A stretch of 33,323 nt of DNA, from contig JAAYVH010000020.1 of the NCBI GenBank assembly GCA_012517255.1, positions 1 to 33,323 of the forward strand, in the 5' to 3' direction. The stretch comes from Chthonomonadales bacterium (GTDB lineage: Bacteria; Armatimonadota; Chthonomonadetes; Chthonomonadales; CAJBBX01). This document shows, piece by piece, positions 1 to 33,323 of the stretch (its first letter is position 1; each line of letters opens with the position of its first letter). Under the pieces are notes generated by a model that saw only the letters and a list, made by a program, of their open reading frames with translations, was not told where the DNA came from and searched no databases. The position numbers were made by a program, and so were the translations under genes.

Positions 1-1071
1 AACGCCAACATCCATCGCGGGGTGCATACGCTGAGCCAACGCTCAACAGACGCCTATGAGAGCGTCCGCGGCGAGATCCGGTCCTTCCTTAACGCGCGCT
101 ATGACCACGAGATCATCTATGTGCGGGGTACCACCGAGGCCATCAACCTCGTCGCGTTCTGCCACGGCAGCCGTGTGCTAAAGCCGAACACCGAGGTTCT
201 CCTCACGGAGATGGAGCACCACTCCAACATCGTTCCGTGGCAGATGGTCTGCGAATGCTCAGGAGCCAAGTTGCGTGTCGTCCCGATCACCGATGACGGC
301 GGACTGCGCATGGATGCCTACGCGGACATGCTATCGGACCGCACGAAGATCGTCGCCGTTACGCACATCTCCAATGCGCTCGGCACCGTGAACCCGGTGA
401 AGCAGATTACTGAGATGGCGCATGCCGTCGGCGCGACGGTTCTCATTGACGGAGCGCAGGCTGTCAGCCACATGCCCGTGGACGTGCAGGCGATCGGCTG
501 TGATTTCTATGCGTTCTCAGGACACAAGACCCTGGGGCCCACAGGCATTGGCGTGCTCTATGGCCGAAGCGACCTTCTCCAGAGCATGCCGCCCTATCAG
601 GGCGGCGGCGATATGATCGAGACGGTCACCTTCGAGAAGACCACCTACAATCAGCTCCCCGCTAAGTTCGAGGCAGGGACGCCGCATATCGCCGGAGCCA
701 TCGGATTGGGCGCCGCTTTGAGGTATCTGAATGCGGTCGGCCTGCAGCGGGTAGCCCGATACGAGGCGGATCTCCTCCGGTACGCGACGGAGCGTATCAC
801 CGAGGTACCGGGTCTGCGACTGATCGGCAATGCGCCTGACAAGGCTGGAATACTCTCGTTCGTGATGGACGTTGCCCATCCTCACGACATCGGGACGATC
901 CTCGACCTGCACGGGGTGGCCATCAGAACCGGTCATCATTGCGCGATGCCCCTGATGCGTCGTCTGGAGTTGCCGGCGACTGCTCGCGCTTCGCTGGCGC
1001 TGTATAACACACGCGAGGACATCGACGCGCTGATCCGCGGATTGCACGCCGTCCGGGAGGTGTTTCACTAA
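1..1071 (+). CDS. sufS: Cysteine desulfurase SufS (5' partial)
   Basis: PLP-dependent cysteine desulfurase that takes sulfur from cysteine for iron-sulfur cluster assembly in the cytosol. The frame is open from base 1, so the true start lies upstream; 356 codons remain of a family of about 400-410 residues. The visible N-terminus (NANIHRGVHTLSQRST) is a conserved SufS block. The PLP lysine is in SGHKTLGPTG (codon 526-528). The sulfur-carrying cysteine is in RTGHHCAMPL (codon 940-942), as in group II desulfurases. The stop overlaps the next start by one base (TAATG), so it is translationally coupled to sufU. SufBCD are probably upstream of the window (inference). Confidence 0.95.
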   Translation, partial: NANIHRGVHTLSQRSTDAYESVRGEIRSFLNARYDHEIIYVRGTTEAINLVAFCHGSRVLKPNTEVLLTEMEHHSNIVPWQMVCECSGAKLRVVPITDDGGLRMDAYADMLSDRTKIVAVTHISNALGTVNPVKQITEMAHAVGATVLIDGAQAVSHMPVDVQAIGCDFYAFSGHKTLGPTGIGVLYGRSDLLQSMPPYQGGGDMIETVTFEKTTYNQLPAKFEAGTPHIAGAIGLGAALRYLNAVGLQRVARYEADLLRYATERITEVPGLRLIGNAPDKAGILSFVMDVAHPHDIGTILDLHGVAIRTGHHCAMPLMRRLELPATARASLALYNTREDIDALIRGLHAVREVFH

Positions 1072-1523
1072 TGTCGGAACTTCGTGAGCTGTACCAGGAG
1101 ATCATTCTGGATCATAACAAGCGGCCGCGCAACTTCAGGGTGCTCGAGTCGGCGGACCATCGCGCGGTCGGCCACAACCCCCTGTGCGGTGACCAGATCA
1201 GCGTGTTTGTGGAGCTCGACGGCGACGTTATCCGCGACGTCAGCTTCGAGGGGGCCGGCTGCGCGATTTCCAAGGCCTCGGCGTCCATGATGACAGAGGC
1301 CGTGAAAGGCAAGACCCGCGCCGAAGTGCAGCAGTTGTTCGATGAGTTTCACGCCATGGTCACGAGCTCACCCGACACGTTGCCAGACGTTGACAAGATC
1401 GGGAAGCTGGCCGCCTTTGCCGGGGTCTGTGAGTTTCCTGCCAGAGTGAAATGCGCCAGTCTGGCGTGGCACACGCTGCAGGCCGCCATTAACGGCGCAA
1501 GCCATCCGGTGTCCACGGAATGA
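1071..1523 (+). CDS. sufU: SufU, sulfurtransferase partner of SufS
   Basis: SufU-type protein of 150 residues. In Gram-positive bacteria SufU is a zinc protein that accepts persulfide from SufS and hands it to the SufBCD scaffold. The metal-binding set is complete: Cys39 and Asp41 in NPLCGD, Cys64 in GAGCAIS and Cys128 in RVKCASLAWHTL. These positions and spacings closely match Bacillus subtilis SufU rather than IscU. It starts on the ATG that overlaps the sufS stop and its own stop overlaps sufT by four bases (ATGA), so the three genes form one translational unit. The SufS-SufU pairing argues for a terrabacterial-type SUF system. Confidence 0.93.
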   Translation: MSELRELYQEIILDHNKRPRNFRVLESADHRAVGHNPLCGDQISVFVELDGDVIRDVSFEGAGCAISKASASMMTEAVKGKTRAEVQQLFDEFHAMVTSSPDTLPDVDKIGKLAAFAGVCEFPARVKCASLAWHTLQAAINGASHPVSTE

Positions 1524-1864
1524 ACCAGCCGGCATCGTCGGGGCTCGATCCCATGAGCCGCACTATCATCGAAGGCGACGTGATCGAGGTTCTGCGGGGC
1601 ATCTACGATCCCGAGATACCGGTGAGCATCTACGACATGGGGCTCGTCTATGGCGTCCATGTCGCCGACGACGGTCACGTGCGCGTAGAGATGACGCTGA
1701 CGGCCCCGGGATGCCCTGTGGCCGTATCCTTGCCGATCGAGGTCGAGGAGAAGGTGGCCAAGGTCAAGGGCGTCACGGGTGCGAGCGTGGAGATCGTATG
1801 GGATCCGCCGTGGACGCCAGAGCGGATGAGCGAAGAGGCTCGCCTCGAACTTGGTCTTTTCTGA
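1520..1864 (+). CDS. sufT: SufT/MIP18-family (DUF59) iron-sulfur assembly protein
   Basis: Small protein of 114 residues with the MIP18/DUF59 fold. Family marks are YDPEIPVSIYDMGLVYGV (about residues 29-46), the reactive-cysteine motif APGCPVA (Cys65) and the C-terminal WDPPWTPERMSEEAR. Family members assist cluster maturation or delivery to target proteins. The start overlaps the sufU stop as ATGA; a second in-frame ATG at 1553 would drop 11 poorly conserved residues and has no better ribosome-binding site. It is the last gene of the suf run; the next gene converges on it 41 bases away. Confidence 0.9.
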   Translation: MNQPASSGLDPMSRTIIEGDVIEVLRGIYDPEIPVSIYDMGLVYGVHVADDGHVRVEMTLTAPGCPVAVSLPIEVEEKVAKVKGVTGASVEIVWDPPWTPERMSEEARLELGLF

Positions 1865-1880
1865 GCCCGACGCGAGCCTC
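1835..1880. repeat. 9-bp inverted repeat spanning the sufT stop
   Basis: GAGGCTCGC at 1835-1843 is repeated as its exact reverse complement GCGAGCCTC at 1872-1880, with a 28-base spacer holding the sufT stop codon and a TTTT run. It sits where the suf operon and the minus-strand transport operon converge. It may help end or protect the mRNA, but the spacer is long for a standard terminator. Confidence 0.3.
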
Positions 1881-1905
1881 GGATGTCGCCGCTAGGACGG
1901 TGTGA

Positions 1906-2892
1906 CTAGAAGTCGAACTCGTCCACGTTCTCTTTGGTGATCGTGACGCCCGGTATGAGCAGGACGCCGTTGCTGAACGAGACGGCGCCGATGCCTTCGA
2001 CCTGCTCACCGTCTTCTGGCTGCTTGCCGTCCAGATAGGCGTTCACCACCTTGGCCGTGTAGTAGGTGAGCTTAGCCGGATCCCAGAGCATCAGGCCCGA
2101 AACCGCACCGGACTTCAGGTACTGGCGGGTTTCGCTTGGCAGCGCCAGGCCCCAGACCTTGACGGCGCCGATCTTGTTCAGAGAGGTGATGGCTTCGCCG
2201 ACCGCTGGCGCGCTGGGCGAGTTGGCACAGGCGAACCCAACGATGTCGGGGTCCTTCTGCAGCGCCGCAATGGCCATCGTCCGGGCCTTCTGGTTGTCAT
2301 CGTCGTTGTAGATGTATGGCTGCACCAGCGTGATCCCGGGATACTTGGCGAACGCCTTCTCCATGCCCTGGACATGCAGGTTCAGGTTGGCTGCGCCACG
2401 TCCGCCGCTCACGATCTGGACTTTGCCCTTTTCGCCGATGTCCTTGGCCAGCGCGTCGGCGATATCCTCGCCGATCTTCACATCGTCTGCTGCTGCGACG
2501 TAGAAGATCCGTTGCGATGCCGGTGCGTCGGAGTCCCACGTGAAGACCTTCACGCCGGCGTCCATCGCCTTGCGTATCACGGGCACGATAGCATCGGCAT
2601 CGTTCGGCGAGATGACGATGGCGTCAGTCTTCTCGGCGATGAGCTGCTCGACAATCGCGATCTGCTTGCCTACCTCGGCCTTGTCCGGAGCGAGGTAGTC
2701 CACGCGGACTCCCAGCTCCTTGGCGGCCTGCATGGCGCCCCGCTTACACACTTCGCTATAGAGCAGGCCATCCACCTTGAAGACAAAGGCGATGCGGCGC
2801 TCTTTGGCCTTCTTCTCTGGGGCGCATCCACACAGCGCGATTACGAGGACCGGAACAAGGATGGCTGTGAGTATGCGAGCCGATCGGTTCAT
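1906..2892 (-). CDS. Sugar ABC transporter substrate-binding lipoprotein
   Basis: Type 1 periplasmic binding protein (ribose/rhamnose/autoinducer-2-like cluster), 328 residues. It begins with a lipoprotein signal peptide: positive MNRSAR, a hydrophobic run, then lipobox LCGC with the lipidated Cys23. The mature part has RIAFVFKVDGLLYSEVCKRG, then EQLIAEKTDAIVISPNDADA and a hinge near VFTWDSDAP, all typical of this fold. The start ATG at 2892 overlaps the stop of the upstream permease gene (ATGA); the frame stays open further upstream, but that part lies over the permease and does not look like protein. It should deliver a sugar to the two permeases. The substrate cannot be read from sequence; the KDG-pathway neighbours suggest a sugar acid or a sugar converted to one (inference). 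Confidence 0.9.
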   Translation of the reverse strand: MNRSARILTAILVPVLVIALCGCAPEKKAKERRIAFVFKVDGLLYSEVCKRGAMQAAKELGVRVDYLAPDKAEVGKQIAIVEQLIAEKTDAIVISPNDADAIVPVIRKAMDAGVKVFTWDSDAPASQRIFYVAAADDVKIGEDIADALAKDIGEKGKVQIVSGGRGAANLNLHVQGMEKAFAKYPGITLVQPYIYNDDDNQKARTMAIAALQKDPDIVGFACANSPSAPAVGEAITSLNKIGAVKVWGLALPSETRQYLKSGAVSGLMLWDPAKLTYYTAKVVNAYLDGKQPEDGEQVEGIGAVSFSNGVLLIPGVTITKENVDEFDF

Positions 2893-3833
2893 TCCGTGCG
2901 TCTCCTTTCTCGCCTGCGCCATCGGTCCACTTCGACGGCAACAAGCAATGCACATCCGAGCACCAGAAGCACCCAGATGTCTCCCTTCCCATAGGCGCGC
3001 ACGCCGTTGGTGATCACGCCGATGGCGAGCACGCCGAGCGTTGTACCCGTCATAGTACATTGGCCGCCGGTGACCGGAGTCCCTCCCAGCACCACCGCCG
3101 TGATTGCGGTCATTTCCGAGAAACGACCGGCATCGGGGATGGCGGTCGCTCCGCGGGCCACCACAATGACAGCGGCAAGACCCGCCAGCAGCCCATTGAT
3201 GCCGTACACCCACGTCTCAATGCGCTGCGTCGGCTGGCCGCTCAGGAACGCGGCTGTACGTCCGCCCCCGATCGCCAGCACACCACGACCGAAGGACGTG
3301 CGGCGAACCACCAGTCCGCCGAGGACGAAGACGCCGGCGGCAACCCACGCCGTATAGGGCATGCCGAACAACGAGCCATATCCGAGCGAGATCAAGCCCT
3401 CGGGCAGCTGCGATATGCTGTCGCCCCCGCTCAGCACATAGGCTCCAGCGCGAGCGGCTGCGAACATGGCCAGCGTGGCGACGATGGGGGGAACCGCGAA
3501 TCGCGCCACGAGAGTGCCTGTTATCAAGCCGCATGCCACGCCGACGCCGATTGATGCGCCGCAGGCAGGCCAGATGCTCCAGCCCATCTCTCCAGCGAGC
3601 TTGCCCAGTACGATGGCACACAAGCCCAGAACCGATCCAACCGACACGTCAATCCCGCCGGCTGCTATGACCAGCGTCATTCCTGCAGCCAGTATGGCGA
3701 TCTCCGACGCGTTGCCGATGATGACGTAGGAGGTTGCTCCGCTGCGGAACGTGGGAAACGTAATCGCAAGCCACGCAGACGCCGCCAGCAAGATGACGGC
3801 GACACCGGTTTCGACGGGCAGGCGCGGCTTCAC
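2889..3833 (-). CDS. RbsC-type sugar ABC transporter permease (second)
   Basis: Inner-membrane permease of the RbsC/BPD_transp_2 family, about 314 residues with 8-10 hydrophobic segments. Diagnostic motifs are AAGGIDVSVGSVLGL in the first half and the cytoplasmic loop LAIGGGRTAAFLSGQ, which contacts the ATPase in this family. The start chosen is the GTG at 3833, which overlaps the stop of the first permease as GTGA and has GGTGGAGAG upstream; an ATG at 3860 would add nine residues inside the neighbour. Together with the gene at 3830-4783 it would form a heterodimeric channel. No cognate ATPase gene is in the operon. Confidence 0.88.
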   Translation of the reverse strand: MKPRLPVETGVAVILLAASAWLAITFPTFRSGATSYVIIGNASEIAILAAGMTLVIAAGGIDVSVGSVLGLCAIVLGKLAGEMGWSIWPACGASIGVGVACGLITGTLVARFAVPPIVATLAMFAAARAGAYVLSGGDSISQLPEGLISLGYGSLFGMPYTAWVAAGVFVLGGLVVRRTSFGRGVLAIGGGRTAAFLSGQPTQRIETWVYGINGLLAGLAAVIVVARGATAIPDAGRFSEMTAITAVVLGGTPVTGGQCTMTGTTLGVLAIGVITNGVRAYGKGDIWVLLVLGCALLVAVEVDRWRRRERRRTE

Positions 3834-4783
3834 TGACGGCTCTCCACCCGCCGGCGCCATTGCTCCGTGAGCGCTGCCAACACGATCACGCCGCCCGTCA
3901 CGAGGCCGTATTGCTCGACAGGGACGCCCAACAGGAACAGAGCATTGCGCAACACGACGATGATCATTGCCCCGAACATTGCGCCCAGAATGCTCCCTTC
4001 GCCGCCCGTCAGTCTGACGCCCCCGATCACCGTGGCAGCGATCACATCCAGCTCCCATCCGTCAGCGAGATTCCACTGAGCGTTGCCGTTGGCCGCCGCA
4101 AGCAAGAGCCCGGCGATGCCGGCGCACAGGCCTGAGATGGCATAGACCCGCCGAAGCACGGCATCGGGCGGAACCCCGGACAATCGCGCGGCCAGCGGGC
4201 TCCCGCCGACTGCCAGTATGTGGCGTCCCAGTCGTCCCCTGGCGACCATCAGGGCGATCAGTCCGCCTACGGCGACCATCATGACGAGGGGAGCGGTGCC
4301 CTTGCCGATCATCTTGAACGTTTCGGGGAGGATGTTGTAGGGCGCAGCGCCGGTGGCGACATTGGTGAGGCCGCGGTAGAGGAGCAGCGTTGCGAGGGTC
4401 ACCAGTATGGGGGGCAGCCTGCGATAGGTGATGAGGGAGCCGTTCACGAGACCCGCCACAACGCCCGCCACGAGGCCGCACAGCGACGCAACCAGCCACG
4501 GCATGCCACGCATCATCAGAGAGCCGGCCACGCATGCGCTCAGCGCGAGCATGGATCCCACAGATAGATCAATGCCGGCGGTGATGATGACCAGGGCTTG
4601 CCCGCACGCCATGATGCCCAGAATGCCCGCGTCCTGAGCGAGAACCGCAAGATTGTCGGGCGTTCGGAACGCAGGATTGACGATGAGCAGCGTCGTTACG
4701 GCAACGACAAGCAAGGACAGGGCCGGAAGCTCTCGCCGGGCCGCCAGGGGCAGCAGCGCTTGCGCCTCTACCGCGCCCAGCAT
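3830..4783 (-). CDS. RbsC-type sugar ABC transporter permease (first)
   Basis: Permease of 317 residues in the RbsC/BPD_transp_2 family. It shows TAGIDLSVGSMLALSA and the ATPase-facing loop HILAVGGSPLAARLSGV, both closely matching family consensus, plus a final conserved stretch GGVRLTGGEGSILGAMFGA. It follows the KDPG aldolase gene after 16 bases and overlaps the second permease by four. Two different RbsC-like permeases side by side is usual for rhamnose/AI-2-like systems, where the operon normally also encodes a double-domain ATPase of about 500 residues; none is present here. Confidence 0.9.
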   Translation of the reverse strand: MLGAVEAQALLPLAARRELPALSLLVVAVTTLLIVNPAFRTPDNLAVLAQDAGILGIMACGQALVIITAGIDLSVGSMLALSACVAGSLMMRGMPWLVASLCGLVAGVVAGLVNGSLITYRRLPPILVTLATLLLYRGLTNVATGAAPYNILPETFKMIGKGTAPLVMMVAVGGLIALMVARGRLGRHILAVGGSPLAARLSGVPPDAVLRRVYAISGLCAGIAGLLLAAANGNAQWNLADGWELDVIAATVIGGVRLTGGEGSILGAMFGAMIIVVLRNALFLLGVPVEQYGLVTGGVIVLAALTEQWRRRVESRQ

Positions 4784-4799
4784 CCGGTAGCGCCGATTG

Positions 4800-5441
4800 T
4801 CAGGCCCGGGCTGCAGCGATCGCCTCCACGAAACGCCGGGTCATCGCCGTGACTGCGTCGTACTCGCCGGTCCTGGCGCCGGCTGTAAGGTTGCCCCCGA
4901 CCCCCACGGCCATACAGCCAGCCGCGATCCATGCCCCGACGTTGTCGAGACTGACACCTCCGGTTGGAACGAGCATCGCTTCGGGGAGGGGACCGCGCAC
5001 CGCCTTGATGAAGGCCGGTCCGAGAACCTCTCCGGGAAACACTTTGACAGCGTCCGCACCGCACTCCATGCACTCGACGATCTCGCGCACCGTCATCGCC
5101 CCCGGCATGGATGCGATGCCATAGCGATGGCAGGTCTCGACAACCTGTGGGTTCAGCATGGGCGACACAACGTATTGGGCGCCGGCAAGAATGGCGATGC
5201 GTGCGGTCGCGGGATCGAGCACGGTGCCGGCTCCGATCAGGATCTCTCCTCGCGTGTAGGCGCCCGCCAGCCTCTCGATGACAGCGGCAGCGCCAGGCAC
5301 GGTGAAGGTAATCTCAATCGCGGCCGCGCCTCCGAGCCGACAGGCCTCCGCAATCCTCAGTGCCTGTTCTGCGTCGGACGCACGCACAACTGCGATGAGA
5401 CCGGACTCTTCAATGCGTTGAATGACGTTGTGTCGGTTCAC
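4800..5441 (-). CDS. eda: 2-dehydro-3-deoxyphosphogluconate (KDPG/KHG) aldolase
   Basis: Class I aldolase that splits KDPG into pyruvate and glyceraldehyde-3-phosphate, the last step of Entner-Doudoroff and hexuronate breakdown. The length of 213 residues equals E. coli Eda. The Schiff-base lysine is Lys133 in ADAVKVFPGEV and the catalytic glutamate is Glu43 in IEITFTVPG. GAGTVLDPA and PTGGVSLDN are the other family blocks. The arginine that follows the glutamate in E. coli (EVTLRT) is Thr here, as in several Gram-positive-type homologs. It lies 52 bases downstream of the KDG kinase that makes its substrate. Confidence 0.95.
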   Translation of the reverse strand: MNRHNVIQRIEESGLIAVVRASDAEQALRIAEACRLGGAAAIEITFTVPGAAAVIERLAGAYTRGEILIGAGTVLDPATARIAILAGAQYVVSPMLNPQVVETCHRYGIASMPGAMTVREIVECMECGADAVKVFPGEVLGPAFIKAVRGPLPEAMLVPTGGVSLDNVGAWIAAGCMAVGVGGNLTAGARTGEYDAVTAMTRRFVEAIAAARA

Positions 5442-5493
5442 ATGCCATCTCCCGTCGCTGTTCGTCTATCAGGCGCCTTCGATCGGTGCGCCG

Positions 5494-6588
5494 TCACCGC
5501 TTCACTCTCCCGGACGCCTGGCCCTTCATCAGCGCTTCTACCTCGCCTCGTGAGACGAAGTTCATGTCGCCCTCGACCGAGTGTTTGAGACACGACGCCG
5601 CCACTGCGAACGAGACTGCTGTAGCGGGCGTCTGCAGCTCCGGGTGAGTGAGCGCGTATATGAGACCGGCAGCAAACGCATCGCCGCCGCCCACCCTGTC
5701 CACGATATTGCGGATCTCATACGGGCGATACCGGCCGTCAGGACCGAGCGGGGCAAAGTTCGCGGTGTCCTCGCGAGCCACGTACAACATACCGCCCCAG
5801 TTGTTGTGGCTGGCGGAAACGCTTTGCCGCAGGGTGATGCCGACGTGCGTGACGCTGGGGAACTGGTGCGTCACTTCGCGCGCAACGTCGGCATAGGCGT
5901 CGTGTTGGAGACTGCCCCCCTCTACGTCGGCATTGGCTGCGCGAATGCCGAGGACCATCTCCGCGTCCTCTTCGTTGGCGATGACCACCCGGACGTACGG
6001 CAGGATGGATCTCATCGTACGTTCTGCAAGATCACGCGCTGAGATCCCCGGATGCCAGTTCCACAGCTTCTTGCGGAAGTTCAGATCACACGAAACCGTC
6101 ATGCCAGCCTCTGATGCCGCCCTGACGGCCGCCAGCGTCGCATCGGCTGTGTTGCGACTCAGCGCTGGGGTAATGCCGGTGACGTGAAACCATGTCTTGC
6201 CGTGCAGGATGGCGTGCCAGTTATATGCCTCCGGCGGCGCGAGCATGATGGACGAACCCGCACGATCGTATGTGACCTCACTCGCGCGCTGATTCGCGCC
6301 TGTCTCCAGATAGTAGAGCCCCAGTCGTCCATCGGCTGTGATGACGCGCGACACGTCAACGCCGTGGCCGCGGAGAAAACGAAGACAGGCATCCGCGATG
6401 GGATTGCGCGGCAGCGCTGTGACGAATGCGGCGTCGGCCCCCAACCACGCCAACGAAAGCGCGACATTCGCCTCGCCGCCCCCAAAGGTGAACGCGACGT
6501 CTCCGGGCAACGCCTGAGCAAGCCGACGATAGCCGTGCGGCGCGATGCGCCCCATGATCTCGCCGAATGTGACGATCGAAGCACCCAT
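5494..6588 (-). CDS. kdgK: 2-keto-3-deoxygluconate (KDG) kinase, PfkB family
   Basis: Sugar kinase of 364 residues that phosphorylates KDG with ATP to give KDPG for the aldolase next door. PfkB-family features are the N-terminal VTFGEIMGRIAP, the substrate-binding GGGEANVALSLAWLG (about residues 36-50), the signature DRVGGGDAFAAGL with catalytic Asp303, and LNFRKKLW in the middle. This is the KDG-kinase branch rather than ribokinase or fructokinase. Start ATG 6588 gives the family N-terminus; a GTG at 6627 overlapping the previous stop (GTGA) would add 13 residues and remains possible through coupling. Confidence 0.92.
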   Translation of the reverse strand: MGASIVTFGEIMGRIAPHGYRRLAQALPGDVAFTFGGGEANVALSLAWLGADAAFVTALPRNPIADACLRFLRGHGVDVSRVITADGRLGLYYLETGANQRASEVTYDRAGSSIMLAPPEAYNWHAILHGKTWFHVTGITPALSRNTADATLAAVRAASEAGMTVSCDLNFRKKLWNWHPGISARDLAERTMRSILPYVRVVIANEEDAEMVLGIRAANADVEGGSLQHDAYADVAREVTHQFPSVTHVGITLRQSVSASHNNWGGMLYVAREDTANFAPLGPDGRYRPYEIRNIVDRVGGGDAFAAGLIYALTHPELQTPATAVSFAVAASCLKHSVEGDMNFVSRGEVEALMKGQASGRVKR

Positions 6589-6623
6589 TCTATGACGATC
6601 CCTGCTCGTGCGGTCCAGCCGCC

Positions 6624-7358
6624 TCACTGAAACAGGTTGTCGGGCAGGCCCGTGTTAACCTTGAAGTCGCGGTAGACGGTTGACCCGGCAAGCTTGCGAT
6701 CCGTGTTCTGAACTTCGATCCTCGTCGGGAACCAGATGCCAGGAGACACTTCCTTGACATCGCGGTAGTAGTAGATCGCCTGCAGAGTCCCGTCCTGACG
6801 ATACGCGTCGCGCTTGCGCACCACGCGCGTCTTGGGATCGATGTACACGATGTGGTGCGACGTGTCTTCATCTCGGTCCTTGTAGGTGACTTCGAACACT
6901 CCGACGGGAGTGCCCTCAACCACGCCTTCGCGCACGAACTTGAAGTTCGTGTACGTCAGGAAGTACTCGGACACCAACCCCATGTCCATGAGGGACTTGC
7001 GCTTGCCCGGCGAGTTGCCGAAATCCCGACGGGTGTTGAGCCGAAGCTTCGGGATCGATACGATCTGGATCGAGCCGTTGAGGATGTAGACACCCTTGGT
7101 GCCCTCGACAGAACCCTCGATCCGGACCTTGTTCGGCTCCTTGTAGCGCATGAGCACGGTCTTGAACCGATAGAGGAACCCGAAGTCCTTGTTGATCTTT
7201 CCGAGCTCACGCTGGTCGGCCGAAGCAACAACGCCGGTGACGGTGAAGTCGTCAAGGCGTCGGCACACGTAGTCCTGGATCGAGCGAGGCACCTGCGCCG
7301 TGGCAGATGCCGCTGCGATCGCGATGGCTGCGCTTGCCAGAACGCGCACTAATCTCAT
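6624..7358 (-). CDS. Exported LolA-fold (outer-membrane lipoprotein-sorting-like) protein
   Basis: Protein of 244 residues with a cleavable signal peptide (MRLVRVLASAAIAIAAASATAQ). The rest is beta-rich, with blocks such as RFKTVLMRYKEPNKVRIEG, GVYILNGSIQIVSIPKLRLN and the final IEVQNTDRKLAGSTVYRDFKV. These look like the half-barrel of LolA/LolB/RseB-like proteins that bind lipid or lipoprotein tails in the periplasm. The Shine-Dalgarno GGAGG is 9 bases before ATG 7358 but only 3 before the ATG at 7364, which decides the start. It sits between the flavin oxidoreductase and the KDG kinase; a link to sugar-acid catabolism is not obvious. The exact role is unknown. Confidence 0.7.
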   Translation of the reverse strand: MRLVRVLASAAIAIAAASATAQVPRSIQDYVCRRLDDFTVTGVVASADQRELGKINKDFGFLYRFKTVLMRYKEPNKVRIEGSVEGTKGVYILNGSIQIVSIPKLRLNTRRDFGNSPGKRKSLMDMGLVSEYFLTYTNFKFVREGVVEGTPVGVFEVTYKDRDEDTSHHIVYIDPKTRVVRKRDAYRQDGTLQAIYYYRDVKEVSPGIWFPTRIEVQNTDRKLAGSTVYRDFKVNTGLPDNLFQ

Positions 7359-7454
7359 AGTCATAGACCTCCGTGGCGCATTGGGCGAGGATCCAGCGGT
7401 GGGGCTCGCCTTACCCTATCAGACGCACGAACGCTTGAGTTCGTCGCACTTGCT

Positions 7455-8960
7455 TTAGCCGCCAAGCCGCCTCTTCAGCGCATCCTTAGCGACCTGAAGA
7501 GCGTGTGCATGCGTCGAACGCCGGTAGTGCTCATCTAGAGGATAGCACCCCGAGACTATTCCTGCGCGCGGAGCCGTGGTGCAATCGCTGAAAGTCCGAC
7601 AGATCCGCTTCCGGTCCAGTGGATGTCCCGCCAGGCAGTCAGCGATGATGTCGGGATAGCTCAGCGCCATCCTGCCGATCCCCACGATGTCCGTCCAACC
7701 GCTCCTGACAGCGCCTTGAGCGACGTTGGGAAGGTACTCCTGCAGATAGGTATAGCCTGTGCCGACCAGAACGAACTCCGGGTACACCTCCTTGATGTAC
7801 CGCGCTGCATGCAGCAACCGCGCCACGCCAACCAGCGGGTCTTCGGGCGGCTGGTACCCATCCGACGGAGGATAGAGCGCTGGCCGCTGGATGTGATGGC
7901 TATAGTAGGGACTCCCTGCGGTCACGTTGACGAGTGTCAAACCAAGTTCCTGCAGAATGGCGAACACGGCAAGCGGCTCGGATAGATCTATCTCGGTCGG
8001 CTGCTCGGGATCGACTCCAAACCCGTAGAGATACGGAACCGCGTCGCAGTAGTCCGACGGGACGCCCGGCCCCAGCTTGCCCGGCGTAGACCGAGACGGG
8101 TCGGGCTCATAGGGCACAATGTCGAAGACGCTGACCCGTACAGCGATACCGAGACCCGGCGCCGATGAGCGCACCGCTTCGACAAGCTCCCTCAAGAAGC
8201 GGGTCCGGTTCTCCAGCGAGCCTCCATAGGGACCGGGACGAGTGTGGGCGCTCAGCAGCTCATGGCCGAGGTAGCCATGGCAGTGCTTCAGATCCACGAA
8301 GTCAAAGCCGCATTGCTGGGCGAGTTTGGCTGCCTCAGCATAGCAGTCGATGAGGCGACGGATTTCGCCATCCGTTATCGTAGGATAGTCGGGACCTATG
8401 TTGACCCGGCGATCGAGAATCGGGTGATGATAGGCGATTACAGGCTCTGGTCTATCCCGGTCATTCGGGCGGCTGAAGCGTCCGGAGTGGGTGAGCTGCA
8501 GGCCGATCAACGGAGATTGGGCTCGCGATGGGACCCCGTCTGGCGGTCGGTAGCTTTCGGAGGCCGATCGGACGAGTTCTTCGCGCAACTGCGCTATAGC
8601 CGCTGATGTCTCGCTCGTTAGCATCAACTGCCGGGGATTTGCCCGCCCGTCGTGGCGAACGGCCACGGCCTCGCATCCCCAGATCAGCCCCGCGCCGGAG
8701 GCGCCGAAACGCCGCCACCTCCTTGCCGTGAGCTCGGATGGACGGCCATCCGGAGTCCCGTCCCACCCCTCCATGGGCTGAATGCAGAACCGATTGGACA
8801 CCGTCCGTCCAAGAATCTGGATGGGCTGCGCCAGCGGGGCACAAGTGCCGACCTCCACCGGATCCTCGCAGGGGATGTCTATCGCAAGACGCTCCAAAGC
8901 CCCACGAAACTCCTCGACGCTCCGGAGGGTGGGCACTTTCACGAACTCGACGCTGCTCAT
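7455..8960 (-). CDS. Old-yellow-enzyme-type NADH:flavin oxidoreductase
   Basis: FMN-dependent TIM-barrel oxidoreductase, 501 residues, longer than simple OYEs (about 340-370) but without the second FAD/NAD domain of 2,4-dienoyl-CoA reductases. Family blocks are NRFCIQPMEGWDG near residue 57, LIGLQLTHSGRFSRP, the substrate/flavin motif HCHGYLGHELLSAHTRPG (227-244) followed by YGGSLENRTRF, and DIVGIGRMALSYPD. Near the C-terminus, Cys454, Cys460 and Cys472 resemble a 4Fe-4S motif but lack the normal C-x2-C-x3-C spacing. The start overlaps the SUMF1-domain gene as ATGA. The substrate is unknown; reduction of an alpha,beta-unsaturated carbonyl would fit the family. Confidence 0.85.
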   Translation of the reverse strand: MSSVEFVKVPTLRSVEEFRGALERLAIDIPCEDPVEVGTCAPLAQPIQILGRTVSNRFCIQPMEGWDGTPDGRPSELTARRWRRFGASGAGLIWGCEAVAVRHDGRANPRQLMLTSETSAAIAQLREELVRSASESYRPPDGVPSRAQSPLIGLQLTHSGRFSRPNDRDRPEPVIAYHHPILDRRVNIGPDYPTITDGEIRRLIDCYAEAAKLAQQCGFDFVDLKHCHGYLGHELLSAHTRPGPYGGSLENRTRFLRELVEAVRSSAPGLGIAVRVSVFDIVPYEPDPSRSTPGKLGPGVPSDYCDAVPYLYGFGVDPEQPTEIDLSEPLAVFAILQELGLTLVNVTAGSPYYSHHIQRPALYPPSDGYQPPEDPLVGVARLLHAARYIKEVYPEFVLVGTGYTYLQEYLPNVAQGAVRSGWTDIVGIGRMALSYPDIIADCLAGHPLDRKRICRTFSDCTTAPRAGIVSGCYPLDEHYRRSTHAHALQVAKDALKRRLGG

Positions 8961-9859
8961 CTCGTTTCAGCATCCTTCCTGACGACGCAGCGGAAGCCGA
9001 GATTGTGATCTCGCTCCGTCGCCTCCTTCCTGTGACGTCGGGCCGCATGCAGGAAGTCGGCGCCGTAGTTGGACCATGATCCGCCGCGGACTGACCGGAA
9101 GCGTGCCTGCTGGGCGTTCGCCGAAGAGCGGTTCTGTGGGTCGGCAGAGTCGGCACACCACTCCCACACATTCCCTGCCATGTCGAGCACGCCGTATGGC
9201 GAAGCCCCCTTGGGAAACGCGCCGACGGGTGCCGTCTCAGCATAGCCGTCGTCATAGGCGTCCAGAACGACCCATGTCCGGTACTTCCGCTTCGTCGTGA
9301 CATCGGCGAAGTTGCCCACACCCTGAGGAGGCGGCCATGTGTTGCCCCAGGCAAAGAAGCGCCCGTCGGCGCCTCGTGCGGCCTTTTCCCATTCCTCTTC
9401 CGTCGGCAGGTCCGCTCCGGCCCAGCGCGCGTAGGCCATCGCATCGCTCCACGCCACGTTGACCATCGGGTGATCGTCCTTCCACCCCCAGTTCGGAGGC
9501 TCGGGCATCTTTCGCCCGGTCTCTGAACAGAAACGTCGGTACTGGGCCACCGTCACCTCGGTCTTGTAGATCCAGTAGCCGTTGAGCGACACAGTCCGAC
9601 GGGGACGTTCGTTGGCCAGGAGACCAGGCTGCGATCGCGGGTCGGCGCGAGTGATGGCGGCGATGTCGGCATCGCTGGATCCCATGATGAAAGGGCCCTC
9701 GGGAACGAAGACCATCCGGGCGCCATCTCGATCGTTCGTACGCGGCTGTTCCAGACTCTGCGTCGCACCCGACTGCAGGAGTGCGCCTCCAAGCAGCACA
9801 AGCCACGGCAACAGCCCGCAGCAGCAGAGCGCTCTGCGATCCGACCACGAGAATCTCAT
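8957..9859 (-). CDS. SUMF1/formylglycine-generating-enzyme-domain protein, exported
   Basis: Protein of 300 residues. An N-terminal hydrophobic segment (residues about 13-35) is a signal peptide or membrane anchor, followed by a full SUMF1 domain: MVFVPEGPFIMGSSDAD, TEVTVAQYRRFCSETG, HPMVNVAWSDAMAYARWAG, LPTEEEWEKAARG, GNVWEWCADS and RGGSWSNYG through NLGFRCV. The two copper-binding cysteines of real formylglycine-generating enzymes, a few residues after RGGS, are absent (Asn and Phe there), and no sulfatase is nearby. It is therefore probably not a sulfatase activator but one of the many SUMF1-fold proteins of other or unknown role. The start at 9859 is preceded by AAAGG; an upstream extension to 9961 does not look like protein. 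Confidence 0.85.
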   Translation of the reverse strand: MRFSWSDRRALCCCGLLPWLVLLGGALLQSGATQSLEQPRTNDRDGARMVFVPEGPFIMGSSDADIAAITRADPRSQPGLLANERPRRTVSLNGYWIYKTEVTVAQYRRFCSETGRKMPEPPNWGWKDDHPMVNVAWSDAMAYARWAGADLPTEEEWEKAARGADGRFFAWGNTWPPPQGVGNFADVTTKRKYRTWVVLDAYDDGYAETAPVGAFPKGASPYGVLDMAGNVWEWCADSADPQNRSSANAQQARFRSVRGGSWSNYGADFLHAARRHRKEATERDHNLGFRCVVRKDAETR

Positions 9860-9915
9860 GGCGTAACCTTTCACAACGGAGTCGTAGCCAGTGTTTCCAC
9901 AGAGACTGTGCTCAG

Positions 9916-9951
9916 TCCTGCCCGCCACCGTCCCCGCCGGCGCGGGCAGGA
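9916..9951. repeat. 10-bp inverted repeat in divergent intergenic region
   Basis: TCCTGCCCGC at 9916-9925 pairs perfectly with GCGGGCAGGA at 9942-9951 across a 16-base spacer. It lies between the divergent genes starting at 9859 and 10034, so it could be an operator or a 5' leader hairpin. No T-run follows it. Confidence 0.35.
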
Positions 9952-9989
9952 AGGACCGCACCGAACGTCGTATCGTTCCGGACAGACGC

Positions 9990-10017
9990 GAGGCCCTCGT
10001 CTTGGCTGAAGGGCCTC
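9990..10017 (+). repeat. 8-bp hairpin just upstream of the 10034 ribosome-binding site
   Basis: GAGGCCCT (9990-9997) and AGGGCCTC (10010-10017) form a perfect 8-bp stem with a 12-base loop. The Shine-Dalgarno AAAGGAG begins three bases after the stem and the ATG is at 10034. A structure abutting the ribosome-binding site could influence translation or be a transcription factor site; the function is inferred. Confidence 0.35.
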
Positions 10018-10033
10018 AGCAAAGGAGAGTGAC

Positions 10034-11050
10034 ATGGCGAGAAAGTACCGCGTGGGTGTCGCGATGATGGTCCATGACCATGTGTGGGGGGAGCTGCAAC
10101 ACTGGAGTGCGCTGTCCAACGTCGAGATAGTCGCGGCGGGAGACCCCAACTCGGATCTCCGAGACCGGATACGCGCGGAGTACAACGTTCCGCGGCTGTA
10201 CGAGTCCTGGCAGGAGATGATCGAGAAGGAGGATCTCGACATCGTTCAAGCCGCAGCCGAGAACAGCGCGGGCGCAGAGATCGTAGAGGCCTGCGCGGCC
10301 AAAGGCATCCACGTGATCAGCGAGAAGCCGATGAGCGCGACCCTGGAACAGGCCAACCGTATGGTGGCTGCTGCCGCGAAGGCTGGGACCCTTCTGATGG
10401 TGAACTGGCCCACCGCCTGGGCTGCGAGCATTCAGGAGATGGAGCGGCGCATTCTGGCGGGAGAGATCGGGCAACTCTTCTTCTTCAAGCAGCGGAGCGC
10501 TCACAACGGCCCCATGGAGATCGGATGCTCGCGCCACTTCTGGTCGTGGCTGTATGACGAGGAGAAGAACGGAGCCGGCGCGCTGATGGATTACTGCTGC
10601 TATTCGGCCAACATGTGTGCGCGGTTCCTGGGCCTGCCTTCGGAGGTCACCGGATTCCGAGGTACGTTCGTCAAGGACTACCCGGTGCCGGACGACAACG
10701 CGATCATCGTCATGAAGTACCCCCATGCGTTCGGTGTCGCCGAGGCGTGCTGGACGCAGACCGTCGGATATGCCACTCCGAACCCCGTTGCCTACGGAAC
10801 GGGCGGGAGCATCGCCGTCGCCGGCAACAAGGTGCTCATCCAACAAGACGGCAAGCAGTTCACCATTGAGGCGCCTCCGACCGTGCCGCCTCGCACGAGC
10901 GGCCCCGAATACCTCCTCCACTGCCTGACAACCGGCGAGCAGCCCGAAGGGTTCTGTTCTATGAGCGTGAGCAGAGACGCCCAGGAGATACTCGAAGCCG
11001 GCAAGCGCGCTGCCGACACGGGCGTCACCATGCGGCTTCCGCTCGCGTAG
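10034..11050 (+). CDS. Gfo/Idh/MocA-family oxidoreductase (GFOR-like)
   Basis: NAD(P)-dependent sugar or polyol oxidoreductase-like protein of 338 residues. The catalytic lysine motif HVISEKPMSATLEQ is present. The active-site helix reads GAGALMDYCCYSANM, with Asp and then Tyr where most members have His-x2-Asp; that is the pattern of glucose-fructose oxidoreductase and dihydrodiol dehydrogenase. The N-terminal nucleotide loop, normally G-x-G-x-x-G, is replaced by VGVAMMVHDHVWGEL, so cofactor binding may be unusual. A strong AAAGGAG precedes the ATG. It is a single-gene unit, divergent from the catabolic operon and convergent with uspA. The substrate is unknown. Confidence 0.88.
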   Translation: MARKYRVGVAMMVHDHVWGELQHWSALSNVEIVAAGDPNSDLRDRIRAEYNVPRLYESWQEMIEKEDLDIVQAAAENSAGAEIVEACAAKGIHVISEKPMSATLEQANRMVAAAAKAGTLLMVNWPTAWAASIQEMERRILAGEIGQLFFFKQRSAHNGPMEIGCSRHFWSWLYDEEKNGAGALMDYCCYSANMCARFLGLPSEVTGFRGTFVKDYPVPDDNAIIVMKYPHAFGVAEACWTQTVGYATPNPVAYGTGGSIAVAGNKVLIQQDGKQFTIEAPPTVPPRTSGPEYLLHCLTTGEQPEGFCSMSVSRDAQEILEAGKRAADTGVTMRLPLA

Positions 11051-11065
11051 AGCGGCTCCCTGGCG

Positions 11066-11506
11066 CTACTTCACGATCAAGACGGGGCAATGTGCGTGGT
11101 GGGACACTTTATCGGACACGCTGCCGAGCAAGAATGACTTGATCGGGGTCATTCCACGACTGCCGAGGACGATGAGATCATAGCCGTCGTCCTCGGCTAT
11201 CCGCGTGATGACCTCGGCAGGATGGCCGACCTCCGTCAGGGTATCGTAGGCGACGCCAGCCTCTTCCAGAATGCGTCCCGTGCGACGGGCGACGCTGTCT
11301 TGAACCTGTTCCATGTAGTCGTTAACGGCGCCCGGATCTATGTCCATGCCCGGCGCGCCTGGGGCGGTCATTTGCAGGAGCGGCGCCGAGAACACATGCA
11401 GGACGGTGACCGAAGCTCCCATGGATTTGGCGATTGCGGCGGCAGCCTGGGCTGCACGGAGCGCATAGTCCGAGCCGTCAGAGGCGAGCAGCAGCTTGGT
11501 GAACAT
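11066..11506 (-). CDS. Universal stress protein, UspA family
   Basis: Single-domain cytosolic Usp of 146 residues. It begins MFTKLLLASDGSDYALRAA with the conserved Asp of the nucleotide pocket, and the ATP-binding loop G-x2-G-x9-G-S is intact in GSRGMTPIKSFLLGSVS, so it probably belongs to the ATP-binding subclass. The end HHAHCPVLIVK is typical. GGGAGGAG lies just before the start. It is the last gene of the long secDF-to-uspA run, 36 bases after the TPR gene, and ends 15 bases from the convergent oxidoreductase gene. Confidence 0.93.
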   Translation of the reverse strand: MFTKLLLASDGSDYALRAAQAAAAIAKSMGASVTVLHVFSAPLLQMTAPGAPGMDIDPGAVNDYMEQVQDSVARRTGRILEEAGVAYDTLTEVGHPAEVITRIAEDDGYDLIVLGSRGMTPIKSFLLGSVSDKVSHHAHCPVLIVK

Positions 11507-11542
11507 GGACTCCTCCCTTGGATAGCGGACCGCGTGACAAGG

Positions 11543-12172
11543 TCATCGGTCGGGCGGCGGCATCAGACGCCGCACTTGAGCCACAAACGCAGCATCGTAG
11601 TCATCAAGCGAACCTGCGCTGCGGTAGTGTTGGAGCGCCACGCGATCTGCCCCGATTCTCACGTAAGCATCGGCTATCAAGCAGTGATAGGCAGGATTGT
11701 CGGGCGCGATCCGGAGCGCGGACTGGAAGGCCTTGACCGCGTTCTGAGGCTGGCCGGTCTGGAAATACAGGCTTCCCAGGCGAGCGTGGTAGTAGGCGTC
11801 GTCCGGCGCCAGTTCTGTTGCGCGTCGCAGAGCTCCGACTGCCTCTGCAATGCGTCCGGCCTGAACGTAGACGTGCCCGAGTTTGTAGTGATAGTAGTGG
11901 TTGTCGGGGTCGAGCGCACATGCGGTCTCGAGTTGCGCCGCTGCATGCTCGGTCGTACCCGACTCCGCCAGCGCCTCCGCATACCGGCATCGGTAGTAGG
12001 CATCATCGGGTGCCAGCTCCACTGCCTTGCCGTACTCCTCGACTGCAGCGCGCAGGTGGCCGGACTTGCGGAGTCCCTCGGCGGCTCCGAAGTAGCCCGG
12101 AGCTCGTCTGCGCGTTGCCGGCGCGGCAGGGCGGCGACGATTGTTCTGTTGTGTAAACGTCGTGTATGCCAT
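11543..12172 (-). CDS. Tetratricopeptide-repeat protein
   Basis: Protein of 209 residues made almost entirely of about five TPR units of 34 residues (roughly 26-57, 58-91, 92-125, 126-159, 160-190). The repeat ends are recognisable as ELAPDDAYY, ALDPDNHYY, ELAPDDAYY and RIAPDNPAY. There is no signal peptide or membrane segment; the first 25 residues are basic and low in complexity. TPR stacks bind partner proteins, and the partner here is unknown. It lies between dtd (20 bases) and uspA (36 bases) and is probably cotranscribed with them. Confidence 0.88.
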   Translation of the reverse strand: MAYTTFTQQNNRRRPAAPATRRRAPGYFGAAEGLRKSGHLRAAVEEYGKAVELAPDDAYYRCRYAEALAESGTTEHAAAQLETACALDPDNHYYHYKLGHVYVQAGRIAEAVGALRRATELAPDDAYYHARLGSLYFQTGQPQNAVKAFQSALRIAPDNPAYHCLIADAYVRIGADRVALQHYRSAGSLDDYDAAFVAQVRRLMPPPDR

Positions 12173-12192
12173 CGCAGTGCGGAGTCGGTTGC

Positions 12193-12642
12193 CTAGAACA
12201 GCTTGCGGCTATCGAGCAAGATCGTCACCGGCCCGTCATTCACTAGCTCGACCAGCATGTGTGCGCCGAACTCACCTCTATATACGGGCACGCCGCGCCC
12301 CTGTATCTCACTGCACACACGTTCGTAGAGCGGGATCGCGTGATCGGGCGGTGCGGCCTCCGTGAAGCTTGGACGCTTGCCGCGGCGCACATCGCCGTAC
12401 AGCGTGAACTGCGAGATCACGACGACGCTTCCGCCTGCATCGGCGACCGATAGGTTCATCTTACCATCAGGGTCCGGGAAGATGCGGAGACCCGTTATCT
12501 TCTCCGCAATGTACTCGACGTCACCAACGGTATCGCCCGCATGCACGGCAACCAGCGCAACCAGTCCGCAACCGATTGAGGCGATGCACTCGTTGTCCAC
12601 GGTGACGGATGCGCGCGAAACCCGCTGGATCACAACACGCAT
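12193..12642 (-). CDS. dtd: D-aminoacyl-tRNA deacylase
   Basis: Cytosolic proofreading enzyme that hydrolyses D-aminoacyl-tRNA (and Gly-tRNA-Ala), recycling tRNA. The length of 149 residues is normal. The start [16 protein letters not shown], the catalytic-region motif SQFTLYGD with [12 protein letters not shown], and the Gly-cisPro motif in [11 protein letters not shown] are all intact. It follows rel after 27 bases; rel-dtd adjacency is widely conserved in Gram-positive and related phyla. Confidence 0.96.
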
Positions 12643-12669
12643 GGTCAGTAAGCCGCGTCAGAGCGGCGT

Positions 12670-15009
12670 TCAGTGATGGGCGCCACCCATGGTCCTTTCG
12701 ATCGAGATGATATCCGGCATGCGCTGGAGGCCGGCTTCGATCCGGGCAATCTGCTCCAGATCACGGATCTCCGCACAGAGATCAATGGTGGCAGTGTTGT
12801 CACGATGACTCCGCGTATTGACCTTGGTGATCATGATTCCTGCCTCGGCGAACGCATCGCCGATATCGCCGATGAGTCCCTTGCGGTCGGCGGCGCGTAT
12901 GCGAAGCGGAACGCTGAAGACCTGCCCAGGGTTGCCCGAGTAGTCCACAGGCATCACGCGATCCGGCTCGGTCTCCATGAGATGCTGCGCGTTGGGGCAT
13001 TCCCGACGATGCAGAGCCAGACCCGCGTTGCGCGTCACGTAGCCAACAACGTGGTCCTCGGGGATCGGCATGCAGCATCGTGAGCGCCGGAAGGACACGT
13101 TGTCGAGGCCGCCGACCGTGACCCTCAGATGCCTGTCGTCGCTTCGGCCCCTCCGCTCCAGCATCGTGTCGCGATCGGGAAGCTCGCGGTCAGGGGCCAG
13201 GCGCTTCAGGACGGTGACGACGCTCAAGCTTCCGTAGCCCAGCGCTGCATACAGGTCGACTTCATTCCGGAGGTTCAACGTCTGTGCGATGGCGGCAAGA
13301 GCCTCATCGCGCAGCGCTGAGCGCTCGATGCCGACCCTTTCGGCCTCGCGCTGCAGGATGGCGCGGCCACGCTCGATGTTCTCGTCGAGCATGACGCGCC
13401 TGAAGTAGGCTTTGATCTTCGACCGCGCATGAGCCGTCCTGGCCAGCGTCAGCCAGTCGCGCCCGGGGGTGCTGTTAGCCCGCGTGACTACCTCGACGAT
13501 GTCCCCGTTCCGGAGCGTGTGAGCAAGCGGCACGTACTTGCCGTTCACTCGGGCGCCGATAGCACGGTTGCCGACATCCGAGTGTATGCGGTAAGCGAAG
13601 TCAATGATGGTTGCGCCGGCGGGCAGATCCATGACGTCGCCCTTGGGCGTGAATACGAATACCTGGTCGCTGAAAAGGTTCTGGGCCACCTGCCGCAGGA
13701 ACGTGCCGGAGTCCGGTGCATCCAGCGGCCACTCGAACAACTGGCGCCGGAGCCACGACATGCGCCGATCAAAGACCTCTTGGGCTTTGGCCCCTTCGCC
13801 GTGCTCCTTGTAGGCCCAATGCGCAGCGACGCCGAACTCGGCGGTCCGGTGCATATCCCACGTGCGAATCTGCACCTCGACAGGCTTGTTATGTGGACCG
13901 ATGACCTTCACATGGATGGACTGATAGAGATTGGTCTTGGCTTTGGCAATGTAGTCGGAGTACATCGTTGGGATCGGGGGCCATATGCTGCTGACGATGC
14001 CGAGGGCCTGATAGCACTGTTGGCGCGTGTGCACGATCACGCGCAGCGCGACTAGATCGTAGATGTCATCGAAGTCCAGGGCCTGCTGCTGCATCTTCAC
14101 CCAGATGCTGTAGAGGTGCTTGGGCCGACCAGTGACATGCGCGTCCGGCAGCCCCTCGCGAGCCAGCGTGTCGCTCAGAATGCGTACGGCTTCGTCAACC
14201 TCAGACTGGCGTTCTGCCCGCGTCTGGGCCACCATGGCGGCGACTCGTTCGTACTCCTTGGGATAGGCATAGGCGAAAGCAAGGTCCTCGAGCTCCCACT
14301 TCATCTGCCAGATCCCAACGCGGTGCGCCAGGGGCGCAAACACCTGTTCCGTTTCGAGGGCGGTCCTGAGCTGATGGTCGGCGGGCATGGCCCAGAGCGT
14401 ACGCATGTTGTGCAATCGGTCTGCAAGCTTGATGATGACCACGCGCAGGTCCCGAGCCATCGCCATCAGCAGCCGCCTCAGATTGGCAGCTCTCTTTGCC
14501 ACCGACCGACGCCTTGCCGCCCGCGTTGCCGCAGCGCCGTCGTCCGGGGATGGAGCGGGTGCGGCGCGCTCCGGTTCTCCACTGCCGCCCGCCTCGCTGA
14601 CTGGCGGCGACTGACCCGGTATGGGCTCATCCGAGAACACGTCGCGGCCAATCGACTTCAGGCTCGTTACGCCGTCGACCAGGCCCGCCACTTCGGCTCC
14701 AAACCGCAGTTCGATGTCCTCGAGCTTGACGCCGCAATCCTCCACCGTGTCGTGGAGGAGCGCCGCCATGATCGTGGCCTCGTCCATCTGAAGCTCGGCC
14801 AGAATCTGGGCCACAGCAAGCGGGTGCGTGATGAACGGGTCGCCGGTCTTTCGGAGCTGTCCGTCATGCTTCTGATCGGCGAACTGAAACGCCGCGCGCA
14901 CCCGATCGAGGCTCACGTCCGGGCGATGCTCGGCGACGCTGCGCAGCAGCGTCTCCAGCCTCTGTTCAATCACGGCTCTTGTGGCCGGCGGCTCACGTGG
15001 CGGCAACAT
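12670..15009 (-). CDS. rel: Bifunctional (p)ppGpp synthetase/hydrolase, RelA/SpoT family
   Basis: Stringent-response enzyme of 779 residues that makes and probably degrades (p)ppGpp. The order is the HD hydrolase domain (His63, LLHDTVED at 85-91, ADRLHNMRTL), synthetase (GRPKHLYSIWVKM near 294-306, then FDDIYDLVALR), TGS domain (VFVFTPKGDVMDLPAGAT), a Cys-containing zinc-finger-like region (RSRCCMPIPEDHVVGYV) and a C-terminal ACT domain. Intact HD motifs argue for hydrolase activity. An insertion of about 50 residues rich in Pro, Ala, Ser and Glu (about 121-175) interrupts the HD domain. The start ATG at 15009 has AGGA upstream and overlaps the recJ end by 17 bases. Confidence 0.95.
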   Translation of the reverse strand: MLPPREPPATRAVIEQRLETLLRSVAEHRPDVSLDRVRAAFQFADQKHDGQLRKTGDPFITHPLAVAQILAELQMDEATIMAALLHDTVEDCGVKLEDIELRFGAEVAGLVDGVTSLKSIGRDVFSDEPIPGQSPPVSEAGGSGEPERAAPAPSPDDGAAATRAARRRSVAKRAANLRRLLMAMARDLRVVIIKLADRLHNMRTLWAMPADHQLRTALETEQVFAPLAHRVGIWQMKWELEDLAFAYAYPKEYERVAAMVAQTRAERQSEVDEAVRILSDTLAREGLPDAHVTGRPKHLYSIWVKMQQQALDFDDIYDLVALRVIVHTRQQCYQALGIVSSIWPPIPTMYSDYIAKAKTNLYQSIHVKVIGPHNKPVEVQIRTWDMHRTAEFGVAAHWAYKEHGEGAKAQEVFDRRMSWLRRQLFEWPLDAPDSGTFLRQVAQNLFSDQVFVFTPKGDVMDLPAGATIIDFAYRIHSDVGNRAIGARVNGKYVPLAHTLRNGDIVEVVTRANSTPGRDWLTLARTAHARSKIKAYFRRVMLDENIERGRAILQREAERVGIERSALRDEALAAIAQTLNLRNEVDLYAALGYGSLSVVTVLKRLAPDRELPDRDTMLERRGRSDDRHLRVTVGGLDNVSFRRSRCCMPIPEDHVVGYVTRNAGLALHRRECPNAQHLMETEPDRVMPVDYSGNPGQVFSVPLRIRAADRKGLIGDIGDAFAEAGIMITKVNTRSHRDNTATIDLCAEIRDLEQIARIEAGLQRMPDIISIERTMGGAHH

Positions 15010-16741
15010 CGGTGCGTCCTGAGGTGCGGATGTCCTCTAGTCGAATCTGCAGGGTTTCGTAACCATTATAGGCATGGATGCTCGGACGATAGCATATGTC
15101 CAGCACATCGCCCGCACGGATTTTGAACGCCTCGGCGGGCGCGTTCCAGAGAACGGCCTCGGTCGAGTCATGGCCGGGCTCTCCGACGTGGAACTTAAGG
15201 TGTTGGCTCTGTTTGCCGATCGCCCGAACACTGCGGACCTGTACACCCAGAGCCAGCAACAGGGGTTCTTCGTTGGCATGACCCCACGGCTCAAGCATGC
15301 TGAGCTCGTCCATGAGCGATCGTGTCACATCGTACGTCGGCAGCGCTGCGTCTATCTCGAGCGTTGGCCGCAGGTCGGCGCCATCGAGGCGCGCCGATGC
15401 CACGGCGACGAACTGCTCCTTGAACTGCTCGAGGTCGGCGGTCGGTATGCTGAAACCCGCCGCGTACGCATGTCCGCCGAACTCATGGAGCAGGGGAGCG
15501 CACTCGGACAGCGCCGCGTGAAGATCGAATGCGGGAATGCTGCGTCCTGATCCGCGCCCCATACCTGTTTCGGTGTCGGTGGCCACCAGGAGAGTCGGCC
15601 GACCATGACGCTCGCACAGGCGGTTGGCGACCACGCCGATGACCCCCGGATGCCACGACGGATCGTCGAGCACGATGCATGGAGCTCCGTTGTGTCCGGT
15701 CTCGCCGAGAGCGGCTTCGGCTTCACTGAGAATACGAGCCTCTTCCTTCCGCCGGTCCATGTTGGCCTGCTCGAGCTCGGCCGCCAACGCGGCAGCTTCG
15801 TCGGTATCTGCGGTGAGCAGGAGGTCGAGCGCCTGACGTGGATCTGCGATGCGGCCAACCGCATTGATCCGCGGGCCGAGAACAAAGCCGACCTGATGGC
15901 TCGATATGGCTCGACACCCGCCAAGCCCCGCCTGAGCCATGAGGGCGCGCAGCCCTGCGCGGCGCGTGACGCTCAGGCATCCGAGGCCAGCCTTCACGAA
16001 CACCCTGTTGTCCTCGACAAGGGGCATGATATCCGTTATGGTGCCGATGGCCGCCAGCTCCGAGAATGCAGCGCGGTACTTGGCCACCGGCAGGCTCAGG
16101 TACCGCACGATCGCCTCGCCGAGCCGATAGGCAACGCCAACGGCGGCAAGATCCCGGAAGGGGTAACGGGAGTCCGATCGGTGAGGGTTCACGACCGCCA
16201 CGGCCTTTGGCAACTCCGCGCCGACCTCATGGTGGTCGGTGATGATGACATCGAGACCGGCCCGGCGCGCTTCCTCGACCTCCCTGTGTCTCTGGATCCC
16301 GCAGTCCGCCGTTATGATCAGCCGCGCGCCAGCCTCACGCGCGACGTCCACGAAACGGCTGCGCAGATCATAGCCGTCGTGTCGTCGGTGGGGGACATGG
16401 ACCAGCACGTCTCCGCCCAATCGTTGAAGCAGTCGGGTCCAGAGCGCCGCTGCGGTGATGCCGTCGCCGTCGTAGTCCCCGTGCACATAGATACGCTCGC
16501 GTCGGTCCAGAGCTCGAACGATGCGATGGACGGCCGGCACCGCATCGGGCAGCAGCATGGGATCCGGCAATTGGTCATACGACGGATCGAGGAAGCGTCG
16601 CGCGTCACGGGGATCGGCGAGACCTCGATGTGCCAGGAGACGCGCTAGGAGACGCGTGCAGCCGAGCTCCCGCTGCAATGCCGGCACATGCGGGCTCTCG
16701 GGAGCGATACGCCATACCTTGCTAACGCCTTGGGGCTCCAC
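14993..16741 (-). CDS. recJ: Single-stranded-DNA-specific 5'-3' exonuclease RecJ
   Basis: DHH-family exonuclease of 582 residues (E. coli RecJ 577) acting in recombination, mismatch and base-excision repair. Metal-binding motifs are present in order: YVHGDYDGDGITA (usual form DYDADG), LIITADCGI, VIITDHHEVG, LAAIGTITDIMPL, LGPRINAVGRI and EFGGHAYAAGFSI of DHHA1, followed by the C-terminal OB fold. The start is a GTG at 16741 with GGAG upstream. It lies between the lapA-like gene and rel, the same order as in many terrabacterial genomes. Confidence 0.95.
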   Translation of the reverse strand: MEPQGVSKVWRIAPESPHVPALQRELGCTRLLARLLAHRGLADPRDARRFLDPSYDQLPDPMLLPDAVPAVHRIVRALDRRERIYVHGDYDGDGITAAALWTRLLQRLGGDVLVHVPHRRHDGYDLRSRFVDVAREAGARLIITADCGIQRHREVEEARRAGLDVIITDHHEVGAELPKAVAVVNPHRSDSRYPFRDLAAVGVAYRLGEAIVRYLSLPVAKYRAAFSELAAIGTITDIMPLVEDNRVFVKAGLGCLSVTRRAGLRALMAQAGLGGCRAISSHQVGFVLGPRINAVGRIADPRQALDLLLTADTDEAAALAAELEQANMDRRKEEARILSEAEAALGETGHNGAPCIVLDDPSWHPGVIGVVANRLCERHGRPTLLVATDTETGMGRGSGRSIPAFDLHAALSECAPLLHEFGGHAYAAGFSIPTADLEQFKEQFVAVASARLDGADLRPTLEIDAALPTYDVTRSLMDELSMLEPWGHANEEPLLLALGVQVRSVRAIGKQSQHLKFHVGEPGHDSTEAVLWNAPAEAFKIRAGDVLDICYRPSIHAYNGYETLQIRLEDIRTSGRTDVAAT

Positions 16742-16792
16742 GCTTCTGCACTCTCCGTCCGAGGTAACCTCTCAGAGCAGGCTCATTCTCTC

Positions 16793-17086
16793 CTAAGCAT
16801 CCGTGCGCTCGGCCTGTCGAGCCGCATCGCGACGTTGACGCCGACGCTGTCCCCATGCCGCAAGACGCGCATGAGCGACCCAGCCCAACACCATCCCGAC
16901 GAGCAACGGCGCTGCCAGAACCTGGTTCAGTCGCAACGCGCCAAATGGGCGCACGGCAACTCGGTGACCATTCATCGCCGCAAATACCGCGACGACCGCG
17001 ATCAGAACCAGGAAGACGATCCATCGTACCGGGCTACGCCTCGTCCTTGGCGAATCGTTCGTGTCGGCATCGGCCATGAGCGGCAT
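16793..17086 (-). CDS. LapA-domain (DUF1049) small membrane protein
   Basis: Membrane protein of 97 residues with two predicted transmembrane helices (WIVFLVLIAVVAVFAAMN, about 22-39, and VLAAPLLVGMVLGWVAHARL, about 56-75) separated by GHRVAVRPFGALRLNQ. This two-helix layout with an N-x3-V-x-F-like turn matches LapA/YciS-domain proteins, linked to lipopolysaccharide assembly in E. coli. The C-terminal tail is highly basic (WGQRRRQRRDAARQAER). The start is uncertain: ATG 17086, GTG 17089 or ATG 17074 are all possible and none has a strong Shine-Dalgarno. Confidence 0.7.
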   Translation of the reverse strand: MPLMADADTNDSPRTRRSPVRWIVFLVLIAVVAVFAAMNGHRVAVRPFGALRLNQVLAAPLLVGMVLGWVAHARLAAWGQRRRQRRDAARQAERTDA

Positions 17087-17110
17087 CACTTTCTATATAC
17101 GGAATGCATC

Positions 17111-17152
17111 GGCAGCCTGCCAGCCGCGCTCTTCTGCGCTGCACAGGCTGCC
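17111..17152 (-). terminator. Inverted repeat between secDF and lapA-like gene
   Basis: GGCAGCCTG (17111-17119) pairs perfectly with CAGGCTGCC (17144-17152), and CAGC/GCTG (17121-17124, 17138-17141) can pair inside. A stable stem-loop is expected in the mRNA after secDF. No U-run follows, so it may be an attenuator, a factor-dependent terminator or an mRNA-stability element. Confidence 0.35.
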
Positions 17153-17175
17153 GTGATCGTGCACTATCCTCGACA

Positions 17176-17196
17176 CAGCATCCCCACGGGATGCTG
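17176..17196 (-). terminator. Short tight hairpin 12 bases after the secDF stop
   Basis: CAGCATCCC (17176-17184), loop CAC, GGGATGCTG (17188-17196): a perfect 9-bp stem with a 3-base loop directly downstream of the secDF stop. There is no U-run on the minus strand, so it is not a canonical intrinsic terminator. Together with the hairpin at 17111-17152 it fills most of the 122-base gap. Confidence 0.4.
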
Positions 17197-17208
17197 GAGT
17201 CCGGAATC

Positions 17209-19677
17209 CTACATACGGCGTTTGCGTTTCCTCGAGCGGGCCTTGTCGGCGGCCGTAGCAGCCGCGCCTGTCTGCCGATCCGAGGCCGATTCCGAATCGC
17301 CGACGTCCGGCGATCGTCGTTGCGGCGCAGCCGGTTGCGCCCCACCGCCAGCCGGAGCTGGAGCGGGCCGCGTCGGCTTCGGTGCCGGAGACGCTGATCG
17401 CTGGGGCGCCGGCCCGGCTGCCGCCGGGGCCTTCCGATCGGAGAGCCTTCGCCAAACGACAAGCAGCGGACTTGCGTTGAAGATCGACGAATAGGTTCCT
17501 GCAAGCACGCCGATGAATAGAGCCGCCACAAACACACGGACAGTCGGCCCTCCCCAGATCAGCAGGGCCGCCAGAGGCATCAAGACCGTCAGCGATGTAT
17601 TGATGGATCGGGCGAATGTCTGCTCGATACTGCGGTCGGTCACTTCGGCGAACGTCTCCGATCGCGACTTGTGCCGCAGGTTCTCGCGGATCCGATCGAA
17701 GATCACGATCGTATCGTGTGTCGAGTAACCAATGACGGTCAGAAGAGCGGTCACGAAGAGACTGTCTACCTGCCACCCGAGCGTATACCCGAGGATGGCG
17801 AAAAGCCCCCAGAGCAGCACGGCATCGTGCAATGTCGCACCGATGGCGCAGACGCCGAACTTCAGCCCCTCCAGCACTCCTCCGATGGCGAATCGGATCG
17901 TTAAGTAGAGGACGATCAAGACGGCCGAGATCACCAGGGCCGTTATGGCGTTCTTTTTCAGCTCCCGGCTGATCGCACCGCTCACCGACGAGAGCGACTC
18001 GACGCGCCCCCCAGCAGATTCGAGCGCCCTGGTCGCGGTCTGTTGCTGTTCCTGCGTCATTCGCGGCGTCGTGACGAAGGCGCGGTTGCCCTCAGCCAGG
18101 ACAATGCGGGTATCTGCAAAGCCGGCGCGCTGCATCGTTGACCTGATGCTGGAGACGGTTGGCTTCTGATTGAACTGGACGAGCACCTCTGTGCCGCCGG
18201 TGAACTCGATGCTGTAGCGCACGCCGCCCATACCCAACCAGAAAACGAGGCCCGGGACGATCATCAGCCCGGAGATCCCGAACCACAACGGAAGCCGCTT
18301 CGTGACGTTCAGCTTCGGATGGAGGCCCAGGAAGAGCGGGTAGAGGCGATCGTTCTGTCCGAACTGCGTGCCCGCAAGGATCAGCAGGAACGTTCGCGAA
18401 CACGTAATGGCCGTGAACATCGAGATCAGAACGCCGATGGCCAGAGTGACGGCGAACCCACGAACCGGTCCGGTGCCGAAGTGGTAGAGGATTGCGCAGG
18501 TGATGAGGGTACAGACGTTCGAGTCGAAGATCGCCGTGAAAGCTCGCTTGAAACCGGCCTCGATCGCGGCCCGCATGGACTTGCCCGACAGACGCTCCTC
18601 TTTGAACCGCTCGAAGATGAGGATGTTGGCATCAACCGCCATGCCGATCGACAGGATGAAACCTGCGATGCCCGGGACGGTCAACGTTACCCCGGGAAAG
18701 CCTAGCCACGAGAGAGAGCCGACAAAAACAGAGTAGGCGAACAGGCTGTAGAGGATCAGCGCAAGATCAGCGAGCAGCCCCGGGAGCTTGTAATACACCG
18801 CCATGAAGACCAGGATCATGGCAAGGCCAATGAGGCCCGCGATGAGTGTCTGGTGCATCGCCTGGCGGCCGAGGGTAGCCTCCAACGTCTCCTGCTGTTC
18901 GAGCTCCAGGGGAACCGGCAGCGCGCCAGCATTGAGCTGGCTGGCGAGCGTTCGCGCCTGCTCAGGCGAGAACCGCCCGCGAATGACGCCCTGCCCGGGG
19001 ATTGGTTCCTCAATCACAGGCGCCGATATGAGTCGCTTGTCCAGGAAGATGGCCAGCTTCTTGCCGATGTGAGAGCGCGTAAAGCTCTCGAAATCCCTCT
19101 TGGCATCGCCCTTGAACTCGAAGTGGATCACCGTGCCCTGCGGACTGAGCTCAGCACGCGAGTTCGGCTCAAGCTGATCGCCCGTTAGGATCGGGTCCTT
19201 GCTGAAGACGCGCGCCTCGAGTTCCTCCTGTGAGATCGGGCCATCGGGACCGGTGATCTTCTCAAAGCCGGTCTCGACGCCGTTGATCTCTTCCGCTTCG
19301 TGTCGCCAGTCTCGTTCGAGCTCCTCGACATAGCGAAACTCCAGTCGAGCGGTCGTCTGGATCGCGTCGATGGCCTGCTCCTTGTTGCGAATGCCCGGGA
19401 GCTCGACCACGATCTGGTCATGATCGGGCTTGGTGTAGATGACGGGCTCGGCGACGCCGAGGGCATCCACCCGGCTCCGAATGATCCCTGCAGTGGTCTC
19501 GAGGTTGTCAGCGCTCCACTTGCCGCTCCTGAGCTCCTCGGTCTTCGCTCGGAGAACGACGCGCATCCCGCCCTGTATGTCCAGACCCAACTTGGGCTTT
19601 CGCGTCGCGACCGCATAGATGGAGCCGGCCGTCAGCAAGATGATCAACCAGAAAAAGCGCCAGTGGATATTAGTCAC
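17209..19677 (-). CDS. secDF: Fused protein-export membrane protein SecDF
   Basis: SecD and SecF fused in one chain of 822 residues, the proton-driven partner of SecYEG. SecD half: first membrane helix at 6-25, LGLDIQGGM (30-38), a large periplasmic domain, and GMAVDANILIFERFKEE with Asp349. SecF half starts near 455, with YSIEFTGGTEVLV and GYSTHDTIVIFDRIREN (Asp655) followed by Arg690. These match the Asp, Asp and Arg proton-path residues of Thermus SecDF; the usual Asn before Asp655 is His. The last 74 residues form a Pro/Ala-rich tail ending in a polybasic cluster. The start chosen is GTG 19677 with GGAAGGA upstream; a TTG at 19830 in the same frame would add 51 residues. No yajC is adjacent. 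Confidence 0.94.
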   Translation of the reverse strand: MTNIHWRFFWLIILLTAGSIYAVATRKPKLGLDIQGGMRVVLRAKTEELRSGKWSADNLETTAGIIRSRVDALGVAEPVIYTKPDHDQIVVELPGIRNKEQAIDAIQTTARLEFRYVEELERDWRHEAEEINGVETGFEKITGPDGPISQEELEARVFSKDPILTGDQLEPNSRAELSPQGTVIHFEFKGDAKRDFESFTRSHIGKKLAIFLDKRLISAPVIEEPIPGQGVIRGRFSPEQARTLASQLNAGALPVPLELEQQETLEATLGRQAMHQTLIAGLIGLAMILVFMAVYYKLPGLLADLALILYSLFAYSVFVGSLSWLGFPGVTLTVPGIAGFILSIGMAVDANILIFERFKEERLSGKSMRAAIEAGFKRAFTAIFDSNVCTLITCAILYHFGTGPVRGFAVTLAIGVLISMFTAITCSRTFLLILAGTQFGQNDRLYPLFLGLHPKLNVTKRLPLWFGISGLMIVPGLVFWLGMGGVRYSIEFTGGTEVLVQFNQKPTVSSIRSTMQRAGFADTRIVLAEGNRAFVTTPRMTQEQQQTATRALESAGGRVESLSSVSGAISRELKKNAITALVISAVLIVLYLTIRFAIGGVLEGLKFGVCAIGATLHDAVLLWGLFAILGYTLGWQVDSLFVTALLTVIGYSTHDTIVIFDRIRENLRHKSRSETFAEVTDRSIEQTFARSINTSLTVLMPLAALLIWGGPTVRVFVAALFIGVLAGTYSSIFNASPLLVVWRRLSDRKAPAAAGPAPQRSASPAPKPTRPAPAPAGGGAQPAAPQRRSPDVGDSESASDRQTGAAATAADKARSRKRKRRM

Positions 19678-19844
19678 GAGTGCCAGTCCTTCCAGGGGGC
19701 TGCCCGATCGCGGCTGCACGAGTGGGCGGGCGCATGACCCGACGAACAGTGCGATGCACGACCAAGGGAAGAAGCGAACCCAGATGCACGTCTGGCTCGC
19801 GGCCCCGAATAATCGGAACGCGCCGGTCAACTGCCGGTCGCAAG
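19678..19844 (-). other. Long 5' leader of secDF
   Basis: The promoter at 19851-19880 would start transcription near 19844, leaving about 165 untranslated bases before GTG 19677. The leader is open in the secDF frame from a TTG at 19830, and a second frame from ATG 19735 encodes 21 residues and stops at 19670, just inside secDF. Neither has a convincing ribosome-binding site. The leader may be regulatory, but no known riboswitch is recognised. Confidence 0.35.
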
Positions 19845-19850
19845 TGGCGC

Positions 19851-19880
19851 ATTATAGCGCGGGCAGGCGAACAGCGTCAA
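19851..19880 (-). promoter_or_regulatory. Sigma-70-type promoter for the secDF operon
   Basis: Read on the minus strand, TTGACG (19880-19875), an 18-base spacer, then TATAAT (19856-19851). The -10 is a perfect consensus and the -35 matches five of six. It points toward secDF and is the only strong promoter seen ahead of the seven-gene minus-strand run. Confidence 0.65.
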
Positions 19881-19910
19881 CAGCGGGCTTCTCTGTCAGA
19901 CGACCCCTGT

Positions 19911-19936
19911 GAACTTCTGGGGGCCGGGACCGTCTA
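19911..19936 (+). promoter_or_regulatory. ECF-sigma-type promoter upstream of the ECF sigma gene
   Basis: GAACTT (19911-19916), 15 bases, then GTCTA (19932-19936), with TATAAA overlapping at 19935. This is the -35/-10 pattern and spacing recognised by sigma-E-like ECF factors. It ends about 45 bases before the sigma factor start and suggests the sigma factor transcribes its own operon. Confidence 0.5.
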
Positions 19937-19982
19937 TAAAACACGAATGGCTGGCCGAAGCAAACGATCAGCGGAGGGCCCG

Positions 19983-20618
19983 ATGGTGACGTCCGTGGCT
20001 GACAACGACGCCGCGCTGGTAGCACGATGCAAGGATGGCGACGATCGCCAGGCCTTCGATGATATCGTCGTCCGATACAAGGACCGCATCGTCAACTACG
20101 TCCGTCGCATGGTCAGCGACCGCGATGACGCGGACGACATCGCGCAGGAGGTGTTTGTACGCGTCTACGCCGGTCTTCGGGGCTTCGAGAACCGCTCCGC
20201 CTTGTACACGTGGCTGTTTCGCATTGCCACCAACCTGTGCATTGACTATCGGCGCAGACGCCGCAGACCGGAGCGCCAGCATCTCTCGCTTGACGCCTTG
20301 CCGGAACTGACGGCATGCGGAAACAGTGACAAAGGGCGAGGCGACGTCACCACGCCTGAGCAGGCTGCCATCCACTCGGAGCTTTCCTTGATGATCGAAC
20401 GGGCAATCGGGACTCTGCCCGAACGCCTCCGCGCTGTCGTGCTCCTCCATGATGTGGAGGGCTTGCCCTATGAGGATGTTGCGCGCATCGTCGGCTGTCC
20501 ACTGGGGACTGTGAAGTCGCGCCTGTTCCATGCGCGCTCGGCGCTGCGCGACACGCTGGGGCCGTATCTGCGAGGCGAGGCGCCCCAGGTCTATGACAAG
20601 GACCGATCCGCAATATGA
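19983..20618 (+). CDS. ECF (RpoE-like) RNA polymerase sigma factor
   Basis: Sigma factor of 211 residues with only regions 2 and 4, as in ECF sigmas. Region 2 (about 25-92) holds DDADDIAQEVFVRVYAGL and TWLFRIATNLCIDYRRRRR; region 4 (about 137-190) holds LPERLRAVVLLHDVEGLP and the helix-turn-helix VGCPLGTVKSRLFHARSAL. The start ATG 19983 is preceded by GGAGG at 5 bases; an upstream ATG at 19947 lacks one. Its stop overlaps the anti-sigma start (ATGA). It probably responds to envelope stress, given the partner genes. Confidence 0.95.
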   Translation: MVTSVADNDAALVARCKDGDDRQAFDDIVVRYKDRIVNYVRRMVSDRDDADDIAQEVFVRVYAGLRGFENRSALYTWLFRIATNLCIDYRRRRRRPERQHLSLDALPELTACGNSDKGRGDVTTPEQAAIHSELSLMIERAIGTLPERLRAVVLLHDVEGLPYEDVARIVGCPLGTVKSRLFHARSALRDTLGPYLRGEAPQVYDKDRSAI

Positions 20619-21115
20619 ACTGCGGCAGAGCACGCCAACTGGCATCGCTGGAAGTCGATGAGCAGCTCAGCGCTGGTGACCTTGTGTCACTGCGCGAACA
20701 CCTGGCGGCATGCAGCGCCTGCAGCGCCTTCCACCACGATGTCAAGGTGATAAGGGATGGCGCCCGTGCTCTTTCCAGCATGCCCGCTCCGGACGATTTC
20801 CTGCTTGGCGTCAATCGCAAGCTCGTGGAGGCCCGGCTCGTTGCCAATCCGCGCAGGCGTGCAATATTCGGCCCCGCCATCGTGGCGCGAAGCTGGAAGC
20901 TTGCGGTCGTCGCTGCGGCGGCCGCTGTGCTGGCCATGCTCGCCACACACACAGACCGAACCGCGCCCGCCGACACGGCCGCTGCCTCCTTCATGATCGA
21001 GACAGCCGCCTCTCAGGATCTGACGCTAACGACTGCTAGCCCGCTCGACGACATCAGTATTGCCCGCCTCGCAGGCGCCGTTGAGATGAACAATGAGCGC
21101 ACCTATCCCGATTGA
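20615..21115 (+). CDS. Zinc-finger membrane anti-sigma factor
   Basis: Protein of 166 residues. An N-terminal ZAS-type anti-sigma domain has Cys3 and the H-x3-C-x2-C motif HLAACSAC (His29, Cys33, Cys36); a single membrane helix follows at about 94-111 (WKLAVVAAAAAVLAMLA), then a short extracytoplasmic part. It would hold the sigma factor at the membrane and release it on a signal, probably by proteolysis (inference from family). The start overlaps the sigma stop, and its last 23 bases overlap the RseB-like gene. Confidence 0.88.
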   Translation: MNCGRARQLASLEVDEQLSAGDLVSLREHLAACSACSAFHHDVKVIRDGARALSSMPAPDDFLLGVNRKLVEARLVANPRRRAIFGPAIVARSWKLAVVAAAAAVLAMLATHTDRTAPADTAAASFMIETAASQDLTLTTASPLDDISIARLAGAVEMNNERTYPD

Positions 21116-22145
21116 TCGTCGGCAGTATCCGCCAATCGCGCTGGTCGCGGCGATCATGAGCGCGTGGCTCGCCTGCGCCACAGCTCATGCTCAGACTCCT
21201 GCGGAGCTTGGACGCGATCTTTCTGTCCGTGAGGTCCGGGCGCTATTGCGGCTCCATCTGACCCTCGGTCAGCGCGTACCGTTCATGGGTGAGCAGACAA
21301 CGCGACTGATGGGTGACCGAACGGCGGCATCCACCCAGATCGTCAAGCGGGCAGGCAAGGATCGCGAGCGCATCGAGTACCTCTCTCCGCCGAACGTTCG
21401 CGGCGAGGTCATACTGCGTGTCGGCCGTCGCCTGCTCCACCTGCGACGCCTGCCGGAACCCCACGTCACAGAGGCCGAGGCGCCATTGGACGGGGCCGAG
21501 ATGAGGCTGAGGGCGCTGCTCGACTCCGTCATGCGAGGCAGGGTAACCGTGGCGCTGGTGGGTGAGCAACTGGTGGCCGCACGGCGAGCCAAGATCGTAG
21601 AGATCCGGCCTTCAGGCCCCGGCCCGGTGAGGCGGCTGTGGATAGATCCGGAGACGGGTGTGCGCTTGCGGCACGAGACGGTGGACGCTCAAGGGATGGT
21701 CACATCCACATCGTACTTCACCGCCATTGACTATCAGCCCAACCTCAGCGCGAGGGACTTCATGCCTGAGGCTCTCGAGGCGCTCGTCCGCAAGACCGTC
21801 TTGCCCGGGGCGGTGCGAGCAAAGTCCCTGACCGAAGCTCAGGGGAGCCTCTCTTTCCGCATCCGAGTTCCGGAGTTGCCCTCGCCGTTCGAGCTGACCG
21901 ACATATGGCTGATCGGGCCCAAACGCGCGCGCGGAGTCACGCTCCAGTACAGCGACGGCGTCAACGTCGTGCGCGTATCTCAGCGCAAGGTGTCGGTCGG
22001 CGCCGCGCGGGCCGCAATGGCTGCCGGCCGCGCTCCCGTCATCCGCCAGGGGTTCGCGTACTGGATCCACGATGGTGTGCTCTACACCGTATCGGGACCC
22101 GTGCAGGCGGCTTTCATCAGAAACGTCCTCCGCTCGCTTCAGTAG
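21093..22145 (+). CDS. RseB/MucB-like periplasmic sigma-factor regulator
   Basis: Exported protein of 350 residues. A signal peptide ends near AHAQ33. The N-terminal domain, with QTTRLMGDRTAASTQIVKR, LSPPNVRGEVILRVG, RLWIDPETGVRLRHE and SYFTAIDYQPN, resembles the LolA-like half of RseB/MucB; a C-terminal domain begins near LSFRIRVPELPSPFEL and has LQYSDGVNVVRVSQ, as in RseB. RseB binds the anti-sigma factor and senses mislocalised lipoproteins or LPS. The 23-base overlap with the anti-sigma gene and position in a sigma/anti-sigma operon support the role. Sequence identity to proteobacterial RseB looks low. Confidence 0.82.
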   Translation: MSAPIPIDRRQYPPIALVAAIMSAWLACATAHAQTPAELGRDLSVREVRALLRLHLTLGQRVPFMGEQTTRLMGDRTAASTQIVKRAGKDRERIEYLSPPNVRGEVILRVGRRLLHLRRLPEPHVTEAEAPLDGAEMRLRALLDSVMRGRVTVALVGEQLVAARRAKIVEIRPSGPGPVRRLWIDPETGVRLRHETVDAQGMVTSTSYFTAIDYQPNLSARDFMPEALEALVRKTVLPGAVRAKSLTEAQGSLSFRIRVPELPSPFELTDIWLIGPKRARGVTLQYSDGVNVVRVSQRKVSVGAARAAMAAGRAPVIRQGFAYWIHDGVLYTVSGPVQAAFIRNVLRSLQ

Positions 22146-22156
22146 GGAGTTAGCCA

Positions 22157-22189
22157 AGCCGGTCCGCATCGTTGCGTTGCGAACCGGCT
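22157..22189. terminator. Hairpin between convergent RseB-like and oxidoreductase genes
   Basis: AGCCGGT-C-CGCA (22157-22168) pairs with TGCG-A-ACCGGCT (22178-22189), 11 pairs with one C-A mismatch and a 9-base loop. It starts 12 bases after the RseB-like stop and ends 21 bases from the opposing stop, so it may terminate both operons. No clear U-run. Confidence 0.5.
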
Positions 22190-22210
22190 CAGCCCCTTAT
22201 CGGAATGGTC

Positions 22211-23266
22211 TCAGTCCAGCCGGACCTCTCGCCCATCGGCTGCGCTACGGTAGAGGGCATCCAGGATCGTGATCACGTCCAGCGACTGCTCCGGGGGAAC
22301 GGGCGAGGGCGCTCCAGACGCCACGGCCTCGGCGAACGCCATGCACTCGAGTGCATGCGGCTCGCCGCCCTCCTTGTTCTGAAGTTGAATGTCGAAGTGC
22401 TGTCGCGTGTTGTTGTCGGTCTTGAGGAGTACGTTCGCGGGCCAATGCGCGCCTCCGGCCACTCCGTAGAGCCACATCTGCATGTCTTCACCATGTGTCT
22501 TCGGATGGTTCAGCAGCCACGCAACCTCCAGTACCAGCGTCGCGCCGTTGTCGAATCGAACAAAGGCTGCGGCGAACTCCTCGACATCCCAGGACGCAGG
22601 AATGGGGCCGCCCCAGTTTGAGAAGGCGCCGGGCAGTCGGCGCAGTTTGTCCTGGGTAACGCCGCTCACAGCGACGGGCTTCGGATGGCCCATCATCCAG
22701 AGCGTGAGATCGAGGATGTGAACTCCGATGTCTATGCACGGTCCGCCGCCGCTGTGCCGCTTCTCGACGAACGTGGCTCCCGTGGGCGCGCCCGATCTGC
22801 GCAGCATCCAGCTTCGCGCATGGTAGACATCGCCGAGCTGGCCTGCTTCGATCTGGGCCTTGAGCGCACGGGCTGAGCCCTCGAACCGGAAGTGCTGCGC
22901 AGTCATCAAGAGCTTGCCGCTCCGGTCACGAGCCGCGATCATCTGGCGTATGTCGTCGGGCGTAGGTGCAAGGGGCTTCTCGCAGATCACGTGCTTGCCG
23001 GCATCAAGTGCGGCAATCGTAAGCGGCGCGTGGTACATGTTCGGCGTACAGACATCCACGATGTCGATGTCCGGATCGGCGATCAGCGCGTAGGGGTCAT
23101 CGTAGAGCCGTGTGACGCCAAGAGCGTCTCCCTGCGCGTGCAGGACCGCTTGATCAATGTCGCCCAGCGCCGCGATCTCAGTGTGTGGGCTCTCGCGCCA
23201 CCCCGGAAAGTGCGTACGGGCTATTCCCCGAACGCCGATGACGCCGACCTTGAGTGTTCTTGCCAT
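22211..23266 (-). CDS. Gfo/Idh/MocA-family dehydrogenase
   Basis: NAD(P)-dependent sugar or cyclitol dehydrogenase of 351 residues. The Rossmann N-terminus LKVGVIGVRGIARTH has a slightly degenerate glycine loop. The catalytic lysine is in HVICEKPLAPT and the catalytic Asp/His set in GGGPCIDIGVHILDLTLW. A good AGAGAGGA precedes the ATG. It follows the DegT-type aminotransferase gene by 39 bases and is probably cotranscribed. A dehydrogenase next to a DegT aminotransferase commonly oxidises a sugar or inositol hydroxyl to a ketone that the aminotransferase converts to an amine; the substrate is not identifiable here. Confidence 0.9.
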   Translation of the reverse strand: MARTLKVGVIGVRGIARTHFPGWRESPHTEIAALGDIDQAVLHAQGDALGVTRLYDDPYALIADPDIDIVDVCTPNMYHAPLTIAALDAGKHVICEKPLAPTPDDIRQMIAARDRSGKLLMTAQHFRFEGSARALKAQIEAGQLGDVYHARSWMLRRSGAPTGATFVEKRHSGGGPCIDIGVHILDLTLWMMGHPKPVAVSGVTQDKLRRLPGAFSNWGGPIPASWDVEEFAAAFVRFDNGATLVLEVAWLLNHPKTHGEDMQMWLYGVAGGAHWPANVLLKTDNNTRQHFDIQLQNKEGGEPHALECMAFAEAVASGAPSPVPPEQSLDVITILDALYRSAADGREVRLD

Positions 23267-23305
23267 ACTGTCCTCTCTGTCTTGAGATAGTTCGTGACGC
23301 AGCCC

Positions 23306-24580
23306 TCAGGCCAGAGCCCCGTCAACCTTGTTGATGGCTCGCGCCATCATGCGAGCGTGTTCGCATGTCATCTTCATGTTGAAGCCGAAGCGCAGGGCGC
23401 GATTGAGAATGGAGAGCGTCCGCGGACACATCTCCCGGGAGTAGGATGCTTCCCCCTTGTAAGCAGGATGCGCCCAGGGAGCGGCGAGGGGATGATGGGC
23501 GTTCTTGCACAGGATGGAATCCCAGTACCGATAGATGTGCCTGTCGGGGAAGCCATCGTTGTGGGCCGTGCCGCACGGAAGCCCCTCGGCGGTCAACGCT
23601 TCGGCAAAGCGGCTAGGGCCGACCTCTTCATGAACGATGATCGCCGCGCTGATGCCGCAGTCGCCGCCCGGGTCGTCCACCGTCTGCCTCGCGTAGCACC
23701 GAGGCTCGGCGAGCTCTTCAAGGAACGCTCGCTTGAGGCTGCGCGTGTGATCGAGGATCCCGTCCAGTTTGGAGAGCTGCACACGGGCTATGGCTCCGAG
23801 CAGCTCGCTGGGACGGTAGCACTGAGACGAGAAGGGCGAGGTGAGCCATCCGTCCGTCGGAATCGTTTCGCGCATCCACATGGGCAACGCAGGGTCTCCT
23901 GCAAAGCACGCGCGCTCGTGCACTTCCAGGTCGTCCGTGAAGACGAGGCCGCCTTCTCCGCACGTGATGATCTTGAAGTAGTTGAGGCTCCATGCTCCGG
24001 CGTGACCGAGCGTACCCACAACCGTCCCCTGGTAACGGCCGCCGATGCACTGGCAGCAATCTTCTATCACTTTGAGCCGGTGGCGGCGAGCCACCTCAAG
24101 CAACGTCTGCAGACGGCACGGCACTCCCTGCATGTGCACCGGGATGATCGCTCGCGTCGCTGGCGTGATCTTCCGTTCTGCATCCTCAGGATCCAGGCCG
24201 AGCGACTCATCTATCTCTGCGATCATCGGTACCGCACCGACGGCGACAACGGCTGCCGGCGTGGCGATATAGGTGTATGCCGGCACGATCACCTCATCGC
24301 CGGGTCCGATGCCAAGACCGGCCAAGGCGCATATCAGGGCGCTCGTGCCGGAGTTCACCATCAGCGCGTGGCGAGCGCCTATCCATGCTGCGGCCTCCCG
24401 CTCGAACGCTCGCACCTGACTGTCAGGGTGGAAGCGGAATAACTGGCCCGATCGGAGCACGGCTTCTGCCGCCTGAACCTCCCGGTCGTCGATGAGCGAC
24501 ACGCCGGCCCCGCCGCCAGGCCCACCCGGCAGCGGTTCGACGATCGCTTTCGGGCCACCCTCCAGAGCAAGTTTCTCCAT
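23306..24580 (-). CDS. DegT/DnrJ/EryC1/StrS-family aminotransferase
   Basis: PLP-dependent sugar or cyclitol aminotransferase of 424 residues. The N-terminus LALEGGPKAI resembles the inosose-aminotransferase-like branch. The PLP lysine is Lys203 in NYFKIITCGEGG; IEDCCQCIGG (172-181) supplies the Asp/Gln that hold the cofactor; NSGTSALICALAGLGIGPGD and VPAYTYIATPAAV are family blocks. AAGGAGGATC is an excellent ribosome-binding site. It is the first gene of a two-gene operon with a Gfo/Idh/MocA dehydrogenase and is divergent from ccmA across 112 bases. The product could be an amino sugar or aminocyclitol. Confidence 0.92.
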   Translation of the reverse strand: MEKLALEGGPKAIVEPLPGGPGGGAGVSLIDDREVQAAEAVLRSGQLFRFHPDSQVRAFEREAAAWIGARHALMVNSGTSALICALAGLGIGPGDEVIVPAYTYIATPAAVVAVGAVPMIAEIDESLGLDPEDAERKITPATRAIIPVHMQGVPCRLQTLLEVARRHRLKVIEDCCQCIGGRYQGTVVGTLGHAGAWSLNYFKIITCGEGGLVFTDDLEVHERACFAGDPALPMWMRETIPTDGWLTSPFSSQCYRPSELLGAIARVQLSKLDGILDHTRSLKRAFLEELAEPRCYARQTVDDPGGDCGISAAIIVHEEVGPSRFAEALTAEGLPCGTAHNDGFPDRHIYRYWDSILCKNAHHPLAAPWAHPAYKGEASYSREMCPRTLSILNRALRFGFNMKMTCEHARMMARAINKVDGALA

Positions 24581-24670
24581 CCCGATCCTCCTTGCGGGCC
24601 ATATGAGGCAAGCCGACCTACGTGTTCAGTTTCGCCGGCCTGGCGGCGGTTCCTGCGTCCCTCGCGGTAC

Positions 24671-24679
24671 TGGTATAAT
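24671..24679 (+). promoter_or_regulatory. Extended -10 promoter element for ccmABCDEF
   Basis: TGGTATAAT is a perfect TATAAT with the extended TGn, in the 112-base gap before ccmA. No good -35 is seen, which an extended -10 tolerates. The in-frame ATG at 24678 overlaps this box, so translation more likely starts at ATG 24693, only about 7 bases from the expected transcription start. Confidence 0.5.
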
Positions 24680-24692
24680 GCGCCCGTTTCCG

Positions 24693-25358
24693 ATGGACCC
24701 ACTTCCTGCGCCCGGCCCACCTTATCCAAGCGACGTCGTGGTTGAGCTGACCGGCGTCGGAAAGCGATTTGACCGCAAATGGGTGGTCAAGGATATCACC
24801 GGGCGGCTGACGTCAGGGTCAGTCCTGGGCATCGCCGGGCCGAACGGCTCCGGCAAGAGCACGCTGGTCAAAATGATCGCGACGCTCCTGCATCCCGATA
24901 GGGGCTCGATCTCGATCAGTGCGGACGGCCGCCCCTTGGACTGGCACGAGCGGCGTCGGTACATCGGCTGGGTATCTCCGGACACGGGCCTGTACCGGGC
25001 GCTCACAGGAGCGGAGCACGTGCGTTTCTTCGCCCGGCTTCACGGACTCGCCGATAACCCGGAGGCGGTGCTTTCAGCGCTCGATGGCGTCGGCCTCCAT
25101 GCGCGTCCGGGACTGATCGTCGGCGCTTACAGCTCCGGCATGGCACAGCGGCTCAGGTACGCCTGCGCCACGCTGCATCAGCCGCCCATTCTGCTGCTCG
25201 ATGAGCCTCACATGGCGCTGGATGCCGAGGGTCTCCGAATGGTTCGGCGCGTGGTTGAGCAGCAACGGCGCCGCGGCGTGTGCATCGTGGCCGGAAACCG
25301 CGATGACGAGCTGGCCCTCGCTGACTCGGTGCTGCGGATCGGTTCGGACGGTGCCTGA
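24693..25358 (+). CDS. ccmA: Heme exporter ATP-binding protein CcmA
   Basis: ABC ATPase of about 221 residues that powers release of heme-loaded CcmE with CcmBCD. Walker A is GPNGSGKSTLVKM, the signature is SSGMAQRL and Walker B is ILLLDEP followed by a normal D-loop (MALDAEG). The switch histidine after strand 4, normally in a THD/THQ motif, is replaced by Asn (VAGNRDDE, codon 25296-25298). The start is uncertain: ATG 24693 is chosen because ATG 24678 lies in the -10 box; a downstream GTG near 24738 is possible. It overlaps or abuts ccmB. Confidence 0.87.
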   Translation: MDPLPAPGPPYPSDVVVELTGVGKRFDRKWVVKDITGRLTSGSVLGIAGPNGSGKSTLVKMIATLLHPDRGSISISADGRPLDWHERRRYIGWVSPDTGLYRALTGAEHVRFFARLHGLADNPEAVLSALDGVGLHARPGLIVGAYSSGMAQRLRYACATLHQPPILLLDEPHMALDAEGLRMVRRVVEQQRRRGVCIVAGNRDDELALADSVLRIGSDGA

Positions 25359-25395
25359 ATCGCCTGCAGACCGAGCGCTTGTGTCCGTGGGATGG

Positions 25396-26061
25396 ATGGA
25401 TCAGGCGCTGGCTGTATATCGTAAAGACCTGAGGGTCGAGCTCCGCGAGCGTACGGCTCTCGCGTCGCTGGTCCTGTTCGTCCTTACCTCGCTCGTCGTT
25501 GTCGGGTTTGCGCTGACGGGCGGTGTCATGGAGCCCGGCGTGGCAGCGTCGCTGCTGTGGGTGGTCATGTTTTTCGCGACGTTCGCGGGACTGGGTCACA
25601 CGTTTGTCGCCGAGGAGGAGACCGGCACCGCGGCGGGTCTGCGCCTATCCGCATGTCCCGAAGCCATCCTGGCAGGCAAGCTGATGATGAACCTGACCTT
25701 GCTGGCAGTCGTGGCGGTAGTTGCAGTACCTCTGTTCGTCGCCATCGCCAAACTGCCCGTTCCGGCAGTGGGTCGGCTGATCGCCGTGGTGGCAGGCGGG
25801 GTCTGCGGGCTGGCCTCGGCTGCGACGGTTATCGGCGCGCTGGTGGCCAAGGCTCGGGCGCGAGGCGTCTTGTTCGGCGCGATCGGGTTTCCGATCGTTC
25901 TGCCCTTGCTGATGATGACCGCAGTGGCGACGCGCCATGCCATCTCGCCGCTGGCGGGCGACTGGATGTGGCTGCGTGACGCCGGCGGGCTCTTCAGTTA
26001 CGCAACGATGCTGGTGGCTGCGTCGGTGCTGGTGTTTCCGATCATATGGGAGAGTAACTAG
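25396..26061 (+). CDS. ccmB: Heme exporter membrane protein CcmB
   Basis: Six-helix membrane protein, 221 residues from ATG 25396, equal to E. coli CcmB (220). It starts MDQALAVYRKDLRVELRER, the typical CcmB N-terminus, and contains FVAEEETGTAAGLRLS, another conserved block, then repeated hydrophobic helices. It forms the transporter core with CcmA. GTG starts at 25351 (overlapping ccmA by 8 bases) and 25381 are alternatives; the chosen ATG fits the family best. ccmC follows after 4 bases. Confidence 0.9.
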   Translation: MDQALAVYRKDLRVELRERTALASLVLFVLTSLVVVGFALTGGVMEPGVAASLLWVVMFFATFAGLGHTFVAEEETGTAAGLRLSACPEAILAGKLMMNLTLLAVVAVVAVPLFVAIAKLPVPAVGRLIAVVAGGVCGLASAATVIGALVAKARARGVLFGAIGFPIVLPLLMMTAVATRHAISPLAGDWMWLRDAGGLFSYATMLVAASVLVFPIIWESN

Positions 26062-26065
26062 GGCC

Positions 26066-26755
26066 ATGGGCTGGATATGGAAGACGGCAACGGGATTCCT
26101 CATGGCAGGAACCGTATGGGGCATGATGGCATACGTGCGGCCGGCGGAGGGTTTCCTTTATCCGGACGGCGCACGGATCATCATCATACACGTGCCGTGC
26201 GCCTGGATCAGCGCCGTCGCCTATCTGGTTGCCGCGTGGAATGCTGGTAGGGTGCTCAAGCGCGTGGCCAGGCCGCAGGACGAGACATGGGTGCGACCGG
26301 ACTGCCTGTGCGAAGCCTCCATGGAGCTGGGTCTGCTGTTCTCGATCCTGACGACTGCCACAGGCAGCATCTTCTCACGTCTTCAGTGGGGCGCATTCTG
26401 GAGCTGGGATCCACGGCAGACATCCATCGTGGTGATCATGCTGCTGTTCGCCGCGTATCTTGTACTGAGGTCGTCGGTGACCAATGCAGTCATGCGCGCA
26501 CGGTTGACATCCGCATATGCGATCATCGCAGTGGTTCCCGGCATGTTCCTGATCTGGGTGTTACCGCGGGTCGTCGCATCGCTGCACGGAGACGCCAACA
26601 ATGCCGTGATCGGCGGGGGACTGGATTCCCAGTATCGAGCGGTACTGTACGGACTGGCGCTGCCTGCCTTTGTCGGCCTCTACACCTGGCTCATGCAACT
26701 GCGCATGCGTCTTTCCATGGCCGAATGGAGGGCTGTTGAGCGCAGTGTTGGCTGA
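26066..26755 (+). CDS. ccmC: Heme handling protein CcmC
   Basis: Six-helix membrane protein of 229 residues that presents heme to CcmE. The tryptophan-rich WWD motif is WGAFWSWDPRQT (108-119). The two external histidines that ligate heme are present: His42 in IIHVPCAWIS and His174 in VASLHGDAN. These separate it from CcmF, which is much longer. It begins 4 bases after ccmB and is followed by ccmD after 47 bases. Confidence 0.94.
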   Translation: MGWIWKTATGFLMAGTVWGMMAYVRPAEGFLYPDGARIIIIHVPCAWISAVAYLVAAWNAGRVLKRVARPQDETWVRPDCLCEASMELGLLFSILTTATGSIFSRLQWGAFWSWDPRQTSIVVIMLLFAAYLVLRSSVTNAVMRARLTSAYAIIAVVPGMFLIWVLPRVVASLHGDANNAVIGGGLDSQYRAVLYGLALPAFVGLYTWLMQLRMRLSMAEWRAVERSVG

Positions 26756-26802
26756 GGCCCGCAAAGCGGCTGGCGTGCACCTTTCGACTGGAGGGTTGGA
26801 CT

Positions 26803-26928
26803 GTGAACAATCAGATATGGGTTGTCGCGACGCCATTGATCGTCTGGATGGGAGTGTTCTGCTACACGCTGATCATTGACAGACGGATGCGCGCGATCGA
26901 GAACCTCGTGGGGAGCGACGACGCGTGA
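26803..26928 (+). CDS. ccmD: Small membrane protein CcmD
   Basis: A 41-residue frame starting at GTG 26803 with GGAGGG upstream. It encodes a single hydrophobic helix (IWVVATPLIVWMGVFCYTLI) followed by a charged DRRMRAIE stretch, the layout of CcmD. CcmD is needed to release holo-CcmE from the CcmABC complex. Position between ccmC and ccmE, and a GTGA overlap with the ccmE start, support the call. Confidence 0.8.
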   Translation: MNNQIWVVATPLIVWMGVFCYTLIIDRRMRAIENLVGSDDA

Positions 26929-27362
26929 AGCGCGGTCCGCTGGTGGCGTTCATCGTGCTCGTAGGCGCCGCGGTCCTGACATTCGTCAGCTTCAGCGGCG
27001 CGACAGCAAGGCACGTGACCATCGCCGAGGCGATGCGTCTCAACGGGCAGGTTGTGCAGGTACCCGGCCGCATTCTCCACGACACCGTCCGCTATGATCT
27101 GCAGGGTGATCGGGGCGAGCTGCGCTTCGACGTCGCGGACATGCAGGGCGGCAGCGAGACGATGACCATCGTCTACTCCGGCGCCAAGCCCGAGAACTTC
27201 GCCAACGCCACGAGCGTGGAAGCGATCGGAGCGTACAGCGGCGGGGTTTTCCGCGCTCGGACTCTCCTCGTAAAGTGTCCATCGCGGTATCAAGGCTCAG
27301 ATCAGAAACAGGCTAGCACGCAGGCCAGTAAGGTCGACAGCGACGGGAACGTCTCGCGTTGA
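26925..27362 (+). CDS. ccmE: Heme chaperone CcmE, Cys-type (CxxxY)
   Basis: Membrane-anchored periplasmic heme chaperone of 145 residues: an N-terminal helix (about 5-24), then an OB-fold domain with LNGQVVQVPGRI and LRFDVADMQGGSETMTIVYSG. Classical CcmE binds heme covalently through His in an H-x3-Y motif. Here the site reads VKCPSRYQ, with Cys118 and Tyr122 (Cys codon 27276-27278), the variant known from Desulfovibrio and archaea. The tail after Tyr122 is Gln/Ser/Lys-rich and likely disordered. It starts at GTG 26925 and couples to ccmD and ccmF by overlaps. Confidence 0.93.
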   Translation: MKRGPLVAFIVLVGAAVLTFVSFSGATARHVTIAEAMRLNGQVVQVPGRILHDTVRYDLQGDRGELRFDVADMQGGSETMTIVYSGAKPENFANATSVEAIGAYSGGVFRARTLLVKCPSRYQGSDQKQASTQASKVDSDGNVSR

Positions 27363-29773
27363 TGGAACCCGGGAGAATCGCCGTCATCGTTGGCCTGTGC
27401 GCCAGCATTCTGACGTTCGTCGTGTATCTGCGCTTGCTACGGCCCACATCAAGCAAGCTGCTGTGGGGCATAGCAAGATCGAGTCTGGCCATTTCGGCAG
27501 CATCGAGCGTGTTCTGCTTCGCCTGGCTCATGCGCCTTGTGGCAACCAAGCAGTTCCAGTATCGCTACGTCTTCGACTACACCTCGGCAGACCTGCACGG
27601 GGCCTTCCTGTACTCAGCGACGTGGGCGGGCCAGGAAGGGAGTTTCGCGCTCTGGGCCGCCTTGACCGGGCTGATCGGCCTCCTCGTAGCCTGGCGCGCG
27701 CGCGACTGGGAACCGCGCGTCATGCCGGTGTACATGACGAACCTCATCGCGCTCTTCGCCATCATGCACTGGCTCAGTCCGTATGTGGTCATGCCACCGG
27801 AGACCGGTCCCAGACCCTCCGATCTGCCTCCGGGAATGCCCTGGCCGCCCCCATGGCCGCCTCAAGACGGCAACGGGCTGAACCCATCGCTGCAGAACAT
27901 ATGGATGGCCATCCATCCGCCAACGATCTTCTTCGGCTTTGCATGTCTCGCGGTACCGTTCTCGTATGCCATCGCGACGCTGCTGTGGCGCAGCTATGAC
28001 GAGTGGGTCAAGCGCGTCTCGCCCTACGTTCTGCTGACAGTCGGCACGCTCGGAACCGGATTGTTCATGGGCGGCTACTGGGCCTACGAAACGCAGGGAT
28101 GGCACGGTTTCTGGGCATGGGACCCGGTGGAAAACGCGTCGCTATTCCCATGGCTCGGCGCGCTTGCGCTGGCGCACGGCCTCATCGTTCAGAGAAGCCG
28201 CGGCGGGATGACGCGGACGAACCTGTTCCTTGCCATTGCATCGTGGCTGCTCTTTGTCTACGGAACGTTTCTGACGCGGTCGGGCGCACTCGCCAACTTC
28301 TCGGTTCATGCCTTCGGCATGCTGGATAACGCCGCGCTGCGCATTCTCGTCATCCTGATCGGCGTCCAGGGCGTGGCGGGTCTCGGGTTGCTGCTGTGGC
28401 GCTGGCGCACCATTCGCGGTCAGAAGATGTCCGAGTCGGTCCTGTCACTCGATTCCGCCATGTGGTTCGCCATGGTTCTCATGTGCGTAGCTGCCGCGAT
28501 CATCACCCTGGGCACCTCGTGGCCCCTCATATCCCGCTGGCCGATCTGGAAGAGCATACCGGCCCTCTCCGCCATCTATGCCGCCGATGGCGTGCGCGTC
28601 GAGCCGATCTTCTATAACCGCATCGGGACTGCCCTGGTGCTCCCGACACTCCTGCTCATTGGGCTGACGCCATTTCTCGTATGGGGCCGCACCGACTCAG
28701 AACAGCTGCTGAAGCGAATCATGGTCCCTTGGCTCTCGGCCATCGTCGGCGGCGTGGCCCTGCTTGCGTTCGTCCTCCATGAGGCCGCGTCCGGTTTCGA
28801 AGCAGGCACGCCGCGGGTGGTGACCGTCGCGGTGGGTACGTTGGGGTTGTTCGCCGCTTTGGCGAGCCTGTGGCTGGCCATCAAGCTGGTTCGCGCACGA
28901 CCGGTCTATATCGGCGGGTGGCTCGCCCATGCGGGGGTCGGTCTGTTGCTGCTCGGCACGGTGATTACGAACGTGTATGAGAAGACCGCCAGCTATGCCG
29001 TCATCGAGGGTAGGGGACCGGTCCGCACGGCGTTCGGCTACAGCCTCGAGTTCCTTGGGTGGACGCACGAAGGCAAGACCGAGGAAGAGGTTCTCAAAGA
29101 CTGGAAGAGATTCGATCACGCCGTGCGCTTGCGCGTCACGCCAGACCGAGGAGGCGAGCGGAAGGGATACGAGGCGAGGGTGGCGGTGTTCAAATACTGG
29201 AACGCGGGTCAGGGCGAGTGGTCGACAATGACGTGGCCCGACATTCGGAAGCAATGGCATCGTGACATCTACCTTGCTGCCGCCGACGATCCCCGCCTTG
29301 TCCGACCGATTGCCACGCTGAGCCCCGGCGAGACCTCCACTATTGGGGTGCCCGGACTGGGTCCGACTGGCTATGAGGTCCGCTACGATCGTTTCTACCG
29401 ATCGTCCACGGGCGCGCAAATGGCAGGCGAAATGGGCGCCGAGATGACGCTCCTGACGCCGGACAAGCGCGAGATAAAGATCCGCCCCGGACTTGCCTTC
29501 GATGGAGGGGAGCCTCGCCCGGTTCATGTGGCCATCCCCGAACTCAACGGCGCCGTCATACTTGAGGGCGGCATCCAGCCTGAGACCAAACAGGTGACGG
29601 CCGCATTCGAGCTCCCCGGCGCTCCGGCGTCGTGGGTGGTGCCGATCGCCGCCACCAACAAGCCAATGATCAATCTTGTCTGGCTGGGCGTGGTGCTGAT
29701 CGGCGCAGGATCACTGATCGCCATGACGAGGCGTGCCGGCGAGATGAGGGCGACTGCGAAGACAAGCGCCTAG
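27362..29773 (+). CDS. ccmF: Cytochrome c heme lyase subunit CcmF
   Basis: Multi-helix membrane protein of 803 residues (E. coli CcmF 647) that takes heme from holo-CcmE and attaches it to apocytochrome c. The WWD motif is WHGFWAWDPVENASLFPW; nearby GGYWAYETQGW and LTRSGALANFSVHAFG are strongly CcmF-like, as is SATWAGQEGSFALWA in the first third. A large C-terminal extracytoplasmic domain of about 240 residues precedes the last helix and accounts for the extra length. The start ATG overlaps the ccmE stop (TGATG). It is the last gene of the run; no ccmG, ccmH or ccmI follows. Confidence 0.95.
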   Translation: MEPGRIAVIVGLCASILTFVVYLRLLRPTSSKLLWGIARSSLAISAASSVFCFAWLMRLVATKQFQYRYVFDYTSADLHGAFLYSATWAGQEGSFALWAALTGLIGLLVAWRARDWEPRVMPVYMTNLIALFAIMHWLSPYVVMPPETGPRPSDLPPGMPWPPPWPPQDGNGLNPSLQNIWMAIHPPTIFFGFACLAVPFSYAIATLLWRSYDEWVKRVSPYVLLTVGTLGTGLFMGGYWAYETQGWHGFWAWDPVENASLFPWLGALALAHGLIVQRSRGGMTRTNLFLAIASWLLFVYGTFLTRSGALANFSVHAFGMLDNAALRILVILIGVQGVAGLGLLLWRWRTIRGQKMSESVLSLDSAMWFAMVLMCVAAAIITLGTSWPLISRWPIWKSIPALSAIYAADGVRVEPIFYNRIGTALVLPTLLLIGLTPFLVWGRTDSEQLLKRIMVPWLSAIVGGVALLAFVLHEAASGFEAGTPRVVTVAVGTLGLFAALASLWLAIKLVRARPVYIGGWLAHAGVGLLLLGTVITNVYEKTASYAVIEGRGPVRTAFGYSLEFLGWTHEGKTEEEVLKDWKRFDHAVRLRVTPDRGGERKGYEARVAVFKYWNAGQGEWSTMTWPDIRKQWHRDIYLAAADDPRLVRPIATLSPGETSTIGVPGLGPTGYEVRYDRFYRSSTGAQMAGEMGAEMTLLTPDKREIKIRPGLAFDGGEPRPVHVAIPELNGAVILEGGIQPETKQVTAAFELPGAPASWVVPIAATNKPMINLVWLGVVLIGAGSLIAMTRRAGEMRATAKTSA

Positions 29774-29775
29774 AC

Positions 29776-30747
29776 TTAGCAGTCCGCAGTTCTGCCCGTA
29801 CGGGCTGACTCGAGCGCCGCGTTGGTGAACCGAAGCACCGGCCACAGCTCATCTGGCGGGGCGGGGTTGGGCAGTTCGCCGCGGATCATGCCTACGAACT
29901 CAGCGTCGGCTCCCAGGGTGCTGGATTCAGGAACGATCTCTACGGGCTTGCCATCCTCGATCCACTTCGGGCGGTAGTTCTCCACGATGAAGTCCATGCG
30001 CTCGCAATGGATGTTGATCTGTTCGCGCCATGCGTGCCCATCGCCAATGAAATGGAACGTCATCGGAACCTCGCCGGCGAGCTCTGCGACACCCCACACT
30101 CGAATGGGAACGCGAGTCCCAGCGCAGCTTACCGTGGCGGCGACGGTGGCGGGAGACAGGCCCGTTGCCCACATGACCATGTCGAGCTGATGGCCACTTG
30201 CATCGTAGAAGAACCCGCCCGGACATCGCTCCGGATCGTGTCGCCACGTTCCGCGGTTCGGAGTGATCCAGTCCTCCGAGTTGTAGACCGTCACTGCCGT
30301 GACTCGGCCAAACTCTCCTGAGAGAATCCGCTGCCGCATGGTGCGGTGCGCCGCATCATACCGACGCTGATAGGTCATCGCTACGACGAGACCCGTGGAA
30401 TCCCTGGCTTCGATGACATCCCGGAGTTCGCTTTCTGACCGGGTGAGCGGCTTCTCGCACAAGACGTGCTTGCCCGCTGCGAGGCTGTCCAGCACCTGGC
30501 GCACATGGTGGGTGTCCGGGCTCGCAATGCAGACGGCTTCGAGCGGCGCATCGAGCAGTTCACGATGGTCCGATGCTCGCACGACGTCCGGATGGCTAAC
30601 GAGGGCTGCGGCATCCTGCAGGCACTGCGGATCAGGATCGGCCAACGCGGCGATCGCCACGCCCGGCAACTCCTGAAGCCGTCGGATATGTCGGCGTCCG
30701 TAGTCGCCGCAACCGATGATGCCAAACCGAATGGTTTCTGCGGCCAT
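29776..30747 (-). CDS. Gfo/Idh/MocA-family oxidoreductase
   Basis: Oxidoreductase of 323 residues with an intact nucleotide loop (FGIIGCGDYGRRH), catalytic lysine motif HVLCEKPLTRS and active-site motif FFYDASGHQLDMVMWATG with Asp, His and Asp. The start ATG 30747 gives the normal Rossmann N-terminus; upstream codons to 30810 lie over the dehydrogenase gene. It follows pruA by 10 bases and so is probably cotranscribed, though the substrate is unknown and no metabolic link to proline is evident. Its stop lies only 2 bases from the ccmF stop, tail to tail. Confidence 0.9.
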   Translation of the reverse strand: MAAETIRFGIIGCGDYGRRHIRRLQELPGVAIAALADPDPQCLQDAAALVSHPDVVRASDHRELLDAPLEAVCIASPDTHHVRQVLDSLAAGKHVLCEKPLTRSESELRDVIEARDSTGLVVAMTYQRRYDAAHRTMRQRILSGEFGRVTAVTVYNSEDWITPNRGTWRHDPERCPGGFFYDASGHQLDMVMWATGLSPATVAATVSCAGTRVPIRVWGVAELAGEVPMTFHFIGDGHAWREQINIHCERMDFIVENYRPKWIEDGKPVEIVPESSTLGADAEFVGMIRGELPNPAPPDELWPVLRFTNAALESARTGRTADC

Positions 30748-30757
30748 CGCTCGGTGG

Positions 30758-32305
30758 TCAGAACCTCTCGGACACGGACTTGGCCTGCATGAAGAGCTGC
30801 AGGTAGTCACGACCGCCGGCCTTGCTATCCGTGCCGCTCATATTGAAGCCGCCGAACGGCTGCACGTCCACCAGCGCGCCCGTGCACTTGCGGTTGAAGT
30901 AGAGGTTCCCGACATGGAACTCGCGGCGAGCAATCTCCAGGCGCTGGCGGTCCTGCGAGTACACGGCGCCCGTCAAGCCGTACTCTGTGCCGTTGGCGAT
31001 CTCCAGCGCATGCGCAAAGTCGCGAGCGCGCACGACGGCAAGAACGGGTCCGAAGATCTCCTCTTGAGCAAGGCGCGCACCGGACGCGACGTCCGCGACG
31101 ATTGTGGGAGGAACGAAGTAGCCAGTGTCCGGCACCGGGCCGCCGCCGAGAACTATGCGGCCCTCAGATGGAGCCAACGCGATGTAGGACTGTATCTTCT
31201 CCATGGCTGCCCGATCAATGACCGCGCCGAGATTCGTCGCTCGGTCGGATGGATCGCCAACCCGGAGCTGCGCCGCTCGACCAACCACCCGCTCGAGGAG
31301 CTCGTCGTAGACTTCGTCCACCACTATCAGCCTGGAACAGGCGGAGCATTTCTGGCCCTGGTAGCCGAATGCCGACGCAACAATGCCTTCGACGGCGGAA
31401 TCGAGATCTGCGGTCTCATCCACGACGATGGCGTCCTTACCGCCCATCTCCAGGATCGTGCGCTTCAGCCACATCTGTCCGGGATGAACCACCGCGGCCC
31501 GCTGGAATATCCTCACGCCGACATCCTTGGAGCCGGTGAAGGCCACGAAGCGGATCCCTGGATGGTCCACCAGAATGTCGCCGATCTGGGCGCCAGAGCC
31601 CGGCAGGAAGTTAACGACACCCGCGGGCATGGATGCGCTTGCGAGGACCTCCATGAACTTGGCAGCGATGACGGGAGCCTGTGAGGCTGGCTTCACAATG
31701 ACCGTGTTGCCGGACACAGCCGCAGCAACGGTCATGCCGCCCATGATGGCGAGAGGGAAGTTCCACGGCGAGATGACGGCGCCGACTCCCAGCGGGATGT
31801 AGTAGACGCAGTTCTCCTCGCCCGGGAACGGCGTTGTGGGATGGGCTCCGTCGAGGCGCATCATCTCCCGGGCATAGAACTCCAGAAAGTCGATGACCTC
31901 TGCGACCTCCGCCCACGCCTCGGGCCACGTCTTGCTCACCTCATAGGTCAGCCAGGCCGAGAACTCGAAGGCACGACGGCGGATGATCGTTGCTGCTTTG
32001 AGGAGGATCCGCGCGCGTGACGCCGCATCCATGCGCCGCCAATCCGAACCGGAGCGCGAGGCTTCCTCGATGGCGCGCACAGCATCCTCCGGTCGGGCTT
32101 TGGCGACACGCCCCACGACCATGTCCGGACTGGCGGGATTCACCGATGTGATCCACTCACCGGTCTCGAACGAGCGTCCACCTACGATAAGAGGCCAGTC
32201 ACGCCCGAGTTCAGAACGCACAGCGCGGAGGGCAGCCTCCATGGCGTTGGCATGCTCTGATTGACTGAAGTCGAGCATTGGTACGTTAGTGAAGGGAGGA
32301 AGCAT
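30758..32305 (-). CDS. pruA: L-glutamate gamma-semialdehyde (P5C) dehydrogenase
   Basis: Aldehyde dehydrogenase of 515 residues that oxidises glutamate semialdehyde to glutamate in proline and arginine breakdown. The N-terminus (PPFTNVPMLDFSQSEHANAM then PLIVGG) is the distinctive start of the RocA/PutC branch. The catalytic cysteine is in YQGQKCSACSRLIV and the general base in LEMGGKDAIVVDE; IPLGVGAVISPWNFPLAI and PFGGFNMSGTDSKAGG are also branch-typical. AAAGGA lies 10 bases before the ATG. No proline dehydrogenase is nearby. Confidence 0.94.
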   Translation of the reverse strand: MLPPFTNVPMLDFSQSEHANAMEAALRAVRSELGRDWPLIVGGRSFETGEWITSVNPASPDMVVGRVAKARPEDAVRAIEEASRSGSDWRRMDAASRARILLKAATIIRRRAFEFSAWLTYEVSKTWPEAWAEVAEVIDFLEFYAREMMRLDGAHPTTPFPGEENCVYYIPLGVGAVISPWNFPLAIMGGMTVAAAVSGNTVIVKPASQAPVIAAKFMEVLASASMPAGVVNFLPGSGAQIGDILVDHPGIRFVAFTGSKDVGVRIFQRAAVVHPGQMWLKRTILEMGGKDAIVVDETADLDSAVEGIVASAFGYQGQKCSACSRLIVVDEVYDELLERVVGRAAQLRVGDPSDRATNLGAVIDRAAMEKIQSYIALAPSEGRIVLGGGPVPDTGYFVPPTIVADVASGARLAQEEIFGPVLAVVRARDFAHALEIANGTEYGLTGAVYSQDRQRLEIARREFHVGNLYFNRKCTGALVDVQPFGGFNMSGTDSKAGGRDYLQLFMQAKSVSERF

Positions 32306-32329
32306 AGGTGTGAGGTCCTTTCCGATGCG

Positions 32330-32338
32330 ATTATAGCA
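32330..32338 (-). promoter_or_regulatory. Extended -10 promoter element for pruA
   Basis: On the minus strand the sequence is TGCTATAAT, a perfect -10 with extended TGn, placing the transcript start about 18 bases before ATG 32305. The Shine-Dalgarno AAAGGA (32321-32316) lies between. No clear -35 is seen. Confidence 0.55.
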
Positions 32339-32378
32339 TAGGAGGATTGGGCCAACCCGGCGTCGAAGTGGTTTGGAT

Positions 32379-33323
32379 ATGGCGCGTCACCACGACGGGA
32401 TGATCCTTGCGCTGGACGTTGGTACCACCGGTTTGAAGGCCACGTTGTTCAGCGCGACAGGCGAGTTACTCGCCGATTCGCGTCGCGGCTACACGACACA
32501 GCGCTCCGAGATCGGAGCTGCCGAACAGGATCCCCGAGCATGGTGGCGCGCGGCCTGCGGCGCCGTGCGGGCGCTCAGCTCCACCGTGGCGGACATGCCA
32601 TCGCGTGTCGAGGCGGTCGCGCTTGCCGGCATGATGAACGGCTGTGCACTGGTCGACGGCAGGGGCCGTCCCGTGCACCATGCCCTGATCCATGCCGACA
32701 CCCGGAGCAGTCAGATTCTGGAGGATCTTCAGTCGGCAATCGAGCCGGGTCAGGCCTACCGGTTGACGGGCTGTCATCTCGCTCCGTACTTCACGCTGGC
32801 CAAGTTGGCGTGGCTTCGGCGCACATTACCGGACGTGATGACCCGCGCCCGGTGGTGCATTCAGTCGAAGGACTATCTGGTTGGTCGGCTCACGGGCGTG
32901 TGGGGCGTAACCGACCCGAGCGACGCGTCATTGACCGGCTTATATGATGTGGTCGCCGGCCGCTGGCACGCTGGCCTCCTGTCAGCGGCAGGCATTGAAC
33001 CGCGTCTCATGCCGGATATACATCCATCGTGCGAGGTCATAGGCCATGTCACGACGCCCGCATCCAGAGCCATGGGCCTGCGTGAAGGCACGCCTGTTGT
33101 GCTGGGCGGCGGTGACGGAGCGTGCGCTACTGCGGGAGCGGGAGCGTGTCGTCCCGGCGATGCCTACCACTACCTCGGCGGGACATCATGGATCGCCGTT
33201 GTCACGGATCGCTATGAGCCCGATCCCCACGCGCGAACCAGCCACCTGGTCGGGCTGTCTCCCACGCAGCATGTCAACTACGGAACCGTTCAGAGCGCCG
33301 GCACGAGCATCGAGTGGTTCCTG
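32379..33323 (+). CDS. FGGY-family sugar kinase (xylulokinase-like), 3' partial
   Basis: First 315 codons of a carbohydrate kinase; the family length is about 490-520, so the C-terminal third is beyond the window. The N-terminal phosphate loop ILALDVGTTGLKATLF, the block AAEQDPRAWWRAACGAVRAL, the substrate region SKDYLVGRLTGVWGVTDPSD and the domain-junction GGGDGACATAGAGAC with HYLGGTSW are all in order. Xylulose or a related ketose is the likeliest substrate, but glycerol or gluconate cannot be excluded without the rest. A second ATG at 32400 could be the start. It diverges from pruA across 73 bases. Confidence 0.88.
   Translation, partial: MARHHDGMILALDVGTTGLKATLFSATGELLADSRRGYTTQRSEIGAAEQDPRAWWRAACGAVRALSSTVADMPSRVEAVALAGMMNGCALVDGRGRPVHHALIHADTRSSQILEDLQSAIEPGQAYRLTGCHLAPYFTLAKLAWLRRTLPDVMTRARWCIQSKDYLVGRLTGVWGVTDPSDASLTGLYDVVAGRWHAGLLSAAGIEPRLMPDIHPSCEVIGHVTTPASRAMGLREGTPVVLGGGDGACATAGAGACRPGDAYHYLGGTSWIAVVTDRYEPDPHARTSHLVGLSPTQHVNYGTVQSAGTSIEWFL

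Follow-up and report, generated by a model that had tools for sequence, protein, structure and literature searches.

A System I*-type cytochrome c maturation operon with Cys-type CcmE and a duplicated CcmF beta-cap in Armatimonadota

We analysed a window of 33,323 nucleotides from an Armatimonadota genome of the order Chthonomonadales. Pfam and NCBIfam models identified a ccmABCDEF operon on the forward strand at positions 24693-29773 (Table 1), and the relatives of its CcmF likewise belonged to Armatimonadota of the order Chthonomonadales. All six genes point the same way with little or no space between them, and ccmD/ccmE and ccmE/ccmF overlap. As the original prediction had it, the run closes with ccmF and is followed by an unrelated convergent gene, which encodes a GFO/IDH/MocA oxidoreductase. 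We placed the ccmB start at the ATG at 25396, with a GTG at 25387 also possible, and the ccmF start at either a TTG at 27359 or an ATG at 27362. CcmA and CcmC were nearest to ccm models in NCBIfam but scored below the curated cut-offs, as did CcmB, and we counted the CcmA and CcmB scores against our preferred explanation. In CcmC, both heme-ligand histidines of the E. coli protein (H60 and H184) are kept, and Trp114 is replaced by Phe. The Pfam CcmD_alt model reached only 0.034 on the ccmD product.

Table 1. Features of the ccm operon and its downstream neighbour, with the evidence for each assignment
Feature	Positions	Strand	Evidence
ccmA, heme-release ABC ATPase	24693..25358	+	PF00005 2.4e-24; TIGR01189 1.7e-31, below cut-off; operon position
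ccmB, membrane subunit	25396..26061	+	PF03379 1.1e-15, above gathering score
ccmC, WWD heme-handling protein	26066..26755	+	PF01578 1.2e-18; TIGR01191 2.2e-21; residue check
ccmD, 41 aa, one transmembrane segment, GTG start	26803..26928	+	TIGR04391 CcmD family 8.1e-6, above cut-off
ccmE, Cys-type heme chaperone, 145 aa	26925..27362	+	PF03100 7.1e-15; nearest solved structure D. vulgaris CcmE 2KCT
CPSRY motif of CcmE (Cys118, Tyr122)	27276..27290	+	alignment with E. coli, Firmicutes and Armatimonadota CcmE
ccmF, holocytochrome c synthase, 804 aa	27359..29773	+	PF01578 9.6e-24; PF16327 (CcmF_C) 1.6e-18; four heme-ligand His; 6ZMQ match
CcmF periplasmic beta-cap, copy 1 (residues 541-645)	28979..29293	+	hhalign vs single-cap CcmF 97%
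CcmF periplasmic beta-cap, copy 2 (residues 645-770)	29291..29668	+	length bimodality; hhalign vs canonical cap 97.5%
GFO/IDH/MocA oxidoreductase, convergent, unrelated neighbour	29776-30810	-	next gene after ccmF

CcmE reads LLVKCPSRYQ, and the codon for Cys118 lies at 27276-27278. It had been proposed that this cysteine takes the place of the heme-binding histidine, and alignment with homologs bore this out: Cys118 and E. coli His130 occupy the same column. The Cys-type CcmE of D. vulgaris (2KCT), which was the closest solved structure and the only CcmE of known structure matched, aligns through its KCP motif at the same position, and the structure-database search returned no His-type CcmE up to E 0.1. 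Among plasmids, the only matches to CcmE were Cys-type Bacillaceae proteins. In relatives, Cys-type CcmE binds heme covalently and a CcmH-free operon works (PMC3601427; PMC9084895). By analogy with this work on Desulfovibrio and Methanosarcina, Cys118 would form a covalent bond with heme.

The core of CcmF is conserved, with the WWD motif, two transmembrane histidines and two P-histidines all present (WHGFWAWDPVEN). H186, H273, H317 and H524 correspond to H173, H261, H303 and H491 of E. coli CcmF, and the AF2 model matched the Thermus CcmF structure 6ZMQ as its only Foldseek hit (E 2.2e-19). Of the features expected of a CcmF, only the usual single beta-cap before the last transmembrane helix was not found. 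The model places an all-beta cap between the last two transmembrane helices (cap pLDDT 88.5). To judge by the interval between Asp636, the Asp of the DLY/DIY motif, and Pro769, caps fall into two classes with no intermediates. This interval spans 117-222 residues in 65 complete CcmF sequences (including a few of the same genomes from two collections, and leaving out the incomplete sequence L047), all from outside families f4-f6, compared to 22-27 in the CcmF of E. coli, of two Firmicutes and of five f4-f6 Armatimonadota. The long beta-cap is thus ~100-120 residues bigger. In a tree of the CcmF core, the sequences with the larger cap all group in a single clade with a long stem, and those of f4-f6, Firmicutes and E. 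coli fall outside it.

The extra domain is a second copy of the cap, since both halves match the canonical cap and each other while controls score low. With hhalign, the first half (residues 541-647) matched the canonical single cap at 97% probability, the second half (645-770) at 97.5%, and the two halves matched one another at 95%. By contrast, 300 column-shuffled controls (gap-poor columns) gave 4% or less, and an unrelated beta family, CcmE, gave about 3% or less. These profiles show the longer CcmF cap to be a tandem duplication of the beta-cap. An origin of the extra domain from ResB was considered and rejected. The ResB model PF05140 matched 16 of 19 long CcmF sequences at E up to 0.1, but it also matched E. 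coli and single-cap CcmF, and the insert alone aligned to ResB at only 5%, so duplication is preferred. Searches with the cap alone returned nothing significant in Foldseek and nothing relevant in a PDB profile search, and no plasmid sequence from outside Armatimonadota matched the double cap.

We then considered the rest of the genome (G000; 4.77 Mb, estimated 100% complete, 327 contigs). Profile search with PF03918 gave no CcmH match across it, although, with so many contigs, the model could miss a CcmH that fell in a gap or had diverged strongly. CcmI likewise had no match genome-wide. The classical System I signature, HXXXY CcmE together with CcmH, is therefore replaced here by CPSRY and no recognised CcmH. 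The prediction that ccmG, ccmH and ccmI are all missing held in full for ccmH and ccmI only; for ccmG, it holds for the operon and the curated model TIGR00385, which had no match above its cut-off and seven sub-threshold matches to TlpA/ResA-like thiol-disulfide reductases, a membrane-anchored TlpA-like protein among them. The related suggestion that the thiol-reducing arm is missing needs correction, since the genome encodes CcdA, periplasmic thioredoxins and TlpA-like proteins. There were 12 redoxin-family matches, one of which (L105) is N-terminally membrane-anchored and TlpA/ResA-like with a WCGQC motif. The single CcdA (1.1e-10) belongs to a cluster on contig C322 that also encodes an ArsP permease and two periplasmic thioredoxins (motifs CIPC and CGPC), with an octaheme cytochrome c gene 34 bases downstream. 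No other known cytochrome c maturation system was recognised, and the ccm operon was the only one found.

A search for multiheme c-type cytochromes was positive. In addition to the octaheme protein on C322, contig C257 encodes a pentaheme ActA-like protein with ActB/ActC-like genes, ActE-like and CtaC-like cytochromes, and COX1. Since all of these cytochromes are encoded, the ccm operon has clients.

To place the operon in its phylum, we surveyed 291 Armatimonadota genomes. CcmE was present in 198 of them and CcmH in only four (G003, G004, G006 and G136). All 91 distinct CcmE sequences that we read, drawn from about 24 families among the CcmE-bearing genomes, had Cys at the motif position and none had His (80 CPSKY, 8 CPSRY, 2 CPTKY and 1 CPSKE). 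The Cys-type, CcmH-free state is thus the norm of Armatimonadota and not an oddity of a single genome. In G003, G004 and G006 (families f4-f6), a Cys-type CcmE is followed by ccmF and then CcmH. In G136, the CcmH match and a strong CcmG lie together on a 3,044-base contig, which is probably a contaminant. Two Bacillaceae (Firmicutes) plasmids also combine Cys-type CcmE with CcmH, so a Cys-type CcmE does not entail the loss of CcmH. In line with this, about one third of bacteria with Cys-type CcmE have CcmH, according to the review PMC3601427. The two traits had been presented as one combination; both do occur here, but G003, G004, G006 and the two plasmids show that they are not strictly coupled.

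Taken together, the locus is very probably a System I* (variant Ccm) operon, in which CcmABCD, a Cys118-type CcmE and CcmF would act without CcmH or CcmI and with apocytochrome thiols reduced by general reductants. CcmABCD would load heme onto Cys118 of CcmE, and holo-CcmE would pass it to CcmF; joining heme to CXXCH motifs would then need no CcmH/CcmI partner for CcmF. Thiols of the apocytochrome are probably kept reduced by a general periplasmic system and not by a dedicated CcmG/CcmH pair; CcdA may pass electrons to thioredoxin/TlpA proteins, membrane-anchored or periplasmic, whose genes lie outside the operon, so that CcdA/TlpA-type proteins are candidate thiol reductases for the ccm system. 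By extension from work on Desulfovibrio and Methanosarcina, heme attachment would be independent of CcmH, and the operon may be expected to behave as its relatives in Desulfovibrio and M. acetivorans do.

How CcmF could manage without a partner may relate to its cap. It is possible, though in our view somewhat unlikely, that the second cap compensates for CcmH by binding or positioning the apocytochrome CXXCH above the WWD/P-heme site, as proposed for CcmH in CcmFH, making CcmF a stand-alone synthase. In favour of this are the match of the second half to a cap, the split between long and short intervals, the location of the CcmF and CcsBA beta-caps over the heme site (PMC10663686) and the proposed role of CcmH in positioning CXXCH (PMC10746174). 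The doubled cap also tracks CcmH absence across Armatimonadota: the three CcmH-bearing genomes whose CcmF was read (G003, G004 and G006) all have single caps, and the long-cap sequences make up their own long-stemmed clade. However, this amounts to a single evolutionary origin, and G001 and G002 (f4) are exceptions, with single caps though no CcmH was found. Because the second cap is Cys-free in 55 of the 65 sequences, it could replace docking or positioning but not the thiol chemistry of CcmH. A more far-reaching version, which we regard as doubtful, is that the doubled cap created a synthase not needing CcmH in a single event, in an ancestor of most Armatimonadota, and that this would explain the near phylum-wide loss of CcmH. 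A compensating cap would extend the System I* explanation and does not oppose it.

Other readings concern the thiol-reducing arm. The cluster on C322 could in principle be an unlinked but dedicated arm, with its thioredoxin-(PpiC/Trx)-CcdA genes doing the job of CcmG and CcmH, and its CcdA, its two periplasmic thioredoxins and the nearby octaheme gene all favour this. Still, the cluster often accompanies an ArsP permease and is found whether or not a genome has CcmE, the octaheme gene adjoins it in a minority of loci only, and G034, a close relative of the same genus with Cys-type CcmE, had only weak thioredoxin matches. We consider a dedicated role of this kind somewhat unlikely and set the cluster aside as a dedicated reductive arm, given that its distribution in the phylum does not follow that of CcmE and that it is often found with ArsP. 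It is far less likely that a highly divergent CcmH/CcmG pair went unrecognised and that this is an ordinary System I with a Cys-type CcmE. The genome does have TlpA/ResA-like proteins, one of them N-terminally anchored, and sub-threshold matches to the CcmG model occurred in 290 of 291 genomes. Yet PF03918 detected CcmH in 4 of 14 control genomes and beside ccmF in the f4-f6 Armatimonadota, finding none elsewhere in the phylum except on the probable contaminant contig of G136. Moreover, among 69 CcmE-bearing loci, no CcmH- or CcmG-like gene recurs beside ccmF.

System I* has been reported in delta-proteobacteria, Chloroflexi and Firmicutes (Allen 2006; Goddard 2010; reviewed in PMC3601427), and the same review describes a Desulfovibrio ccm operon that produces cytochromes c in E. 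coli without CcmG or CcmH. Like the systems of D. desulfuricans and D. vulgaris, ours comprises ccmABCDEF with a CXXXY-type CcmE and a CcmD, has no CcmH, and has no CcmG in the operon. Unlike D. desulfuricans, in which CcmI enhances yield, it lacks CcmI and belongs to Armatimonadota. In M. acetivorans (ccmABCEF1F2), ccmABCEF suffices, and the CcdA and TlpA/CcmG-like proteins (ccdA and ccmG) are dispensable in the laboratory (PMC9084895). This archaeal system shares with ours a Cys-type CcmE, the absence of CcmH and CcmI, and CcdA and TlpA/CcmG-like proteins encoded elsewhere; however, archaea lack CcmD and the M. acetivorans CcmF is split, whereas our genome has CcmD and a one-chain CcmF. Compared to the classical System I of E. 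coli (CcmABCDEFGH), the order of CcmA-F and the heme-ligand histidines of CcmC and CcmF are alike, but Cys stands in for His130, CcmH and CcmI are missing, and the CcmF cap is doubled.

The original prediction that the variant reaches a different phylum was confirmed, as Armatimonadota are not named among the System I* phyla in the review PMC3601427, and the literature that we searched held no link between Armatimonadota and Ccm. The operon is real and well preserved; within that literature it is new for Armatimonadota, although the kind of system was already known. A whole phylum is added to System I*, one that shows a Cys-type CcmE and CcmH loss to be separable traits. In E. coli, CcmF cannot work without CcmH, yet the Desulfovibrio and archaeal systems dispense with it. 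For how a CcmF does so, Armatimonadota offer a natural comparison: with CcmH nearly always missing, the CcmF cap doubled and a few single-cap, CcmH-bearing relatives at hand, the extra cap presents a concrete, removable domain. The duplicated cap is the part of most interest to specialists, and the phylum-wide occurrence of System I* is also new here.

With respect to System II (CcsBA/ResBC), the likeness is limited to a weak profile similarity between CcmF and ResB in the TM-cap-TM module, which E. coli CcmF shares. Our genome had no ResB match, and the inserted cap copy does not by itself resemble ResB. Across the phylum, ResB was mostly complementary to CcmE: 34 genomes gave a strong ResB match, and only 4 of these (G058 and G230-G232) also have CcmE.

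In an alignment with E. coli CcmC, all 41 Armatimonadota CcmC proteins (that of the window and 40 others) carried Phe in the column of W114, a position close to the 4-vinyl group of heme. Both His and most of the remaining WWD residues were retained in these same proteins.

CcmE varied in copy number and motif. Many genomes of family f15 (G144, G109, G129, G106, G130, and G143) contained two CcmE genes on separate contigs or loci, and every copy read was Cys-type. Another genome, G235, yielded five matches to PF03100. At locus L096 (genome G215), the CcmE motif was CPSKE, which is without the conserved Tyr of CXXXY and resembles the rare Tyr-less variants on record (PMC3601427).

Following the ccm genes on the same strand, 11-12 of 69 Armatimonadota loci (e.g., L151 and L090) held glutamyl-tRNA reductase (hemA)-like and precorrin-2 dehydrogenase-like genes, names that we assigned by reading the sequences. 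This arrangement suggests a heme synthesis-maturation cluster at these loci.

Typical CcmG and CcmH were found on a short contig of G136 (C7, locus L060; 3,044 bases), a genome that is otherwise that of a Cys-type Armatimonadota, and this contig is probably assembly contamination. A thioredoxin-CcdA gene pair occurred repeatedly across Armatimonadota, frequently beside ArsP, with a distribution independent of CcmE. The window's own genome (G000) has such a pair on contig C322.

Coordinates of the CcmC gene and of features on other contigs of the same genome
Location	Feature
Window, 26066-26755	CcmC
L137:1928-7959 (G000:C322)	Consecutive genes: ArsP permease, small thiol protein, thioredoxin, PpiC-like/thioredoxin fusion, CcdA, octaheme cytochrome c
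L136:9497-11002 (G000:C25)	Membrane protein, about 500 aa, with C-terminal CMACH cytochrome c domain

The membrane protein on contig C25 resembles a subunit of the cytochrome bd type that has been joined to a heme c domain.
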